Origin: Pseudomonas baetica
GTDB lineage: Bacteria; Pseudomonadota; Gammaproteobacteria; Pseudomonadales; Pseudomonadaceae
Length of the DNA: 64,000 bases
Assembly: GCF_002813455.1 (NCBI RefSeq)
Contig: NZ_PHHE01000001.1
Coordinates: forward strand, 1,364,001-1,428,000
Direction: 5' to 3'
Shown: positions 1 through 64,000 of the stretch, piece after piece
Layout of the letters: each line of letters begins with the position of its first letter
Position numbering within the stretch: position 1 is the stretch's first letter
The notes under the pieces: model-generated
What the model saw: the letters and a program-made list of their open reading frames with translations, nothing else
Database searches by the model: none
Told to the model about the DNA's origin: nothing
Position numbers and translations under genes: made by a program

Positions 1-338
1 CCTACAAACAGCTCAAAGCCGAACTGCAAGCCCACGAAACCGCCGAAGAACGCCACTTCTACATTCCGTTGATGGAATTCGACAACGGCGTCGATCTCAG
101 CCGTCACGCCATTTCCGAACACCACGAGATGGACGAGATGATGGAGGAGCTGGATGAGACCGAGATGTCGAGCCCGGCGTGGCTGGCCACTGCGAAAAAG
201 CTCTCGGACAAGGTCCATCACCACCTCAAGGAAGAAGAGCAGAAGTTCTTCCAGATGGCCGGCAAGTTGCTCAACGAAAAACAGAAAGAGCAGCTAGCCG
301 GAGCGTACGAAAAGGAGTTCCAGGCTCAATTGCCGTGA
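1..338 (+). CDS. Hemerythrin-domain protein (5' end outside window)
   Basis: The reading frame is open from the first complete codon at position 3, so the start lies upstream of the window and only the last 111 residues are seen. The fragment is helical and rich in His, Glu and Met, with spaced motifs HETAEERHFY, HAISEHHEMDEM and HHHLKEEEQKFF. These are the ligands expected of a hemerythrin/HHE four-helix bundle that binds a di-iron centre. Such proteins are cytoplasmic oxygen, nitric oxide or iron sensors or stores. No partner gene is visible, so the specific role cannot be stated. The family call is firm. Confidence 0.85.
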   Translation, partial: YKQLKAELQAHETAEERHFYIPLMEFDNGVDLSRHAISEHHEMDEMMEELDETEMSSPAWLATAKKLSDKVHHHLKEEEQKFFQMAGKLLNEKQKEQLAGAYEKEFQAQLP

Positions 339-560
339 GTCGCCGATGCGCGACTTAGTGACGTCGACCTGTACGCCTTTGGCTATGCGTTGAGTAGGAA
401 TCGCCACAATGTACTGTGTTTATATCCAGTATTTTTGGTGTTTGACCCATTGTGTCCATCATGGCTGCGACAAAACCGCCGATGGACAAAAAATCCCCCT
501 CCGTTAGCGTGAAGACCTCTCCTCGGAAAGGAGAGTTCTTAAATCAACGGAGTGAAAACC

Positions 561-1202
561 ATGAATCAACCACAACCACAAGCACAAACCCAACTGCGAC
601 ACGGTCGCGTCGTCTCCCCGGCGAGCCGCGGTGCGGTCGCCATCGAGCAAGGATTGCTCGGTGCCTGGCAGGTCAATGAAATGGAAGGCGGCAAGAACTT
701 CCCGGCACTGGCGGCCGGGCCGTTTCCGGCGCCCTACGAAACCGACTCTGCCAGTGTCGCGCCGCCGGCTGACGGCTACATCCTCAGCGGCGGCAAGACC
801 GATCCGCGTGATTGCGTGAACTTCACTGATGAAGAGCTGAGCAAGAAGCTCGGGCGTCCGTTCTCTTGGCCGCTGCTCAATGTCACCGCGGGCCAGACCC
901 TCGAGGTCAAATGGGAATACACCGCGCCGCACACCACCCGTGGCTATCGCTGGCTGATTACCAAGGATGGCTGGGACCCGAAACAGCGCATCAGCCGTGC
1001 GCAACTGGAAGCGCAACCGTTCTTCGAGGACTTCTACACTCAGGTGCCTTATTACAGCCATTCGGCGGAGCTGAAGGCCAAGGTCAACCATTCGGTGAAA
1101 CTTCCGGCGAACAAGAAGGGGCATCACGTCATCGTGCTGATGTGGATCGTCGCCAACACCGGCAATGCCTTCTATCAGGCCTTCGACGTCGACTTCAAAT
1201 AA
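561..1202 (+). CDS. AA10 lytic polysaccharide monooxygenase (chitin-active type), no classical signal peptide
   Basis: The 213-residue product has the AA10 fold signature: a His followed by GRVVSPASR (His14), a second copper-ligand His in TAPHTTRGYRW (His124), and the C-terminal AFYQAFDVDF strand. LPMOs cleave crystalline chitin oxidatively with copper held by a histidine brace that includes the free N-terminal His. The ATG at 561 is chosen because GGAG lies 8 nt upstream; a GTG at 552 is the alternative. His14 is preceded only by a polar Gln/Pro-rich leader, not a hydrophobic Sec signal, so the protein must be processed and released in another way. The GH18 gene 42 bp downstream is probably cotranscribed and acts on the same polymer. 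Confidence 0.85.
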   Translation: MNQPQPQAQTQLRHGRVVSPASRGAVAIEQGLLGAWQVNEMEGGKNFPALAAGPFPAPYETDSASVAPPADGYILSGGKTDPRDCVNFTDEELSKKLGRPFSWPLLNVTAGQTLEVKWEYTAPHTTRGYRWLITKDGWDPKQRISRAQLEAQPFFEDFYTQVPYYSHSAELKAKVNHSVKLPANKKGHHVIVLMWIVANTGNAFYQAFDVDFK

Positions 1203-1244
1203 CGGAGCAACGCGCCAAATCCACAGGTTCTGAAGGATTAGAAC

Positions 1245-2303
1245 ATGTCAAAAATCGACTTCTCTTTAATGCAAAACCCGGCAACTGATGTGGCGTCGCT
1301 GATGCCGAGCATTGCCGGTAAAAAGATCCTCATGGGCTTCTGGCACAACTGGCCGGCAGGACAGAGTGATGGCTATCGGCAGGGCCGGTTTGCCAGCATC
1401 GCGCTGGAGGATGTGCCCAAGGAATACAACGTGGTCGCCGTGGCCTTCATGAAGGGCAGCGGAGTTCCGACCTTCAAGCCGTTCAACGTTTCGGATGCCG
1501 AGTTCCGCCGTCAGGTCGGCGTGCTCAACAGTCAGGGGCGGGCGGTGCTGATCTCCCTTGGCGGAGCCGATGCGCACATCGAACTGCGCAGCGGGCAGGA
1601 ACAGCCGCTGGCCAACGAAATCATCCGTCTGGTGGAGACCTACGGCTTTGATGGGCTGGACATCGATCTTGAACAGAGCGCGATTGATTTCGCTGCCAAC
1701 AAGACCGTTCTGCCAGCCGCGCTGAAACTGGTCAAGGATCACTACGCCGGCCAAGGCAAGCACTTCATCATCAGCATGGCCCCGGAGTTTCCGTACCTCA
1801 CCAGCAACGGCAAGTACGTCGATTACCTGCAAGCGCTGGAAGGCTACTACGACTTCATCGCCCCACAGTTCTATAACCAGGGTGGCGACGGGGTCTGGGT
1901 GCCGGAGGCCAACAACGGCGCCGGCGCGTGGATCGCGCAGAACAACGATGCGCTGAAAGAGGATTTCCTCTACTACCTGACGGAAAGTCTGGTGACGGGC
2001 ACGCGGGGTTTCACCCGGATTGCCGCCGACAAATTCGTCATCGGTCTGCCGGCCAACGTCGACGCAGCCGCCACCGGTTACGTGATGGACAAGACTGTGG
2101 TGGGCAATGCGCTCAAACGGTTAGCGATCAAGGGGCATCCGATCAAGGGGCTGATGACGTGGTCGGTCAACTGGGACAACGGCGTCAGCAAGGACGGTGT
2201 GCCGTACAACTGGGAGTACAGTCGGCGTTACGGGCCGCTGATTCATGGCGCCCGAACAGTGGGGCAGGAAACGGATGACGCGTTGTCGCGCGTCGCTCGT
2301 TAG
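1245..2303 (+). CDS. GH18 chitinase, catalytic domain only
   Basis: This 352-residue protein carries the GH18 active-site motif DGLDIDLE at residues 136-143, with Glu143 the predicted proton donor, plus the SLGG strand at about 104-107 and a TWSVNWD strand near the end. It would hydrolyse beta-1,4 N-acetylglucosamine links. No signal peptide, fibronectin III or chitin-binding module is present; ChiC-type enzymes of P. aeruginosa are longer and, from memory, also lack a Sec signal. A ribosome site (AAGGA) precedes the ATG. It sits just behind the LPMO gene and before a strong terminator, so the two form a two-gene chitin-degrading unit. Confidence 0.88.
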   Translation: MSKIDFSLMQNPATDVASLMPSIAGKKILMGFWHNWPAGQSDGYRQGRFASIALEDVPKEYNVVAVAFMKGSGVPTFKPFNVSDAEFRRQVGVLNSQGRAVLISLGGADAHIELRSGQEQPLANEIIRLVETYGFDGLDIDLEQSAIDFAANKTVLPAALKLVKDHYAGQGKHFIISMAPEFPYLTSNGKYVDYLQALEGYYDFIAPQFYNQGGDGVWVPEANNGAGAWIAQNNDALKEDFLYYLTESLVTGTRGFTRIAADKFVIGLPANVDAAATGYVMDKTVVGNALKRLAIKGHPIKGLMTWSVNWDNGVSKDGVPYNWEYSRRYGPLIHGARTVGQETDDALSRVAR

Positions 2304-2315
2304 TCGCACATAAAG

Positions 2316-2345
2316 AAGCCCGGTAGCGCTGCCGGGCTTTTTTGC
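2316..2345 (+). terminator. Rho-independent terminator after the LPMO-chitinase pair
   Basis: An 8-bp stem (AAGCCCGG and CCGGGCTT) is followed by a run of T, 12 bp after the chitinase stop. It would also work in part for the convergent MocR gene on the other strand. Confidence 0.9.
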
Positions 2346-2376
2346 GTGGGCCAGGCAAGCAAGGCTCGGATGTGAG

Positions 2377-3879
2377 TCATGGCGGGGCGGGTTGTTTATC
2401 CGATTGGGCGTGCTCGGTACATTGAGTGAATGACTTGATGAGATCCAGCAAGCTGGCAGCTGCCTGGTTGATCTGTGAATCTGTAAGCGCCGCGTAGCCA
2501 ATCAGAACGCCGGGTTTGACCGCGTGACTGCTGGTGAATGCGCAGACCGGTTGCAGGCAAAGGTTGAAAAGGGCAGCCCGTGTGCAGAATTCTCTTTCAT
2601 CAATATCTGCCGGTAACCGGAGCACAAAATGTAATCCGGATTGCTCGCCAGAAATGTGCAGATCAGGGTTTTCTCGCAGCTTTGAGATCAGCAAATCTCG
2701 TCGATGTTGATACGTCTGTCGCGAGATGCGCAAATGTCGTACATATTTTCCGGTGCAGAGAAACTGGTTGAGTGCGAGCTGACCCAGTATGCCTGGCGTT
2801 TGGCCGGTGTCTTCGATGAGGTTGATGACTTTCTTCTGCAAATGTTTGGGAATAACCATGAAGCCCAGACGAAAGTTGCTGAACAGGGTTTTATTGAAGC
2901 TGCCGCAGAAAATCACCCGGTCGTGTGTATCTATTGATTTGATGGCGGGCAAGGGCGCACTGCCATAGTTGTACTCGCTGTCGTAGTCGTCCTCGATGAT
3001 GATCGCATTCGCGGCGGTCGCCCAGGCCAGCAGGGCCTTGCGGCGCTCCATGCTCATGCAGACGCCCAAAGGCGCCTGATGAGAGGGCGTGACATAAATG
3101 GCCTGAACTTGACTGGCTGGTGACAGCGCTTCAACGATCAGACCTGCATCGTCCATTGGAATATCGATGATTGTGTTGCTGGAGCAATTGAATATCCGCC
3201 TTGCCCAGTAATAGCCGGGATCCTCCATGGCGACGACTGCCTCTTTTCCCAATACCCGGCTGATAAGGTCGAGGCAGTGTCTGATGCCATGGGTAATCAC
3301 GATGTCTTGAGGTGAGCAGTCAATCCCCCGATAGATCTGGATATGGTCGCAAATGGACTTGCGCAAGTTCTCGTCACCCCCAAGTGATGAGGCCGATACT
3401 GCGGTGGCGAGGTCTTTGGCGGATGGTGTGCATAACGACTTTAGATCTTTTTCTTCGAGCAATCCCGGATCGGCCAGTCTGGCAATAAACGGAACATACG
3501 GCTGTAAATAAGTGATGGACGCCGGTGAATCAGATAACCGGTGAGTATCAAGTTCGACTTGCAGTTCCTTCGTTCTGGCTGCCGCGATCATGTCGTCCGG
3601 CAATGTCGCACAGACAACCGAGCCGGCACCCTGCTTGCGAATGATGAAACCTTCTTCGCGTAATTGATCGAAAACTGTTTCCAGGGTCCCTCGTGAAACT
3701 CCCCATCTTTGCGCAAGCGTGCGCGTGGAGGGCAGCGCTTCGCCGGATTGGAGTCGACCGGAACTGATCAGGTGTTCAAGGAAACGGCACAAAAGCTGAT
3801 GTTTGGTGGACAGCGAATGTTCAGTCAATTCGAACGGCAAGACTAGGTCGAGGCCAACTGGCCGCTTACCTCTGGTCAT
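2377..3879 (-). CDS. MocR/PdxR-type regulator (GntR HTH plus aminotransferase fold)
   Basis: The product is about 500 residues long. Its N-terminal winged helix (about 20-85, with LPSTRTLAQRWGVSRGTLETV) joins a fold-type I aminotransferase domain with EDPGYYWARR, VTPSHQAPLG, EDDYDSEY and the PLP-lysine motif SFNKT (Lys330). MocR proteins bind PLP and often an amino compound and regulate neighbouring genes. The ATG at 3879 is chosen over a TTG five codons upstream. It is transcribed divergently from the cycloserine-type cluster and separated from it by a gap rich in repeats, so it is the likely pathway regulator. Base composition is less GC-rich than in the flanking genes. Confidence 0.88.
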   Translation of the reverse strand: MTRGKRPVGLDLVLPFELTEHSLSTKHQLLCRFLEHLISSGRLQSGEALPSTRTLAQRWGVSRGTLETVFDQLREEGFIIRKQGAGSVVCATLPDDMIAAARTKELQVELDTHRLSDSPASITYLQPYVPFIARLADPGLLEEKDLKSLCTPSAKDLATAVSASSLGGDENLRKSICDHIQIYRGIDCSPQDIVITHGIRHCLDLISRVLGKEAVVAMEDPGYYWARRIFNCSSNTIIDIPMDDAGLIVEALSPASQVQAIYVTPSHQAPLGVCMSMERRKALLAWATAANAIIIEDDYDSEYNYGSAPLPAIKSIDTHDRVIFCGSFNKTLFSNFRLGFMVIPKHLQKKVINLIEDTGQTPGILGQLALNQFLCTGKYVRHLRISRQTYQHRRDLLISKLRENPDLHISGEQSGLHFVLRLPADIDEREFCTRAALFNLCLQPVCAFTSSHAVKPGVLIGYAALTDSQINQAAASLLDLIKSFTQCTEHAQSDKQPAPP

Positions 3880-3895
3880 AGTGGTACACACCAAA

Positions 3896-3967
3896 ATCCA
3901 TTTAATGGATCTTCATCTTATCGCGGCATACAAATACGCTCAACGCCGCTCAAGCTAACGCGTTGAG
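3896..3967. promoter_or_regulatory. Candidate operators between the MocR gene and the cycloserine-type cluster
   Basis: Three repeats lie in the divergent intergenic region. A perfect 15-bp palindrome, ATCCATTTAATGGAT, lies at 3896-3910. An 8-bp inverted repeat, CTCAACGC with GCGTTGAG, lies at 3939-3946 and 3960-3967. A direct repeat of CGCTCAA occurs at 3938 and 3948, one helical turn apart. Direct repeats spaced by a turn are typical MocR/GntR targets. Function is inferred from position and symmetry only. Confidence 0.5.
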
Positions 3968-4028
3968 GGGTGGCGCGCGAGTCATTGGGGTCAAGAGAAA
4001 CTGGATTGGTATAGGGATATCGACGGCA

Positions 4029-5570
4029 ATGACTGCTTTTGAAAAACTGTCAACACTCAATAAGACTAATCATCGCGAGCCGCAACTAAAGATTGCGATA
4101 GTCGGAGGGGGGGCAACAGCGATTAGTGTAATTGATGCGTTGCAGCGAGACGTAAAGCTGAAAAGTATGGATGTTGCAATTACCCTTTTTGAGCCTGACA
4201 AGAAAATCGGTCCAGGTCGCGCTTATCAAAACGATGGTGATTATGGATTGATTAATCGCCAGGCCCGATTCATGTCCGTGAAAAGTGATGATCCCCGGCA
4301 CTTTGTAGGGTGGGTCACTCATAAATATGGAAGTGCATTGGCGCAACTTGATTTCTTGCCCCGTCACTATTTTGGCGAGTACTTGTCTGATTGTTTTGCC
4401 GAGCAAGTGGCGCTGGCGCGCGACCTGAAGCGTCCGATTCGGGTGATCGGGCAAAAGGTCACCAGCTTGACGATGCACGATGACAAAGCGGTCGTCGGTG
4501 TGGAAAACGGGCCGCAGCAAGTATTTGACCGTGTGATTCTGTGCATCGGTACCGCTGAGCCGGCGGATATCTTCTCGTTGGCCTGTTCCCAGAACTACAT
4601 CGGCAATCCGTATCCGATGTGGACCAAATTTTCCGCGATTGGCGGCGACGATCAGGTGGCGATCATTGGTTCCAGCCTCTCAGCTGTCGATGCGGTCCTG
4701 GCCCTGAATGCCCAGGGACACCGTGGGAAGATCGTCATGCTGTCGCGCAATGCTTTGCTGCCAGCGGTGCGCATGCCGCATCACGACTTCACTTACAAGG
4801 TCATCACCCGCGAACGTATCGAAGAGCTGCGTGATGAAGCAGGGATGATCTCCTGGTCGAAATGGCTTGGCCTGATCACCTTCGAACTGACTGCCCAAGG
4901 GGTGGATCTGGAGAAGCTCAAGGCTGAACTGGCGCCTGGTCAACTGCCTTTCGAGCGGCTGGAGCGCCATCTTCAAGCGTCGACCCGCGGCGAAAAGTGG
5001 CTGTCCATTCTGATTGATATTGCCAACGACTACGTCGAGCTGGCCTGGGATAGCCTGAGTGCGGGCGATCGCAGTTATTACATGGCCAACTATCATTCGA
5101 TTTTCATGAGCCTGTGCAACCCGATGCCTCCGGCGACGGCCAACAAATTGCGCAATATGCTCGAATCCGGGCACCTGGTGATTCGTCCTGGCCTGAAGGG
5201 CGTGGAACTGAGCCCCGGTGGCGGTTTTGTCCTGAATTACCAGGCAGGCGCTTGTCATTCCGACTGGGTGATCAACGCCACGCGATCTGAAACGGGTGGT
5301 GTCGGGCAGACAGGTACCGAGCTGGTGTCCTCGATGGTCAACAATGGCGTCGCTCAGCACCATCCGTTTGGTGGGCTGCACGTGTCATTCGGCTCGCACA
5401 AGGTAATCGACCGCAGTGGCAAAGCCAGCGACGCTATTTATGCCCTGGGCCAACTGGCTGCCGGTAACCACTACTACACCAGTTCACTGGCCATGATCAC
5501 ACGTCAGATCGACCGGGTCCTGCCGCATTTGCTGACTACTGATCAATACCTCAAGGAGCTTTCTGCGTGA
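4029..5570 (+). CDS. FAD/NAD(P)-binding protein (NAD_binding_9-like), first gene of the cluster
   Basis: This is a roughly 513-residue flavoprotein. It has an N-terminal dinucleotide fold IAIVGGGATAISVID (about residues 22-36), a second Rossmann strand VAIIGSSLSAVDAVLAL further in, and a C-terminal ALGQLAAGNHYYTSSLA segment. The overall layout resembles the FAD/NAD(P)-binding proteins of the NAD_binding_9 group, whose members include monooxygenase-like enzymes of secondary metabolism. The ATG at 4029 is preferred although its ribosome site is weak; a TTG at 3963 would add 22 residues. It overlaps the MFS gene by 4 bp, so the two are translationally coupled. It has no counterpart that I remember in the Streptomyces cycloserine cluster. 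The substrate is unknown. Confidence 0.75.
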   Translation: MTAFEKLSTLNKTNHREPQLKIAIVGGGATAISVIDALQRDVKLKSMDVAITLFEPDKKIGPGRAYQNDGDYGLINRQARFMSVKSDDPRHFVGWVTHKYGSALAQLDFLPRHYFGEYLSDCFAEQVALARDLKRPIRVIGQKVTSLTMHDDKAVVGVENGPQQVFDRVILCIGTAEPADIFSLACSQNYIGNPYPMWTKFSAIGGDDQVAIIGSSLSAVDAVLALNAQGHRGKIVMLSRNALLPAVRMPHHDFTYKVITRERIEELRDEAGMISWSKWLGLITFELTAQGVDLEKLKAELAPGQLPFERLERHLQASTRGEKWLSILIDIANDYVELAWDSLSAGDRSYYMANYHSIFMSLCNPMPPATANKLRNMLESGHLVIRPGLKGVELSPGGGFVLNYQAGACHSDWVINATRSETGGVGQTGTELVSSMVNNGVAQHHPFGGLHVSFGSHKVIDRSGKASDAIYALGQLAAGNHYYTSSLAMITRQIDRVLPHLLTTDQYLKELSA

Positions 5571-6778
5571 AGTCCAGCAGCCCCGTCATCCTGTTGCCTG
5601 CAGCTTTATTGGCGGCTGTCATCGTGCCGCAGCTCGGACTCGGCCTGATGACCCCCACCGTGGCAAAACTGGCTGAGGAGTTTCGAGTCCCTCATGAGGC
5701 GATTCAGGAAACGTTCGTTGTTTACATGATCGGGTATGCGTTGTCGGTGGTATTGGCAGGTATTCTTGCCGATCGTATCGGAGCCCGTCGCGTACAGATT
5801 TCGGGGTTGCTGATTTGTGCTGCCGGGTGCCTGCTTGCAGCGCTCTCGGACTCCTTTTACCTGTTTGCGGTTGCGCGTTTCATGCAGGCCCTGGGAGGTT
5901 GTGTGGGAACCGTAACGACCAGACTGATCGTGAAATCGGATTATCCGGAAAGCAAACGACTGCGAATTCTCACCACCCTTGCCTCGGCGATCGCACTCAC
6001 GCCATGTATCGCACCGTTGCTCGGCGGCATGCTGTTACCTTCGATAGGATGGCGCTGGATGATGGGCGGTGTGGGGATCTTCAATCTCGCGGCATTGGTG
6101 CTTTTCTGGCAGGTCGACACCTCTCCGGGGGCATCGGATTCGACGGGACGCAGCATCATTGCTGTTTATGCCGACAACTTCAGAAATGCGGATTATCTGG
6201 CATACGCTGCCGGCATCAGTCTGGTGTGGATGAGTTACTTCGTGTTCCTGTCCTGTTCGACTTATGCGCTGCAGACGGAACTGGGCCTGTCCAGCCTGGG
6301 TTACGGCGCGGTGATCTCCCTGTGCGCCGTCGGTTATGTGATTGGCAGTACGCTGGCGCGAGTCTTGAGCGCCAGGTGGGAGTTGAACGAGATCCTGCTG
6401 CTTGGAAGCAGAGTAGGCATGGCCGGGTGCATTTTGCTGGGCATTCTGTTGTCGATGTTTGGCAGTGGGCTGCCGGCGCTGCTGATTCCAATGGTGTTCA
6501 TTCTGTTGTCGGTCGGGATGGTGATTCCCGCGACTCAGGCCGGGCTATTGAAGAGTGTCAGCCGCGATATCGGTATTTCCTCCGGGCAGTTTTTCTTTTT
6601 CCAGATGGCTGCGGGGGCCGGTTACGGTTGGCTGGTCAGTTCCTTTTCTGAACTGGGCGTTCGTGGCCTGGCACTGTTTATCGCCATTCCGATTGTCGTG
6701 TTATTCGTTTTCCTGAATATGTCGCAGGCACTGTCGAAGTCCCCGGAAAAACAGTTGAAGGCAGTCTCTCGGAGTTGA
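5567..6778 (+). CDS. MFS exporter, Bcr/CflA-like drug efflux type
   Basis: The product has 403 residues and about twelve hydrophobic segments. The loop LADRIGARRVQISG between helices 2 and 3 fits the MFS motif A, and the ALTPCIAPLLGG segment fits the drug/H+ antiporter motif C region. The GTG start overlaps the stop of the flavoprotein gene in the form GTGA. Inside a cycloserine-type cluster the natural role is export of the product and hence self-protection, like the membrane protein DcsJ in Streptomyces. The family call is firm; the cargo is inferred from context. Confidence 0.85.
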   Translation: MKSSSPVILLPAALLAAVIVPQLGLGLMTPTVAKLAEEFRVPHEAIQETFVVYMIGYALSVVLAGILADRIGARRVQISGLLICAAGCLLAALSDSFYLFAVARFMQALGGCVGTVTTRLIVKSDYPESKRLRILTTLASAIALTPCIAPLLGGMLLPSIGWRWMMGGVGIFNLAALVLFWQVDTSPGASDSTGRSIIAVYADNFRNADYLAYAAGISLVWMSYFVFLSCSTYALQTELGLSSLGYGAVISLCAVGYVIGSTLARVLSARWELNEILLLGSRVGMAGCILLGILLSMFGSGLPALLIPMVFILLSVGMVIPATQAGLLKSVSRDIGISSGQFFFFQMAAGAGYGWLVSSFSELGVRGLALFIAIPIVVLFVFLNMSQALSKSPEKQLKAVSRS

Positions 6779-6825
6779 GATTGTTGTTGCTGCGACCCTG
6801 ATAAAAAAAACAAGGAAGTGTAGTC

Positions 6826-8094
6826 GTGCAGTATCTGAAATCGCTGAAGTTGAACAGTGTGTGTTATGACATTCGTGGCCCGGCACTGGAACAGGCCAAA
6901 AAGATGGAGGAGGACGGCCAGCGCATTCTCAAGCTGAACATCGGCAATCCGGCTCCCTTCGGTTTCGAGGCGCCCGAGGAGATACTCCAGGATGTGATTC
7001 GTAATTTGCCCACGGCGCAAGGTTACAGTGACTCCAAAGGCTTGTTCAGCGCACGCAAGGCAGTCATGCAGTACTGTCAGCAGAAGCAGATCGAGGGCGT
7101 CGGCGTCGACGATATCTACCTGGGCAATGGCGTCTCCGAGCTCATTGTGATGTCACTGCAGGCGCTGCTGAACAATCGCGATGAAGTACTGGTGCCTGCA
7201 CCGGATTATCCGTTGTGGACCGCCGCGGTGAGTCTTGCCGGCGGTAATGCGGTGCACTACATGTGCGACGAACAGCAGGACTGGTGGCCGGACCTCGATG
7301 ACATGCGGGCCAAAATCACCCCCAACACCCGAGCTCTGGTCATCATCAACCCCAACAATCCCACCGGTGCGGTGTACCCGCGAGACGTGCTGCTGGGAAT
7401 GCTGGAGATCGCGCGCCAGCACAATCTGGTGGTGTTCTCCGACGAGATCTACGACAAGATTCTCTACGACGAGGCTGTGCACATCAGCACCGCGTCGCTG
7501 GCGCCGGACCTGCTGTGCCTGACCTTCAACGGGTTGTCCAAGTCGTACCGGGTGGCCGGGTTTCGCTCCGGCTGGCTGGTGATTTCCGGGCCCAGACAGC
7601 ATGCCGCCGGCTACATCGAAGGCATCGACATGCTGGCGAACATGCGCCTGTGCGCCAACGTTCCGGCACAACATGCGATCCAGACCGCGCTGGGGGGGTA
7701 CCAGAGTATCAATGACCTGGTCTTGCCTCAGGGGCGCCTGCTCGAACAGCGCAACCGGGTGCATGAACTGCTCAACGCTATTCCTGGCGTCAGTTGCGTC
7801 AAGCCGATGGGCGCGCTGTACGCGTTTCCAAGGCTCGATCCGAAAGTTTGCCCGATCAAGGATGACGAGAAGTTTGTCCTCGAGCTTTTGATGTCGGAAA
7901 GGCTGCTGGTCGTCCAGGGCACCGCGTTCAACTGGCCCGCTCCCGACCATTTTCGCGTGGTCACGTTGCCGGCATTGCCGGACATCGAAGACGCCATGGC
8001 GCGGATTCATCGATTCATCAGCAGCAAGTCGGTCAACAACCTGAGCGTTCGCCGAATGTCGAATAACGCCCGGCACCTGTGGCCGGTCTTCTGA
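6826..8094 (+). CDS. Class I aminotransferase, AlaA-like alanine transaminase paralogue
   Basis: The 422-residue product is a fold-type I PLP enzyme. NPNNPTGAV lies near 175-183, SDEIYDKILYD follows, and the PLP lysine is in NGLSKSYRVAGFRSGW (Lys239). The N-terminus (LKSLKLNSVCYDIRGP) strongly resembles AlaA, the glutamate-pyruvate transaminase. The start is a GTG with AAGGA 9 nt upstream. About 14 extra residues, basic in part, follow the usual C-terminus. Alanine transaminases are inhibited by cycloserine, so a second copy in this cluster could be an insensitive substitute. It could instead supply or degrade an amino acid of the pathway. The gene is 47 bp from the exporter and 134 bp before the dcsA-like gene. 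Confidence 0.85.
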   Translation: MQYLKSLKLNSVCYDIRGPALEQAKKMEEDGQRILKLNIGNPAPFGFEAPEEILQDVIRNLPTAQGYSDSKGLFSARKAVMQYCQQKQIEGVGVDDIYLGNGVSELIVMSLQALLNNRDEVLVPAPDYPLWTAAVSLAGGNAVHYMCDEQQDWWPDLDDMRAKITPNTRALVIINPNNPTGAVYPRDVLLGMLEIARQHNLVVFSDEIYDKILYDEAVHISTASLAPDLLCLTFNGLSKSYRVAGFRSGWLVISGPRQHAAGYIEGIDMLANMRLCANVPAQHAIQTALGGYQSINDLVLPQGRLLEQRNRVHELLNAIPGVSCVKPMGALYAFPRLDPKVCPIKDDEKFVLELLMSERLLVVQGTAFNWPAPDHFRVVTLPALPDIEDAMARIHRFISSKSVNNLSVRRMSNNARHLWPVF

Positions 8095-8228
8095 ATCCAA
8101 ACGCAGATCAAACAAGCAAGTTGTCATGCCAGACGTAAGTTCGTGGCAGGTGTGACAGCGCAAAGTGTCAGACGGCTGGATGCCACGCTCGGCCAACTCT
8201 CTAAGTTGTGCAGCATAAAGGAATGGGT

Positions 8229-9008
8229 ATGCGGAACTTTGATGCGCAGGTTTCTTATCGGGTCATGCTTTCTCAAGATGAGGTTAATCATCATGGAAGC
8301 CGTTGGGAGAAAGAGGCCTTGAGTGAGCTGGAAGAGCGACTTGGGGCAGGTTCCGACTTTCCCTGCATCTTTTCCAAGAACGCATTCAAGAAGTCTTCGA
8401 TCAAGTTTGTATTTGTCGACGCTTTGGATGCCCAGGGGCTGGCGAAACTGGCTGAAGGCTTGAAAGAGTATGTAACGCTTTCCAGAACATGGAGTGGTTC
8501 AATCGAAGACGCTTATCCGCTGATCGTGTTCTTTTCAAAGGACGCGATATCGGCCAGTACTGCGCAGGAGTATCAAGCCGCCGGGTGGGGGGTGCTGCAG
8601 AGCCTGCACTGGCTGGATGAAAGCCCCTGGCCGGACAGCGTCGATGTCGACCCGGAGTCACCGTTCTGGTCGATGTGCTTTGCTGGAATGCAACTGTTTG
8701 TGAATATGAGTTCTCCCGCACACACAGTACGCAAGAGCAGAAACCTGGGCTCCAGATTTGCGCTGGTGATTAACCCGCGTGAACGCTTCGATGTATTTGC
8801 CGGCGATACCGTGGGCGGACGTAATGTTCGCGCCAATATCCGCAAACGCATCCTTAAATATGATTCGTTGCCCCACGCCTTGCAATTGGGCGGTTTTGGA
8901 TCTGGCGCCAAAGAGTGGTGGCAATACGGTTTGATTGAAGAAAATGCAGAGCGCACGGATGTTTGTCCATTCAAACATTCCAGCCATGAAAATAAAGAGG
9001 AAGCCTGA
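8229..9008 (+). CDS. dcsA: DcsA-like YqcI/YcgG-family haem protein, predicted arginine N-hydroxylase
   Basis: This 259-residue protein has the YqcI/YcgG signature. FPCIFSKNAF lies near residue 42, followed by FVNMSSPAHTVRKSRNLG and INPRERFDVFAGD in the middle, and VCPFKH at the end. In Streptomyces lavendulae DcsA belongs to this family and is a haem protein needed to make N-hydroxy-L-arginine. The start at 8229 has AAGGA 6 nt upstream and is preferred to a GTG at 8208. The stop overlaps the ATG of the arginase-like gene by one base (TGATG). The first 350 bp are visibly richer in A and T than the rest of the cluster. Function is inferred from family and from neighbours. Confidence 0.82.
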   Translation: MRNFDAQVSYRVMLSQDEVNHHGSRWEKEALSELEERLGAGSDFPCIFSKNAFKKSSIKFVFVDALDAQGLAKLAEGLKEYVTLSRTWSGSIEDAYPLIVFFSKDAISASTAQEYQAAGWGVLQSLHWLDESPWPDSVDVDPESPFWSMCFAGMQLFVNMSSPAHTVRKSRNLGSRFALVINPRERFDVFAGDTVGGRNVRANIRKRILKYDSLPHALQLGGFGSGAKEWWQYGLIEENAERTDVCPFKHSSHENKEEA

Positions 9009-9847
9009 TGTTCAAGTTGATTGTATCCAACGGCAGAGTGGCAGACCGCACGGCATTTACCCGCGTCGGTGCCTTGAAGGCCGCGTCGGCACTTGAAGCC
9101 AGGTATGGTGTGGTGCCGCTGTATATCGGTGATGGCCGGTGCGAGCCGGCTGCCGATGACTGGACAGTCAGTCTGCCGGCGGGACGTGAGCAGATCGACG
9201 CACTGCATCGCGCCGTGGCCTGTGCGGTAGAGGAGCAGCTACTCACGGTGGTCATCAACGGAACGTGCCCGGCCAGCCTGGGCAGCGTACCTGCGGTGGC
9301 GAGACATTACCCGGACCTTTGCCTGGTGTGGATCGATGCCCATGGTGACTTCAATATCCCGACGACCACGGACACGGGCTACCTGGGCGGGATGGTGGTG
9401 TCTGCATTATGTGGTCTCTGGGACAGCGGCTGTGGCGCCGGCATCCGTGCGCAGAACGTCATTCTGGTCGGCGCGCGCGACATCGACGGGCAAGAGCAGC
9501 GTCTGCTGAGCGCCAATAATGTGCGCACGCTTTCCCCGCAGCAGGCAACGGCTGAAGCCGTGCGCAGCGCTATCGGCCAATCACAGGTCTGGGTGCACAT
9601 CGATTGGGATTCGCTTGAGCCTGGCTACGTGCCCGCCGATTACGCAGTGCCCGGGGGTCTGCTGCCGCAACAGCTCGCGGCGATCCTGGGAGCGATTCCG
9701 CTCGAGCAGATCGTCGGCCTGGAAATCGCCGAGTTCAATGCATCCTGCGATGCGGCGACGGCACAGCGCGCGACCCGCTGCATCATCGATATCGTTGACC
9801 CGATCCTGTCCAAAGCGTGTCTTGAGGCGAGTGTGTGCCATGCATAA
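9008..9847 (+). CDS. dcsB: DcsB-like arginase-fold hydrolase (N-hydroxyarginine to hydroxyurea plus ornithine)
   Basis: The 279-residue ureohydrolase has the metal motifs IDAHGDFN (Asp110, His112, Asp114) and HIDWDSLEP (Asp199, Asp201). The first metal motif, normally GGDHS, reads NGTCPAS, so a Cys (Cys87) replaces one manganese-binding His. This loss fits DcsB, which as I recall also lacks that His, and argues against a housekeeping arginase or agmatinase. DcsB splits N-hydroxyarginine to hydroxyurea, the N-O donor for cycloserine. It is tightly packed: it begins at the dcsA stop and ends inside the start of the epimerase gene, with an 8-bp overlap. Confidence 0.87.
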   Translation: MFKLIVSNGRVADRTAFTRVGALKAASALEARYGVVPLYIGDGRCEPAADDWTVSLPAGREQIDALHRAVACAVEEQLLTVVINGTCPASLGSVPAVARHYPDLCLVWIDAHGDFNIPTTTDTGYLGGMVVSALCGLWDSGCGAGIRAQNVILVGARDIDGQEQRLLSANNVRTLSPQQATAEAVRSAIGQSQVWVHIDWDSLEPGYVPADYAVPGGLLPQQLAAILGAIPLEQIVGLEIAEFNASCDAATAQRATRCIIDIVDPILSKACLEASVCHA

Positions 9848-10697
9848 ACCGGCTGATGCTGCCCGGCTGCGTTTCAGCAAGATGCACGGTGCGGGCAATG
9901 ACATGATCATTCTGGATCTGCGTGATGCGCAGGATCCGTCGCGCGAATTGTGCAAGTACCTGGCTAACCGCCATAAAGGTATCGGCGCCGATATGGTCCT
10001 GGGTGTCAAGGCCGCGCGCAATCCGTCGTCCGTTGCCTCGTTCGATATCTGGACGGCGCAGGGCGAGTCCTCCCGGCAATGCGGCAACGGCGCGCGGTGT
10101 GTCGCCGCCTGGCTGGTTCGGGCAGGCCTGACGGATGCGTCCGAGTTCACCCTCGACAGTCCTTCCGGTACCCACAAGGTCCGGGTCATGGAGGACGGCA
10201 ACTATCAGATCAGCATGGGCGCGCCGAATTTCTCGCCCGCCGCCATCCCGGTGTTCGGCTTCGACGAAGCGCAGTCGGCTTATCAACTCGAACTCGCCGG
10301 GCAACACCTGGAGTGTTCGGCGGTATCGATGGGCAACCCGCACGCGGTGATCGAAGCCGAGCGCAATCAGTATGAGATTCCTGCTGTCGGTAGTGCCCTG
10401 CAAAACTCCGGGTATTTCTCCCCTGACGTCAATGTCGGATTCGTGCAGTTGCAATCCCGGAACAGGATAAAACTCAAGGTCTACGAATTCGGCGCTGGCG
10501 AAACGCTGGCCTGCGGCAGCGGTGCCTGCGCGGCGGTCGCGGTGTTGGCGCGGGCCGGGCGGGTCGACAGTTCGGTCGAGGTCGAACTGCCCGGCGGAAC
10601 CCTTGAAGTCACCTGGGAGCGTGGCTTGTCCGCGATGTACCTCTCTGGCCCTGCTGAATTCGTATTTGATGGAGAACTCGCTCATGCCGTTGTATGA
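9840..10697 (+). CDS. dcsC: DcsC-like DapF-family racemase (O-ureidoserine epimerisation)
   Basis: The product has 285 residues and the two-cysteine acid-base pair of diaminopimelate epimerases: RQCGNGARC (Cys81) and LACGSGACAA (Cys225). SKMHGAGNDMI at the N-terminus is also a family mark. The position between dcsB-like and dcsD-like genes, with overlaps of 8 and 14 bp, points to O-ureido-L-serine to D-isomer conversion rather than lysine biosynthesis. Housekeeping dapF in Pseudomonas normally sits with lysA and xerC. The frame is also open upstream to 9519, but the ATG at 9840 matches the family's N-terminus. The family is certain; the substrate is inferred. Confidence 0.88.
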   Translation: MHKPADAARLRFSKMHGAGNDMIILDLRDAQDPSRELCKYLANRHKGIGADMVLGVKAARNPSSVASFDIWTAQGESSRQCGNGARCVAAWLVRAGLTDASEFTLDSPSGTHKVRVMEDGNYQISMGAPNFSPAAIPVFGFDEAQSAYQLELAGQHLECSAVSMGNPHAVIEAERNQYEIPAVGSALQNSGYFSPDVNVGFVQLQSRNRIKLKVYEFGAGETLACGSGACAAVAVLARAGRVDSSVEVELPGGTLEVTWERGLSAMYLSGPAEFVFDGELAHAVV

Positions 10698-11646
10698 AAG
10701 CATTCTGGACACGATCGGCCGTACGCCAATCGTCAAGCTGCAAAGGCTCGCCCCGGAACACGTCAGCATTTATGTGAAGGTCGAGTCGTTCAACCCCGGT
10801 GGTTCGGTCAAGGACCGACTGGCGCTGGCTGTGGTACTCGACGCCGAAGCCAGGGGCCTCTTGAAGCCTGGCGATACGATCGCCGAATGCACTTCCGGCA
10901 ATGTCGGCATTGCGCTGGCGATGGTTGCCGCGGCGCGTGGCTATAACTTTGTGGCGATCATGTCCGACAGTTACTCGATCGAACGGCGCAAGCTGATTCG
11001 TGCCTATGGCGGCAAGGTTCTGCTGTTTCCTGCTCACCTGGGCAGCAGCGGCGGCAACCAGATTGCCGATGAACTGGCGCACAAGTTTGGCTGGTTCAGA
11101 TCCCGACAATTCGATAACCCGGCCAACCCTTCCTATCACCGTGAAACCACCGCCACCGAAATCCTCGGTGATTTTGCCGGTAAACGCCTGGATTACTTTG
11201 TCACTGGTTTCGGTACCAGCGGCACCCTGACCGGCGTTGGCCAGATGCTGCGAGTCGCGCGACCTGCCGTGCAGATCGTTGCCGCAGAACCGGAAAATGC
11301 CGCGTTGCTGTCGGGCGGCACATGGGGCGTGCACCAGATCCAGGGGCTCGCGCCCAACTTCACGCCGACCATCATGGACAAGACTGTCATCGATAAAGTC
11401 CTGACCGTGAACGAGTACGATGCGCGCGACACTTCGCAGCGTCTGGCCAGGGAGGAGGGGATCTTCGTCGGCATTTCCTCGGGCGCCTCGGTCGCCGCAG
11501 CGTTGAAGGTTGCCGAAACCGCAGCGGCCGGTTCAGTGCTGCTGGCCATGCTGCCGGATACCGGTGAACGTTATCTCTCGACCTTCCTGATGGACGGCAT
11601 CGCCGAAGATTCCGACGATGACTGGTTGCAGTCGCTCAAGCCGTAA
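10684..11646 (+). CDS. dcsD: DcsD-like cysteine-synthase-family enzyme (O-ureidoserine synthase)
   Basis: This 320-residue protein is a fold-type II PLP enzyme. NPGGSVKDR carries the PLP lysine (Lys43), the substrate loop reads TSGNVG (70-75), and the phosphate-binding segment is GFGTSGTLTG. Cysteine synthases normally have TSGNTG here; Val74 replaces a Thr that touches the substrate carboxylate, so altered specificity is likely. DcsD joins hydroxyurea to O-acetyl-L-serine. The ATG lies 14 bp inside the upstream gene, with GGAGA before it. CysK or CysM roles are unlikely given the neighbours, though residual cysteine synthesis is possible. Confidence 0.87.
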   Translation: MPLYESILDTIGRTPIVKLQRLAPEHVSIYVKVESFNPGGSVKDRLALAVVLDAEARGLLKPGDTIAECTSGNVGIALAMVAAARGYNFVAIMSDSYSIERRKLIRAYGGKVLLFPAHLGSSGGNQIADELAHKFGWFRSRQFDNPANPSYHRETTATEILGDFAGKRLDYFVTGFGTSGTLTGVGQMLRVARPAVQIVAAEPENAALLSGGTWGVHQIQGLAPNFTPTIMDKTVIDKVLTVNEYDARDTSQRLAREEGIFVGISSGASVAAALKVAETAAAGSVLLAMLPDTGERYLSTFLMDGIAEDSDDDWLQSLKP

Positions 11647-11694
11647 CAGGCAACCGGTTACTTGGCGAAGCAGGCGCTCTAAGGGATTAGCATC

Positions 11695-12846
11695 ATGGTG
11701 GAAACTCTTCCGGCAGCAGATTACATCGAGTTCGCGCGCCCGTTTCCAATGCATCGTGGAGGTGTACTGGAAGATTTCAGGCTGACGTATGAGACGTTCG
11801 GACAACTGAATGATCGTCGCGACAACATCGTCCTGGTCCTGCCCGGCATGTCCGCCAACAGCCACGTCTGCAGTGTCGTCCGCGATCCTGAGACAGGCTG
11901 GTGGGAGGACTTTGCAGGTTCAGGCAAGCCGATCGATACAGACCGCTGGTATGTGATCTGTTTCAACTACCTGGGTGGTTGCAAGGGCTCGACGGGGCCG
12001 ATGTCCACCGAGCGCGCGAGTGGCAAACCTTACCAGTCGCGCTTTCCCGAACTGAGCATCGAAGACATCGTCGACACGATCGTCATGGCCGTGAAAGCGC
12101 TGGGCATGGAGGAAGTGAACTGCCTGATCGGTGCTTCGATGGGGGGTATGTGCGCGCTGGCCCTGTTGACCCGGCATCCGGGTTTTGTCCGGCATCACAT
12201 CAATTTGTGCGGTGCGGCCAGTTCGCTTCCCGTGTCTACAGCCTTGCGTTCATTGCAGCGGGAAGCCATCCGCAGTGATCCGCTTTGGGCCGGTGGGGAG
12301 TATTCGCCGGATGCGCGTCCGGTCCACGGCATGACGCTGGCCCGCAAGATCGGCCTGTTGAGTTACCGCTCCGGCGTGCAATTGAATCGCCGTTTCAGCC
12401 GCAGCGATCAGTCGGCAGGAAAATCCGCCGGCATGACCCACGACTTTGAAGTCGAGGACTATCTGCAGGCCAATGCCTGGCGATTCGCACGGGATTTCGA
12501 CCCCAACAGTTATCTGCAGTTAAGCCGCGCGATTGATCTCTATGCCTGTCTGAAGCAGCCGCAGGGCGGTTTTCAGACTGCCGGGCTGGAGCAGGTTCTG
12601 GTGGTCGGCGTCGAGAGCGACACGCTGTTTCCTGTCGCGCAACAGCAGTACATCGCTCAAGGGCTTGAGCAGGATGGTGCAGAGGTGACCTTTGTCCGGC
12701 TCGATTGCCCGGACGGGCACGACGCCTTTCTGACCGATCTGCGGGCGTTCGGGCCGCTGCTGGAACATTTCATGAATCGTATTGGTTCCGTCCTCCCAGC
12801 GGGCAGGTCGGAGCGTTGTCTGGAGTTGCACGATGAACGATTTTGA
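11695..12846 (+). CDS. dcsE: DcsE-like L-serine O-acetyltransferase of the MetX family
   Basis: The 383-residue alpha/beta hydrolase-fold acyltransferase has the nucleophile elbow GASMGGM (Ser148), the LGGCKGSTGP loop (about 93-102), Asp in VESDTLFP and His in DGHDAF. These are the homoserine O-acetyltransferase hallmarks. DcsE from the cycloserine pathway has this fold but acetylates L-serine, giving the O-acetylserine used by DcsD. It lies 48 bp after the dcsD-like gene and overlaps the SDR gene by 14 bp. Methionine biosynthesis is a less likely role because metX in pseudomonads usually pairs with metW, which is absent here. Confidence 0.85.
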   Translation: MVETLPAADYIEFARPFPMHRGGVLEDFRLTYETFGQLNDRRDNIVLVLPGMSANSHVCSVVRDPETGWWEDFAGSGKPIDTDRWYVICFNYLGGCKGSTGPMSTERASGKPYQSRFPELSIEDIVDTIVMAVKALGMEEVNCLIGASMGGMCALALLTRHPGFVRHHINLCGAASSLPVSTALRSLQREAIRSDPLWAGGEYSPDARPVHGMTLARKIGLLSYRSGVQLNRRFSRSDQSAGKSAGMTHDFEVEDYLQANAWRFARDFDPNSYLQLSRAIDLYACLKQPQGGFQTAGLEQVLVVGVESDTLFPVAQQQYIAQGLEQDGAEVTFVRLDCPDGHDAFLTDLRAFGPLLEHFMNRIGSVLPAGRSERCLELHDERF

Positions 12847-13576
12847 CAAGGTTGCATTAGTGACCGGCGCCAACCGTGGCATCGGTTTCGAGGTGGCACG
12901 ACAACTGGCCGCCGAGGGGGTGACTGTGGTGCTCAGTGGCAGGAATTACCAGGCTGTCGCTCAGGCGGCCGATGCGCTGATCGCCGTGGGGCTCAAGGTG
13001 TTCCCGTGCCTGCTGGATGTCACGGATGAAGACAGCATCGCCTCGGCCGTCAGACTGATCGAGGCGAAGTTCGGTCGACTGGATATCCTGATCAATAACG
13101 CCGCGATCCGTATCGAGTCCTACGGGCTGAACCCGTCGCAACAGCCACTTCAACAGTGGCGACAGACGTTTGAAACCAATCTGTTCGGCATGGTCGCGGT
13201 GACCCAGCATTGTCTGCCGCTGATTCGCCAATCTGCGGCCGGACGCATCGTCAACGTATCCAGTCTGCTGGCATCGCTCACCACGCATACCAATGTGGAC
13301 TCATACGCCTATTCACCCATGTTCAAGTCCTTGCCGGGCTACAGCGCCAGTAAAAGCGGGGTGAATTCGTGGACGGTTCACCTGGCTTACGAACTTTGCG
13401 ACACGCCCGTCAAGGTCAATGCGGTGCATCCCGGCTACACCAAAACCGGCATGAATGACGGCGCCGGTGATCTCGACGTGCAAGAAGGTGCGCGGACCAG
13501 TGTCGCTCTGGCGCTGATCGGTGCAGATGGCCCCACTGGCACTTACCGCCATCAGGACCGCGTGATTCCCTGGTAA
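12833..13576 (+). CDS. Short-chain dehydrogenase/reductase inside the cycloserine-type operon
   Basis: The product has 247 residues with the SDR marks TGANRGIG (11-18), the LDVTDED segment near 61-67, INNAA (88-92), the catalytic Ser in NVSS (141-144) and YSASK (Tyr170, Lys174). It is a classical SDR that oxidises or reduces a carbonyl or alcohol with NAD(P). It starts inside the upstream gene and ends 48 bp before the ATP-grasp gene, so it is part of the operon. I remember no SDR in the Streptomyces core pathway. It may tailor, activate or detoxify the product; the substrate is unknown. Confidence 0.88.
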   Translation: MNDFDKVALVTGANRGIGFEVARQLAAEGVTVVLSGRNYQAVAQAADALIAVGLKVFPCLLDVTDEDSIASAVRLIEAKFGRLDILINNAAIRIESYGLNPSQQPLQQWRQTFETNLFGMVAVTQHCLPLIRQSAAGRIVNVSSLLASLTTHTNVDSYAYSPMFKSLPGYSASKSGVNSWTVHLAYELCDTPVKVNAVHPGYTKTGMNDGAGDLDVQEGARTSVALALIGADGPTGTYRHQDRVIPW

Positions 13577-13624
13577 GTCGTTGCTGTTTTTCTGCTTCTA
13601 ACTGTTCAGTAGAAAGGATTCTTC

Positions 13625-14539
13625 ATGATTAAGCTTGCACTCGTCACCGATAAGCCGAACTTGCACATTGACTACGACATGCCGCCATTGCTGGAAGCCT
13701 GCAAGCAACTGGCGATCAACGCCGATGTGTGCTTCTGGGATGATCAGTCAATCGATTGGGCAGCCTACGATGCGGTGTTGATCCGCTCACCCTGGGACTG
13801 CATTGAAAACCTCGACGGTTTTTTTGCCTGGTGCGACAAGGTGCATGCACTGACTTGCCTGTTGAACGTGCCGTCCGTGGCCCGGTGGGGATTGAACAAA
13901 CTGTACCTGAAGGACATTGCTGCGCACGGCGTGCCGATTATTCCCAGTGTGTTCCTGGCGCCCGACGATGCCCCCGAGGGTTATCTGGCTGATTTTCTCG
14001 AGGCGAACACCGACAGCCACGAATTTGTCGTCAAACCGACGATCGGCTCGTATTCGCGCGGGGTGAAAAGGTTTGTCCGCGCCGGTTCCGAGGCCGCGCT
14101 GGCGCACATCCGCGCCCTGCAAAAGCGCGGTTCGCACGTGATCATTCAGCCGTACATCACCACCATCGACACCTACGGCGAGACAGACCTGACCTTCTTC
14201 GATAACACGTTCAGCCATTCCATCCGCAAGGGCGCCATGCTCATGGCGGACGGTACGGTGAATGTGCCGACCCCCGAGTTTCGCCAGCCGCGCGAGGCGG
14301 ATGCAGAAGAGCAGGCGGTAGCGCTATCGGCGCTGGTGGCTTCTGCCGAGGTACTCGGGCTTGAGTTGCCGTTGCTCTACGGCCGGGTCGACGTGATCCG
14401 CGACTATGACGGTCGGCCGATGATCATGGAAATGGAGATTTGCGAACCCTCGCTCAACCTGCCATTTCGGGCTGACAGCGCGATGAACCTGATCGAAGGT
14501 GTGCTCAAGCGCATTGACAGGCGCCTGGTCGATCTTTGA
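13625..14539 (+). CDS. dcsG: DcsG-like ATP-grasp ligase (predicted D-cycloserine synthetase)
   Basis: This 304-residue ATP-grasp protein has the central nucleotide-binding strand FVVKPTIGSYSRGV, a GRVDVIRDYDGRPMIMEMEI metal/ATP segment, and the final EPSLNLPFRADSA. In the known pathway DcsG uses ATP to close O-ureido-D-serine into D-cycloserine. The start has AGAAAGGA just upstream. The gene is last in the operon and is followed by a terminator. Generic ATP-grasp enzymes such as RimK-like ligases are the main alternative, but the complete set of upstream Dcs-like enzymes makes the synthetase role much more likely. Confidence 0.85.
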   Translation: MIKLALVTDKPNLHIDYDMPPLLEACKQLAINADVCFWDDQSIDWAAYDAVLIRSPWDCIENLDGFFAWCDKVHALTCLLNVPSVARWGLNKLYLKDIAAHGVPIIPSVFLAPDDAPEGYLADFLEANTDSHEFVVKPTIGSYSRGVKRFVRAGSEAALAHIRALQKRGSHVIIQPYITTIDTYGETDLTFFDNTFSHSIRKGAMLMADGTVNVPTPEFRQPREADAEEQAVALSALVASAEVLGLELPLLYGRVDVIRDYDGRPMIMEMEICEPSLNLPFRADSAMNLIEGVLKRIDRRLVDL

Positions 14540-14562
14540 AACATCCGTGAACGCCAATAAAC

Positions 14563-14591
14563 AAGCCCGACCGCATTGCCGGGCTTTTTTT
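14563..14591 (+). terminator. Terminator closing the cycloserine-type operon
   Basis: AAGCCCG and CGGGCTT form a 7-bp stem followed by T residues, 24 bp after the ATP-grasp stop. It marks the right edge of the operon. Confidence 0.9.
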
Positions 14592-14646
14592 GTGCGCGCG
14601 ATTACCCGAATATGGGCGTTTTCCGATGGCACAAGGATCAGGCGTC

Positions 14647-15237
14647 ATGACCAAGACAGCCGAGCGGGTCAATATTGTCGACACTCAGGTGTTGTCCCAC
14701 GACTGGTACCTGTTGAAGAAAATCACCTTTGACTACCTGCGTAACAACGGTGACTGGCAGCGGCAGACACGCGAGGTCTATGACCGTGGCAATGGTGCGG
14801 CGATCCTGTTGTTCAATCGCGAAAAGCGCACGGTGGTGCTGACCCGCCAATTCCGTCTGCCGGTGTTCGTCAACGGTCACGATGGATTGCTGATCGAAGT
14901 GGCAGCCGGGCTGCTGGAAGGTGCGGCGCCGGAACAGCGGATTCGCGACGAGGCCGAAGAGGAAACCGGCTACCGTGTGCACGACGTGAAGAAGGTATTC
15001 GAGGCTTACATGAGTCCCGGTTCGGTGACCGAGAAACTGCACTTTTTCATTGCCGAGTACGACGCGCAATCAAAGGTCAGCGAGGGCGGTGGCCTGGAAG
15101 AAGAAACCGAAGAACTGGAAGTGCTGGAATGGGGTTTCCATGAGGCGCTGGCGGCGTTCCAGCGCGGCGAGATCTGCGACGCCAAGACCATCTTGCTGTT
15201 GCAGTATGCGGCGATGAACAATCTGTTCGCCCGATAA
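14647..15237 (+). CDS. nudK: GDP-mannose pyrophosphatase NudK (Nudix hydrolase)
   Basis: The 196-residue protein matches NudK in its N-terminal LSHDWYLLKKITFDYLR and REVYDRGNGAAILLFN segments. It carries a Nudix box with REEX-type core RDEAEEETGYR (100-110). NudK hydrolyses GDP-mannose and related nucleotide sugars in the cytoplasm. The ATG at 14647 fits the length of the family; an upstream in-frame start would add about 19 residues. It lies outside the cycloserine operon, beyond its terminator, and looks like a normal chromosomal neighbour. Confidence 0.88.
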   Translation: MTKTAERVNIVDTQVLSHDWYLLKKITFDYLRNNGDWQRQTREVYDRGNGAAILLFNREKRTVVLTRQFRLPVFVNGHDGLLIEVAAGLLEGAAPEQRIRDEAEEETGYRVHDVKKVFEAYMSPGSVTEKLHFFIAEYDAQSKVSEGGGLEEETEELEVLEWGFHEALAAFQRGEICDAKTILLLQYAAMNNLFAR

Positions 15238-15240
15238 AGC

Positions 15241-15314
15241 AAAGATCGCAGCCTGCGGCAGCTGCATTGAAATACGTTCCCTCTGTAGGAGCTGCCGCAG
15301 GCTGCGATCTTTTG
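15241..15314. repeat. Inverted REP-type repeat (GCTGCCGCAGGCTGCGATC family)
   Basis: Two arms of about 23 bp, AAAGATCGCAGCCTGCGGCA and its reverse complement, flank a 25-bp spacer. They lie between the convergent nudK and ogt genes and may act as a terminator. Confidence 0.85.
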
Positions 15315-15319
15315 ATCAT

Positions 15320-15835
15320 CTAAAACAACTCCCCAGTCCTGCCTGCCGCCGGCCAGTCACCACCCTCCAGCACCAGCAACCGCTCTTTTGCCTCCAGCCC
15401 ACCCGCAAACCCGGTCAACTTCCCCGACGCGCCAATGACCCGATGACACGGCGCCACAATCGAAATCAGATTACGGCCATTCGCCGCTCCCACCGCGCGC
15501 ACGGCTGTCGGATTTCCGATCTGCTCGGCGATCTGGCTGTAAGTGCGGGTTTCGCCAAACGGAATGGTCAGCAACGCCGCCCAGACCTTTTTCTGAAAAT
15601 CAGTGCCGACAAAGTCCAGCTCCAGATCGAAGCGATCACGCTTCCCGGCAAAATATTCTTCAAGCTGCTGCGCGGTTCGCTGCAGCAGCGGATTGTCCGG
15701 CGCTTCGCTCATCGGACCGAGGCGCACCCGGTTCGGTTTGTCGTTTTCCCAGAGGATGGCCGCCAGTCGTGATCCGTTCGCGACCAGCTTCAAATCGCCG
15801 ACCGGTGAGGGCAGGGTGATGAACGTAAAAGACAT
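15320..15835 (-). CDS. ogt: Methylated-DNA--protein-cysteine methyltransferase
   Basis: The product has 171 residues with the suicide-cysteine motif IVAPCHRVIG (Cys130) and the helix-turn-helix segment RAVGAANGRN. It removes alkyl groups from O6-alkylguanine in DNA by transferring them to the cysteine. The ATG at 15835 starts MSFTFITLPSPVG, the usual N-terminus of Ogt proteins; the frame runs open further upstream without family similarity. It is convergent with nudK and divergent from ggt. Confidence 0.92.
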   Translation of the reverse strand: MSFTFITLPSPVGDLKLVANGSRLAAILWENDKPNRVRLGPMSEAPDNPLLQRTAQQLEEYFAGKRDRFDLELDFVGTDFQKKVWAALLTIPFGETRTYSQIAEQIGNPTAVRAVGAANGRNLISIVAPCHRVIGASGKLTGFAGGLEAKERLLVLEGGDWPAAGRTGELF

Positions 15836-15986
15836 GCGAGCAATCTCCGGACAGGCACGGCAACAGCGCCCAGCATACTGCCTGATCAGAGAGGCGCAAA
15901 CCGCAAACCCGACCATACTGCTTGTTGCTCCGGAAGCGTTCCACCTCTGCTTTGCACAGCCCCTAAAACAAAAAAGAGATCGACTC

Positions 15987-17714
15987 ATGAAGTACGAACC
16001 TTTGGCCAAATCGCTGATAGCGACCTCACTGGCACTCAGTTGCCTCATGGCTCACGCCGCCTCGGTGGCACCGGTTGCCGCTGAAAACGGCATGGTGGTC
16101 ACCGCACAACATCTGGCCACGCATGTCGGCGTCGATGTGCTGAAAAGCGGTGGTAACGCCGTGGATGCGGCAGTTGCCGTCGGTTATGCGCTGGCGGTGG
16201 TGTATCCCGCAGCGGGCAACCTCGGCGGTGGCGGTTTCATGACCATTCAACTGGCGGACGGGCGCAAGACCTTCCTCGACTTCCGCGAAAAAGCCCCGCT
16301 GGCGGCGACTGCCAACATGTATCTGGACAAGGACGGCAACGTCGTTCCGGATCTGAGCACCCGTGGTCACCTCGCGGTGGCGGTGCCGGGCACCGTGTCG
16401 GGTATGGAGCTGGCGCTGAGCAAGTACGGCACCAAGCAGCGCAAAGAGATGATCGCCCCGGCGATCAAACTGGCTGAAGACGGTTTTGAGTTACAGCAAG
16501 GCGATGTCGAGTTGCTGGAATATGCCACGGACGTATTCAAGAAGGACATGCGCGATTCCGGTTCGATCTTCCTCAGCAACGGCGAGCCGATGCAGGTCGG
16601 GCAGAAACTGGTTCAGAAAGATCTGGGCAAAACCCTGCGCACCATTTCCGAAAAGGGTGCCGACGGTTTTTATAAAGGCTGGGTGGCCGACGCCATTGTC
16701 ACCTCCAGTCAGGCCAACAAGGGCATCATCACCCAGGCCGACCTCGACAAATACAAAACCCGTGAACTGGCACCGGTGGAGTGTGACTACCGTGGCTACC
16801 ACGTCGTTTCGGCGCCACCGCCAAGCTCCGGCGGGGTGGTGATCTGCCAGATCATGAACATTCTCGAAGGCTATCCGATGAAGGATCTGGGCTTCCATTC
16901 AGCCCAGGGCATGCATTACCAGATTGAAGCCATGCGCCACGCGTATGTTGATCGCAACAGCTACCTCGGCGATCCGGACTTTGTGAAAAATCCGATCGAG
17001 CACCTGCTGGACAAGAACTACGCGACCAAACTGCGTGATGCCATCCAGCCGCAAAAGGCTGGCGTCTCTGCCGAATTGAAACCGGGCGTCGCGCCTCATG
17101 AAGGCAGCAACACCACCCATTATTCGATCGTCGACAAGTGGGGCAACGCGGTCTCGGTCACCTACACCCTTAATGACTGGTTCGGCGCGGGTGTGATGGC
17201 GAGCAAGACCGGGGTGATTCTCAACGACGAAATGGACGACTTCACGTCCAAAGTCGGCGTGCCGAACATGTACGGTCTGGTGCAGGGCGAGGCCAACGCC
17301 ATCGCACCGGGCAAGGCGCCGCTGTCGTCGATGAGCCCGACCATCGTCACCAAGGATGGCAAGGTGGTGATGGTGGTCGGCACGCCGGGCGGCAGCCGCA
17401 TCATCACCGCTACTCTGCTGACCATGCTCAACGTCATCGACTACGGCATGGGCCTGCAGGAAGCGGTCGATGCGCCGCGTTTCCACCAGCAATGGATGCC
17501 GGAAGAAACCAACCTCGAAGACTTCGCCGCCAGCCCGGACACGAAGAAGATCCTCGAAAGCTGGGGTCATAAATTTGCCGGGCCGCAGGACGCCAACCAC
17601 ATCGCTGCGATTCTGGTCGGCGCGCCGTCGCTGGGCGGCAAACCGGTCGGCAAAAACCGCTTCTACGGCGCCAACGATCCACGCCGCAATACCGGGTTGT
17701 CACTGGGTTACTGA
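15987..17714 (+). CDS. ggt: Periplasmic gamma-glutamyltransferase (glutathione hydrolase)
   Basis: The 575-residue precursor starts with a signal peptide (about residues 1-25, ending MAHAA). It has GGNAVDAAVAVGYAL early and the self-cleavage site before NTTHYS, with Thr376 the new N-terminal nucleophile of the small subunit. PLSSMSPTIV and GTPGGSRI are the substrate-binding loops. The enzyme cleaves gamma-glutamyl bonds of glutathione in the periplasm. An ORF continuing upstream to 15603 overlaps ogt and is not used; the ATG at 15987 has AAAGAG before it. Confidence 0.95.
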   Translation: MKYEPLAKSLIATSLALSCLMAHAASVAPVAAENGMVVTAQHLATHVGVDVLKSGGNAVDAAVAVGYALAVVYPAAGNLGGGGFMTIQLADGRKTFLDFREKAPLAATANMYLDKDGNVVPDLSTRGHLAVAVPGTVSGMELALSKYGTKQRKEMIAPAIKLAEDGFELQQGDVELLEYATDVFKKDMRDSGSIFLSNGEPMQVGQKLVQKDLGKTLRTISEKGADGFYKGWVADAIVTSSQANKGIITQADLDKYKTRELAPVECDYRGYHVVSAPPPSSGGVVICQIMNILEGYPMKDLGFHSAQGMHYQIEAMRHAYVDRNSYLGDPDFVKNPIEHLLDKNYATKLRDAIQPQKAGVSAELKPGVAPHEGSNTTHYSIVDKWGNAVSVTYTLNDWFGAGVMASKTGVILNDEMDDFTSKVGVPNMYGLVQGEANAIAPGKAPLSSMSPTIVTKDGKVVMVVGTPGGSRIITATLLTMLNVIDYGMGLQEAVDAPRFHQQWMPEETNLEDFAASPDTKKILESWGHKFAGPQDANHIAAILVGAPSLGGKPVGKNRFYGANDPRRNTGLSLGY

Positions 17715-17780
17715 GAGGCGTAAAAAGGGGGCGGGCGTATGTCTGCCCCTGTCTTCAGTATCGATCAAGGAAGTCACACC

Positions 17781-18314
17781 ATGACCACCGCATTACTGAT
17801 CATCGACGTCCAGCGCGCAGTGTGCTCGGGTGAATACCAGTGCCACGACATCCATCGCGTGATCGAAACCATCAACGCCCTCAGCGCCCGCGCGCGCCAG
17901 GCCGGGGTGCCAGTGGTGCTGATTCAGCATGAGGAAAAGGACAGCCCGCTGGCCCATGGCGCCGAAGGCTGGCAACTGGCCGATGGACTTGAAACGTCCC
18001 CGCAGGATTTGCGCGTACGCAAGACCACACGGGATTCGTTCTACCAGACTGACCTGCGCAAACTGCTGCCCGGAGAGGATTTCGAACGATTGGTGATCTG
18101 CGGCCTGCAAACCGACTACTGCGTCAACGCCACCGTGCGCCAGGCCCATCAACTGGGCTACGACGTGGTGCTCGCCTCAGACGCGCACTCCACCGTCGAC
18201 AACGGCAACATGAGCGCCGAAGACATCATCGCCGAACACAACAAGGACCTGGCGCACCTGACCGGCTCCGTGGCGCGGATCGATGTCAAACCCGCCGCCG
18301 ATATCGTGTTCTGA
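17781..18314 (+). CDS. Isochorismatase-family cysteine hydrolase
   Basis: This 177-residue protein has the family triad: Asp9 in LIIDVQ, Lys81 in RKTTRDSF, and Cys114 in CGLQTDYCVNA. Members hydrolyse amides such as nicotinamide, ureidoacrylate or N-carbamoyl compounds, or act on isochorismate. The ATG has AAGGA 10 nt upstream and is 66 bp after ggt, so cotranscription is possible. The substrate cannot be read from sequence. Confidence 0.88.
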   Translation: MTTALLIIDVQRAVCSGEYQCHDIHRVIETINALSARARQAGVPVVLIQHEEKDSPLAHGAEGWQLADGLETSPQDLRVRKTTRDSFYQTDLRKLLPGEDFERLVICGLQTDYCVNATVRQAHQLGYDVVLASDAHSTVDNGNMSAEDIIAEHNKDLAHLTGSVARIDVKPAADIVF

Positions 18315-18325
18315 CAACACCCCCT

Positions 18326-18413
18326 GGAGGAGTGAGCCTGCTCGCGAAAGCGTTCTGTCATCCGAGACATCATCGACTGACCGGACGCTTTCGCGAGCAG
18401 GCTCGCTCCCACG
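18326..18413. repeat. Inverted pair of REP sequences (REPIN-like)
   Basis: GGAGTGAGCCTGCTCGCGAA and its inverted partner TTCGCGAGCAGGCTCGCTCC face each other across about 45 bp. This is the commonest palindrome family in the window. Confidence 0.9.
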
Positions 18414-18507
18414 GGGTTCGCGTTTTCCAGAAACCGTTGAGTACACCGAGGATTTCCGGCAGCAGCACTGGCATACTGCCCGCCGCCTGAAGAATGGAAT
18501 CCTCTCG

Positions 18508-19521
18508 ATGCTCGCTTTCACCTTCCGTCACGCCTTGACGCTGACTTCTCTCGCGTTTGCCTCCGTTATTCACGCCAGCAGTTTTAATTGCGTCAGTGCT
18601 GCCAGCAAGACTGAAAAGGCCATCTGCAGCACTCCGGATATTTCAGGCCTTGACGATAAACTCGCAGAGCGTTGGCGCTCGACCCTGGCCAAAGTCCCTA
18701 ATCCCAAAGTCCTCAAGACAGATCAACGGCAATGGCTGAAAAATCGCAACGCCTGTGGCGACTCGGCGGCCTGCTTACGCCGAGCGTACCTGATGCGCCT
18801 TGCCGAACTTGAACACGCCACTGAGCCGTTCAGTTGGGACGCGACCTGGCAACTCATTCCGCCGAGTTCTTCAACATCGGCCACGGTGATCACTCAGCGT
18901 CGTGATGCCACGCACATCGCCTTCGACATCACGGCGGGTGAGGGTGCCAATTCCGGGGATCTGGAGGGAGTCGCCACGCTCAAGGGCGATGAAGCCTTTT
19001 ACAGCGAAGGCGAATGCAACCTGAGTTTCACGCCCGTCAATGGCGTGCTGGATATCTCGCCAGTTGGCTCGGGTGGCTATTGCAGCGCCGGCATGGGCGT
19101 GTACTACACCGGTCGGTTTGTCGCCTCGCAGCAACCGTTGGCGCTTGATTACGACATGCTCAGCCTTGGCCTGGCGCGAACGCCAGAAGAAAACCAGGCC
19201 CTGCACAAACTGCTCAAGGATGACTATCAGAGACTGGTGGAGTTATCCGGCTCTTTGATGGCCGGTGAGCCTTCAAGCGATGTGCCAGGTAGTCAGGTCG
19301 CGCAAATGTGGATGCGCGGTCTAGGCGCCACCGGCATCGTCATGCATTCAACTGACGCGCGTTTCTGGGTGTTGTTACAGACCTACGATGCCAAAGGCCA
19401 AGCGTTCCTGCGCTATTACACCAACGCGGCGCAATGGAAAACCCGTCTACCCGATGCCCTGCAAGCCTGGAATGAAAGCAAGAAGAGCTATCAGGATCTC
19501 CCCGTGGAGTTCACGCCCTGA
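18508..19521 (+). CDS. Secreted protein with LprI/DUF1311-like N-terminal domain
   Basis: The product has 337 residues. A signal peptide of about 24 residues ends near VIHASS. It is followed by a cysteine-bearing segment FNCVSAASKTEKAICSTPDISGLDDKL that resembles the LprI/DUF1311 lysozyme-inhibitor-like domain, with more paired cysteines in NACGDSAACLRR. The C-terminal 220 residues have no recognised motif. It probably works in the periplasm. The ATG at 18508 places the signal peptide correctly. It is downstream of a REP pair and has no clear operon partner. Confidence 0.7.
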   Translation: MLAFTFRHALTLTSLAFASVIHASSFNCVSAASKTEKAICSTPDISGLDDKLAERWRSTLAKVPNPKVLKTDQRQWLKNRNACGDSAACLRRAYLMRLAELEHATEPFSWDATWQLIPPSSSTSATVITQRRDATHIAFDITAGEGANSGDLEGVATLKGDEAFYSEGECNLSFTPVNGVLDISPVGSGGYCSAGMGVYYTGRFVASQQPLALDYDMLSLGLARTPEENQALHKLLKDDYQRLVELSGSLMAGEPSSDVPGSQVAQMWMRGLGATGIVMHSTDARFWVLLQTYDAKGQAFLRYYTNAAQWKTRLPDALQAWNESKKSYQDLPVEFTP

Positions 19522-19616
19522 ATCCATGGCCATGCATCGCTTGTTAGCGGTAAATCCAGCGCACTTGACTGACAGCGCTATGCTGGTTCGAGCATTGATT
19601 TCAACGGATGACGGCC

Positions 19617-20075
19617 ATGACTATTCAGGCACTACGGGCGAACGCGACCCATCTGGACGCAGTGGCGCCATTGTTCGACGCCTATCGCTGTTTCTACGAA
19701 CAACCGTCGAACCTTGAACAATCACGAGCGTTCATCGCCGAGCGCATGGCCGGCAACGAATCAGTGATTTTTCTCGCTCAGGATGACAAGGCTGAAGTGC
19801 TGGGCTTTGTGCAGTTGTACCCGACGTTTTCCTCCATCGACGCCCATCGCACCTGGCTGCTCAGTGACCTGTTCACCACGCCTGCCGCCCGTGGTCGCGG
19901 GGTCGGCAGACTGTTGATGAACACCGCACGAGACTTCGCGCTGCAGACCAATGCCAAAGGTCTGGTGCTGGAGACCGCGACCGACAATGTCACCGCGCAG
20001 GGTTTGTACGAGTCGCTGGGGTATGTGCGAGATACGGGTTACTACACCTACCTCCTCGATTTGCGGCAGGGCTGA
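19617..20075 (+). CDS. GNAT-family N-acetyltransferase
   Basis: The 152-residue protein shows the acetyl-CoA pyrophosphate-binding loop in LFTTPAARGRGVGRLLM and the later ENVTAQGLYESLGYVRDTGYYTY-type strand, here TDNVTAQGLYESLGY. It would acetylate an amine on a small molecule or protein; the substrate is not evident. The ATG at 19617 is preferred to one three codons upstream because GGATG spacing fits better. Confidence 0.85.
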   Translation: MTIQALRANATHLDAVAPLFDAYRCFYEQPSNLEQSRAFIAERMAGNESVIFLAQDDKAEVLGFVQLYPTFSSIDAHRTWLLSDLFTTPAARGRGVGRLLMNTARDFALQTNAKGLVLETATDNVTAQGLYESLGYVRDTGYYTYLLDLRQG

Positions 20076-20203
20076 GCAAATATTTTTCTCGAATTGCCGA
20101 ATTCAGGCTTTCCCCAGCCGACCACTCTCTCTAGAATCCGCCCGGCCTTTGTAATGGAGGCGCATTGCCATCATTCGGCATTGTTCATAAAGGGACGGAC
20201 ATC

Positions 20204-20839
20204 ATGCAATTTGGGAAAATTCTGGCGCTGGGCCTGGTGCTCGCGCTGGGCGGTTGTGCCAGTTTCACCAAAGACGAAGTGGCGCCGGTGACAATGCCGT
20301 CGATGGCCAACTACGCCAACAAGCCTGACGTCTACGTCGATTTCGACTTCTATCAGGGCGAGCCGAAAAGTGCTTCCGCCACAGAAGTGCCGCAGGCACG
20401 CGATCAGCTCAAGCCGCAGCTGCAAAAAATTCTGACCGATTCCGGTCTGTTCGGCCGTGTCACCCTGGACGAGTTCCAGAAGCAGCCGGGCGACTACAAT
20501 CTGCGCCTGAAGGTCTACAACCATCCGCCGAATGCCGGTTCGATGGTGCTGGCCTACATCAGTGGTTTCAGCATGATGGTAATCCCGGCTTATGGCACCG
20601 ATCAGTACACCATGAGCCTGGAAGCCTTGGATGGCCAAGGTCAGGCACTGACCACCGCGAGTAATCACGACGCGGTCGGCACCTGGATTGGCATCTGGTT
20701 TATCCCGTTGATGGGCAACACGACGAACAAGGCCGTGACCGACACGTTCACCCGTCAGGTCAACGCGCTGCTCAAGCAAGTGGTCGAGACCAACAGCCTG
20801 AAGTACTCGGCGCTGGAAACCCGCATTCCACGGGCCTAA
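20204..20839 (+). CDS. Predicted lipoprotein of unknown function
   Basis: The product has 211 residues with a lipoprotein signal ending in LALGGCAS (lipid-modified Cys at 17) after a hydrophobic run. The body (DVYVDFDFYQGEPK) and a hydrophobic stretch near 115-130 (MVLAYISGFSMMVIPAYG) have no motif that I recognise. Its terminator was interrupted by the IS element that follows. The convergent gene at 22318 also encodes a lipoprotein, and the two share a general style with a FxFxA-IPN/IWFIPLM-type hydrophobic patch. Confidence 0.75.
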   Translation: MQFGKILALGLVLALGGCASFTKDEVAPVTMPSMANYANKPDVYVDFDFYQGEPKSASATEVPQARDQLKPQLQKILTDSGLFGRVTLDEFQKQPGDYNLRLKVYNHPPNAGSMVLAYISGFSMMVIPAYGTDQYTMSLEALDGQGQALTTASNHDAVGTWIGIWFIPLMGNTTNKAVTDTFTRQVNALLKQVVETNSLKYSALETRIPRA

Positions 20840-20841
20840 GC

Positions 20842-20866
20842 CAAAAAAAGAGCCGCGATTGCGGCT
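20842..20866 (+). terminator. Left half of a bidirectional terminator split by the IS element
   Basis: An A-run, then AGAGCCGC-GATT-GCGGCT, remains to the left of the insertion. The matching GCGGCTCTTTTTTT lies to the right at 22300-22312. Joined, they make a symmetric A7-stem-T7 terminator serving both convergent lipoprotein genes. The plus-strand copy has lost its T-tract. Confidence 0.8.
20854..20865. repeat. Target-site duplication, left copy
   Basis: CGCGATTGCGGC here is repeated exactly at 22292-22303, just outside the two ends of the IS element. A following T is shared, so the duplication is 12 or 13 bp. Confidence 0.88.
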
Positions 20867-20904
20867 AATGCCAGTCAGTTAAGCTGACTGGCATTTTTGT
20901 TTTT
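20867..20904 (+). terminator. Hairpin and T-tract in the left IS end
   Basis: AATGCCAGTCAG and CTGACTGGCATT form a perfect 12-bp stem around TTAAG, followed by TTTTTGTTTTT on the plus strand. It overlaps the transposase stop codon and would stop transcription entering from the left lipoprotein gene. Confidence 0.75.
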
Positions 20905-22206
20905 GATCGGATACTTCGGCGATTTGAGCCTGATTGCCCGAGGATAAATGCGCTCCTCGCGTCGATGTGGCAGGACATAATGCGGGGCTGAGGCATGCAA
21001 CTCTGCGAGATATTTGGGGATGTTCCCCGAACGATCCGCAGAAACGCCGTTGATAAACCCCAAGATCGCCCAAGTGCACGCGGTGAAGCTCAGTTCGCAT
21101 GGATGGATGCCTGGACAATGGCGGCTCATCTCCACCATCTGATAACGCAACAGGTTGTAGCCCAACAACACGCCCCACAGTTCCTGCTCAATCATTTCGG
21201 GCGTCTTGCTGCGCAGCGTATAGCTGCTGTTCAGCAGGGTCTGCTTCATTTCTCTAAACCCTAACTCGATCTCCCATCGCTGGCTGTAGAGATCGACGAT
21301 TTCGTCGGACGGGAAGCGTAATGAGTCGGCCATCGACGTCAGTATCTGACAAACCTTGCCCTTGACGGTTTTGCTCAGAAGCCGCGCAGTCAGGCGCTCC
21401 GGCAATCCAGGCCATTGCTTGCGGGCCTGCGGCGAAGTACTCAACGAGACCACAGCATCGTGGCGCCCCAAACGCTGAAGCACTTCGTACTGCGAGCCTT
21501 TTTTCAGCGGCATCAACCAATGTCGCTCGATGCCTGCTTGCTGCCATTGATGCAGCAACCCCAAGGAATAAAAGCCGCGATCGAACAGCGTCAGCGAGTG
21601 ATCGGGGGTGGTTTCGATCAGTTGCTCCGCCAGTTTCATCTCGTTGCTGCGATAGCCGTCAAACGCGCTGCCAATCAGTAAGTGACTGGTCAATTCCATT
21701 TGGCAAACCATGCGCACCTGAGGAAAACCAGTATCGCCATGCTGGTTGCTGGCGGAGTCGTAACGCGCACGGTTTTCCGGTGTATCGGGCGTACGCCAGA
21801 CGACGCCGTCGACACCCAGCAAGCGCAACCCGGCCCAGGTCGGATGACTGGCCGCTTCATGCCAGCTTTTCTGAGTCAGATCGAAGACTTGTCGTACGGC
21901 CTCGCTGCCCAGCCGCTGACGGGCTTGGACTACGGCGCTGGGCGCGACCAGCGGACGTTGCCCAGGCAGCATGATGTTCATGCGACTGACCACATCCCAC
22001 GCCGACATGCGTCGAAAAAACGCCATGGAGATGACGCACCAAAGCATCATTTCCAAAGGTAAGCGTCGCCTGCGCAAAGTGGCTACACCGGCCTGCTCCA
22101 ATGCCTGTTCGACCAGAGATGGATCAAGCAACGAGTCCAACCCTTCGAGGGAGTTGGGAGTCGAGACGAAGTTGTGGGTGAGTTCCAGTGCCCGAGCCAG
22201 ACGCAT
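20875..22206 (-). CDS. IS4-family DDE transposase
   Basis: The 443-residue protein has the DDE set expected of the IS4 family. The first Asp is in LLGVDGVVW, the second in [11 protein letters not shown], and the catalytic Glu is in [15 protein letters not shown], which is the Y-(2)-R-(3)-E-(6)-K signature. The N-terminal region with [16 protein letters not shown] and [15 protein letters not shown] is an IS4 N-terminal domain. The ATG at 22206 follows directly after a strong hairpin. The reading frame is intact. Confidence 0.95.
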
Positions 22207-22209
22207 AAA

Positions 22210-22241
22210 AAAATCCGATGCCTATTCAGGCATCGGATTTT
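22210..22241 (-). promoter_or_regulatory. Hairpin with T-run just before the transposase start
   Basis: A perfect 13-bp stem (AAAATCCGATGCC with GGCATCGGATTTT, 6-nt loop) ends in a run of T on the transposase strand, only a few bases from its ATG. It should block transcripts coming from outside the element, or hide the ribosome site in them, and so limit transposition. Confidence 0.65.
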
Positions 22242-22291
22242 GATTTCTTGCGGCCAAAGGTCAAGCAAAAGGGCTTAACTGATCAGCATTA

Positions 22292-22303
22292 CGCGATTGC
22301 GGC
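22292..22303. repeat. Target-site duplication, right copy
   Basis: This CGCGATTGCGGC matches the copy left of the element. It continues into CTCTTTTTTT, the other half of the split terminator. Confidence 0.88.
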
Positions 22304-22317
22304 TCTTTTTTTGTCTG

Positions 22318-22863
22318 TTACTTCAATGCCTGAATAAACTGCGGATCGCTGTACAGTTCCTTCAGCAGGTCACGCAGCATCGGGTTGTAAGCGTTGACCG
22401 CGTTCGGGATCGCAATGAAGCCGAAGAAGCTGCTGCTCCACTGGCTGCTGACATCCTTGGTCGCGTCGTACACCACATCGTTGCCGTTGAGCAGGGTGAA
22501 GCGCGCAGCCAGCTTGCCGTTACCCGTGCCCATGCCAGCGGTCAGTTCATTCTTCACCACCAGCACTTTCAACTGCCGCTGAGCTTGCGGATCCAGCAGG
22601 CCAGCCTTGCGCAGTTCTTCGGTGATCGCATCCTGAATGTGCGCCGGGATGCTGCCGGACGGCGAACGGACTGGGTTGGCGCGCACCATCAGTGAACCTT
22701 CACCGGACTCGGCAGTGACCTGAGGATTGCTGATCGCGTGCAGCGGCGGAGTTTGTTTGAGCTTCTGGACGTTTTCGTAGTTCGGCTCGTAGCGGAGCAT
22801 GGTCATGCCACAACCTTGCAGCAACAGCGCCAGCATCGGGATCAACAACAACGACTTCTTCAC
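22318..22863 (-). CDS. Predicted lipoprotein of unknown function
   Basis: The product has 181 residues with a clear lipoprotein signal ending in LLQGCGM (lipid-modified Cys at 18). The mature part has TPPLHAISNPQV, IPAHIQDAITEELRKAG and a small hydrophobic stretch SSSFFGFIAIPN; no known enzymatic motif is seen. Convergent with the other lipoprotein gene, it once shared the terminator now split by the IS. The minus-strand half of that terminator, being read toward the IS, has also lost its proper T-tract. Confidence 0.78.
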   Translation of the reverse strand: MKKSLLLIPMLALLLQGCGMTMLRYEPNYENVQKLKQTPPLHAISNPQVTAESGEGSLMVRANPVRSPSGSIPAHIQDAITEELRKAGLLDPQAQRQLKVLVVKNELTAGMGTGNGKLAARFTLLNGNDVVYDATKDVSSQWSSSFFGFIAIPNAVNAYNPMLRDLLKELYSDPQFIQALK

Positions 22864-22959
22864 GGCAGTTCCTTGCGTGGGAATGTAGGGGCGCGAATTA
22901 TGGGCAGAGTGCCATCATCGAGCAACCACCCCTGCATATTCACTGGCGATGGGTCCGTT

Positions 22960-23259
22960 TCAGCCTCGCCCAGTCAGCAGTTTCTCGATCTGCGCCAATT
23001 CCCACGTACTGAGCAGACTCACCGGGTCCGTGCCATAACGCTGCCACGTCTCAAGTGCGCCTTCATGGCCGTCGGCGTTGCGTGCATATTCACAGTGATG
23101 CAAGCGCTCACCTTGAAAATCCAGCAGCAGATACCAGCCTTCGATATGGACCGCGACCAGTCCGGCCTCGGTGCGCGCTTCGCAACTGAATGCGAGCACA
23201 CCCAGCGCAGCTTCACGCAAACGCTGGCAAACCTCGCGGGCGGTGAGCAATGAAGACAT
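22960..23259 (-). CDS. Small conserved pseudomonad protein (DUF7693-like)
   Basis: This 99-residue soluble protein has the pattern LTAREVCQRLREAALG at the start, WYLLLDFQGERLHHCEYA in the middle and YGTDPVSLLSTWELAQIEKLL at the end. From memory this fits a family of small Pseudomonas proteins of unknown function (DUF7693). There is no signal peptide or membrane segment. It lies 97 bp upstream of the convergent-side lipoprotein gene on the same strand. Confidence 0.68.
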   Translation of the reverse strand: MSSLLTAREVCQRLREAALGVLAFSCEARTEAGLVAVHIEGWYLLLDFQGERLHHCEYARNADGHEGALETWQRYGTDPVSLLSTWELAQIEKLLTGRG

Positions 23260-23418
23260 GTTTGAACTCTATGTATGCACAAGCGCGCCAGCATAATGCG
23301 CCAGCCGCCAAGTGTCAGCGATCACTGGCCCGATCCCGGACAATTCCGTAACATCCTCAACCCTCTTTTTTCGCGAACATCGCAGGCCGTGCTCAGCGGC
23401 CGCTCAATCAGGTAAGCC

Positions 23419-24864
23419 ATGAAACCGATTCGTCTGCGCGCTGATGTCCTGGCCGGACTCACCACCTCGTTTGCCCTGTTGCCCGAGTGCATTGCGTTTG
23501 CGCTGGTGGCCCACCTCAACCCGCTGATGGGCCTGTATGGCGCTTTCATCATTTGTACGCTGACGGCATTGTTTGGTGGCCGGCCGGGGATGGTTTCCGG
23601 CGCGGCGGGTTCGATGGCGGTGGTGATCGTCGCGCTGGTGGTGCAACACGGCGTGCAATATCTGCTGGCGACGGTGCTGCTGGGCGGTCTGATCATGATG
23701 GTGTTCGGGCTGTTGCGCCTGGGCAAACTGGTGCGCATGGTGCCGCATCCGGTGATGCTCGGCTTCGTCAACGGCCTGGCGATCATCATTGCGCTGGCGC
23801 AACTGGAGCATTTCAAAAACGGTGAAGACTGGCTCAGCGGTACGCCGTTGTACCTGATGACCGGGCTGGTGCTGTTGACCATGGCCATCGTCTACATTCT
23901 GCCGCGCCTGACCCGTGCGGTGCCGCCGGCACTGGTGGCCATTCTGGGGGTGGGCCTGCTGGTCTACCTGTTCGGCCTGCCAACCCGCACCCTCGGCGAC
24001 ATGGCGCACATTGCCGGCGGTTTGCCGACTTTCGCCTTGCCGGACATTCCGTGGACCTGGGAAACCCTCGGCATCATTGCGCCTTACGCGATCCTGATGG
24101 CGTTGGTCGGTCTGCTGGAAACCCTGCTGACCCTCAACCTCACCGACGAAATCACCGAAACCCGGGGCTACCCGGATCGCGAGTGCGTGGCGCTCGGCGC
24201 GGCGAACATGGTCTCGGGTGCATTCGGCGGCATGGGCGGTTGCGCGATGATCGGCCAGACCGTGATCAACCTGAGCTCCGGCGGGCGCGGGCGTCTGTCC
24301 GGCGTAGTGGCTGGCGTGCTGATCCTGTTGTTCATCCTGTTTCTGTCGCCGCTGATCGAGCGCATTCCGCTGGCGGCGCTGGTGGGGGTGATGTTTGTGG
24401 TGTCGCAGCAGACATTCGCCTGGGCCTCGTTGCGGGTGTTGAACAAAGTGCCGCTCAACGATGTGCTGGTGATTATCGCCGTGACCACCATCACCGTGTT
24501 CACCGACCTGGCCACCGCCGTGCTCTGCGGGATCATCATTGCCGCGCTGAATTTCGCCTGGCAGCAGGCCCGCGAGTTGTACGCCGATGAACATCTGGAA
24601 GCCGACGGCAGCAAACTCTACCGCTTGCACGGAACGCTGTTTTTCGCCTCGACCACGCCGTTCCTGAATCAGTTCGACCCGGCCAATGACCCGGCGCGGG
24701 TGACGCTGGATTGCCGGCATCTGAGCTTTGTCGACTACTCGGCGATTGCCGCACTGAAAACCCTGCGTGAGCGTTACGAAAAGGCTGGCAAGCATTTGCA
24801 GGTGTTTCACCTGTCGGAACGCTGCAAAAAACTGCTCAAACGCGCCGGCGTCGCTCACGACTGA
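23419..24864 (+). CDS. SulP-family anion transporter with STAS domain
   Basis: The 481-residue protein has about eleven or twelve membrane helices (roughly residues 10-385), starting with VLAGLTTSFALLPECIAFALVAH, which fits the SulP entry signature. A C-terminal cytoplasmic STAS domain follows, with VTLDCRHLSFVDYSAIAALKTL. SulP proteins carry sulfate, bicarbonate or other anions with Na+ or H+. The exact anion is not readable. A long antisense ORF over this gene is a codon-bias shadow. Confidence 0.92.
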   Translation: MKPIRLRADVLAGLTTSFALLPECIAFALVAHLNPLMGLYGAFIICTLTALFGGRPGMVSGAAGSMAVVIVALVVQHGVQYLLATVLLGGLIMMVFGLLRLGKLVRMVPHPVMLGFVNGLAIIIALAQLEHFKNGEDWLSGTPLYLMTGLVLLTMAIVYILPRLTRAVPPALVAILGVGLLVYLFGLPTRTLGDMAHIAGGLPTFALPDIPWTWETLGIIAPYAILMALVGLLETLLTLNLTDEITETRGYPDRECVALGAANMVSGAFGGMGGCAMIGQTVINLSSGGRGRLSGVVAGVLILLFILFLSPLIERIPLAALVGVMFVVSQQTFAWASLRVLNKVPLNDVLVIIAVTTITVFTDLATAVLCGIIIAALNFAWQQARELYADEHLEADGSKLYRLHGTLFFASTTPFLNQFDPANDPARVTLDCRHLSFVDYSAIAALKTLRERYEKAGKHLQVFHLSERCKKLLKRAGVAHD

Positions 24865-24938
24865 AGCGCTTTTGCAGGAGCAACTCAATCCCTGTGGGAG
24901 CGGGTGTTTACCGATTTCATGTGCACAGCAAGGCCATT

Positions 24939-25027
24939 GTAGGAGTGAGCCTGCTCGCGATAGCGTCGCAACAGTCAGCCTCTTTGTAGACTGACACAGC
25001 GCCATCGCGAGCAGGCTCACTCCTACA
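24939..25027. repeat. Inverted pair of REP sequences
   Basis: TGTAGGAGTGAGCCTGCTCG and its inverted partner ending CTCACTCCTACA face each other over a roughly 35-bp spacer, between two convergent genes. Confidence 0.9.
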
Positions 25028-25048
25028 GGGTTGTGTGTGGCCCGGATT

Positions 25049-25561
25049 TCAGATCGCCGGGAAATCAATATCGGTCAGCGCCGCATTGTTCAGATAGTTG
25101 GTCAGCGACTGCACCGCCACCAGCGCAATCACTTCAATGATCTTGCTGTCATCGATCCCGGCAGCGCGGGCGACTGCGATCTGCTCGTCGCTCAAGTGAC
25201 CACGACTTTGCGTGATTTGCTGGGCGAGGGTGGCGTAGGCGTTAAGTTCGCCCTGACGCGCAGCGACGATGTCCTGCGCCGACAGCCCGGCCTTACTCGC
25301 AAAGAAGGTATGGGCCGACAGGCAATAATCGCAACCGTTGACCTGTGACGTGGCGAGGTAAACCGCTTCTTTCTCCTTGGCGCTCAGCGAAGTTTTGCCG
25401 AGGATCGTCGAAGCTTGCAGGTAGGTTTCGAGGGCTACCGGTGCCTTGGCCAGTGTGCTGAACACGTTGGGCAGAAAACCGATTTTCTTCTTCACGCCTT
25501 CCAGCACTGGGCGGGTGGTGTCGGGGGCGGATTCGAGGCTGATAGCGTTGATGCGGCTCAT
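25049..25561 (-). CDS. AhpD-like / carboxymuconolactone decarboxylase family peroxidase-related protein
   Basis: The 170-residue all-helical protein has the redox motif CDYCLSAH (Cys77, Cys80, His84), typical of the AhpD-like branch of the CMD family. These reduce peroxides or act as disulfide reductases. The start has a purine-rich site upstream. The AraC-type regulator on the opposite strand, 133 bp away, is a likely controller because the pair is divergent. Confidence 0.88.
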   Translation of the reverse strand: MSRINAISLESAPDTTRPVLEGVKKKIGFLPNVFSTLAKAPVALETYLQASTILGKTSLSAKEKEAVYLATSQVNGCDYCLSAHTFFASKAGLSAQDIVAARQGELNAYATLAQQITQSRGHLSDEQIAVARAAGIDDSKIIEVIALVAVQSLTNYLNNAALTDIDFPAI

Positions 25562-25694
25562 GGTGATTCTCCGAAAGACCGGCTCGAAGTGCGCCGGCGA
25601 TGGAGGTGATGTTAATCAGCACGTCTGGTGCTTTGGCTGCGGATCGTCGAGGATATGCGACAGATCGTCCAGACATGCAGCTGAAGGAGTCACT

Positions 25695-26510
25695 ATGGAT
25701 CGCCTTTCCACGTTGCTCAGCCATTTCGCTGTCCATGCCGGCACGTTTCACAGCGGCGATTTTTGCGGCGTCAGCGCTCATGAGGGCGAGCCGACTGGGC
25801 ATGTCCATCTGTTGCAGGCCGGCGAGTTGTTGCTCAAGCCGGGCAACGAGCGCGAGGTCAGGCTCAACGAACCATCGCTGATCTTTTTCCCCCGACCGTT
25901 TCCCCATCGCATGTCGGCCGACGAGTCCATGGACACCCAACTGGTCTGCGCAACGCTGACGTTTGACGGTGGCTCAGGCAATGCCTTGGCGGCGGCTCTG
26001 CCGGACTGTCTGGTGCTCAAACTCAGCGAGATACCCGAGTTGGGCGCTACCCTGGAATGGTTGTTCACGGAAGCTTTCGAAGGTCATTGCGGGCGCGTGG
26101 CGGTGATGGATCGGCTGTTCGAGTTGCTGGTGATTCTGCTGTTACGTCATCTCATCAGCAGCCGCGATCAACAACCGGGAATGATCGCCGGGCTGGCCGA
26201 TCCGCGCCTGTCCCGCGCCTTGAACGTGATGCATGAACAACCGGCCAAGCCATGGAGCGTGGCCGAATTGGCGACGGCAGCCAATCTGTCTCGCGCCGGA
26301 TTTGCCGAGCAGTTTCGTCGCGTCGTCGGCCAGCCCCCGGCGGACTATCTGCTGAGCTGGCGCATCAGCCTCGCGCAGAAACGTCTGCGCGAGGGCCGGC
26401 CAATGGCGCTGATCGCGCAAGAGGTCGGTTATGAAAGTCCTTCGGCACTGGCCCGAGCGTTTCGCCGCAAGACCGGGCTCAGCCCGCGGGAGTGGAAGAC
26501 CGGCGTCTGA
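25695..26510 (+). CDS. AraC-family regulator with cupin N-terminus
   Basis: The product has 271 residues. The N-terminal cupin part includes EGEPTGHVHLLQAGELLLKPG and FFPRPFPHRM. The C-terminal AraC DNA-binding domain has two HTH units (WSVAELATAANLSRAGFAEQFRRVVG and MALIAQEVGYESPSALARAFRRKTG-type, each given only in part here), from about residue 175 to 265. AAGGAG sits 8 nt before the ATG. An open frame upstream to 25446 overlaps the AhpD-like gene and is not used. It is divergent from that gene and probably regulates it. Confidence 0.9.
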   Translation: MDRLSTLLSHFAVHAGTFHSGDFCGVSAHEGEPTGHVHLLQAGELLLKPGNEREVRLNEPSLIFFPRPFPHRMSADESMDTQLVCATLTFDGGSGNALAAALPDCLVLKLSEIPELGATLEWLFTEAFEGHCGRVAVMDRLFELLVILLLRHLISSRDQQPGMIAGLADPRLSRALNVMHEQPAKPWSVAELATAANLSRAGFAEQFRRVVGQPPADYLLSWRISLAQKRLREGRPMALIAQEVGYESPSALARAFRRKTGLSPREWKTGV

Positions 26511-26513
26511 ACG

Positions 26514-27407
26514 TTAACGGGCAAATTTCTTCGCCCCGGCTACACACAGAATGACCCCAAGCGTTACCGCCAGCATGCCGATACTGACCTGTTCATGCAG
26601 CAACGTCGCAGCCAGCGCCAGGCCGAAAAACGGCTGCAGCAATTGCAGTTGACCGACTGCCGCAATCCCGCCCTGGGCCAGGCCGCGATACCAGAACACG
26701 AACGCGATCAGCATGCTGAACAGCGAAACGTAGCCCAGACAGACCCACGCCGACACGCTGATACCGCTGAACGACGGTGGGGCCAGCCACAGGCTTGCGA
26801 CTGCCATCGGCGGCAGCGACAGTACCAGCGCCCAACAGATCACCTGCCAGCCACCGAGGGTGCGCGACAGTTTTGCGCCTTCGGCATAACCCAGACCACA
26901 CACCAGAATCGAAGCCAGCATCAACAGGTCACCGGTAGGCGAGGCGGACAATCCCTGCGACAAGGCAAACCCGACCACCAGCGCACTGCCCAGGATCGAG
27001 AAGAACCAGAATACCGGGCGCGGACGCTCGCCACCGCGCAAGACGCCAAACAGCGCAGTGGCCAATGGCAGCAAGCCGACAAAGACGATCGAATGTGCCG
27101 ATGTCACGTGCTGCAAAGCCAGCGCCGTCAGCAGCGGGAAGCCGAGCACGACGCCCAATGCCACAATGAACAATGAAAACCACTGATCTCTGGCCGGTCG
27201 CCGCTCACGGAACAACCACAACAGGGCAACGGCCAGGACGCCGGCAATGGCGGCGCGCGCGACGGTGAGAAACACCGGGTCGAACTCCAGCACTGCCAGG
27301 CGCGTAGCCGGCAGCGAGCCGCTGAAGAACACCACGCCAATAAAGCCATTGATCCAGCCGCTGGTTTTTTCCAGTGCCGGGTTGCTCACGTTTGAAGTCC
27401 GTTCCAT
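26514..27407 (-). CDS. EamA/DMT-family transporter
   Basis: The 297-residue protein has ten membrane helices in two EamA repeats, with GFIGVVFFSGSLPATRLAV at the start and a second repeat ending in LHEQVSIGMLAVTLGVILC. DMT transporters usually export amino acids or metabolites. The start at 27407 is preferred because GAGTG lies upstream, but an ATG at 27422 is possible. It is divergent from a MocR-type regulator 89 bp away, a common exporter-regulator arrangement. Confidence 0.88.
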   Translation of the reverse strand: MERTSNVSNPALEKTSGWINGFIGVVFFSGSLPATRLAVLEFDPVFLTVARAAIAGVLAVALLWLFRERRPARDQWFSLFIVALGVVLGFPLLTALALQHVTSAHSIVFVGLLPLATALFGVLRGGERPRPVFWFFSILGSALVVGFALSQGLSASPTGDLLMLASILVCGLGYAEGAKLSRTLGGWQVICWALVLSLPPMAVASLWLAPPSFSGISVSAWVCLGYVSLFSMLIAFVFWYRGLAQGGIAAVGQLQLLQPFFGLALAATLLHEQVSIGMLAVTLGVILCVAGAKKFAR

Positions 27408-27495
27408 ACGATTCACACTCATTGTGGGTTGCTTTGAGAGAATCCTATGATCGAGAATCAGGACAATCAAAAAATTGTCATGGATACATCCCGAC

Positions 27496-28827
27496 ATGTC
27501 CCGCTCTCGTTACAAGACCCTCGTCGACACCTACGCCGCCGACATTCGCACTGGACGTCTGGCGCCCGGCACACGTCTGCCGACACACCGGCAACTGGCC
27601 ACGCAGGAAGGGCTGGCGCTGGTCACGGCCTCGCGGGTGTACGCCGAGCTTGAGGCGATGGGGCTGGTCAGCGGCGAAACCGGGCGCGGCACCTTTGTGC
27701 GCGAAACCTCGTTATCGCCGGGGCAGGGCATTGATCAGAAGGACGTGGCGGTCGGCATGATCGACCTCAATTTCAACTACCCGTCCTTGCCCGGTCAGGC
27801 CGATCTGCTGCGTACGGCGTTGCGGCAATTGGCATTGTCCGGGGACCTGGAATCGCTGCTGCGTTATCAACCCCATGCCGGCCGCCAACGCGAGCGGGCG
27901 TCGGTCGCGCGTCATTTGCTGAGCCGTGGCATTAGCGTCGAGGCCGAGCAAATGCTGATCGTCAACGGCGCCCAGCAAGGCCTCGCGGTGACGTTGATGG
28001 CGTTGCTCAAACCCGGCGATGTGATTGCGGCGGATGCGCTGACCTATTCCGGGTTCAAAGTGCTGGCCGAAGCGCTGCATCTGGAAGTGTTGGCGATCCC
28101 GGTCAGCGACCACGGGCCGGATCTCGTGGCACTGGACACACTCTGCCGCAGCCGCTCGGTGCGCGCCGTGTACAGCATGCCGACGTTGCACAACCCGCTG
28201 GGCTGGGTGATGCCGCTTGAGCAGCGCGAGCAACTGGCCTCGATTGCCCGCCGGCACGATCTGACGATCATCGAGGATGCGGCCTACGCCTTTCTGGTGG
28301 AAAACCCACCGCCAACACTGATCGAACTGGCGCCGGAGCGCACGGTTTACGTGTCGGGTCTTTCCAAGAATATCGCCACCGGTCTGCGCGTCGGCTTCAT
28401 CGCCGCGCCCGTGCCCATGGTGCCGGCACTGGAGCGCATCATCCGCGCCACCACCTGGAACACCCCCGGAATAATGACCGCGATAGCTTGCGGCTGGCTT
28501 GATGACGGCACCGTCACCGTGCTTGAAGAACAAAAGCGCGACGACGCCAGGGCTCGTCAGGCATTGGCCGCCGAATTACTGAAGGGGCTGCCCTGCATCG
28601 GACACCCGTGTTCCTATTTTTTATGGCTACCGCTGCCGGAAGACGTGCGCGCCGACCAGATTGTCGTGGAGTTGATGCACGAACAGATTTCAGTGACCAC
28701 CGCCGAGCCGTTTTCAGTGTCGACACACACGCCTCACGCGATTCGCCTGGCGCTGGGCTCGGTGGACATGGACGTATTGCGCCAGGCGTTGATCACGGTC
28801 AGAAAGGTCGTTGGTGCTTATCTGTAA
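27496..28827 (+). CDS. MocR/PdxR-type regulator (second copy in the window)
   Basis: The 443-residue protein has a GntR winged helix at the N-terminus (PTHRQLATQEGLALVTASRVY, near 35-60) and an aminotransferase domain with MPTLHNPLGWVM, EDAAYAFL and the PLP lysine in SGLSKNIATG near residue 290. It probably uses PLP plus an amino compound as signal and regulates the divergent EamA gene. The ATG at 27496 is preferred to a TTG seven codons earlier. It differs clearly in sequence from the MocR protein at 2377-3879. Confidence 0.88.
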   Translation: MSRSRYKTLVDTYAADIRTGRLAPGTRLPTHRQLATQEGLALVTASRVYAELEAMGLVSGETGRGTFVRETSLSPGQGIDQKDVAVGMIDLNFNYPSLPGQADLLRTALRQLALSGDLESLLRYQPHAGRQRERASVARHLLSRGISVEAEQMLIVNGAQQGLAVTLMALLKPGDVIAADALTYSGFKVLAEALHLEVLAIPVSDHGPDLVALDTLCRSRSVRAVYSMPTLHNPLGWVMPLEQREQLASIARRHDLTIIEDAAYAFLVENPPPTLIELAPERTVYVSGLSKNIATGLRVGFIAAPVPMVPALERIIRATTWNTPGIMTAIACGWLDDGTVTVLEEQKRDDARARQALAAELLKGLPCIGHPCSYFLWLPLPEDVRADQIVVELMHEQISVTTAEPFSVSTHTPHAIRLALGSVDMDVLRQALITVRKVVGAYL

Positions 28828-28879
28828 AACACAAAGTGTTAGCCTTGCCCCAATTGCACGACACCGCTTGGATCGCCTG

Positions 28880-29266
28880 ATGAAAAACACCGCTTCACTG
28901 TGCCTCGCCCTGACTCTCACCGCAGGCCTGCTCGGCAGCGCCGCCCACGCCGCAGGCGACCCCGAGGCCGGCGCGAAAATCTTCCCGCGTCTGTGCGGCG
29001 GTTGCCATCAGGTTGGCGAGTCCGCGCGGCCGGGGTTCGGCCCGCAACTCAACGGCATCATCGGCCGACCTGCCGGGACTTCGGCGAACTATGTGTATTC
29101 CGATGCGATGAAAAACTCAGGCGTGACCTGGGATCACGAAACGCTGAAGGCCTATCTGAAGGATCCGAAAGGCGTGGTACCGGGCACGCGGATGATTTTC
29201 TGGGGGCTGAGTGATGAGGAGAAGCTCGAAAATCTGTTGGCGTATCTGCAGACGTTCCCGCAATAA
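28880..29266 (+). CDS. Secreted class I cytochrome c
   Basis: The 128-residue precursor has a signal peptide (ends near AAHAA), the haem motif CGGCH (Cys39, Cys42, His43) and an axial Met in GTRMIFWG. The spacing fits a mitochondrial-type/c2 cytochrome c of the periplasm, an electron carrier. The start has TTGGATC before it and no strong ribosome site, but the signal peptide fixes it. It lies 52 bp after the MocR gene on the same strand, with no obvious functional link. Confidence 0.92.
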   Translation: MKNTASLCLALTLTAGLLGSAAHAAGDPEAGAKIFPRLCGGCHQVGESARPGFGPQLNGIIGRPAGTSANYVYSDAMKNSGVTWDHETLKAYLKDPKGVVPGTRMIFWGLSDEEKLENLLAYLQTFPQ

Positions 29267-29382
29267 CAACCCGCGCGATCCCCTGTATGTGCTGCCGCAG
29301 GGGGATAGTGGTCATGTGAACCAACTACCCTGCGCTAGCCTCTACACTGCTGTATCCATTTCGCCCAATCGAGGAACACACC

Positions 29383-29676
29383 ATGAAGTCTTTGTTATTG
29401 GCAGCTCCCATGCTGCTCGCCAGCGCAATGGCCCACGCCGCTATCCCTCAACTAAACGCCACGTGCCCCGGCAACATCGAAGTGCATGCCGATGAGGGCG
29501 GGCCAATCTATATCAATGGCAAGGAGGGCAAGTTGAAGAAGTTCAACGAGAACTACTTTGAAGCCAAGGGCGCGGGGGTGACCATTTCGTTGAGTATCAA
29601 TCCTGATGGTTCGCCGGCAGTGTCTTACACCGGGAAGAACCGGGCCAACGGTGTGTGCGAATTGAAAAAGAATTGA
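29383..29676 (+). CDS. Small secreted protein of unknown function
   Basis: This 97-residue precursor has a clean signal peptide (cleavage after AMAHA). The mature domain of about 78 residues has two cysteines far apart (in NATCPGN and NGVCELKKN) that could form one disulfide. The repeated polar pattern EVHADEGGPIYINGKEGK suggests a small beta-rich periplasmic protein. I recognise no family. A hairpin terminator follows. Confidence 0.72.
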   Translation: MKSLLLAAPMLLASAMAHAAIPQLNATCPGNIEVHADEGGPIYINGKEGKLKKFNENYFEAKGAGVTISLSINPDGSPAVSYTGKNRANGVCELKKN

Positions 29677-29712
29677 AGGGCCGTTGATCCAGCGTTCCGG
29701 CAGACATGAAAA

Positions 29713-29740
29713 AGCCCGGCTGATCAGGCCGGGCTGTTTA
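29713..29740. terminator. Bidirectional terminator between convergent genes
   Basis: AGCCCGGC and GCCGGGCT form an 8-bp stem, with an A-run before and a T-rich run after. It can serve both the small secreted protein gene and the repeat protein gene. Confidence 0.85.
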
Positions 29741-29763
29741 TTTGTTACCTTGGAACCGTTGGT

Positions 29764-30204
29764 TCAAGCGTTGCGACTTTCAAGCAAACGATCGGAGCCA
29801 CCTTCGGCTACACGGCGTTCGATCAGACGATCCGAACCACCCTCAGCTACACGGCGTTCGATCAGACGATCCGAACCTCCCTCAGCCACACGGCGCTCGA
29901 TCAGACGATCCGAACCTCCCTCAGCCACACGGCGTTCGATCAGACGATCCGAACCACCCTCAGCCACACGGCGTTCGATCAGACGATCCGAACCACCCTC
30001 GGCAACACGGCGTTCGATCAGACGATCGGAGCCACCCTCAGCCACACGGCGTTCGATCAGACGATCCGAACCACCCTCAGCCACACGACTTTCAATCAAC
30101 CGATCCGAGCCGCCTTCAGCGACCGTGGTGTGAGCCGCGGTTGCGGCAAAAGCGTTAACTGCGAAAACCGAGAAAGCGATGCTGAGAAGGATTTGGCGTT
30201 TCAT
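29764..30204 (-). CDS. Secreted protein made of nine 13-residue tandem repeats
   Basis: The 146-residue precursor has a signal peptide (about residues 1-20, ending VNAFA). Then nine head-to-tail copies of a 13-residue unit, VAEGGSDRLIERR, fill residues 28-144. The first ends IESR and the last LLESR, while the seven inner copies are identical at protein level. The DNA repeats are 39 bp and nearly identical, so copy number should vary by slippage or recombination. From memory, similar pseudomonad proteins carry the label phage infection protein, but I cannot support a function from sequence. It is expected in the periplasm or outside the cell. Confidence 0.78.
   Translation of the reverse strand: MKRQILLSIAFSVFAVNAFAATAAHTTVAEGGSDRLIESRVAEGGSDRLIERRVAEGGSDRLIERRVAEGGSDRLIERRVAEGGSDRLIERRVAEGGSDRLIERRVAEGGSDRLIERRVAEGGSDRLIERRVAEGGSDRLLESRNA
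29779..30123 (-). repeat. Tandem 39-bp coding repeats
   Basis: Nine copies of a 39-bp unit lie within the secreted repeat-protein gene. Third-position differences between copies (for example CCTCAGC and CCTCGGC variants) show that they were not all duplicated at once. Confidence 0.9.
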
Positions 30205-30327
30205 GATCGTGTGCTCCGGGGTGTTGTAGGTGGGTATGGAGCCGATCTTACGCCGCGGATTTTTTATGAGAACTTCATTGACGTGATGGTGACTATCAAC
30301 GCCAGCGATGGTTACCTGAGCGCCGGA

Positions 30328-30897
30328 TTACGGGGACGTCGGCCGAATGCACAGCTCACCGGTGGCGCGCACCAAAGCCAACTCATGCAGCGCATCGTGG
30401 GTCAGACCCGTGCGCGCCTTGGCCAGCCAGACCGGGCAATTTTGATCATGGCGATAAGGCAAGAAGTCGGCGTATTGCGCAAGCAACCGGGTTTGCAGCT
30501 CATCCAGGTGCGGGCGGATCTGCTTGCCCAGATCCGGGCGCGGCGTGTCCGGCGCGGCACCGGCCGCCTGCCATTGCGCGAGCAAACCGTACTGCACCAG
30601 TTTGTTGGCCTCCATTTGTGCGGCGATCAACTGTGCCACCTCCTCCGGGTCGAGCTTGCGCTCGGAGGCGAGCGTGCGGGTATTGGCAATGACTTGCGCT
30701 TCACGGGGGCTGTCCTAGATCGGCTTGCCACTGTCCCATTTGGTCAACGCAACCAGATCGCCGATGTTCAGGCGTTCGTTTAATGTCGTGAGCAAGGGCT
30801 TCAGGGCCTCCGGAGCCGGAGCAGACGTTGCAGCGTGAGAGCTGCTGGCAAGCAGAGCGAGAAAAGCGCTGGTCAGCAGTTTTGGAAAGCGGGGCAT
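30328..30897 (-). pseudogene. Periplasmic chorismate mutase (AroQ gamma type) with an internal stop
   Basis: A signal peptide (PRFPKLLTSAFLALL...SSHAA) and the start of a mutase domain (LNERLNIGDLVALTKWDSGKPI) run into a TAG at 30715-30717. The same frame continues at once with DSPREAQVIANTRTLASER, LDPEEVAQLIAAQMEANKLVQ and a full C-terminal domain. Homologues should have Gln at that spot, and CAG to TAG is one change. Secreted chorismate mutases convert chorismate to prephenate in the periplasm. The truncated form lacks most catalytic helices, so it is probably inactive unless the stop is read through. The start at 30897 is chosen for the signal peptide. Confidence 0.85.
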
Positions 30898-31091
30898 GAA
30901 CAGAACCTCAATGGATGGCATTAACGGGATTTTGTTTACCACAGCCGTGAATGGACAACCACATAACCATGCCAGTTACACAGGCAATGAACGCAACAAT
31001 CAACGCCCGGCTGAAATGATAATTGCCCCCCGCCGCCCACTCACCGAAGCTATCCTTCATCACCTCACATCGTCGAGATGGATCTCTTTCA

Positions 31092-32449
31092 ATGCAAACC
31101 CCCAGCGTCACCCAACCGCTCTGGCAAACCTACCTGCTGTTTCTGGCGCCGATGGTGCTGTCCAACTTTCTGCAATCGATGTCGGGTACGGTCAACAGCA
31201 TCTACATCGGCCAGATGCTCGGCACTCAGGCGCTGGCGGCGGTGTCGGGCATGTTTCCCGTGGTGTTCTTTTTTATTGCGTTGGTGATCGGCCTGGGCGC
31301 GGGCGCCGGGGTGTTGATCGGGCAGGCGTGGGGCGCGCGCGAGCCGCACATGGTCAAGGCGATTGCCGGGCGACGCTGTTGCTCGGGGTGCTGATCGGGT
31401 TGGTGGCGGCGGTGTTGGGCAGTGTGTTTGCACGGCAGGCGTTGACCGGTTTGGGCACGCCGGCGGATGTGCTGGATGATGCGGAGGCCTATGCCCACGT
31501 GATGATGTGGATCTTGCCGTCGCTGCTGGTGTTTGTGCTGTTCACGCAGTTGCTGCGTGGGGTGAGCGACACGCTGTCGCCGTTGCTGGCGCTGGTGGTG
31601 TCGACCTGTGTCGGGCTGGCGCTGACACCGGCGTTGATTCGTGGCTGGTTCGGTTTGCCGCAACTGGGGATCCAGAGTGCCGCGTTCGCGGGGCTTGCGG
31701 GTAACCTGGCGGCGATGGCGTGGCTTTCATGGCGGCTGATTCGCAAGGGCCATCCGCTGGCGCCGGATCGGGCGTTTTTTGCCGCGCTACGCCTCGACGC
31801 AGCAATTCTCGGCAAGGTCCTGCGCATCGGTCTGCCGACCGGCGTGCAGATGATTGTGCTGTCGTTGTCGGAGCTGGTGATTCTGGCGCTGGTCAACCAG
31901 CACGGCTCGCAAGCCACGGCGGCTTACGGCGCGGTGACGCAGATCGTCAACTATGTGCAGTTCCCGGCGTTGTCGATTGCCATCACCGCATCGATCCTCG
32001 GCGCGCAGGCCATCGGGGCCGGGCGGCTGGAACGGATGGGGCCGATCCTGCGCACCGGTCTGTTGATCAACGTGTGCCTGACCGGTGGCCTGATTGTGCT
32101 CGGTTACCTGTTGTCGCACTGGTTGCTCGGTTTGTTCCTGACCGAGGATTCGACCCGGGCGATGGCCGAGCATCTGCTGCACATCATGTTGTGGAGTCTG
32201 TTGGTGTTTGGCTTCCAGGCGATCATCGGCGGGATCATGCGCGCCAGCGGCACGGTGCTGGTGCCGGTGGTGATTGCGATTGTCTGCGTGGTCGGCGTGC
32301 AGTTGCCGGCGGCGTATTGGCTGGACGGCCAGTATGGCTTGCAGGGTGTGTGGATGGCGTTTCCGGTGGCGTATCTGGGCATGCTTGTGTTGCAGACCCT
32401 GTATTACAAACTGGTCTGGCAGCATCAGAAGATCGAACGCCTGGTTTGA
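31092..32449 (+). pseudogene. MATE-family efflux protein with a frameshift
   Basis: The N-terminal part (QTPSVTQPLWQTYLLFLAP through GAREPHMVKAIAG) is in one frame. The rest (LLLGVLIGLVAAVLG to HQKIERLV) is in another, joined near 31365-31380 in the run GCCGGGCGACG. Restoring one base would give a roughly 453-residue MATE exporter with twelve helices. Such proteins export drugs or cationic compounds with Na+ or H+. The break could be a true mutation or a sequencing error. The upstream chorismate mutase gene is also broken, in the other orientation. Confidence 0.85.
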
Positions 32450-32545
32450 ACCTTGTAGGTCGAGTATTCGGGGGGCTGGCGTAACAGCCGGTTGTTTGCT
32501 TAAGTCAATCGAGTCCCTCGACGGCCGCGCTGCCCGGAGAATGCC

Positions 32546-33103
32546 ATGTCGATCCGATTGCTGCTGGCTGCCATGTTGTGCCTGTGCGCCACTCCTGCCG
32601 TGCAGGCCGTCGAGTACACCCGCGTCAACACCACCGCCAGTCAGATCAGCTTCACTTACAACCAGATGGGCTCGCGGATGTACGGCACCTTCGGCAAGTT
32701 CGAAGCGACGCTGGACTTCAACACCGATGACCTCGCCAGCGCCCATGCCACCTTGCACATCGACCTCAACAGCATCGACGCCGGCAGCGAAGACGCCAAC
32801 ACTGAACTGGTGAAACCGGCGTGGTTCGACACGCAGCAATTCCCGGTGGCGCTATTCGAATCCAGCCAGTTCACGCAAGTGGCCGAGAACCGCTACCTGA
32901 TCGCCGGGCAACTCACCCTCAAAGGCATCACCCGTGCGGTGCAGGTACCGGTGACGTTGAAGCCCGACAGCGCAATCGGCATTTTCGACGGTGAGTTGCT
33001 GCTCAAACGCGACGAGTTCGGCCTCGGCGCGGGGGAGTGGGCGGATACCGTGGTGTCCAGGGACATCGCGATCAAGTTCAGGGTCGTGGCGCCCCAGCAG
33101 TGA
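32546..33103 (+). CDS. YceI-family periplasmic protein
   Basis: The 185-residue precursor has a signal peptide ending near AVQA. The lipocalin-like YceI domain follows, with SQISFTYNQMG, FDTQQFPVALFES, GQLTLKGITRAVQVPV and the C-terminal VVSRDIAIKFRV. YceI proteins bind isoprenoid lipids and are linked to acid or base stress or to electron transport. ATG with upstream GGAGAA. It may be independent of the broken MATE gene in front of it. Confidence 0.9.
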   Translation: MSIRLLLAAMLCLCATPAVQAVEYTRVNTTASQISFTYNQMGSRMYGTFGKFEATLDFNTDDLASAHATLHIDLNSIDAGSEDANTELVKPAWFDTQQFPVALFESSQFTQVAENRYLIAGQLTLKGITRAVQVPVTLKPDSAIGIFDGELLLKRDEFGLGAGEWADTVVSRDIAIKFRVVAPQQ

Positions 33104-33154
33104 GGTCACCCCACAAGGTATGATGTCGCGGTTTTCCGCCGGAGTTCAGCCGCC

Positions 33155-33841
33155 ATGCCACGCATCACCCACTACAAGTCCCCATGCCCCGAAGGCGTCA
33201 ACAGCCAGATTCTGCAAATGGTCGTCGACTACCTGACCGACATCAGCGCCGTAGGCCTGGGCCCGAGCAACCTGTTGTACAACGTCTATCAGTACGCGGT
33301 GGGCTATGAGGTGCACCTGTATCTGGAGGCGTTGAACGGCGAGAAGGGCACTGAGGTGGAATTGCTGGTTGCGACCGATGATGACAACCCGGAGCAGGTG
33401 ATCGGCTTCCTGTTATACCTGCCGGTGCAGGGCGATTGGGAGGCGTGCAGCGTCGCCTACATGGCCGTGCGCGAAGGGCATCGGCGTCAGGGCGTGGCGC
33501 GGACGATGATCGCTGAAATGGTCGGGCGTTATCCCCACGCCGAACTGGCCTGCACCGTCGGCAAGGTCCCGTATTTCGAGGCGCTGGGCTTTGAAGTGAT
33601 CGGTCAACGCGAGACGCAAGTGCTGATGAGCACGCGGCATTACCGCAGCAACGGCTTGCACGGGTTCATCGACACCATGCCGATCTACCGTTCGCTGGAG
33701 GTGCAGCAGATCCACACCTATTTGCTACAGAAAAACGGCAAACGGGCGATGCTCGATGCCGAGAAACAGCGTGACCGGCATCTCGATCAAACCACCCGGC
33801 ATACCGAAGAATTTGTTCGTCAGCGGCTGACCGTGCACTGA
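33155..33841 (+). CDS. GNAT-family acetyltransferase
   Basis: The 228-residue protein has the GNAT acetyl-CoA loop in AVREGHRRQGVARTMIAEMV and the following strand with PYFEALGFEVIGQRETQVLM. The C-terminal 60 residues are charged and helical, longer than in minimal GNAT proteins. No ligand can be inferred. It lies 51 bp after the YceI gene on the same strand. Confidence 0.8.
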   Translation: MPRITHYKSPCPEGVNSQILQMVVDYLTDISAVGLGPSNLLYNVYQYAVGYEVHLYLEALNGEKGTEVELLVATDDDNPEQVIGFLLYLPVQGDWEACSVAYMAVREGHRRQGVARTMIAEMVGRYPHAELACTVGKVPYFEALGFEVIGQRETQVLMSTRHYRSNGLHGFIDTMPIYRSLEVQQIHTYLLQKNGKRAMLDAEKQRDRHLDQTTRHTEEFVRQRLTVH

Positions 33842-33878
33842 GTGCTGAAGCGCAGACTATTTCCAAATAGCTGATCCC

Positions 33879-33909
33879 CTGCAGGAGCTGCCGGCGGCAG
33901 CTCCTGCAG
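33879..33909. repeat. Perfect 15-bp inverted repeat
   Basis: CTGCAGGAGCTGCCG and CGGCAGCTCCTGCAG flank a single G. It is related to the GCTGCCGCAGG REP family, sits between two convergent genes, and may act as a terminator. Confidence 0.75.
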
Positions 33910-33915
33910 AGTCGG

Positions 33916-34407
33916 TCAATCTGGCATCGAGCGAATAATGTCGGCCAGGTCATCCTTGGTTATTTCATTGGCTTTGATGGCGGCGGCGATGTCTTTTTTG
34001 GAAAGCGGGAAACGCTTGAAAATTTCTTTCAAATTGTCCGAATCAACATTGGCCACCCAGAGTGGATCAATAAAGGAACCGCCATACTCAGGTTTCATCG
34101 GTACTTCTTTGTGGGCAATAGCACCTTTATGGTTGAGATAAACCACATAGCGATCATGCCCTTCAGGAAAGCTTTTATCGTGATAGAGCATGGTCCCCAG
34201 AGGCAGGACATAGTAATTCTCGTCGCCATTCGGACCTTCGATCAGCAACGGTTCTTCAATTTTGATCATTTTCATGACATGACGGTTTGAAGCATCGCCA
34301 AGCATCAGAAAAGCCATAAAAATCGCACTGACCAATAGAACTGCCACCACCCACAGACTAAGTTGTCTGTTCGTAAAAATAATCCTTATCACTTTGCGCC
34401 TCGGCAT
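33916..34407 (-). CDS. Single-pass membrane protein of unknown function, low GC
   Basis: The product is about 163 residues. One transmembrane helix near residues 18-38 (LWVVAVLLVSAIFMAFLML) is followed by a soluble domain with IEEPLLIEGPNGDENYYVLP and a C-terminal helical part FKRFPLSKKDIAAAIKANEIT. No family is recognised. Its base composition is noticeably richer in A and T than in its neighbours, suggesting recent acquisition. The start is uncertain: a GTG at 34392 has a better-spaced GAGG, and an upstream ATG also exists. Confidence 0.6.
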   Translation of the reverse strand: MPRRKVIRIIFTNRQLSLWVVAVLLVSAIFMAFLMLGDASNRHVMKMIKIEEPLLIEGPNGDENYYVLPLGTMLYHDKSFPEGHDRYVVYLNHKGAIAHKEVPMKPEYGGSFIDPLWVANVDSDNLKEIFKRFPLSKKDIAAAIKANEITKDDLADIIRSMPD

Positions 34408-34528
34408 TCCCTTCGAGCATGGCCGGTAAATCAACGTGCATGAAAATTCTTGCGGCGTATTGATCAGGTCGACGCTCTGCGTGGAATGATCGACAACAGG
34501 TTATCCACGGAACTTGCGGATTGAAATA

Positions 34529-34566
34529 AAAAACGCGACCCCTGACGTTGGGGCGCGTTTTCTTGG
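34529..34566 (-). terminator. Terminator after the DUF6124 gene
   Basis: AACGCG-A-CCCC and GGGG-CGCGTT form a stem with one bulge, bounded by A- and T-runs, 34 bp past the DUF6124 stop on its strand. Confidence 0.75.
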
Positions 34567-34599
34567 CTTGTCTTGGGAAAACTGTGGTGAGGGCGTTGC

Positions 34600-34974
34600 C
34601 TAAGGTTGCAGTTCCACGTGATCGAGGGCCTGGTTGACGGCCAGTTCACCCAGCATCACGACTTGGGCGATGCCCAGAGCGGTTTTGCGATGGGAGGGCG
34701 GCAGGGTTGCGGCGAAGTTGTTGAGCATTTCGCTGGCCGAGCCGAGGGTTTCGCTGGCGTTGGCCAGCAGGGATTCGGTGTTGTACCTGGGGTTGGCGAA
34801 GTACATGGACTCCGGCTCGTTGGCACTGGACATGATGCCGGCAGTGGGATTGAGGTAGTAATCGAGGGCGCGGTCGGCGGCTTCGTGGAGTTTTTTGCTG
34901 TCGACTGAAGCGTAGGGGGATGTAGTGTCGGTGCTGGCTTCGGATTCTGGCGGGTTGGGTGTTGGTTTTTTCAT
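34600..34974 (-). CDS. DUF6124-family protein
   Basis: The 124-residue soluble protein has the recurring pseudomonad pattern: KPTPNPPESEA, SPYASVDSKKLHEAADRALDYYLNP, then a helical end with TALGIAQVVMLGELAVNQALDH. From memory this is DUF6124, a family of small, often multi-copy Pseudomonas proteins of unknown role. There is no signal peptide. It has an unusually long, structured upstream region (next entry) and its own terminator. Confidence 0.8.
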   Translation of the reverse strand: MKKPTPNPPESEASTDTTSPYASVDSKKLHEAADRALDYYLNPTAGIMSSANEPESMYFANPRYNTESLLANASETLGSASEMLNNFAATLPPSHRKTALGIAQVVMLGELAVNQALDHVELQP

Positions 34975-35135
34975 GGTGTTCTTCTCTCTCTAAGCTGTGG
35001 AGCTGACCCATTCGGCTTCCGGTCGAATGGGTGGCAGCTGTACGCAAGGCTGGAAACCCGGGGAGCAGAGAAACCCGGACGACCCGAAGGTCCCCCACGC
35101 ACAGCCGCCATAACAAAGTGCACACCAAAAAGGTG
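34975..35135 (-). ncRNA. Putative structured leader of the DUF6124 mRNA
   Basis: Read on the gene's strand, a long hairpin (GCTG, 2-nt bulge, ACCCATTCG, loop ACCGGAAGC, CGAATGGGT, CAGC) lies about 25 nt before the ATG. The loop shows GGA. Further upstream are GC-rich, partly repeated stretches (AAACCCGG twice). I remember similar leaders before related pseudomonad genes. It could be a regulatory RNA element or an RsmA/RsmE target; this is inference. Confidence 0.4.
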
Positions 35136-35412
35136 CGCAATCATACGTCATGAATGGCGCTTTTGCGTTCTGCAGTCCCACGGGGTTTCCAGTCCCGATC
35201 GCTGAATTGGCAGCGACGAGCACAGGCTAGAGACCTGACGTCCGACGGACAACCTGAAAACATTGTGGGAAGGTTCTGCAAATTCGAAACAACCTTTAAA
35301 CATCCCGAATTGAAATACGCAGGACGCTGCGGTGGGTTGCGATCTTTTGAGCTGGTTTTTTAACATCAAAATCAAAAGATCTCAGCCTGTGGCAGCGCCT
35401 ACAGAGGCGCGT
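35136..35412. other. Intergenic region with a decayed REP repeat
   Basis: No gene is supported here. At about 35337-35398 lies a degenerate pair of the TGCGATCTTTTGATC-type arms. The rest, including AT-rich stretches near 35260-35310 that could hold a promoter for the leader, shows nothing firm. Confidence 0.5.
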
Positions 35413-36531
35413 TTAACGGGCGCCGGGCCAGCCGGCCTTGTCTAGGGCGGCGAGCAAGGTGGCGGCATCCAGCCCTGGCACCGAATGCCCGTTGCCATCG
35501 GTGCTTTCGCTGGCGAGCAGGGCGTTGATGATGGCTTCTTCAACCGCTTCGGTCGCCGCCAAAAACAACTCGCTGATGTGGTCGTTGTTGACCATGCGCA
35601 AACCATCACAGGTCGGCGCACCTTTGCCTTCGTAGGCGGCGGGCGGGACGTGAGCGTTGCCGGTGGCGAAAGCGATGAAGATGTCGCCGCTGTGGTCTTC
35701 GTTGCCACCGCCGGTGCGTGCCAGACCAAGGCTGGCACGCTGCGCCAGGCGTGTGCATTGATGGGGCAGTAACGGCGCGTCGGTGGCCAGGCAGACCACA
35801 ATCGAACCCATGCCCGGATGCGGCAGCGAGGCCCGGAGAAACGGCGAATCGACCTGCTCCATATAGCGCCCGACCGGGTAGCCATCGACGCGCAATTCAC
35901 TGCGAATGCCGTGGTTGGCCTGGACGATCGCGCCCACCGTCCAGCCGCCCTGAGCGCTGCTCAATTGGCGCGATGCGGTGCCGATGCCACCCTTGAATTC
36001 ATGGCAGATCATGCCGCTGCCACCGCCCACGGCACCTTCCTGTACAGGCCCGTCGACGGCGTTGTGCAGGGCTTCAGCGACATGCTCGGGCTGGACGTGG
36101 AAACCGTTGATGTCGTTGATCAGGCCGTCATAGGTTTCCAAGACCACCGGCATGTTCCAGTAGAGACGGCCGTCGTCCGGTTGTCGCTGGCGATCGAGGG
36201 CGATCAGCGCATCACGCACCACGCCGAGGCTGTGGGTGTTGGTGAAGGCAATCGGGCTGGTCAGCAACCCGGCCTCGCGAATCCACTCAAGTCCTGTGGC
36301 ATCGCCATTGCCGTTGAGTACATGCACCCCGGCGAAACACGGTTGCTGGTTGGTCGAGCCCAAGCGCGGTTCGATCAGCGTGACGCCGGTGCAGATGTCA
36401 CGACCGGCGCTGCTGCGACCGCGCACGTTGCTGTGGCCGACGCGCACGCCGGGCACATCGGTGATGGCGTTGAGCGGGCCGGGGGTGAGTTGGCCGATGC
36501 GGATGTTGAGGTCACGGGCACGTGGTTTCAT
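35413..36531 (-). CDS. P1-family peptidase (DmpA/BapA-like aminopeptidase)
   Basis: The 372-residue protein matches the DmpA family: ITDVPGVRVGHSNV at the start, EGAVGGGSGMICHEFKGG in the middle, and MGSIVVCLATDAPLLPHQ, where Ser243 after Gly242 is the likely autocleavage nucleophile. LGLARTGGGNEDHSGDIF follows. These enzymes self-cleave into two chains and remove N-terminal D-, L- or beta-amino acids. No signal peptide is seen. It stands alone, flanked by repeats. Confidence 0.9.
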   Translation of the reverse strand: MKPRARDLNIRIGQLTPGPLNAITDVPGVRVGHSNVRGRSSAGRDICTGVTLIEPRLGSTNQQPCFAGVHVLNGNGDATGLEWIREAGLLTSPIAFTNTHSLGVVRDALIALDRQRQPDDGRLYWNMPVVLETYDGLINDINGFHVQPEHVAEALHNAVDGPVQEGAVGGGSGMICHEFKGGIGTASRQLSSAQGGWTVGAIVQANHGIRSELRVDGYPVGRYMEQVDSPFLRASLPHPGMGSIVVCLATDAPLLPHQCTRLAQRASLGLARTGGGNEDHSGDIFIAFATGNAHVPPAAYEGKGAPTCDGLRMVNNDHISELFLAATEAVEEAIINALLASESTDGNGHSVPGLDAATLLAALDKAGWPGAR

Positions 36532-36574
36532 GGGTTTCTGTCTCTCTAAAAAATGCAGGGTTGTTCACCGCCTC

Positions 36575-36663
36575 TGTGGGAGCGAGCCTGCTCGCGAAGG
36601 CGTCGGCACTTTCAATACATTCAGTGCCTGATCCACCGCTATCGCGAGCAGGCTCGCTCCCAC
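36575..36663. repeat. Inverted pair of REP sequences
   Basis: TGTGGGAGCGAGCCTGCTCG and its inverted partner CGAGCAGGCTCGCTCCCAC are separated by about 45 bp between two same-strand genes. Confidence 0.9.
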
Positions 36664-36690
36664 CGGGATTTGTGAAATGTTCAAAAGGGT

Positions 36691-37794
36691 TTACTGGCCG
36701 TTCTTGACCTTGCTCCACACCCGCGTACGCACGCGCTCGATGGCTTTGGGCAGCGGCTCAAGGGTGTAAAGGGTTGCCATGGCAGCGGCAGACGGATAAA
36801 CCGCCGGGTTGTCGCGTGTGGCTGCAGCCACCAGCGGCGTGGCCGCGCGATTGCCGTTCGGGTACGACAGGTGATCACTGACCGGCGCAATCACCTCCGG
36901 GCGCAGCAGGTAATCGATAAAGGCCAGGCCTTGCGTCCGGTTTGGCGCGTCCTTGAGCAGCACCAGCGTGTCGAACCACACCGGCGCGCCTTCCTTGGGC
37001 AGGCTGTAGGCGATCTTCACGCCGTTGCCGGCCTGCTCGGCATTGGTCTTGGCTTCGAGCATCGCCCCCGACCAGCCAGCGGCCACGCAGATGTTGCCGT
37101 TGGACAGGTCGCTGATGAATTTCGACGAGTTGAAGTAGGCAATGTGCGGGCGCAGTTTGAGCAGCAGCGCCTCGGCTTTTTTATAGTCTTCGGGATTCGT
37201 GCTGTTGGGCGGCAACCCCAGATAATGCAGGGCCACCGGGAGCATTTCCGACGGCGAATCGAGCATCGCCACGCCACACTGCCCAAGCTTGGCTAGGTTG
37301 TTTTCGTTGAACACCAGATCCCACGAATCCACCGGCGCCTTGTCGCCCAGTGCGGCGCGCACTTTATCGACGTTGTAGCCGATGCCGTTGGTACCCCACA
37401 GGTACGGCACCGCGTATTGATTGCCCGGATCGTTGTTGGCCAGTCTGGCCAGCAGCTCATTGTCGAGGTTCTTCCATCCCGGCAGTTGATCGCGCGGCAA
37501 CGGGGCGAGGGCGCCGGCCTTGATCAGCGTCGGCAGGCTGAAGTTGCTCGCCACCACCACGTCATACCCGCTGCGGCTGGTCATCAATTTGCCTTCCAGC
37601 ACCTCGGCACTGTCGAAGGTGTCGTACACCGGTTGAATGCCGCTGTCGCGCTGGAAATCGTGCAGCGTGTTCGGGCCGATGTAGTCGTACCAGTTGTAGA
37701 CATGCACGCTTGGCGCATCGGCGGCGTTAGCGGCTGTTACCGCGCCAAGACAGGCGAGCAGGCCCAAGTTGATATAGCCACGATGACGAAGCAT
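36691..37794 (-). CDS. Polyamine-type ABC transporter substrate-binding protein (PotF/SpuD-like)
   Basis: The 367-residue precursor has a signal peptide ending near TAANA. The mature start VHVYNWYDYIGPNTLHDF and EVLEGKLMTSRSGYDVV are hallmarks of PotF/SpuD proteins, as is CVAAGWSGAML. They bind putrescine or spermidine in the periplasm. No membrane or ATPase component lies beside it, so it is an orphan binding protein. The divergent LuxR-type regulator is its probable controller. Confidence 0.9.
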   Translation of the reverse strand: MLRHRGYINLGLLACLGAVTAANAADAPSVHVYNWYDYIGPNTLHDFQRDSGIQPVYDTFDSAEVLEGKLMTSRSGYDVVVASNFSLPTLIKAGALAPLPRDQLPGWKNLDNELLARLANNDPGNQYAVPYLWGTNGIGYNVDKVRAALGDKAPVDSWDLVFNENNLAKLGQCGVAMLDSPSEMLPVALHYLGLPPNSTNPEDYKKAEALLLKLRPHIAYFNSSKFISDLSNGNICVAAGWSGAMLEAKTNAEQAGNGVKIAYSLPKEGAPVWFDTLVLLKDAPNRTQGLAFIDYLLRPEVIAPVSDHLSYPNGNRAATPLVAAATRDNPAVYPSAAAMATLYTLEPLPKAIERVRTRVWSKVKNGQ

Positions 37795-37866
37795 GATGCG
37801 GCACTCCTGGCCTGTGCAGGCCGGTGATGAACAGGAGTGGTCAGCCTATCGGCCGGACCTCGCCTG

Positions 37867-37885
37867 ACCCATTCCCATCATGGGT
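37867..37885. promoter_or_regulatory. Inverted repeat between the binding-protein gene and the LuxR gene
   Basis: ACCCAT, 7 nt, ATGGGT forms a symmetric site 20 bp upstream of the GTG of the LuxR gene, in the 110-bp divergent gap. It may be an autoregulatory operator. Confidence 0.4.
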
Positions 37886-37904
37886 TACTCAAAAGGGGTA
37901 GTGC

Positions 37905-38678
37905 GTGGACGCGTTGTTGCAGGAGTTGCCGGTGCATCAAAGCCTGGCACGGGTGTTTGCCGGTGTCGGGCAGGACGGTTTCTGGCGCGCGCTGGTGGAC
38001 ACCTTGCGCTTGCTGGTGCCGTTGGACAATGCGCTGGTGGCGCTGATGAAAGCCGGTCAGGCGCCACAATTGCTGATCGACTTCGACAGCAAGGGCCGCG
38101 TTGACGAGCAGCAAGAACTGGCCAGTTACAGCGCCGGGATGTACCTGCTCGATCCGTTTTATCAAGCTGCCACCACCGGCATAACCGATGGTTTGCACAG
38201 CCTGGCCTCGGTGGCGCCGGACCAGTTTCTGCACAGCGAGTATTACCTGAGCTACTTTCGTTCGGTGGTGGGCGAGGACGAGTTGCAGTTCATGATCAAT
38301 GTCGAGGGCGGCGTGCTCGGCTTGTCACTGGGGCGGGCGACGACGTTTGATCTGGTGGAGCAGGGCAGGCTGTTGTGCGTGCGCGATTGGGTGCTGGCGG
38401 CCATGCGCCGGCATGTGCAGTTGTTGCCGCCGCAGGGGGCGGTGGCTGAGGTGGTGGTCGGCGATCTGGCGACGTTGCTTGATCGGTTTGATGCGCGGTT
38501 GACAGAGCGCGAAGTCGAAACGGCGCGGCTGATTCTGCAAGGCTTTTCCAGCAAGGCGATGGCCCAGCAGATGGGCATTTCGCCGGAGACCGTCAAAGTC
38601 CATCGGCGCAATCTTTACCACAAACTCAGTGTCACCGGGCATGGCGAACTGTTTGCGCTGTTGCTGCGCCCTCACTAA
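37905..38678 (+). CDS. LuxR-type transcriptional regulator
   Basis: The 257-residue protein ends in a LuxR helix-turn-helix: LTEREVETARLILQGFSSK, AMAQQMGISPETVKVHRRNL, about residues 196-245. The N-terminal 180 residues have no receiver or acyl-homoserine-lactone motif that I can identify. The start is a GTG with AAGGGG 6-7 nt upstream. Since it is divergent from the polyamine-type binding protein gene, control of that gene is likely. Confidence 0.88.
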   Translation: MDALLQELPVHQSLARVFAGVGQDGFWRALVDTLRLLVPLDNALVALMKAGQAPQLLIDFDSKGRVDEQQELASYSAGMYLLDPFYQAATTGITDGLHSLASVAPDQFLHSEYYLSYFRSVVGEDELQFMINVEGGVLGLSLGRATTFDLVEQGRLLCVRDWVLAAMRRHVQLLPPQGAVAEVVVGDLATLLDRFDARLTEREVETARLILQGFSSKAMAQQMGISPETVKVHRRNLYHKLSVTGHGELFALLLRPH

Positions 38679-38702
38679 AGATCATCGGGCGTGCACATAA
38701 AC

Positions 38703-38792
38703 CTGTGGGAGCGAGCCTGCTCGCGAATACGGTAGATCAGGCAACATCACTGGCGACTGACAGACCGCTTTCGCGAGCAGGCTCGCTCCCAC
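38703..38792. repeat. Inverted pair of REP sequences
   Basis: CTGTGGGAGCGAGCCTGCTC and its inverted partner lie between convergent genes, with about 45 bp between the arms. Confidence 0.9.
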
Positions 38793-38808
38793 GATGGAGT
38801 TTGTAGTG

Positions 38809-39750
38809 TCAGGTGGTGCGTTGGAAGACCAGGGCCTTGAGGCCGCTTTCAGGGTCAATATCCGGGAACTCTGGCGGATTCTCGAGGCGCTGCTCAAAGC
38901 GCAGACTCGGCGCCTCCTGCGTCACGCCGTCAATCAAAAAGTCCGAGCCGAACGCCGGATCATTCATGCACGCCAGCACCACACCCTCAGCCGTCAGTAA
39001 CTCCGGCAAGCGGCGTAGCACCCGCTGGTAATCCTTGGTCAGCAGAAAACTGCCTTTCTGGAATGACGGCGGGTCGATGATCACCAGATCATACGGGCCG
39101 CTATTGATTACCTTGCCCCATGACTTGAACAGGTCGTGGCCGAGGAAACTGACTTTGCTCAGGTCATGCCCGTTCAACCGATGGTTGTCGCGGCCACGGC
39201 TCAGTGCCGCGCGGGACATGTCCAGGTTGACCACATGGCTGGCACCGCCCTCGATGGCCGCCACGGAAAAGCCGCAGGTGTAGGCGAACAGGTTCAGCAC
39301 GCGTTTGCCGTTAGCCTGTTCGCGCACCCAGTTACGCCCGTAACGCATGTCGAGAAACAGCCCGGTGTTCTGCTTGCGGCCCAGATCGACGCGGTATTGC
39401 AAGCCGCCTTCGACGATGGTCATCTCGTCGATCTCGTCGCCCAGCAGCCATTCGGCAGTGCTTTGCGGCAGGTAACGATGCTGGATCAACAGGGTATGCG
39501 CGTCGGACTGCTGCCACTGCGCCGACCCGCTGATGTCCAGTAACAAGCGCTTGAGGTCTTCCAGCTGTTCAGGGGCTGGCTCCTTGAACAGCGACACCAG
39601 CACCACGCCTTGCAACCAGTCCACCGTCAGTTGTTCCAGCCCCGGCCAGCAGCGCCCGCGGCCATGGAACAGGCGGCGGGTTTCGCTCGGTGCCGCCGCG
39701 AGCGCAGGCAACAAATGGGCGTGGAGAGTGGCGAGGGCTTCAGGGTTCAT
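38809..39750 (-). CDS. RlmI/RlmK-like SAM-dependent methyltransferase
   Basis: The 313-residue protein has the RlmI-type core: GLFLDMRYGRNWV, VLNLFAYTCGFSVAAIEGGA (SAM-binding), and the catalytic loop DPPSFQKGSF near residue 228. These enzymes methylate cytosine in 23S rRNA or related RNA. It lacks the N-terminal PUA domain of full-length RlmI (about 400 residues), so it is the shorter pseudomonad form and its target is uncertain. Confidence 0.85.
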   Translation of the reverse strand: MNPEALATLHAHLLPALAAAPSETRRLFHGRGRCWPGLEQLTVDWLQGVVLVSLFKEPAPEQLEDLKRLLLDISGSAQWQQSDAHTLLIQHRYLPQSTAEWLLGDEIDEMTIVEGGLQYRVDLGRKQNTGLFLDMRYGRNWVREQANGKRVLNLFAYTCGFSVAAIEGGASHVVNLDMSRAALSRGRDNHRLNGHDLSKVSFLGHDLFKSWGKVINSGPYDLVIIDPPSFQKGSFLLTKDYQRVLRRLPELLTAEGVVLACMNDPAFGSDFLIDGVTQEAPSLRFEQRLENPPEFPDIDPESGLKALVFQRTT

Positions 39751-39949
39751 CGGTCACGGTCGGCAAGCAAAAGGGCCGGCATTTTAACCACAATTACCCC
39801 GTTACGAACGCTTGTCGCGAACGGACTATTACGACGTTTGAGAAAAGACCTGTATCAAAAATGAATTTCTGCAAAGCGCGCTGCTCATACCAGATAAGCA
39901 GCGGATTCAAGCCGCTAAATCGTTAATGCAATTCAGGGAGTGCAGTTTC

Positions 39950-40363
39950 ATGTGCCCAACATCGACGGCGAGCGCGCACCTTCCTGACGGATTGATTCTG
40001 GTAGTTGAAGACGATCCGTTGATTCTGGAGTTTCTCTGCGAAATTCTTCAGGAGGAAGGTTTCAAGGTCGAGCCGCAAACCAGCGCCGACGCCGCATCAA
40101 TCTATCTGGAAAAGCACGCGCAGCAAGTGGCGCTGTTGCTGACCGACATCACCATGCCCGGCACCCTCAATGGCGCCGACCTGGCTAACCTGGTCGGCGA
40201 CCGCTGGCCGGACAAACCGGTGATGGTCATGTCCGGTTATGAAACGCCGGAAACCTCCGGGGTCAAGCACCCCGTGGCGTTTATCAAAAAGCCCTGGGCG
40301 ATCGGTCAGTTGCTCGACTGTGTAGACAGCGCGTTCAAGTCCAAGGCACCGCGCCTGCACTGA
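39950..40363 (+). CDS. Single-domain response regulator (receiver only)
   Basis: The 137-residue protein is one REC domain. The acidic pocket is VVEDDP (20-22), the phosphoacceptor Asp66 is in LLLTDITMP, the switch residue is Ser95 in VMSGYE, and Lys114 is in FIKKPW. There is no output domain. It resembles lone receivers that act with hybrid kinases. The ATG at 39950 is preferred because GGGAG lies 9 nt upstream; an in-frame ATG at 39926 has no ribosome site. No kinase is nearby. Confidence 0.88.
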   Translation: MCPTSTASAHLPDGLILVVEDDPLILEFLCEILQEEGFKVEPQTSADAASIYLEKHAQQVALLLTDITMPGTLNGADLANLVGDRWPDKPVMVMSGYETPETSGVKHPVAFIKKPWAIGQLLDCVDSAFKSKAPRLH

Positions 40364-40441
40364 GACACTGGGTTGAAGCGCCGGGCAAATGCTACATTGC
40401 CCGGCCAATCTGCCCGGCCCCTTGCCAGAGGATGTGACCTT

Positions 40442-41110
40442 TTGTCTGCTCACGATAAAGTCTTCGACCGCGCGTTCGGCGCGTTCCTGTTCGACATGGA
40501 CGGCACCGTCCTCAACTCCATCGCCGCCGCCGAGCGGATCTGGTCAGCCTGGGCCGTGCGCCACGGCGTTGACGTAGCGACGTTTCTGCCGAGCATTCAT
40601 GGTGCGCGGGCGATCGATACGATCAATCGCCTGAATTTGCCCGGCGTTGATGCCGAGGCACAAGCGGCCTTCATCACCGAAGCGGAAATCGAAGACGTTG
40701 AAGGCATCGTCGAAATTCCCGGTGCTGCCGCGTTTCTCAACAGCCTGCCTGCTGATCGCTGGGCGATGGTGACATCGGCACCACGGGATCTGGCGTTGCG
40801 GCGCATGGCGGCGGCGGGAGTATCGGCACCGGCGGTGATGATTACCGCTGAGGACGTAACGGCCGGCAAACCCGACCCGGCCGGCTACCGGCTCGCGGCC
40901 AGACGCCTCGGTGTGGCGCCCGCCGACTGCCTGATCTTCGAAGACGCCAGCGTCGGTATCCAGGCTGCCGAAGCCGCAGGCGCCGCGTTGCTGATTGTCA
41001 CCACTACGCATCAACATCCGCTCGACACCCCACACGCGACGCTGGCCAGCTATGACGGACTTGGCGTGCGTGTCGACGGCGAAGGGCAACTGCATCTGCA
41101 CGCTGATTGA
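40442..41110 (+). CDS. HAD-family phosphatase (sugar-phosphatase/YfbT-like)
   Basis: The 222-residue protein has the HAD motifs DMDGT (near residues 18-22), a Thr/Ser-bearing VTSAP, the Lys region ITAEDVTAGKPDP, and FEDASVGIQAA. Such enzymes dephosphorylate sugar phosphates or related small molecules in the cytoplasm. No ATG fits: a TTG at 40442 with GAGGAT about 9 nt upstream is the best start, though the frame is open back to 40373. It is close behind the receiver gene, on the same strand. Confidence 0.82.
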   Translation: MSAHDKVFDRAFGAFLFDMDGTVLNSIAAAERIWSAWAVRHGVDVATFLPSIHGARAIDTINRLNLPGVDAEAQAAFITEAEIEDVEGIVEIPGAAAFLNSLPADRWAMVTSAPRDLALRRMAAAGVSAPAVMITAEDVTAGKPDPAGYRLAARRLGVAPADCLIFEDASVGIQAAEAAGAALLIVTTTHQHPLDTPHATLASYDGLGVRVDGEGQLHLHAD

Positions 41111-41249
41111 TACCGCAGCATTGCTGCGCGAACCGTTGGCTCGCGCAGGTTGTTCGGTATCGCCGCGCACGATGTCGCATCCGGTATAGAGCCTTGTGTC
41201 GATGTCAGGTACGGTTTCAGTACCCCTGACGCGAAACAAGGATCGATTC

Positions 41250-42482
41250 ATGACGTGCTCATTTTCCCGCTCCCTGCTGGCCGCGAGCCTCGGCCTGACA
41301 CTCGCTTTCGGCGCCGCCACGGCTTTCGCCGAACCGCACAAACAAGTACTCGCCGACGCCGAACAGTACCAGCCCGAAGCACTGAAGCTGCTGGAGCGGC
41401 TGGTCAATATCGACTCCGGCTCCGGCTATGAACCGGGGCTCAAACAAGTCAGCGACATCGCGATCGATGAGCTGAAAAAACTCGGCGCGACGATCGAGCG
41501 GGTACCCAACACGCCGGAAAAATCCAACCACGTACTGGCCACGCTCAAAGGCACCGGCAAGGCAAAAATCCTCCTGATGGCGCACATGGACACTGTGTTC
41601 AAGGAGGGTTCGGCGGCCGAGCGGCCGTTCCACATCAAGGACGGTCGCGCCTACGGGCCTGGCGTGATGGACGACAAGGGCGGCATCGTTGCCGGCATCT
41701 ATGCGCTGAAAGTCCTGAAAAACCTCAACTTCAAGGACTACGCGCAAATCACCTTCCTGCTCGACGCCAGCGAAGAAACCGGCTCTGACGTCGCCACCGA
41801 CCTGATCAAGAAAACCGCGAAACGGCACGACGTGACCCTCAATCTGGAACCGGGTCGTCCGGCCGACGGCCTGGTGGTGTGGCGCAAGGGCAGCGCCACG
41901 GCGTTGGTTGAGGTCAAAGGCAAAGCTGCGCATGCCGGTGTCGCTCCGCAATTGGGGCGCAACGCGGCGATGGAGGCGGCGCACCAGATTCTGCAACTGG
42001 GCAAACTGGGTGATGAGGCGAAGAAAACCACCATCAACTTCACCGTGCTCAATGCCGGCGATCGCACCAATGTGATTCCCGATCAGGCCACGGCCAAGGC
42101 TGACGTACGCGCGGCGGTGCCGGAGGAGTTCGACCGGATCGAGAAGGATCTGGCGCGGGTGTCTCAGGACAAGCTGATCCCCGAGACTGAAGTGAAGACC
42201 ACCTTGCAACGCGGTTTGCCGCCGATGCCACAAACGGCCGAGTCCGATCGCCTGATGGCCATGGCTCAGGGGATTTACGGCGAAATCGGCCGCAAATTGA
42301 CCGAGGAGGGCAGCGGTGGCGCGGCGGATGCGAGTTTGTCGGCCGGGGTTGGCACGCCGACGCTGGATGGCTTCGGGATTGTCGGCGGCAATATTCATAC
42401 GCCGGAAGAGTACGCGGAGGTGGCGAGCGTGGCGCCGCGGATTTATCTGTTGTCGCGGATGATTATGGAGTTGGCCAAGTAG
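41250..42482 (+). CDS. Secreted M20-family metallopeptidase (glutamate carboxypeptidase G2-like)
   Basis: The 410-residue precursor has a signal peptide ending ATAFA. M20 motifs follow: LLMAHMDTVF (first metal His and Asp), GPGVMDDKGG (bridging Asp), ASEETGS (catalytic Glu pair) and GGNIHTPEEY near the end (His). Similar enzymes (carboxypeptidase G2) remove C-terminal glutamate from folate or peptides in the periplasm. The ATG at 41250 has AAGGAT upstream. Confidence 0.9.
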   Translation: MTCSFSRSLLAASLGLTLAFGAATAFAEPHKQVLADAEQYQPEALKLLERLVNIDSGSGYEPGLKQVSDIAIDELKKLGATIERVPNTPEKSNHVLATLKGTGKAKILLMAHMDTVFKEGSAAERPFHIKDGRAYGPGVMDDKGGIVAGIYALKVLKNLNFKDYAQITFLLDASEETGSDVATDLIKKTAKRHDVTLNLEPGRPADGLVVWRKGSATALVEVKGKAAHAGVAPQLGRNAAMEAAHQILQLGKLGDEAKKTTINFTVLNAGDRTNVIPDQATAKADVRAAVPEEFDRIEKDLARVSQDKLIPETEVKTTLQRGLPPMPQTAESDRLMAMAQGIYGEIGRKLTEEGSGGAADASLSAGVGTPTLDGFGIVGGNIHTPEEYAEVASVAPRIYLLSRMIMELAK

Positions 42483-42501
42483 ACGATCAGGCCGGGTCCG
42501 T

Positions 42502-42612
42502 GATCGTTCCCACGCTCTGCGTGGGAATGCCTCAAGGGACGCTCCGCGTTCGGCTTTGTGTGGGACGCAGAGCGTCCCGGGCTGCATTCCTACGCAGAGC
42601 GTGGGAACGATC
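42502..42612. repeat. Palindromic repeat of the GATCGTTCCCACGC family
   Basis: Outer arms GATCGTTCCCACGCTCTGCG and CGCAGAGCGTGGGAACGATC enclose an inner pair GGACGCTCCGCG / GACGCAGAGCGTCC. This is a different repeat class from the GCGAGCCTGCTCGC type and lies just after the M20 peptidase gene. Confidence 0.88.
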
Positions 42613-42720
42613 ATTATGTGTAAAGGATGTACCGGTCTCTACAGTGAGGGTTTTTTGTGGGAAAAGTGGAAGTCGCGGGCATCGTACAAAAAATACCGAA
42701 AAATCTGACAGAAGCCCTCG

Positions 42721-42749
42721 TTGCGCCCTTTGAGCGCGGCTCTTATAGT
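42721..42749 (+). promoter_or_regulatory. Probable sigma-70 promoter of the small gene at 42823
   Basis: TTGCGC and TATAGT are 17 bp apart, and the -10 box ends 73 bp before the ATG. Confidence 0.4.
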
Positions 42750-42822
42750 TTCGGCTCGCAGAAAGCTCTGCGACGATCTTGGCCGGTCGAATACAGAACC
42801 TGACTTTTCTGGAGTGAACTCT

Positions 42823-43125
42823 ATGACCGACCAAGTAATGCCCCGCTTCCTCCCCATCGACACCTACGACGCCGAATCCCCGGTGCTCTTCCTCAATACC
42901 CACTCAGAACTCAGCGACATGGCCGCCTGTGCGATGCACCGCTTTGTGGTCGTGCGCGATCTGGCCGACACCTTTGCCAGCCTCAACCTCAAGGGCATTT
43001 CCGATTGTGATCTGACGCGGGTGACCAGCGCAGTGCATCTGTTGATGCGCGAGGGCTGTGCGATTCTGAATGTGATTCAAGCGCGGGCGGTGCAGCGGGA
43101 AGAGGCTTACAAGACGCCGGTTTAG
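42823..43125 (+). CDS. Small protein of unknown function
   Basis: This 100-residue soluble protein (PRFLPIDTYDAESPVLFLN near the start, then a helical body LADTFASLNLKGISDCDLTR, LLMREGCAILNVIQ) has no signal peptide or motif that I recognise. It looks like one of the small helical proteins common in pseudomonads. The ATG has TGGAGTG 6 nt upstream and its own likely promoter. It is followed by a REP pair. Confidence 0.7.
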   Translation: MTDQVMPRFLPIDTYDAESPVLFLNTHSELSDMAACAMHRFVVVRDLADTFASLNLKGISDCDLTRVTSAVHLLMREGCAILNVIQARAVQREEAYKTPV

Positions 43126-43142
43126 CGCTGTAGCGGCAGACG

Positions 43143-43239
43143 CCTTCGCGAGCAAGCTCGCTCCCACATTTGATCTGCGTCGAACACCCGTTCCGTGTTC
43201 ACTACAAATCCACTGTGGGAGCGAGCCTGCTCGCGAAGA
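43143..43239. repeat. Inverted pair of REP sequences
   Basis: CTTCGCGAGCAAGCTCGCTC and CTGTGGGAGCGAGCCTGCTC are separated by about 50 bp between convergent genes. The left arm differs slightly (AAGC in place of AGGC). Confidence 0.88.
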
Positions 43240-43258
43240 GGCCGGTGCAGCCAACGCA

Positions 43259-44128
43259 TCACTCCTTTACGCTCATATATTCCTTGGCCCAGAGAATGTA
43301 TTCCTCCGGCTGGGTATAGGTGTGCGTCAGTTCGGTGGCGCTCAGGTCGGACGCCTGGGTAAAGATCTGTCGCTGTTCGCGCAGGCTGTCGTAGGTCGCC
43401 TTGATCGCCGCAAAGTAGGCGCCATGGCCGTCGATGGTCACGCGCACGCCCAGTTCGGCCAGGCGCTTGTCGTCGCGCAGTGCCGGGTTGCCATAGGTGA
43501 CCAGCATCAGTGGCACGGTCAAGTGCTCGGCAATCTGTTCCAGCTGATCGAAATCCTGTACCCCGACCATGCAAATACCGTCAGCGCCTGCGGCTTGATA
43601 CTGGCGGGTGCGGCTGATGATTTCCTGATTCGGCAGGATGCCGGCGTTGGTACGGGCGATGATCGCCATTTCCGTGTCGACCCGGGCTTCCAGCGCTGCG
43701 CGGATCTTGCCGACGCCTTCGGCGACCGTGATCAGGTCGGTGGATTTACGCCCGAATTGCGCTGGCAGCAGGGTGTCTTCGATGGTCAGGGCGGCGACGC
43801 CGGCGCGTTCCAGTTCGACGATGGTGCGCATCACGTTGAGGGCGTTGCCGTAGCCGTGATCGGCGTCGGCGATTACCGGCAACTGGGCGACGCGGCCGAT
43901 GCGGGTGGCCTGTTCGGCGAACTCGCTGAGGGTGATCAAGGCGAAGTCCGGCGCGCCCAGCACCTGCAGTGAGGCCACCGATCCGCCGAGAATGCCCACT
44001 TCAAAACCCAGGTCAGCGGCAATGCGCGCAGACATCGGGTCGAACACCGAAGCGGTGTGATAGCAGGTGTCGGAGGCCAGCAACTGACGGAAGTTACGGC
44101 GCAAATCTTGATGAGAAAGCCTGGTCAT
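43259..44128 (-). CDS. Oxaloacetate decarboxylase of the isocitrate lyase/PEP mutase superfamily
   Basis: The 289-residue protein has the superfamily pattern: [33 protein letters not shown], metal-binding DADHGYGN, then [10 protein letters not shown]. This matches the PA4872-type oxaloacetate decarboxylase of pseudomonads, which turns oxaloacetate into pyruvate and CO2 with Mg2+. The ATG at 44128 is chosen; a longer frame exists upstream without support. It lies downstream of aruG on the same strand after a 230-bp gap, so it may be independent. Confidence 0.85.
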
Positions 44129-44358
44129 ACGAGTTCCACCAATACAAAGGAATGGAACGGCTTGAGCAAAGGTGTCAACGCCGAAGAGTGAAAAGGCTAT
44201 CACGCGGATGGGTCAAGGATCATGACGAATTTGCAAGGGGGCGGTTTGCCGCGGGGTTTATGCTGAAAGGTTTCATCAGGAAGGTGAAATTTCATCTTTG
44301 ACGACGATTTGACAACCTCCCTCGCCACGCAGGTTTATGGAACCCTGGGGGGCGGGGC
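44129..44358. other. Intergenic gap between aruG and the decarboxylase gene
   Basis: The gap holds no supportable gene. No clear terminator was found after aruG; an imperfect stretch of C and G near 44340-44356 is the nearest candidate. A promoter for the decarboxylase gene probably lies here. Confidence 0.4.
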
Positions 44359-45393
44359 TCAGGCCGCCACAGCCTGCTGCTGTTGATTGGGCAACATCAC
44401 CGCCCTTACCGAGTTCCCCGGCTGCAGTTGCAGGCGTTTGGCTGTCAGGCGGTCGATCACCAGGCTGCTGCCGACGCGACGCGCCTGGGCAACGGTGATG
44501 CGGCAGTTTTCCAGACGCCGGTTGTGGATCAGCCACAGCGGTGCCTGTTCGTCCGGGGTGCCGAGGCTCAAGGCCAGTTCCAGGCTGTCGCGTACGGTGC
44601 GGATGTTGCGCACCGGCGCTTCGATCACCGGGCCGCCGTCGAAAATGTCGATATAGCCCTTGTGCGCAAAACCCTCGCCCTGAAGGATTTTCAGCGCCGG
44701 CTCGGTATTGGGATGCGCCTGACCGATGGCCGCCTGCGCCTGTTCGGTGAGCATGCAGGTGTACAGCGGTTGGCGGGGCATCAGTTCGGCGATGAATGAT
44801 TTGTTGCCCAGCCCCGACAAATGATCGGCATGGCTGAAATCCATCTGAAAAAAGTGTCGACCCAGGCTGTCCCAGAATGGCGAGCAACCCTGTTCATCGG
44901 CGCTGCCGCGCAACTCGGCGATCATTTTCTCGCCGAACAGGTGCGGGAACTCGGCGACGAACAACAGTCGCCCGAGGGACAGCAACCGGCCATTACTGCC
45001 GTGGCGTTGGTCGTGGCCGAGGAACAACGAGCACAATTCCGATTCGCCAGTCAGTTCGTTGTTGAGGAACAGCGTCGGAATCTGCCGTTGAATGCCCAGA
45101 TCCGGCGCCGAACTCACGGTCAGGCCGACCCGGTAGTTGTACCAGGGTTCACGCAGGCCGACCGCGCCGCTCAGGGCGCTGACACCAACCACGCGCAGGT
45201 CATCGTCTTCGAGCACGAAAAGGTAATCGGCATCGGCACGCTCCACCTGCCCGGCGAACGCGCGTTGTGCCCAACGCACCCGGTGAGCCAGGCGATCTTC
45301 GTTGGCCGGCAGTGTGGTAAACCCCGGGCCTGCCTGTTGTACCAGGGTCATCAACGCTGGCAAATCACTGACTTTGACCGGACGGACAATCAT
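44359..45393 (-). CDS. aruG: Arginine/ornithine N-succinyltransferase beta subunit
   Basis: The 344-residue protein is of the AstA/AruG family: MIVRPVKVSDLPALMTLVQQAG at the start (start at 45393), TLFLNNELTGESELCSLFL, then FWDSLGRHFFQMDFSHADHLSG and KSFIAELMPRQPLYTCML. AruF and AruG together transfer succinyl from succinyl-CoA to arginine, opening the AST pathway. It follows aruF by 61 bp in the same operon. The other AST genes (aruC, D, B, E) are not in the window, so this is probably an extra copy. Confidence 0.9.
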   Translation of the reverse strand: MIVRPVKVSDLPALMTLVQQAGPGFTTLPANEDRLAHRVRWAQRAFAGQVERADADYLFVLEDDDLRVVGVSALSGAVGLREPWYNYRVGLTVSSAPDLGIQRQIPTLFLNNELTGESELCSLFLGHDQRHGSNGRLLSLGRLLFVAEFPHLFGEKMIAELRGSADEQGCSPFWDSLGRHFFQMDFSHADHLSGLGNKSFIAELMPRQPLYTCMLTEQAQAAIGQAHPNTEPALKILQGEGFAHKGYIDIFDGGPVIEAPVRNIRTVRDSLELALSLGTPDEQAPLWLIHNRRLENCRITVAQARRVGSSLVIDRLTAKRLQLQPGNSVRAVMLPNQQQQAVAA

Positions 45394-45454
45394 GCTGAAA
45401 CTCCTTCTGCGCACCTGTTCGGGTACTGTCGTTGACTGCGTAACCGGGCGCGGT

Positions 45455-46471
45455 TCACAGGGCAATCAGCCGGATCGGGCTGCCATCGGTCACGTTCAGC
45501 GCCGCACACATTGCCGGGGTGAGCGACAGCGGTTGTCCGGGTTGCCAATCGAGTTCGGTGACGATGGCCCGGTAACCATGCAGCGCGTCGTTACTGAGCA
45601 GATAGCGGCCACGGGCGTCGATCTGCGGTTGCTGTTGCACAGTGGCCGTTTCGCTGCGGGCGATCGAACGAATGTTCGCCGTGCGCGCATACAGGGTCGG
45701 GCCCGCGTCGAAGAGGTCGATGTAGCTGTTGGTTTCAAAACCTTCGCGCTCAAGAATGTCGAACGCTTCCTGCCCGTCCGGGTGAATACGCCCGATGCAG
45801 TCTTGCGCCGCTTGCGGCAGCATCGGCACGTAGATCGGGTATTGCGGCATCAGTTCGGCGAGGAATGCACGGCTTTGCAAACCACACAGGCGCTCAGCTT
45901 CGGCGTAGGGCAGGTCGAAGAAGTGTTTGCCCAGTGCATCCCAGAACGGCGAATGACCGTTTTCGTCGCTGTAACCGACGATTTCGGTAATCACCGCTTC
46001 GGCGAAGCGCTGCGCGTGGGCCGCGATGAACAGCAGGCGCGCCCGTGAGAGCAATTCGGAAAACGGTGTACGCACCAGCGCTGCGTCGATGTGGAAACCG
46101 CGCAGCAGGGTGTGGTCGTTCAGATCGTGGCACAACGAAAGGGCCGGCACGCCGTGCTCGATGTTCAGCTCTCGCGAAGCACTGGTGAAGTGGCGGTTGC
46201 GCAGGCTGTAGAACGGCTCGTCGAAACCGGCGGTGGCGAGAATCTCCGAGCAGCCGAGCAGACGCCGGCTATCGAGGTCTTCCAGCACGAAGAAGTAATT
46301 CTGCGGGCCGTTGGCCTGCGCCTCGCTGTCGAACGACGTACAGGAGCCGGCGATTTTCTCGCGCAGGCGTTCGCTGTCATCCGGCAGCGACGTCACGCCT
46401 ACCAGGCTGTCGCGAGCCAGTTGATGTAACTGAGGCAGGTCGGTTGGCTCGACTGGGCGTAAGACCAGCAT
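45455..46471 (-). CDS. aruF: Arginine/ornithine N-succinyltransferase alpha subunit
   Basis: The 338-residue partner of AruG starts MLVLRPVEPTDLPQLHQLARD and has GVPALSLCHDLND, FWDALGKHFFDLPYAEAERL and the shared LMPQYPIYVPMLP segment. The motif EREGFETNSYIDLFDAGPTLYAR is also shared in pattern with AruG. The succinyltransferase starts arginine or ornithine catabolism. The gene lies downstream of the APC permease, suggesting that the permease brings in a substrate for this pathway. Confidence 0.9.
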   Translation of the reverse strand: MLVLRPVEPTDLPQLHQLARDSLVGVTSLPDDSERLREKIAGSCTSFDSEAQANGPQNYFFVLEDLDSRRLLGCSEILATAGFDEPFYSLRNRHFTSASRELNIEHGVPALSLCHDLNDHTLLRGFHIDAALVRTPFSELLSRARLLFIAAHAQRFAEAVITEIVGYSDENGHSPFWDALGKHFFDLPYAEAERLCGLQSRAFLAELMPQYPIYVPMLPQAAQDCIGRIHPDGQEAFDILEREGFETNSYIDLFDAGPTLYARTANIRSIARSETATVQQQPQIDARGRYLLSNDALHGYRAIVTELDWQPGQPLSLTPAMCAALNVTDGSPIRLIAL

Positions 46472-46589
46472 GGATGTACTCCTGTATCAAAAGGTTCGGC
46501 GAATTCGCCGCACCTGACTATCACTGTCGGTGTCCACGCGTTAAATCGGCGGTCGCCTGATTTGTTGTCAGACGCCGCTCTTTTTCTTG

Positions 46590-47939
46590 TCAGCCGTTGC
46601 TCGGGTCAGGCAGCGCAGTACTGGCGCCGAGCTTGTTGAGGAAGAACAGGTACACCAGGCCCAGAGCAATCCAGATCAGGCCGAGTTTCTGCGCATCGAC
46701 GCCCATGTTGTACATGATGGCCGCGACGATGATGAAGCCGATCACCGGGCAGATCAGATGGCGCACGACCTGACCGGATTTTTGCCGACGCCAGTAGTAG
46801 TTGATCACGGTCAGGTGCAGCAGCATGAAACCGCTGAGTGCGCCGAAGTTGACCAGCGATGTCAGGGTGTCGACCGAATTGATGAACAGGTAGCAGATCA
46901 CCAGCGACAGCACCGCCACCAGATAAATGCTCAGGTAAGGCGTGTTGTGTTTCGGGTGCACCCTGGCCAGCACTTTCGGCAGTTTGCCGTCGCGGGCCAT
47001 GCCGAACAGCAGGCGCGACACGGCCGCTTGCGAAGTGATTGCCACGGCCACGCCCCAGGCCAGCGCAGTCGCCACACCGGTCAGGGTCGCGAGCCAGCTA
47101 CCGGCAGCGATTTCGGCAATCTCATAGAACGCGGTGTCAGCGGATTTGAAGCCCATGCCCGCTGCCAGATCAGTGGCAATCCAGGTTTGCGCGACGAAAA
47201 TCACGCCCATTACCACCAGCGTGATCAACGCGGCCTTGCCGACACTGCGGCCGGGGTCGCCCTTGATCTCTTCGGCGAGGGTGGAAATGGCATCGAAGCC
47301 GAGAAACGACAGCACCGCAATCGACACCGCTTGCATCAGCAGGGCGAAATTGAAGGTTTGCGCGTTATATAGCGGCGCCAGGGTCAGCTCGCCGTTGCCG
47401 CCACCGTTGTGCAGGGCATTCCAGGCGTAGAACAGGAAGATGCCCAGCACCACCAGTTGTGCCAGCAGGAAAATGATGTTCATCCGCGCGGTGAAGGTGA
47501 TGCCACGCAGGTTGACGTAGGTCGCGCTGACCAGGAACGCCAGAATGAAGCCGACTTTCGGAATGTCCGGATACAAGTGGTTGAGCGCCATCGCTGCATA
47601 CACATACAGCAGTGGTGGAATCAGCAGGTAATCAAGCAGCATCAGCCAGCCGGCGATGAAGCCGACGTGTTGATTGAGGCCGCGTTGTGCGTAGGAATAC
47701 ACCGAACCTGCAATCGGAAAAGCCTTGGCCATGCTGCCGTAGCTCAACGCCGTGAACAGCATCGCCACCATTCCGATGATGTACGCCAGCGGCACCATCC
47801 CCGGTGCCTCGGCGTTAACGTAGCCATACACGCCGAACGGGGCGATGGGGATCATGAAGATCATCCCGTACACCACCAGGTCCGTGAGCGTGAGGCTACG
47901 TTTCAACTCTTGTTTGTAGCCGAATTCTTCAATTTCCAT
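46590..47939 (-). CDS. APC-family amino-acid/amine permease
   Basis: The 449-residue protein has twelve predicted membrane helices. It has the APC opening LTLTDLVVYGMIFMIPIAPFG, GSMAKAFPIAGSVYSYAQRG and FLGFDAISTLAEEIKGD. It would bring in an amino acid or amine by proton symport. The ATG at 47939 has AAGGAG 9 nt upstream; one eight codons further has no ribosome site. Between the hydrolase gene and aruF in the same operon, it is the probable uptake system of the pathway. Confidence 0.9.
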   Translation of the reverse strand: MEIEEFGYKQELKRSLTLTDLVVYGMIFMIPIAPFGVYGYVNAEAPGMVPLAYIIGMVAMLFTALSYGSMAKAFPIAGSVYSYAQRGLNQHVGFIAGWLMLLDYLLIPPLLYVYAAMALNHLYPDIPKVGFILAFLVSATYVNLRGITFTARMNIIFLLAQLVVLGIFLFYAWNALHNGGGNGELTLAPLYNAQTFNFALLMQAVSIAVLSFLGFDAISTLAEEIKGDPGRSVGKAALITLVVMGVIFVAQTWIATDLAAGMGFKSADTAFYEIAEIAAGSWLATLTGVATALAWGVAVAITSQAAVSRLLFGMARDGKLPKVLARVHPKHNTPYLSIYLVAVLSLVICYLFINSVDTLTSLVNFGALSGFMLLHLTVINYYWRRQKSGQVVRHLICPVIGFIIVAAIMYNMGVDAQKLGLIWIALGLVYLFFLNKLGASTALPDPSNG

Positions 47940-48030
47940 GAAGCGCAACTCCTTGTCAGCCATCGATTGTTTTTTAGTTCTTCTATCGGTAATCCGTTAC
48001 AGCATCAGCAGTCTTTACAGGCGTTTTCTG

Positions 48031-48783
48031 TTACAGCAATGGCGCGAGGTATCCGGCCCAGCGCGTTACGTCTTGCGGGCTGCGCAGCAAATCGTTGCGC
48101 ACCTCGACGAGCACCGAATCCAGACCCCGGGCATCACCGTGCACCGGCACCGTCATGTCGCCCAGCGGATCAATCCTGTACGGCTGATTGCCGGCGGTTT
48201 TCAGCGGATGTTTGTCCAGGCCGTCGAGCACGCGCCGGGCGTAAGCCTGGGCCTGACCGAACAGCACGCCGATTTCCAGCGTTCGTGGCTGGCCGTAATA
48301 CACAGGGGTGAAGCTGTGAATGCCGACGATGCGCACCGGTTGACCCTTGGCGATGCGCTCGTCGATCAACGTTTGCAAGCGCGCATGAAACGGTTTGAAC
48401 AGGGTCTGATGGCGATATTCGCGGGTGGCTTCGTCCAGCTCGCGATTGCCCGGCACCTGGTAAATTTCGCTTTGCGCCGGAATGCTGTCAGGTGCATGCC
48501 GTGGTCGATTCAGATCAATCAGCAGGCGCGAATAGTTGGCGCTCAACAGCGTAGCGCCGAGTGTTTCCGACAACTGTTCAGCCAGTTGCAGCGCCCCGAT
48601 GTCCCAGGCGATGTGTTCACGGGCGGCGGCATCGTCCAGGCCCAGGTTGTTCAGGGCCTCGGGAATGTAGGGACTGGCGTGCTCGCACACCAGAATCAAC
48701 GGGTGCGTCGAGTCGGCGCGGCTCAGGTTGTAGACCGGTCGGGTGTACAACCCAAGCTCGGCGGATTCAGTACAGGCGTGCAT
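48031..48783 (-). CDS. N-formylglutamate amidohydrolase-family protein
   Basis: The product (about 250 residues) has the FGase pattern: LILVCEHASPYIPEALNN with the metal-binding CEHAS, AWDIGALQLAEQLSE, NYSRLLIDLNR and VGIHSFTP. The family hydrolyses N-formyl amino acids, releasing formate; histidine degradation is the classic case. There is no hut cluster nearby, so a related amide is likely the substrate. It overlaps the stop of the GS-like gene. Confidence 0.85.
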   Translation of the reverse strand: MHACTESAELGLYTRPVYNLSRADSTHPLILVCEHASPYIPEALNNLGLDDAAAREHIAWDIGALQLAEQLSETLGATLLSANYSRLLIDLNRPRHAPDSIPAQSEIYQVPGNRELDEATREYRHQTLFKPFHARLQTLIDERIAKGQPVRIVGIHSFTPVYYGQPRTLEIGVLFGQAQAYARRVLDGLDKHPLKTAGNQPYRIDPLGDMTVPVHGDARGLDSVLVEVRNDLLRSPQDVTRWAGYLAPLL

Positions 48784-50098
48784 AGTGCTCACACAGGTCA
48801 GCGGGCGAGAGCTGTTCCGTCAGCGCCAGTTCCTCGGTTTTCAGGGCGTGATAGGTGTCGAGCAACGGCTTGGGCAGCCATTGATTGAAGGTGCCACTGT
48901 TGCGCAGGCGATCCAGTGCCTGCGCCAGCGAGGCGGGCAGGGCGACAATGCCCCGGGCCTTGCGTTGCTCGTCGTTGAGTGAATCGGGAATTTCATCCGT
49001 GATCGCGTTCAGCGCCAGACGCTGTTCGATGCCCAGGCGTCCGGCGATCAGCAGCGCAGCCATCGCCAGGTGTGGCGAGGCGGTGGCATCCATGGCGCGA
49101 AATTCCAGGTTGAACTGTGTCGCTACGGCTTTGCCGCCCAGCGTCACGGTCGGGCAGATGCGCAACGCGGCTTCGCGGTTCTGCTGGCCGAGGCAGGCGT
49201 AGGACGCGCTCCAGTGATGCGGCTGCAAGCGCTCGTAGGAGACTGGCGTCGGCGCGGTAAACGCACACAGCGCCGGAAGATAGTGCAGGATGCCCGCCGC
49301 CCAATGCTGGCCGAGGGTCGACAGGCCGTTGCTGGTGCCAGCGTCGTAGAGCATCGGTTGACCGGCCAGATCAAGGAGGCTGACGTGCAGGTGCACGCCA
49401 TTGCACACCGCCTGCTCGGCCGTTTTCGGTGCGAAGCTCACATCCAGGCCCATTTGCCGGGCGATCTCGCGGGTGATCTCGCGCACGTTCACTGCGCGAT
49501 CCGCCGCTGCGACGCCAAGCGTTGGGCGGCAGGTGATTTCGTATTGATGCTTGCCGTATTCGGGCAGGAACATTTCCGGCTCGACACCACCGGCGCGCAG
49601 GGCGGCGAGCAGCCAGCCGCCGAACTCGGCGCCCTGCCGCTGGGCTTGCAGCGAGAACGCCAGGTGTTCGGCAAAGCCTGCATGCAAGTTGAATTCATGT
49701 TCGAACGCGGCATTGACCTGCAAGCCCAGCGCGTCGCGGTAACGCTCGATTTCATCGCGCAACAATGTGCGCGGGCAGGCACCCCAAGGGCGGCCATCGG
49801 TTTCGCGGATATCGCCGTGAATGAAATCCAGCGCTGGCGCATCGGCATCCGGCCCGTTGCTGACGGTGACGCGGCTGCTCAGATCGGGAATCAGGCGCAA
49901 GTCACCATAAGCGCCCCATGGATTGGTCGAAGCAATGATGTCTTGCGGCGTCAACGCACTGTTGGCCGGGACCCAGCCGCAACCGCCAGCCTGGTAGTGC
50001 TCAAGCTCGTCTGTGGGAAACGAGCGGCCACGGGTGATGCCGATCAGGTCGGTGGTGACGATGGTGGTCATCGGCAGCGGCGTCAGGCGTGCGCTCAT
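48767..50098 (-). CDS. Glutamine-synthetase-family ligase (gamma-glutamyl amine synthetase type)
   Basis: The 443-residue protein belongs to the glutamine synthetase fold. LDFIHGDIRETDGRPWGACPR lies in the N-terminal part, FEHEFNLHAG carries metal ligands, NGVHLHVSLLD lies in the core, and NLEFRAMDATASPHLAMAAL is the conserved C-terminal segment. Relatives such as PuuA and IpuC ligate glutamate to amines. The start overlaps the stop of the cysteine hydrolase gene by 4 bp. The context points to gamma-glutamylation in amine or amino-acid catabolism, not nitrogen assimilation. Confidence 0.87.
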   Translation of the reverse strand: MSARLTPLPMTTIVTTDLIGITRGRSFPTDELEHYQAGGCGWVPANSALTPQDIIASTNPWGAYGDLRLIPDLSSRVTVSNGPDADAPALDFIHGDIRETDGRPWGACPRTLLRDEIERYRDALGLQVNAAFEHEFNLHAGFAEHLAFSLQAQRQGAEFGGWLLAALRAGGVEPEMFLPEYGKHQYEITCRPTLGVAAADRAVNVREITREIARQMGLDVSFAPKTAEQAVCNGVHLHVSLLDLAGQPMLYDAGTSNGLSTLGQHWAAGILHYLPALCAFTAPTPVSYERLQPHHWSASYACLGQQNREAALRICPTVTLGGKAVATQFNLEFRAMDATASPHLAMAALLIAGRLGIEQRLALNAITDEIPDSLNDEQRKARGIVALPASLAQALDRLRNSGTFNQWLPKPLLDTYHALKTEELALTEQLSPADLCEHYARLY

Positions 50099-50739
50099 GG
50101 CCGCATCTCCTGCAACCGGCCGATTACGGTGTCGGTGTCGGTAATCCAGCAGTAACCCTTGATCGCATTCAGGCAGGCGTGATGTCGGGCTTCGTTGTAG
50201 GTGGCGCAGGCGTCTTCGACCAGCGTCACCAGATAACCACGGTCGGCGGCGTCGCGCACGGCCATGTCGACGCACTGGTCGGTGACGATGCCGGCGATGA
50301 TCAGGTGGCGGGTTTCGAGGTTGCGCAGCACGTAGTCGATGTTGGTGGAATTGAACACCCCGGACGAGGTTTTCGGCAGAACGATCTCGTTTTCCACCGG
50401 GGTCAGGTCTTCAATGATCCGCGCCTGCGTGCTGCCCTTGGGCAGGTGCATGTCCGACAGCTTGTGATCCAGCGAGCGGTCGCGACCATCGGCCGTCAGG
50501 CTTTCGATGATGGTGTGCAGCACGTTTTGCCGCGCCTGGCGAAAGGCACTGAGCAACCGGCGTTGATTGGGCACCACCTGCATGTGCGCGCGGGTCAGGA
50601 AGTACTCGCCTTCCGGGCCGTTCAGGTGCGGGTCGAACTGTGGTTCGAGCCAGGCACGCTGCATGTCCACCAACAGCAACGCGGTGTGGTCGGTGACAAA
50701 CGGCAAATCCCGCGGCGAGCGGTGGGGAAGGCTGAACAT
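50095..50739 (-). CDS. Isochorismatase-family cysteine hydrolase of the catabolic operon
   Basis: The 214-residue protein has the triad Asp25 (LLLVDMQ), Lys123 (VLPKTSSGVF) and Cys156 (GIVTDQCVDMA). It is of the amidase-like branch and would hydrolyse an amide or carbamoyl group. It is the first enzyme gene after the regulator, and its stop overlaps the GS-like gene. The substrate should match that pathway and is unknown. Confidence 0.88.
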   Translation of the reverse strand: MFSLPHRSPRDLPFVTDHTALLLVDMQRAWLEPQFDPHLNGPEGEYFLTRAHMQVVPNQRRLLSAFRQARQNVLHTIIESLTADGRDRSLDHKLSDMHLPKGSTQARIIEDLTPVENEIVLPKTSSGVFNSTNIDYVLRNLETRHLIIAGIVTDQCVDMAVRDAADRGYLVTLVEDACATYNEARHHACLNAIKGYCWITDTDTVIGRLQEMRP

Positions 50740-50741
50740 CC

Positions 50742-51596
50742 TTATTTATCCTCCAGCAGGTGGGTGTTGAAGTCGTTGCGCAGGGCGTCTATGCCTTCCA
50801 GGCGATCGGCCAGATTGTCAGTGCGCAGGGTCAGGCAGGCGATCAGCGCTTCGACCTGCGCCAGCGCCGGCACCATGGTGTCGAACGGCGACGCCGATTC
50901 CACCGGGGCGCTGATGATCAGGTCGGCCAGTTCGCGCAGCGGCGAGGCGTAGATGTCGGTGAACAGCACCACGCGCGCATTGTTGTTTTTCGCGGCACTG
51001 GCAACGCGCAGGGCTTGGGTCTGATAGCGGCGGTAATCGAACACCAGCACGACGTCCTGACGTTGCAGATCGAACAGGCGATCAGGCAGTTGCGCGTTGT
51101 CCTCCAGTGCAAAACAGCCGGGGCGCAGCAGGCGCAGGTGATTGAGCAGGTAAGTCGCCATCAGGCTGCTGAAGCGTCCGCCAAAGCAGTAAACCTGATG
51201 CCGGGCATCGAGCAGCCAGTCGGTGAGGATGCGCACATCTTCGGGTTGGGTCAGCGATTGGGTTTCGACCAGCAGGCGATGGCTGTCAGCCAGATAGTGG
51301 CTCCAGGCATCGTCCTTGTGTTGTTGCGCGCGGGGTTGCAGCAAGGTGCGCGGCGAACGCAGGCGATGATCCATGTCGCTGAGCAGGGCATCCTGGAATT
51401 CGGCATAACCGCCGAAACCGAGTTTTTTCACCAGCCGCACGATGGTCGGATCGCTGACGCCTGCATGTTCGGCCAGACGCGCCATTGGCCCCAGACCATT
51501 GCGTGGGTATTGATCGAGCAAGGCGCGGACGACTTTGCGCTCCGACGGCGTAAGATCCAGGCCGGGATCGGTGATCAGGTCTCTGAGTGGGGGCAT
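50742..51596 (-). CDS. RpiR/MurR-family regulator
   Basis: The 284-residue protein has an N-terminal RpiR HTH (LTPSERKVVRALLDQYPRNG and SDPTIVRLVKKLGFGGYAEF, residues 15-75) and a C-terminal SIS domain (VYCFGGRFSSLMATYL, VLVFDYRRYQTQALRVAS, VVLFTDIYASPL). SIS domains sense phosphosugars or related ligands. It is the first gene of the operon and is 2 bp from the hydrolase gene, so it probably regulates its own operon. Confidence 0.9.
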   Translation of the reverse strand: MPPLRDLITDPGLDLTPSERKVVRALLDQYPRNGLGPMARLAEHAGVSDPTIVRLVKKLGFGGYAEFQDALLSDMDHRLRSPRTLLQPRAQQHKDDAWSHYLADSHRLLVETQSLTQPEDVRILTDWLLDARHQVYCFGGRFSSLMATYLLNHLRLLRPGCFALEDNAQLPDRLFDLQRQDVVLVFDYRRYQTQALRVASAAKNNNARVVLFTDIYASPLRELADLIISAPVESASPFDTMVPALAQVEALIACLTLRTDNLADRLEGIDALRNDFNTHLLEDK

Positions 51597-51931
51597 CCGG
51601 GCTCCTGCTGGATGAGGGGGGGGTGTCGAATTCGCTTCACAATCCGTTAAAACAGTATTTATGTAACTGGTACTACATGTCTAGTGAATTTTTTGTCGCG
51701 TTTAAACAGCCCCGGAATGGGGCAAGGTGCCCGTGGCACAAGGGTTACACCGAAGTCGATTGGCTTTGTAGGCAATTGCCCATGACAGTGTCGGAAATTG
51801 CCGATTTTTTCGCATTGAGAGGGTCGACACTGTTGCATCGAACAGGCCATGAGCCCTCGGTTTACGGCACAATTGTCGGTGGACCGATCCTGCGCCGCTG
51901 ATTTTCATGATTTTCGACCGAGTGATTCATC
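51597..51931. other. Intergenic region between the RpiR gene and the cobF pair
   Basis: These 335 bp are more AT-rich than the genes on both sides and separate two divergent units. They should hold promoters for both the catabolic operon and the phosphatase-cobF pair. Short ORFs here have no family features. No B12-type riboswitch was recognised. Confidence 0.5.
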
Positions 51932-52501
51932 GTGCATAGCACCCGTTTGTCACTGATTTGCCATGCGCGAACCGTCGCACAAAAATTGGCGTGTTTTCCT
52001 ACGAATGAACCCGTTGAAAAGAGCCCGTTGGCGGCTGACACGCTGGCCGCGCATTTCGGCTCGCCGCACCGGCTGATATGCGGCCCGGAATTGCGTACCC
52101 GCCAGACTGCTGCGTGGATGGGCGCCGACGCGCAAATTGACCAGGCGTTGCGCGATTGCGATTGGGGGCGCTGGCACGGTCAGTCCATCAAGGCTTTACA
52201 GCGTGCCGAGGGCGCGGAGTTACAGGCCTGGCTGGAGGATCCCCACGCCACCCCGCATGGCGGTGAGTCGGTTGCGCAGGTGTGCGAGCGCGTGGCGGTG
52301 TGGCTGCTCAGCGTGCAATCCACGCCGGGGCATGTGGTGGCGGTGACGCACCCGTTTGTCATTCGCGCGGCAATGGTTCAAGTGATGCAGGGCGCGGCGT
52401 TCCATGACCTGGATGTCGAACCGTTGTCGGTGCTCGAACTGCGCTTCACCGGGCGCTGGCGGCTACGCTTGCCCGGTCTTGATCTGCAAGGAGCACGCTG
52501 A
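51932..52501 (+). CDS. Histidine-phosphatase-family protein with degenerate RHG motif
   Basis: The 189-residue protein has the phosphoglycerate-mutase-like fold: LICHARTVAQ in place of the usual RHGxT, GPELRTRQTA, LRDCDWGRWHG and VTHPFVIRAAM. The catalytic His remains but the Arg before it is a Cys. The start is a GTG. It overlaps cobF by one base (TGATG), which suggests a role in B12 synthesis such as alpha-ribazole phosphatase (CobC-like), if still active. Confidence 0.78.
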   Translation: MHSTRLSLICHARTVAQKLACFPTNEPVEKSPLAADTLAAHFGSPHRLICGPELRTRQTAAWMGADAQIDQALRDCDWGRWHGQSIKALQRAEGAELQAWLEDPHATPHGGESVAQVCERVAVWLLSVQSTPGHVVAVTHPFVIRAAMVQVMQGAAFHDLDVEPLSVLELRFTGRWRLRLPGLDLQGAR

Positions 52502-53256
52502 TGAAACAACTGTTGGTGATCGGCATCGGCGCCGGAAATCCGGATTACGTCACGATGCAGGCCGTGAAAGCGCTGAACCGGGTAGACGTGTTCTTTCTCT
52601 TTGACAAAGGTCAGAGCAAGGACGCGTTGATCACGTTGCGCCGGGACATCTGTGAGCGCTACATCACAGACCCGCACTACCGCTTCGTCCAGGCCCCCAG
52701 CCCGGAGCGTGAGCGCGGTGAGGTCGACTACACCGCCAGCGTCGACGAGCTCAACCGCGCCAAGCAGCAAACCTTCGAGCGCCTGATCAATGAGCAATTG
52801 GCCGACGGCCAGTGCGGCGGTTTTCTGGTGTGGGGCGATCCGGCGTTGTACGACAGCACCCTGCGTATCCTGCAAGCGATTCTCGCGTCTGGGCGCTGTG
52901 CCTTCGAATATGAAGTGATCCCCGGAATCACCAGCGTTCAGGCGTTGGCCGCGCAGCATAAAGTGCCGCTGAACACGATTGGCCATTCAATTGAAATCAC
53001 CACCGGCCGGCGTCTGGCAGCAGGGCAGGTGAGCGCGGCGGACAGTCTGGTGGTGATGCTCGATGCCGACGATGCCTATCAGCAAGTGGCGGATCGGCAA
53101 ACGCAGATTTACTGGGGCGCCTATCTGGGTACGCCGGATGAGATTTTGCTCAGTGGCAAACTTGAGGAGGTGGCGGACGAGATCGAGCGGGTACGCCAGG
53201 CGGCGCGGTTAAAGCATGGGTGGATCATGGATACCTATCTGTTGCGCAAGCCCTGA
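52501..53256 (+). CDS. cobF: Precorrin-6A synthase (deacetylating)
   Basis: The 251-residue protein has the SAM-dependent tetrapyrrole methylase pattern: VIGIGAGNPDYVTMQAVKAL at the start, GGFLVWGDPALYDSTLRIL and EVIPGITSVQALAAQHKVPL. The length and the DKGQSKDALITLRRDI segment fit CobF. It methylates C-1 of precorrin-5 and releases acetate in the aerobic B12 pathway. It lies away from other cob genes, paired only with the phosphatase. Confidence 0.9.
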   Translation: MKQLLVIGIGAGNPDYVTMQAVKALNRVDVFFLFDKGQSKDALITLRRDICERYITDPHYRFVQAPSPERERGEVDYTASVDELNRAKQQTFERLINEQLADGQCGGFLVWGDPALYDSTLRILQAILASGRCAFEYEVIPGITSVQALAAQHKVPLNTIGHSIEITTGRRLAAGQVSAADSLVVMLDADDAYQQVADRQTQIYWGAYLGTPDEILLSGKLEEVADEIERVRQAARLKHGWIMDTYLLRKP

Positions 53257-53269
53257 ATTGGCGGTGCTC

Positions 53270-54244
53270 TCAAGAATGGGCAATAGCCTCCCGGCCAAAC
53301 CGCTCCCGATACACCGACGGCGGCACGCCGACCACGCTGCGAAACGCCACGCGAAAACTCTCCACCGAACGATAGCCACAGCGCAGCGCGATCTGTTCGG
53401 TATTGTCGCTGGAGCTTTCCAGCAATTCGCGGGCGCGAGCCAGCCGTTCATGTTGCAGCCAGGCTTTGGGCGACTGCCCGCTGGCCTCGCTGAAACGCCG
53501 CAGAAAGGTACGCTCACTCATCGCCGCCTCACTGGCCAGATCGCGCACTTCCAGCGGTTCATGCAGGCGTTCGCGGGCCCATTGCATCACCCGTGACAGA
53601 TCATTGCGTGGCGTCGGGCTGACCGGCGTCGGTATGAACTGCGCCTGACCGCCGGTGCGCTGCGGCGACATGACCAGGCGCCGCGCCACCGAGTTGGCGA
53701 CCTGCGTGCCGAAATCCCGCGCCACCAGGTGCAGACAGGCGTCGATCCCGGCCGCGCTGCCGGCCGAGGTGATCAACTGGCCCGAATCGACGTAAAGCAC
53801 GTCAGGATCAACCGCAATCATCGCAAAGCGCTGAGCCAGTTCTGCGGTGTAACGCCAATGAGTGGTGGCGCCGTGGCCATCGAGCAGGCCGCTGGCCGCC
53901 AGCACAAAGACCCCCGAGCAGATCGACAGCAGCCGCGCACCACGGGCGTGGGCCTCGCGCAGGGCGGTGAGCAGCGCCGGCGGCACTTCAGCGTGACGGT
54001 CACGCCAGCCGGGAATAATGATGGTGCGCGCCTGTGCCAACAAATCGAGGCCACCATCGGCCAGCACCTGAATGCCGCCCATGGCCCGCATCGGCCCTTG
54101 GTCGACCGCCACAATGCAGTGCTCGTACCACGGGAAATCGAATTCCGGCCGGGCCAGACCGAACACCTCCACGGCAATGCCGAACTCGAAAGTGCAGAGG
54201 CCATCGTAGGCCAGAATCGCGACCAGTCCTGGTGAAGTAGGCAT
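53270..54244 (-). CDS. GlxA-type regulator (DJ-1/PfpI plus AraC domain)
   Basis: The 324-residue protein has an N-terminal DJ-1/PfpI domain with the SICSG elbow (Cys109). The C-terminal AraC domain has RDLASEAAMSERTFLRRFSE and CGYRSVESFRVAF, from about residue 225. Such proteins regulate amino-acid or amine catabolism genes. The ATG at 54244 is chosen; the frame stays open upstream over the rhodanese region. It is divergent from the rhodanese gene (96 bp gap), a common exporter/enzyme-regulator pairing. Confidence 0.9.
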   Translation of the reverse strand: MPTSPGLVAILAYDGLCTFEFGIAVEVFGLARPEFDFPWYEHCIVAVDQGPMRAMGGIQVLADGGLDLLAQARTIIIPGWRDRHAEVPPALLTALREAHARGARLLSICSGVFVLAASGLLDGHGATTHWRYTAELAQRFAMIAVDPDVLYVDSGQLITSAGSAAGIDACLHLVARDFGTQVANSVARRLVMSPQRTGGQAQFIPTPVSPTPRNDLSRVMQWARERLHEPLEVRDLASEAAMSERTFLRRFSEASGQSPKAWLQHERLARARELLESSSDNTEQIALRCGYRSVESFRVAFRSVVGVPPSVYRERFGREAIAHS

Positions 54245-54340
54245 TTGGCGGAAAATTCCCGGTGACTGTCTTGTGCGCCACTGTAGCGCTACGCGGCGAC
54301 TGGATAAAGTCTGTTCACACCCACACAGGAGCAACACCCC

Positions 54341-54769
54341 ATGAGCAGTCTGGTTCGCGAAATTCCTGCCGCACCGTCGGCGATTGCACTGATGCATTTC
54401 AGCAATCGTCTGACCTTCGAAACCGATTGTTCCGACGTGTTCAGCAGCCAGCAAGCGGGCGAAACCGATTTTGTCCTGATCGACGTGCGCGGCCCCCTGG
54501 CTTTTCAGCGTGGGCATGTGCCGGGGGCGATCAACCTGCCCACGCGCTTGCTGAGCGCTGAGGCATTGAAGCGCTACCCGATAACCACGCTGTTTGTGGT
54601 CTATTGCGCCGGCCCACATTGCAACGGCGCCAACAAGGCGGCGGTGAAATTGGCGGCGCTGGGTTATCCGGTCAAGGAGATGATCGGCGGCGTGACCGGG
54701 TGGCTGGACGAGGGATTTGAATTAAGCGTGGCGCAAGCTGCCAAGACGCCCATCGGTTGCAACTGCTGA
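54341..54769 (+). CDS. Rhodanese-domain protein
   Basis: The 142-residue protein is one rhodanese domain: FVLIDVRGPLAFQRGHVPGA, then the catalytic loop YCAGPHCNGANKA with Cys89. It ends in PIGCNC, with two more cysteines. Rhodaneses move sulfane sulfur from thiosulfate or persulfides. It is divergent from the GlxA-type regulator, which may control it. The strong terminator after it suggests a single-gene unit. Confidence 0.9.
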   Translation: MSSLVREIPAAPSAIALMHFSNRLTFETDCSDVFSSQQAGETDFVLIDVRGPLAFQRGHVPGAINLPTRLLSAEALKRYPITTLFVVYCAGPHCNGANKAAVKLAALGYPVKEMIGGVTGWLDEGFELSVAQAAKTPIGCNC

Positions 54770-54780
54770 AACCCAGACCC

Positions 54781-54811
54781 CGTGTAGGCGCGCGCCTACA
54801 CGGTTTTTTTG
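54781..54811 (+). terminator. Rho-independent terminator after the rhodanese gene
   Basis: The perfect palindrome CGTGTAGGCGCGCGCCTACACG is followed by seven T residues. Confidence 0.93.
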
Positions 54812-55035
54812 TACTGTTTGAGGGCTTGTCCTACAGCCTTTGCACCACGACGGCGCACCTGTTGATGGCGGTCAATCGACTCGCCGATCTTTTGTAAGTA
54901 TTTGTCGCTTAAACACAATTTGCCCTGTGCGCGCCGCCATAGACTGCCGACCACTTCGGATTTTGCAGCCAAATGGCCATGCCGAACGCTGAATCGAAAG
55001 CTGCCAATAAAAGCCTCCGCACACAGGAGTTATAA

Positions 55036-55815
55036 ATGAAGAAGCTAGTGATGTTTGGTGCCCTGGCACTGTCGATGTTGTCCCTGACCGCCGTGGCCGA
55101 AGACGCCAAGCCGATCCGCATCGGTATTGAAGCCGGTTACCCGCCATTCTCGATGAAAACCGCTGACGGCAAACTCGCCGGTTTCGATGTCGATATCGGC
55201 GATGCGCTGTGCGCGCAGATGAAAGTCAAATGTACTTGGGTCGAGCAAGAATTCGATGGTCTGATCCCGGCGCTGAAAGTGAAGAAAATCGACGCGATCC
55301 TGTCTTCGATGACCATCACTGACGATCGCAAGAAAAACGTCGACTTCACCATCAAGTACTACCACACCCCGGCGCGCTTCGTGATGAAGGAAGGCTCGGG
55401 TGTCAAAGATCCGCTGACCGAACTCAAAGGCAAGAAAGTCGGCGTGCTGCGTGCCAGTACCCACGACCGCTACGCCACTGAAGTGCTGGTGCCGGCCGGG
55501 ATCGAGCTGGTGCGTTACGGTTCGCAGCAGGAAGCCAACCTGGACATGGTATCGGGTCGTATCGACGCGATGCTGGCCGACTCGGTCAACCTGAGCGACG
55601 GCTTCCTGAAAACCGACGCCGGCAAAGGCTTCGAATTCGTCGGCCCGACCTACGAAGACGCCAAGTACTTCGGCGGCGGTGCCGGCATCGCCGTGCGCAA
55701 GGGTGACAAAGAGCTGGCGGACAAATTCAACGCCGCCATCACCGAAATTCGCGCCAATGGCGAGTACAAAAAAGTCCAGGACAAGTACTTCGACTTTGAC
55801 GTTTACGGCCATTAA
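55036..55815 (+). CDS. Periplasmic basic amino-acid binding protein (ArgT/AotJ-like)
   Basis: The 259-residue precursor has a signal peptide ending AVAED. The type 3 solute-binding fold has [48 protein letters not shown] and a final [14 protein letters not shown]. This is the LAO/AotJ pattern that binds lysine, arginine or ornithine. No permease or ATPase gene follows, so it must use components elsewhere. A terminator follows directly. Confidence 0.9.
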
Positions 55816-55825
55816 TACGCCGTAG

Positions 55826-55865
55826 AAAAAAGTGGCCCCCGTTGATGCGGCGGCCACTTTTTTTG
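55826..55865 (+). terminator. Terminator after the binding-protein gene
   Basis: AAAAAAGTGGCC and GGCCACTTTTTT form a 12-bp stem around a GC-rich loop and end in a T-run, 10 bp after the stop. Confidence 0.93.
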
Positions 55866-55900
55866 TGCCCATGATTTATCCTGCAGCACACATTTTCCAA

Positions 55901-55985
55901 TGTAGGAGCTGCCGCAGGCTGCGATCTTTTGATCTTGATCCTGAAAAACAAGATCAAAAGATCGCAGCCTGCGGCAGCTCCTACA
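55901..55985. repeat. Inverted REP-type repeat (GCTGCCGCAGG family)
   Basis: TGTAGGAGCTGCCGCAGGCT and its exact inverse continue through matching GCGATCTTTTGATCTTG arms around a 10-nt centre. It lies between the binding-protein and AotO-like genes. Confidence 0.92.
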
Positions 55986-56004
55986 GAGTTCGCGGAGTTT
56001 TCTT

Positions 56005-57117
56005 ATGCAACGCATCGACCATCTGCTGCCCTGGAGCCACTTGGGCAGCGAACGCTCCCTCAGCGTATTCCGTTACGGCGCCGGCACCCGCAAGGTGTAC
56101 ATCCAGGCCAGCCTGCACGCCGATGAATTGCCGGGCATGCGCACTGCGTGGGAACTCAAGAAACGCCTCCACGAACTGGAACAGCAAGGTCGTCTGCAAG
56201 GCGTGATCGAACTGGTACCGGTGGCCAACCCGATCGGCCTGGACCAGCATCTGCAAAGCGCGCACATGGGCCGCTTCGAACTGGGCAGCGGCAAGAATTT
56301 CAACCGTGGGTTTGTTGAACTCAGCGCGCCAGTGGCAGCGTTGATCGGTGATCGCCTGGGTTCTGATACCGACGCCAACATCGCGCTGATCCGCCAGACC
56401 ATGATCCAGGTCTTCGATGATCTGCCGGCCCCGGCCTCACAACTGCAAGCCCTGCATCGCTTGCTGCTGCGCCACGCCTGCGATGCCGACATCACCCTTG
56501 ACCTGCATTGCGATTTCGAAGCATCGATCCACCTTTATGCGTTGCCTCAGCATTGGCCGCAGTGGCAGTCACTGGCGGCGCGCTTGAAGGCCGGCGTGGC
56601 GTTGCTGTGTGAAGATTCCGGCGGCAGTTCATTCGATGAATCCTGCTCAACGCCGTGGCTGCGACTGGCACGAGCCTTCCCGGGCGCGGCCATTCCTGCG
56701 GCCAACCTCGCCACCACGCTGGAGCTCGGCAGCATGGGCGACACCCGGGTCGATCAGGCCCAAGCCAATTGCGAGGCGATTCTCGGATTTCTCGCCGAGC
56801 AGGGTTTCATCAGCGGTGAATGGCCGGCGGCGCCCAACGAGTGCTGTGAAGGCATGCCTTTCGAAGGCACCGAATACCTGTTCGCGCCGCACCATGGCGT
56901 GGTGAGTTTCCTGCGCGATGCGGGCGAGTGGGTGGAGAAGGGCGATGCATTGTTTGAGGTGGTTGATCCGTTACAGGATCGCGTGACTACTGTGCGCGCC
57001 GGGACCAGTGGCGTGCTGTTTGCGATTGATCGCGGGCGGTACACCGAGCCCGGAATCTGGCAGGCGAAAGTGGCGGGGCGGGTGCCGTTTCGCACGGGCA
57101 AGCTGACTAACGACTGA
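56005..57117 (+). CDS. Succinylglutamate desuccinylase/aspartoacylase-family protein (AotO-like)
   Basis: The 370-residue protein has zinc ligands in SLHADELPG (His38, Glu41) and a later His in TLDLHCDFEA. A C-terminal lipoyl-like beta-barrel (GVVSFLRDAGEWVEKGDALFEV) completes the family pattern. From memory, AotO in the P. aeruginosa arginine-ornithine transport operon has this type of fold. Its place after a basic amino-acid binding protein supports that link. The real substrate is not known. The ATG lacks a strong ribosome site. Confidence 0.82.
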   Translation: MQRIDHLLPWSHLGSERSLSVFRYGAGTRKVYIQASLHADELPGMRTAWELKKRLHELEQQGRLQGVIELVPVANPIGLDQHLQSAHMGRFELGSGKNFNRGFVELSAPVAALIGDRLGSDTDANIALIRQTMIQVFDDLPAPASQLQALHRLLLRHACDADITLDLHCDFEASIHLYALPQHWPQWQSLAARLKAGVALLCEDSGGSSFDESCSTPWLRLARAFPGAAIPAANLATTLELGSMGDTRVDQAQANCEAILGFLAEQGFISGEWPAAPNECCEGMPFEGTEYLFAPHHGVVSFLRDAGEWVEKGDALFEVVDPLQDRVTTVRAGTSGVLFAIDRGRYTEPGIWQAKVAGRVPFRTGKLTND

Positions 57118-57141
57118 CGATCTTCACTGGATCTGCAGGCC

Positions 57142-57238
57142 TCATCGCTGGCAAGCCAGCGCCCACCGTGTCCGCGTCGTACACAAAATGGGTGACTTGC
57201 GCAAAAACCTGTGGGAGCTGGCTTGCCAGCGATGGCGG
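57142..57238. repeat. REP pair of a third family (GGAGCTGGCTTGCCAGCGATGG)
   Basis: CATCGCTGGCAAGCCAGC and TGGCTTGCCAGCGATGGCGG face each other across about 60 bp between the AotO-like and esterase genes. Confidence 0.85.
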
Positions 57239-57321
57239 TCTCGACAGCACCACTGAATTTGGATCTTCGACCCAGAGTGTTAGGCTCCCCCCGAACCCGA
57301 CACTCTGTGAAGGAAGGCTTT

Positions 57322-58038
57322 ATGTTGAAGGCGTTTGCCCTGTTGACCCTCCTGGCGTCCACCGCCGTCCAGGCTCAAACCACCCTGCAAAGCGATCTGC
57401 CGCTTAGATACATTGCACAGGTTCACCCTGATGCCGATCCGCGTCCGCTGGTGATTTTCCTGCACGGTTATGGCAGTAACGAAGCCGATCTGATCGGCAT
57501 GAAATTCCAGTTGCCGGCGCACTACAACTACCTCTCGGCGCAGGCGCCGCTGGCGTTGGGCGAAGGGCGCTACCAGTGGTTTCGCAAGAAAGGCGAAGGC
57601 GCCTACAACGGCGAGACCGATGATCTGAAGGCCAGCGGCCAGAAGTTGCGGGATTTTGTCGCACAAGCGGCGAAGAAATATCACGCGGCCCCCGACAAGG
57701 TGTACCTGATCGGTTTCAGCCAGGGCGCGATGATGACTTACGAGGTGGGCCTGCGTCCGCCGATGGCCGTGGGCGGTATTGCGGCATTGAGCGGACGGTT
57801 ATTGCCGGTGTTGAAAGCTGAACTGAAGAGCGAGCAACAACCGCTGCCGTTGAACATCTTCATCGGTCACGGCACTGCCGATAATCGGGTGCCGTATCAC
57901 GACGGTACCGAGGCCGCTGCGTTACTCCAGAAACGGGATTACAAACCGCAGTTTCACGCCTATCCCGGCGTCGGCCACAGCATCAGTGCGGCCGAACTGC
58001 GGGACTTGAACGCCTGGTTGCAGCAAATCAACCCTTGA
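57322..58038 (+). CDS. Periplasmic carboxylesterase/phospholipase-like hydrolase
   Basis: The 238-residue precursor has a signal peptide (about 18 residues). The alpha/beta hydrolase core has VIFLHGYGSNEADL (oxyanion region), nucleophile GFSQGAMM (Ser133), Asp in GTADNRVP and His in GVGHSIS. It matches the small carboxylesterase family. The ATG has AAGGA 10 nt upstream. The substrate is probably a short ester; this cannot be read. Confidence 0.88.
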   Translation: MLKAFALLTLLASTAVQAQTTLQSDLPLRYIAQVHPDADPRPLVIFLHGYGSNEADLIGMKFQLPAHYNYLSAQAPLALGEGRYQWFRKKGEGAYNGETDDLKASGQKLRDFVAQAAKKYHAAPDKVYLIGFSQGAMMTYEVGLRPPMAVGGIAALSGRLLPVLKAELKSEQQPLPLNIFIGHGTADNRVPYHDGTEAAALLQKRDYKPQFHAYPGVGHSISAAELRDLNAWLQQINP

Positions 58039-58041
58039 GAA

Positions 58042-58608
58042 TCACTGTTCTTTGAGGATGGTTTTTACCAGGGCATCGTGACCTTTCTTGTCGCTGACCC
58101 GGGAGATTACCTGGACCAGCGCCATGCGCGTTCCCGAACCGGCCATCAAGGTCGTGTTGAGGGTCTGGCCGCCGCCCTGCGTGGCAGTGCTGTCGACCTG
58201 ACGCAGGCCAAGGCCGGTGCCTTTTTGGGTCAGGCTTTTCTCACTGAGTTTGTTGAAGTCCGGTAGCGCTTTGCGCTGGGCATCGATGAAGTCAGAAACG
58301 CTGCCATCGAGAAACGCGCTGTCGTTGTCCTTGACGTTATTGCCTTCAGGAACCTGGTTTTCGGCGGCGATGACCACGGTTTTAGTGGTCTGGTTGGTGT
58401 ACATCGTGCCAGTGGCACCGGTCGGACTGGCCGGCAACGGATCAGCGACAAAGCCCTTGGGCAGGGTGAAAGTGAACTTGCCGCCGAGCATCGAAACCTT
58501 CTCGGTGGCGGCTTTTTCCTTGGCCTTGGCGGCCTGAGCGTTGATGGCGCCGAGACCGGCGACAGCCGCCAGCAACAGGACGACGGCTTTCTTGCTCAAC
58601 AATGTCAT
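58042..58608 (-). CDS. Secreted protein of unknown function
   Basis: The 188-residue precursor has a signal peptide ending near NAQA, then a charged linker and a single domain (LGGKFTFTLPKGFVADPLP, QTTKTVVIAAENQVP, ATQGGGQTLNTTLMAGSG). The pattern of short beta strands and a final helix recalls DcrB/LpqN-type periplasmic domains, but I cannot assign it. It is convergent with the esterase gene, with only 3 bp between the stops. Confidence 0.7.
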   Translation of the reverse strand: MTLLSKKAVVLLLAAVAGLGAINAQAAKAKEKAATEKVSMLGGKFTFTLPKGFVADPLPASPTGATGTMYTNQTTKTVVIAAENQVPEGNNVKDNDSAFLDGSVSDFIDAQRKALPDFNKLSEKSLTQKGTGLGLRQVDSTATQGGGQTLNTTLMAGSGTRMALVQVISRVSDKKGHDALVKTILKEQ

Positions 58609-58721
58609 TCGAATCTCCGGGAAGTGGTCAGGCCAGGCGGGCGATCATCCCATGCACCGGCTTGTCACTCCAGCACGGCTCGCCTGCACCGGGTGATTGA
58701 AGTGAACGCTTACCTGTGGCG

Positions 58722-59507
58722 TCAACCTTCAGTGGTCCGCGCGGTTCTCACAGGGGCCGGTTTGGCCAGCAATTTACGCGTCACGCCGAGCATGGCCACC
58801 GACACCGCGACGCCTATGGCAAACCCGCTCAGGCCAAGACTCGGCAGCGTCAACGCCGAGACCAGACAAAACGCCGAAAACGAATACATCCCGGTCGCCG
58901 TCGCCCGCAACAGCGCGGCAGTAAACGCCGGGCCACGGGTCTGCTGGGAAAACACCGCCATCACACTGCCGAGCACCGGGAATACCGCGAGCAGGCCGCT
59001 CCAGCGTTCGCCGACAGTGCTGGCCAGCAGGGTCACCACCAGCGTCAGCGCAGCGCCGGCGATCATCCGCCAGAGCAGTTTGTCCGACTTCGGTGCCGGG
59101 CCGTTCAGCACCGGCTGCACCTCGGGAAACAGGTAGGGCGCCGCCAACAGGGCAACGGCCGCCGCCGCCACGGAGAACGGCAGCGATGCCGGAATCAGCG
59201 ACAGTATCAGCGCCAGCGTCGCCCAGACTGCCAGAGAAAAACTCAGTGCCCACGGCCAGTTCGCCCGCTGCGCGACCTGTGCGTAGGTGATGCAGAACGC
59301 AATCATCGCGAACATGGCCGACAGCGCCGCGACCGCCGATTGCGCGGCAAACTGCGGCCCCTGTTCGATGGCGAGGAAAAACAGGATCGGCCCGACCACC
59401 ACCGGCAACCCCGACAGCCACCCGGCCACGCTCGGTCCCCAGCGCTTGCCGGCCAGCGATATCAGCAACAGAAAACCGGGGATCAGCAACAGTTTGAGGA
59501 TCAGCAC
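58722..59507 (-). CDS. Polytopic membrane protein of unknown function
   Basis: The 261-residue protein has about eight or nine hydrophobic helices over most of its length (LLLIPGFLLLISLAGKRWG, GLPVVVGPILFFLAIEQG, and so on). It has no transporter motif that I recognise. Two WSGLL/WLSGLP-type segments with PVLGSV and PVVVGP suggest an internal duplication. It ends with a basic cytoplasmic tail. Confidence 0.72.
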   Translation of the reverse strand: MLILKLLLIPGFLLLISLAGKRWGPSVAGWLSGLPVVVGPILFFLAIEQGPQFAAQSAVAALSAMFAMIAFCITYAQVAQRANWPWALSFSLAVWATLALILSLIPASLPFSVAAAAVALLAAPYLFPEVQPVLNGPAPKSDKLLWRMIAGAALTLVVTLLASTVGERWSGLLAVFPVLGSVMAVFSQQTRGPAFTAALLRATATGMYSFSAFCLVSALTLPSLGLSGFAIGVAVSVAMLGVTRKLLAKPAPVRTARTTEG

Positions 59508-59652
59508 GCAGGTGTCTCCGTCGGGTGAGAGACGGCTACGGTAGCATCGCGGTCAACGTATTGCTGCCTATGTGAGTGATTTTTGTATACAAAGTATCGA
59601 GGCCATACCGGCTATGCTTTGCCTGTATGGGTTTGCCGGAGTCAATGGCGTG

Positions 59653-60192
59653 ATGAACAGAACACAGAATGTCTTGCGTGGGTGCTGCGCTATAACCTTG
59701 TGGGCCTTGCTGGTCGCGCCTGCCTGGGCCAACTGGCAGGACGAAGTTCCCGGCGCCAGGATCATTGGCAGCGGCGACTTCAGCGTGTTTGGTTTCGATG
59801 TTTACAACGCAAGGTTGTGGAGTACTGCGCAGCCGCTGGCGGACGGGCAGCCTTTCGCGCTGGAGTTGATCTATCGCCGAAAGATTTCCCGCGACGATCT
59901 GGTCGAAGCCAGCGTTGATGAAATCAAGCGTCTGAATGGCGCCGCTGTCACCCCGGCACAACTGGCCGGCTGGCAGACGCAGATGCAGCAGGCGTTCGTC
60001 GATGTCCAGGCTGGCACCCGCATCACCGGAGTGTATTTACCGGGGCAGGGCGCACGTTTTTTTGTTGGCCAGCAGTTGCAGCATGAGATCGCCGACCCGC
60101 AGTTCGCCCGGGCATTTTTTGATATCTGGTTGAATCCGCGTACGCGCAATCCTGAACTGCGCCAGCAGTTGCTGGGCGTGACGGGGTCTTGA
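59653..60192 (+). CDS. Secreted chalcone-isomerase-like protein
   Basis: The 179-residue precursor has a signal peptide ending near PAWAN. The mature domain (ARIIGSGDFSVFGFDVYNAR, FALELIYRRKISRDDLVEAS, MQQAFVDVQAGTRITGVYLP and ARAFFDIWLNPRTRNPELRQ) matches the bacterial chalcone isomerase-like group. Plant CHI is an isomerase; bacterial periplasmic forms probably bind lipids or other ligands. The ATG at 59653 is chosen for the signal peptide; a longer frame exists upstream. Confidence 0.8.
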   Translation: MNRTQNVLRGCCAITLWALLVAPAWANWQDEVPGARIIGSGDFSVFGFDVYNARLWSTAQPLADGQPFALELIYRRKISRDDLVEASVDEIKRLNGAAVTPAQLAGWQTQMQQAFVDVQAGTRITGVYLPGQGARFFVGQQLQHEIADPQFARAFFDIWLNPRTRNPELRQQLLGVTGS

Positions 60193-60254
60193 GCTTTCAT
60201 CAAAGGGGTTGAAACGTCTAAGCTGCGTCTTTCGACTTGTTTCTGGATGTGTGC

Positions 60255-61574
60255 GTGAAATTCAGCTTGCCCAAAATCGCCACCGCGCCGTTTTGCCCGC
60301 CGGAAGTGGCCGGCAGTGTTGCGGTGGATCCGACCGCCTCGTTCTTCAAGCGTGTGCTGCGTTTCGCCGGCCCCGGTTTGCTGGTGTCGATCGGCTACAT
60401 GGACCCGGGCAACTGGGCGACCGCGATCGAGGCCGGCTCGCGTTTTGGCTACAGCCTGCTGTTCGTGGTGTTGTTGGCGAGTCTGGCGGGCATGGTCGTG
60501 CAGTGCCTGTGTTCGCGCCTGGGCATCGCCACCGGGCGTGATCTGGCGCAATTGTCCCGCGAACGCTACAGCACCCCGACGGCGCGGCTGCAATGGATAT
60601 TGGCGGAGATTTCGATCATCGCCACCGACCTTGCCGAAGTCCTCGGCTGTGCGCTGGCGTTTCACTTGTTGCTCGGTTGTTCACTGTCCTTCGGCATTGC
60701 CCTGACCGCATTCGACACGTTGCTGGTGTTGGCCCTGCAGAACCGTGGCTTCCGTCGGCTGGAAGCAATCATGCTAGTACTGGTCGCGACCATCGGCGTG
60801 TGTTTATTCGTTGAACTGGTGCTGATCAAGCCCTACTGGCCGGACGTCGCCCAAGGCTTCAAACCGTCACTGGCGGCGATCAGCGATGCCGCGCCGTTGT
60901 ACCTGGCGATCGGTATCCTCGGGGCCACGGTGATGCCGCATAACCTTTACCTGCATACGTCCATCGTGCAGACACGGATGATCGGCAAGGACCTGGCGAG
61001 CAAGCAGGATGCGGTGAAACTGGCGCGCATCGACACCATCGGTTCGCTGGCACTGGCATTGTTGGTCAACGCGGCGATTCTGATTCTCGCAGCGGCAGCG
61101 TTTCATCAGTCCGGGCACACCGACGTGGTCGATATTCAAGATGCCTATCACTTGCTCGATCCGCTGGTCGGCGGTGCGCTGGCCAGTGTGTTGTTCGGCG
61201 TGGCGTTGCTGGCCTCGGGGCAGAGCTCGACCTTTACCGGAACCATCGCCGGCCAGGTGATCATGGAGGGCTATCTGAATCTGCGGATTCCCTGCTGGCA
61301 GCGGCGCTTGATCACCCGTGGGTTGGCGCTGATTCCGGCGTTTATCGGTGTGTGGCTGATGGGCGATAACGCGGTGGGCAAGCTGCTGGTGTTGAGCCAG
61401 GTGGTGTTGAGTTTGCAGTTGCCGTTTGCCCTGTATCCGCTGATTCGCATGACTAATGACCAGCAATTGATGGGGCCGTTTGTGAACCGCTGGCCGACCC
61501 GGGTGTTGGCGTGGGGGTTGTTTGCGGTGATCAGTGGGGCGAACGCGTGGTTGATTCTGCAGTTGGCTGGCTGA
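60255..61574 (+). CDS. mntH: Nramp-family divalent metal transporter
   Basis: The 439-residue protein has the Nramp hallmarks DPGNW in helix 1 (residues 50-54) and MPHNLYLHTSIVQ in helix 6, with eleven hydrophobic segments. It takes up Mn2+, or Fe2+, by proton symport. The start is probably the GTG at 60255, since the protein then begins with the FSLPKIATAPFCPPEVAG stretch, a typical pseudomonad N-terminus. No regulator gene (mntR) is beside it. Confidence 0.9.
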   Translation: MKFSLPKIATAPFCPPEVAGSVAVDPTASFFKRVLRFAGPGLLVSIGYMDPGNWATAIEAGSRFGYSLLFVVLLASLAGMVVQCLCSRLGIATGRDLAQLSRERYSTPTARLQWILAEISIIATDLAEVLGCALAFHLLLGCSLSFGIALTAFDTLLVLALQNRGFRRLEAIMLVLVATIGVCLFVELVLIKPYWPDVAQGFKPSLAAISDAAPLYLAIGILGATVMPHNLYLHTSIVQTRMIGKDLASKQDAVKLARIDTIGSLALALLVNAAILILAAAAFHQSGHTDVVDIQDAYHLLDPLVGGALASVLFGVALLASGQSSTFTGTIAGQVIMEGYLNLRIPCWQRRLITRGLALIPAFIGVWLMGDNAVGKLLVLSQVVLSLQLPFALYPLIRMTNDQQLMGPFVNRWPTRVLAWGLFAVISGANAWLILQLAG

Positions 61575-61604
61575 CTGGGAGTTTTGTGCTGGCTGGACTG
61601 ACGC

Positions 61605-61696
61605 ATTCGCGAGCAAGCCCGCTCCCACAGTGGTTGGTGTTATTCACAAATATTGTGTACACCCACCAACCCTGTGGGAGCGGGCTTGCTCGCGAA
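61605..61696. repeat. Inverted pair of REP sequences (GCGGGCTTGCTCGCG variant)
   Basis: ATTCGCGAGCAAGCCCGCTC and TGTGGGAGCGGGCTTGCTCG face each other between mntH and the convergent thiolase gene. Confidence 0.9.
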
Positions 61697-61735
61697 GGGG
61701 CCTTCAAGGCCAGCCTGTAAAATCCAGACAAAAAA

Positions 61736-61769
61736 AGACCCGGTGCAACGCAAACTGCACCGGGTTTTT
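61736..61769. terminator. Terminator after the acetyl-CoA acetyltransferase gene
   Basis: ACCCGGTGCA and TGCACCGGGT form a 10-bp stem with an A-run on the left and a T-run on the right. It serves the minus-strand CoA-transferase/thiolase operon and can also work for the plus strand. Confidence 0.88.
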
Positions 61770-61824
61770 GTTGCCGGCAAACGGCGGATGTCGTGGATCC
61801 GCCGTCCACCGTTGAACCTCTTGC

Positions 61825-63006
61825 TTAACCGCGTTCCAGCGCCAATGCCACACCCTGACCGCCGCCAATGCACAGGGTCGCCAGACCTTTCTTCGCATCA
61901 CGCTTGATCATCTCGTGCAGCAGCGTCACCAGCACTCGGCAGCCCGACGCACCGATCGGATGACCGAGGGCGATGGCGCCGCCGTTGACGTTGACCTTGT
62001 CCAGATCCCATTGCAGATCCTTGGCCACCGCCAGCGATTGCGCGGCGAAGGCTTCGTTGGCTTCGATCAGGTCAAGTTGACCAATGTCCCAGCCTGCCTT
62101 GTCCAGGCAGCGGCGGGTGGCCGAGACCGGGCCGATACCCATGATCGCCGGGTCGACGCCGGCGTTGGCATACGCAGCGATTTTCGCCAGCACCGGCAGA
62201 CCGAGCGCCTTGGCTTTCTCGGCGCTCATCAGAATGACCGCAGCGGCGCCGTCGTTCAGCGACGAGGCGTTACCGGCCGTGACGCTGCCGTCTTTCTTGA
62301 ACGCCGGGCGCAGTTTCGCCAGGGATTCGGCGGTGGTGGCGCCACGCGGTTGTTCGTCGACCTGAAACGCAACCGGATCGCCCTTGCGCTGCGGAATCAG
62401 GATCGGGGTGATTTCCTCAACGAAGCGACCGGCCTCAATGGCAGCGGCGGCTTTCTGCTGCGAGGCGGCAGCGAAGGCGTCCTGCTGCTCGCGGCTGATC
62501 TCGTACTTGTCGACCAGGTTCTCGGCAGTGATGCCCATATGGTAATCGTTGAACGCATCCCACAGGCCATCGCTGATCATGGTGTCGACGATTTGCGCGT
62601 GACCCATGCGCAGACCGGTGCGTGCGCCCGGCATCACGTAGTTGGACAGGCTCATGTTCTCCTGACCGCCAGCAATGATCACATCGGCATCGCCGCAACG
62701 GATCGCTTGCGCGCCGAGGTGCAGGGCCTTGAGGCCCGAGCCGCAGACCTTGTTCAGGGTCATGGCCGGCACGGCGTGGGGCAGGCCGGCCTTGATCGCG
62801 GCCTGACGCGCCGGGTTTTGGCCAGCGCCGGCAGTCAGCACCTGGCCCATGATCACTTCATCGACCTGGGCACCGTCCAGACCGGTCTGTTCGAGCAACT
62901 GGCGGATCACCGCCGCGCCCAGATCGACTGCGGATACCGAGGCCAGGGAACCCTGGAAACTGCCGATCGCGGTACGCGTGGCGGCAACAATGACAACGTC
63001 TTGCAT
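61825..63006 (-). CDS. atoB: Acetyl-CoA acetyltransferase (thiolase)
   Basis: The 393-residue protein has the thiolase acylation site [11 protein letters not shown] (Cys88), the GGQENMS segment, [19 protein letters not shown] (His) and LCIGGGQG (Cys near residue 378). It cleaves acetoacetyl-CoA to two acetyl-CoA. The ATG at 63006 gives the usual [15 protein letters not shown] start. It lies 11 bp after the CoA-transferase B gene, completing an acetoacetate degradation operon. Confidence 0.93.
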
Positions 63007-63017
63007 TTTCGACTTCC

Positions 63018-63683
63018 TCACTGGGCAGCGAACTGCATTTCCGGTACGTGATCCGGGACGATCAGTTTACCAGCGGTCTTGGCGACGATTTCCTCGACGC
63101 TGACGCCAGGTGCGCGTTCCTTGAGGACAAAAGCGCCATTTTCGATTTCCAGGTAGGCCAGGTCAGTCAGCACACGTTTAATGCACCCGGCGCCAGTCAG
63201 CGGCAGGCTGCACTTGGATAACAGTTTGGACTCACCGTCCTTGGACGCGTGGGTCATGATGACGATGATGTTGTCGGCGCCAGCCACCAGATCCATCGCG
63301 CCGCCCATGCCCTTGACCAGTTTGCCGGGGATCATCCACGAGGCGATGTTGCCTTCGACGTCGACTTCAAACGCGCCCAGCACGGTCAGGTCGACATGGC
63401 CGCCGCGGATCATCGCAAAGGATTCAGCGGAGGAGAAGATCGACGCGCCAATGCGCGCGGTCACGGTTTGTTTACCGGCGTTGATCATGTCGGCGTCGAT
63501 GGTTTCTTCAGTCGGAAAAGGGCCCATGCCGAGCAGGCCGTTTTCCGATTGCAGCATGACTTCCATGCCTTCGGGGATGTAGTTGGCGACCAGGGTCGGA
63601 ATGCCGATGCCGAGGTTCACGTAGTAGCCGTCCTGCATTTCGCGGGCGACGCGCTGAGCCATTTGTTCGCGGGAAAGTGCCAT
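63018..63683 (-). CDS. 3-oxoacid CoA-transferase subunit B
   Basis: The 221-residue protein has the catalytic [12 protein letters not shown] (Glu47) and AGSKV-type segments [16 protein letters not shown] and [12 protein letters not shown], as in AtoA/ScoB. Subunits A and B move CoA from succinyl-CoA or acetyl-CoA to acetoacetate. It sits between subunit A (24 bp upstream) and the thiolase. Confidence 0.92.
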
Positions 63684-63707
63684 GTTGTTATTCTCCGTCA
63701 GCCTGAA

Positions 63708-64000
63708 TTATTTGCGGATGGTGCGCTGTTCGATGCGTTTTTCGAACGTGCCGCAAATGACCCGATCGACGTAGATGCCCGGGGTGTGAATGTGTGCCGG
63801 GTCCAGTTCGCCGGGTTCGACGATTTCTTCGACTTCGACCACGGTGATCTTGCCGGCAGTGGCGGCCAGCGGGTTGAAGTTTTGCGCGGTGTGACGGTAG
63901 ATGACGTTGCCGAAATGGTCGGCTTTCCAGCCTTTGACGATGGCGAAGTCGCCGGTGATGGATTCTTCCATCAGGTATTTGCGACCGTTGAACTCGCGCA
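63708..64000 (-). CDS. 3-oxoacid CoA-transferase subunit A (N-terminal part outside window)
   Basis: The C-terminal 97 residues are seen, and the frame runs off the right edge (REFNGRKYLMEESITGDFAIVKGW). KADHFGNVIYRHTAQNFNP and EIVEPGELDPAHIHTPGIYV are typical of AtoD/ScoA. An internal Met at 63971 is not the start. With the B subunit and thiolase it forms an operon read toward lower coordinates. Confidence 0.92.
   Translation of the reverse strand, partial: REFNGRKYLMEESITGDFAIVKGWKADHFGNVIYRHTAQNFNPLAATAGKITVVEVEEIVEPGELDPAHIHTPGIYVDRVICGTFEKRIEQRTIRK

Follow-up and report, generated by a model that had tools for sequence, protein, structure and literature searches.

Pseudomonas baetica is likely to make D-cycloserine, as judged from genes matching all six known Streptomyces enzymes, which were found in the 64,000-nucleotide stretch of its genome analysed here (the window). 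The genes are encoded in the order dcsA-B-C-D-E-(SDR)-G at positions 8208-14539, where SDR denotes a short-chain dehydrogenase, and they are accompanied by genes for a MocR-type regulator, a flavoprotein, an MFS transporter and a second AlaA-type alanine aminotransferase (Table 1). We consider it highly probable that dcsA-B-C-D-E-SDR-G would serve the synthesis of D-cycloserine and that, jointly with it, the MocR, MFS, flavoprotein and AlaA genes would provide control, export and resistance. D-Cycloserine is a second-line tuberculosis drug with a pathway known from Streptomyces, and it was obtained in E. coli with DcsABCDEG (PMC10214352, in part). With the full set in Pseudomonas and kin in several proteobacterial genera, a new genetic host and natural variants of DcsA-G would become available.

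Table 1. Positions in the window of the genes and other features of the dcs unit
Feature	Position	Strand	Description
Terminator-like hairpin	2316..2339		Left border of insert; hairpin scan; similar one at right border
MocR/PdxR-type regulator	2377-3879	-	500 aa; PF00392 GntR wHTH and PF00155 aminotransferase-like PLP domain
Divergent promoter region	3880..4028	.	Block AGTGGTACAC...TTTAATGGATCTTCAT adjoining MocR start
Flavoprotein	4029-5570	+	513 aa; predicted amine N-hydroxylase, FzmM type
MFS transporter, Bcr/CflA-like	5567-6778	+	403 aa; predicted exporter; PF07690
AlaA-type alanine aminotransferase, second copy	6826-8094	+	422 aa; 84% identity to the other copy in the genome
dcsA	8208-9008	+	YqcI/YcgG haem protein, predicted L-arginine N-omega-hydroxylase; PF08892, 190 bits; AglA structure, 108.8 bits
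dcsB	9008-9847	+	N-omega-hydroxyarginine amidinohydrolase, predicted hydroxyurea release; 6lug, 297.9 bits (best ordinary arginase, 73.3)
dcsC	9840-10697	+	Putative O-ureidoserine racemase; 7vdy, 346 bits (DapF, 214.8)
dcsD	10684-11646	+	Putative O-ureido-L-serine synthase; 3x43, 566.5 bits (best other cysteine synthase, 301.2)
dcsE	11695-12846	+	Predicted L-serine O-acetyltransferase; 3vvl, 378.8 bits (next homoserine acetyltransferase, 219.3)
SDR	12833-13576	+	Short-chain dehydrogenase at dcsF position; PF00106
dcsG	13625-14539	+	Putative D-cycloserine synthetase, ATP-grasp cyclo-ligase; NF058666, 412.9 bits (cut-off, 360); 6jil, 349.9 bits
Terminator-like hairpin	14563..14586		Operon end and right border of insert; hairpin scan

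The original prediction had placed six named families next to each other in the order of the Streptomyces letters. With Pfam and NCBIfam, dcsA, B, C, D, E and G were recovered in that order, and the description as a six-gene set was amended only by the seventh gene, the SDR, between dcsE and dcsG. Neighbouring genes overlap or nearly touch, as had been stated, with a spacing of -14 to 48 bp within dcsA-G (refined ORFs). As for the extent of the unit, the right end with its terminator-like hairpin was retained, whereas the left end, formerly put at 3879, had to be moved, because the MocR, FAD protein, MFS and aminotransferase genes extend the unit from 2377 on. This unit of 12.2 kb is a discrete insert; the corresponding site is empty in relatives, and in the empty site of one of them (L106) both border sequences overlap on one hairpin. 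The terminator scan overall gave 9 such sites against 11.7 expected; hairpins alone are little proof. Among the ORFs inspected at the insert borders no mobile-element genes were found, the border feature being the hairpin pair, and a search of the plasmid collection with DcsG (E 1e-30) was negative. Between the Pseudomonas copies, every gene is under purifying selection (dN/dS 0.018-0.134).

In searches against solved structures, a D-cycloserine enzyme was the top match for DcsB, C, D, E and G, ahead of the housekeeping cousins and with large margins over them, which supports the assignment of these five genes as Dcs enzymes. DcsA, for which the AglA structure and the DcsA of other dcs clusters were used for comparison, retains 63 of the 64 columns that are near-invariant in the latter; its structure hits included no DcsA of S. 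lavendulae. In DcsB, 79 of 88 such columns are retained together with the DcsB-type Cys, presumably a metal-site residue (NGTC here and NNTC in 6lug; His at that place in the variant 7eul and in ordinary arginase). Both catalytic cysteines of DcsC (Cys81 and Cys225) are present (87/102 columns), as is Lys43 of DcsD (174/178), and DcsG retains 65 of 74 columns. DcsE is the most diverged gene, 112 of 138 columns being retained and 26 changed, and its substrate-site residues have drifted; it carries Ala where most dcs loci carry Pro, Ala being found likewise in 3 of 25 others. We take 3vvl to be the DcsE of S. lavendulae, the record of which reads homoserine O-acetyltransferase only.

Clusters of the dcs type were also found in Roseateles, Xenorhabdus, Azospirillum, Vibrio, Tateyamaria, a Legionella MAG and actinomycetes (loci L006-L035). 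The order A-B-(C)-D-E-SDR-G is present in most complete loci of both Actinomycetota and Pseudomonadota, with rearrangement in L014, L018 and L030. The core genes A, B, D and G, and usually E and the SDR, are common to these loci and the Pseudomonas unit, and MocR-type and MFS genes are often near (raw counts: MocR-type gene in the flanks examined of 12 of the 28 complete non-Pseudomonas loci; among 13 loci whose flanking ORFs were searched with Pfam, 8 with an MFS gene), whereas the AlaA copy, the flavoprotein and a close relative of the MFS protein were absent from their flanks examined. Among the loci compared, the flavoprotein, the MFS protein and the second AlaA were confined to three Pseudomonas, and in these three genes the prediction of new accessory genes stood. 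It did not stand for the SDR, which was ruled out as a new accessory gene because dcs clusters regularly include it (present in 26 of the 28 complete loci elsewhere). The SDR retains 91 of 93 near-invariant columns, including Ser, Tyr and Lys, which we take to have the active-site roles; we know of no pathway step for it. Compared with the dcs cluster of S. lavendulae, homologues of dcsA, B, C, D, E and G are present in the same letter order, but the host is Pseudomonas, and AlaA, the FzmM-like flavoprotein, the Bcr/CflA-like MFS protein and the divergent MocR are extra. The Pseudomonas unit is without a D-Ala-D-Ala ligase gene, whereas the S. lavendulae locus presumably has one (dcsI). A 'cycloserine' cluster was assigned by antiSMASH in Xenorhabdus bovienii, and proteobacterial dcs clusters are thus already in print as annotations (PMC10371910, in part). 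No link between a dcs cluster and Pseudomonas was found in the papers listed, as judged from titles, openings of abstracts and selected passages.

The MocR-type protein exceeded the cut-off of the NCBIfam PdxR model (392.9 bits; cut-off, 320), and the lysine in its SFNKT motif, presumably with a PLP-related role, is retained. The wHTH and the aminotransferase-like PLP domain are common to the MocR regulators DdlR and PdxR; here, such a protein is tied to an antibiotic cluster. DdlR governs D-Ala-D-Ala ligase in Brevibacillus (PMC4944035 and PMC6677901, both in part). The block AGTGGTACAC...TTTAATGGATCTTCAT is common to two other Pseudomonas with MocR-MFS but without dcs. No sigma-70-like site was found in the divergent promoter region, the single promoter-like site detected falling outside it. 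The MFS protein remained below the TIGR00710 cut-off (135.3 bits; cut-off, 200.9) and is hence called only Bcr/CflA-like. The flavoprotein is alike in predicted fold to the aspartate N-hydroxylase FzmM (8cp5) over 476 residues, with 20% identity. In FzmM, a helical domain is inserted between two dinucleotide-binding domains, and in the FzmM/CreE aspartate N-hydroxylases an arginine cluster binds aspartate (PMC10404684, in part). Another Pseudomonas (G200) has MocR, flavoenzyme and MFS together, with no dcs gene in the 20 kb examined and in a genome that was not DcsG-positive; since the three stand there without dcs genes, self-protection rather than synthesis is suggested for them. In G174, the MocR-MFS pair is present and the flavoenzyme frame is reduced to a 16-codon remnant.

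From close homology we infer a pathway in which DcsA would hydroxylate L-arginine, DcsB would convert the hydroxylated arginine to hydroxyurea and ornithine, DcsE would form O-acetyl-L-serine, DcsD would combine it with hydroxyurea to give O-ureido-L-serine, DcsC would racemise the latter, and DcsG would close the ring with ATP. The targets of D-cycloserine are alanine racemase and D-Ala-D-Ala ligase, and alr overexpression and ald loss are routes to resistance (PMC10214352, in part). The genes confined to Pseudomonas bear on the question of how a producer that is Gram-negative can withstand a drug against these two enzymes. The MFS pump would move D-cycloserine out of the cell; the extra AlaA may sustain L-alanine, and through it D-alanine, at a level sufficient for competition with the drug at both Alr and Ddl; and MocR may sense the PLP-reactive drug or D-alanine and switch the unit on. 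Protection by an alanine-supply copy would be one strategy and protection by an amine N-hydroxylase another; neither appeared among the papers listed by literature searches aimed at other subjects. We tentatively suggest, as a possibility that we hold to be rather doubtful, that MocR, the FzmM-like flavoenzyme and the MFS protein form a movable D-cycloserine protection module, with AlaA flooding the cell with alanine. The PLP-reactive drug would trigger PLP-loaded MocR; N-hydroxylation of the drug's free amine by the flavoenzyme would then block its aldimine with PLP enzymes, and the pump would clear the drug. If this is true, D-cycloserine would be inactivated by N-oxidation in the producer and, with the module alone, in one Pseudomonas without dcs.

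Each of the families is housekeeping by itself, and housekeeping NCBIfam models were also passed by dcsC (DapF), dcsD (CysK) and dcsE (one MetX model), as would be expected if the genes were chance neighbours, namely paralogues from the metabolism of arginine, cysteine, methionine and lysine, with no antibiotic as the product. Such an arrangement is extremely improbable. The housekeeping reading of the cluster was rejected on the best matches, which were Dcs enzymes and not DapF, CysK and MetX, both in forward searches (C, D, E) and in reverse ones, which covered C and E only (window gene with Streptomyces avicenniae DcsC, 325 bits, and the genome's other DapF-like gene, 205; with S. avicenniae DcsE, 374 bits, and the other MetX-like gene, 238). 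Chance clustering is also excluded because most complete loci, in more than one phylum, show this gene order and all genes are under purifying selection; the unit being a discrete insert likewise speaks against it. That the product is not D-cycloserine but another compound derived from O-ureidoserine, or one of L configuration, is improbable as well. It would be in line with the drift of DcsE and with the lack of dcsC in the DNA examined of 18 of the 28 other complete clusters, because of which the D form is not necessarily made by every dcs-type cluster and the core chemistry may serve several uses. On the DcsG tree, the presence or absence of dcsC changes 6 times and does not track a single clade, and in view of the many clusters without it one may ask whether the L form, or a different compound, is the product in some relatives. 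In the window, however, dcsC is present, matches the solved O-ureidoserine racemase better than it does any DapF and has both catalytic cysteines, and DcsG exceeds the curated cut-off.

An N-oxidised derivative of D-cycloserine, tailored by the FzmM-like flavoenzyme and possibly also by the SDR, is unlikely as the product. Amine N-hydroxylation is the activity predicted for the flavoenzyme, the dN/dS of this enzyme is the lowest of the unit (0.018 and 0.042), and its gene overlaps the MFS gene in one operon; furthermore, an N-oxygenase of a different family (AurF) is encoded downstream of dcsG in the Legionella MAG cluster. On the other hand, the flavoenzyme is in no other dcs locus compared, and the trio of G200 without dcs and the MocR-MFS pair of G174 with the frame remnant better suit a protective role. 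For the second AlaA, a role as target decoy or drug-tolerant substitute for the housekeeping AlaA, instead of a booster of the alanine pool, is quite possible, although we incline against it. Cycloserine is an inhibitor of aminotransferases, and this copy of a PLP enzyme is placed inside the cluster, the cluster copies of all three loci forming one clade in the tree. However, the 32 AlaA substitutions fixed in the cluster copies all lie outside the PLP lysine and the other located motifs, and the copy is therefore not marked as drug-insensitive. Two AlaA copies are present here, one each in 35 other genomes and none in 2 (38 genomes searched); the cluster copy is at most 85% identical to the single copy of the other Pseudomonas searched. 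Alr and Ddl have one clear copy each in the genome. An unannotated phage record matched 7% of the insert at 74%; the matching part, window 6928-7751, belongs to the second AlaA gene.

The flavoprotein is rare: at E 1e-60 its own genome was alone among 369 genomes of the same class, and among 398 Pseudomonas it was found at an identity of at least 58% only in G000, G254 and G200, with relatives of about 30% in 11 others. No anti-phage defence model matched the flavoprotein or DcsA. Relatives with 27-33% identity are carried by 16 plasmids; an MFS gene was close in two of the four plasmid contexts examined and not close in the other two, and dcs genes were annotated in none, which argues that the flavoprotein family is not specific to D-cycloserine. 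Contexts of four of the 11 relatives of about 30% (G305, G236, G004 and G011) gave no dcs, MocR or MFS match. In G011, an aminotransferase match of 26% adjoins the flavoprotein relative.

The predicted D-cycloserine unit comprises a MocR gene and a divergent plus-strand operon, whose genes overlap or are separated by 47-48 bp, the exception being the 113 bp between the aminotransferase gene and dcsA. The genome containing it is a single contig of 6.9 Mb. The dcs locus of Pseudomonas sp. H1h shows 86% DNA identity across the unit, and the genes are under purifying selection.

Features of the unit (window positions) and near-invariant columns kept; columns were defined from 28 non-Pseudomonas loci with a complete dcs cluster, fewer for some genes
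Feature	Position	Strand	Columns kept	Loci
MocR gene (divergent from operon)	2377-3879	minus		
Flavoprotein gene (first of operon)	4029-5570	plus		
MFS gene	5567-6778	plus		
Aminotransferase (AlaA copy) gene	6826-8094	plus		
dcsA	8208-9008	plus	63/64	28
dcsB	9008-9847	plus	79/88	28
dcsC	9840-10697	plus	87/102	10
dcsD	10684-11646	plus	174/178	28
dcsE	11695-12846	plus	112/138	25
SDR gene	12833-13576	plus	91/93	26
dcsG	13625-14539	plus	65/74	27
Terminator-like hairpin	2316-2339			
Terminator-like hairpin	14563-14586			

DcsA-E and DcsG were compared with all solved structures, and the top match was set against the top housekeeping relative: 297.9 vs 73.3 bits (DcsB), 346 vs 214.8 (DcsC), 566.5 vs 301.2 (DcsD), and 378.8 vs 219.3 (DcsE). 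DcsG gave 349.9 bits, with no ordinary ATP-grasp enzyme among the matches listed, and exceeded the cut-off of the NCBIfam D-cycloserine synthetase model (412.9 vs 360); the sole match of DcsA was AglA (108.8 bits). The housekeeping models TIGR00652 (DapF), TIGR01139 (CysK), and PRK00175 (MetX) were also passed by dcsC, dcsD, and dcsE, respectively; for these three genes, the direct structure-score comparisons discriminate between the Dcs and the housekeeping identity. In the reverse search, Streptomyces avicenniae DcsE scored 374 with the window gene and 238 with the genome's other match (325 and 205 for DcsC). The genes and their order, homology, retained residues, distribution, empty site, and purifying selection are observations; the catalytic steps, the product, and the roles in export, sensing, and protection are predictions. 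The closest prior knowledge is that DcsABCDEG in E. coli yields D-cycloserine, which has two targets, alanine racemase and D-Ala-D-Ala ligase (PMC10214352), and that antiSMASH cycloserine clusters were already annotated in Xenorhabdus (PMC10371910).

The metal-region Cys of DcsB is retained (NGTC; NNTC in its best-matching structure, 6lug), the residue being His in the variant 7eul and in an ordinary arginase. DcsE was the outlier in column retention; beside the substrate site it has Ala (also in 3/25 others) where most dcs loci have Pro. The solved pair 3vvl and 3vvm diverges in precisely this stretch, which suggests that the stretch is relevant to substrate choice.

For the empty-site comparison, five relatives with a NUDIX gene 87-95% identical were used (seven remoter NUDIX loci, 59-71%, were left out). 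In L106, L108, and L109, the chitinase-side sequence (to window 2248-2351) joins window 14556-14563 onward with a gap of at most ~60 bp; because both flanks are joined near-directly, ~2352-14562 was assigned as a 12.2-kb insert. L107 carries ~1 kb of different DNA between the flanks, and no left match was seen in the flank examined of L110. Hairpins of similar kind lie at both insert borders, and the G+C content is 57.2% (insert) vs 59.4% (window). Left of the insert (552-2303) are a GbpA-like gene (NCBIfam GbpA, 92 bits, under cut-off) and, after it, one resembling a family-18 chitinase by eye, which matched no NCBIfam model.

A profile search of genome contigs with the DcsG alignment found 32 loci, which by record title belong to a second Pseudomonas (sp. 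H1h), to Roseateles, Rubrivivax, Ramlibacter, Xenorhabdus, Azospirillum, Thalassovita, Tateyamaria, Vibrio ostreicida, and Mixta, to a Legionella MAG, and to numerous actinomycetes. DcsG occurred in 2/398 Pseudomonas genomes, own genome counted, and a protein search gave a DcsG of 61% identity named Pseudomonas huanghezhanensis. The order A-B-(C)-D-E-SDR-G is common to most complete loci; others are A-D-E-SDR-C-G-B (L014 and L018), B-A-D-MFS-SDR-G (L030), and A-B-D-G only (the Xenorhabdus loci L008 and L031, without dcsE, SDR, and dcsC). Outside Pseudomonas, dcsC was seen in 10/28 complete loci and not seen in the DNA examined around the other 18 (L006, L007, L008, L010, L011, L013, L015, L017, L019, L020, L022, L025, L027-L031, and L035), which may make L-cycloserine or use another racemase. 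In the Legionella MAG (L034, 10922-16080), dcsG is followed by genes for an FMN_bind_2 protein, a 361-aa protein, an AurF-type N-oxygenase, and asparagine synthase, possibly for an extended dcs product. In Azospirillum (L014, 11797-12672), a class IV aminotransferase gene directly follows dcsB. A second YqcI/YcgG protein gene (178 bits) lies in the own genome at G000:C1:392212-392850.

By raw count, a MocR-type gene was present in the examined flanks of 12/28 complete loci outside Pseudomonas, and an MFS gene, the putative exporter, in 8/13 loci whose flanking ORFs were run on Pfam (L006, L007, L010, L012, L015, L026, L030, and L034); in L006 the two are neighbouring and divergent. Since MocR proteins carry a PLP domain and one of them, DdlR, regulates D-Ala-D-Ala ligase (PMC4944035, PMC6677901), a natural proposal is that MocR would sense D-alanine or the PLP-reactive drug.

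Of the 33 loci compared by tblastn, only the three from Pseudomonas showed the flavoprotein, the AlaA copy, and a close relative of the MFS protein; weak MFS matches (31-40%) occur in L006 and L035, and weak aminotransferase matches in L020, L021, L023, and L032 fall within MocR-like genes. Between MocR and MFS in the Pseudomonas locus L071, a 16-codon remnant with the flavoprotein's first and last residues marks an internal deletion of that gene. As to putative protection, the own genome gave a single match for the alanine racemase C-terminal domain; for D-Ala-D-Ala ligase it gave one strong match and eight weaker ligase-domain matches, the latter probably other ATP-grasp enzymes. AlaA matches occur in 36/38 genomes (own included), with two copies, 84% identical, in the own genome only. 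In the tree of Pseudomonas AlaA rows, the copies from the three clusters group in a single clade (support 100/100). They differ from 25 Pseudomonas rows by 32 fixed substitutions, which spare PLP lysine 239 and the other motifs that were inspected. The unannotated phage record MT835541 (human faeces) is 74% identical to the second AlaA gene over 824 bases (window 6928-7751; query 4577-5400 on insert coordinates), which may be host contamination or a phage-borne aminotransferase.
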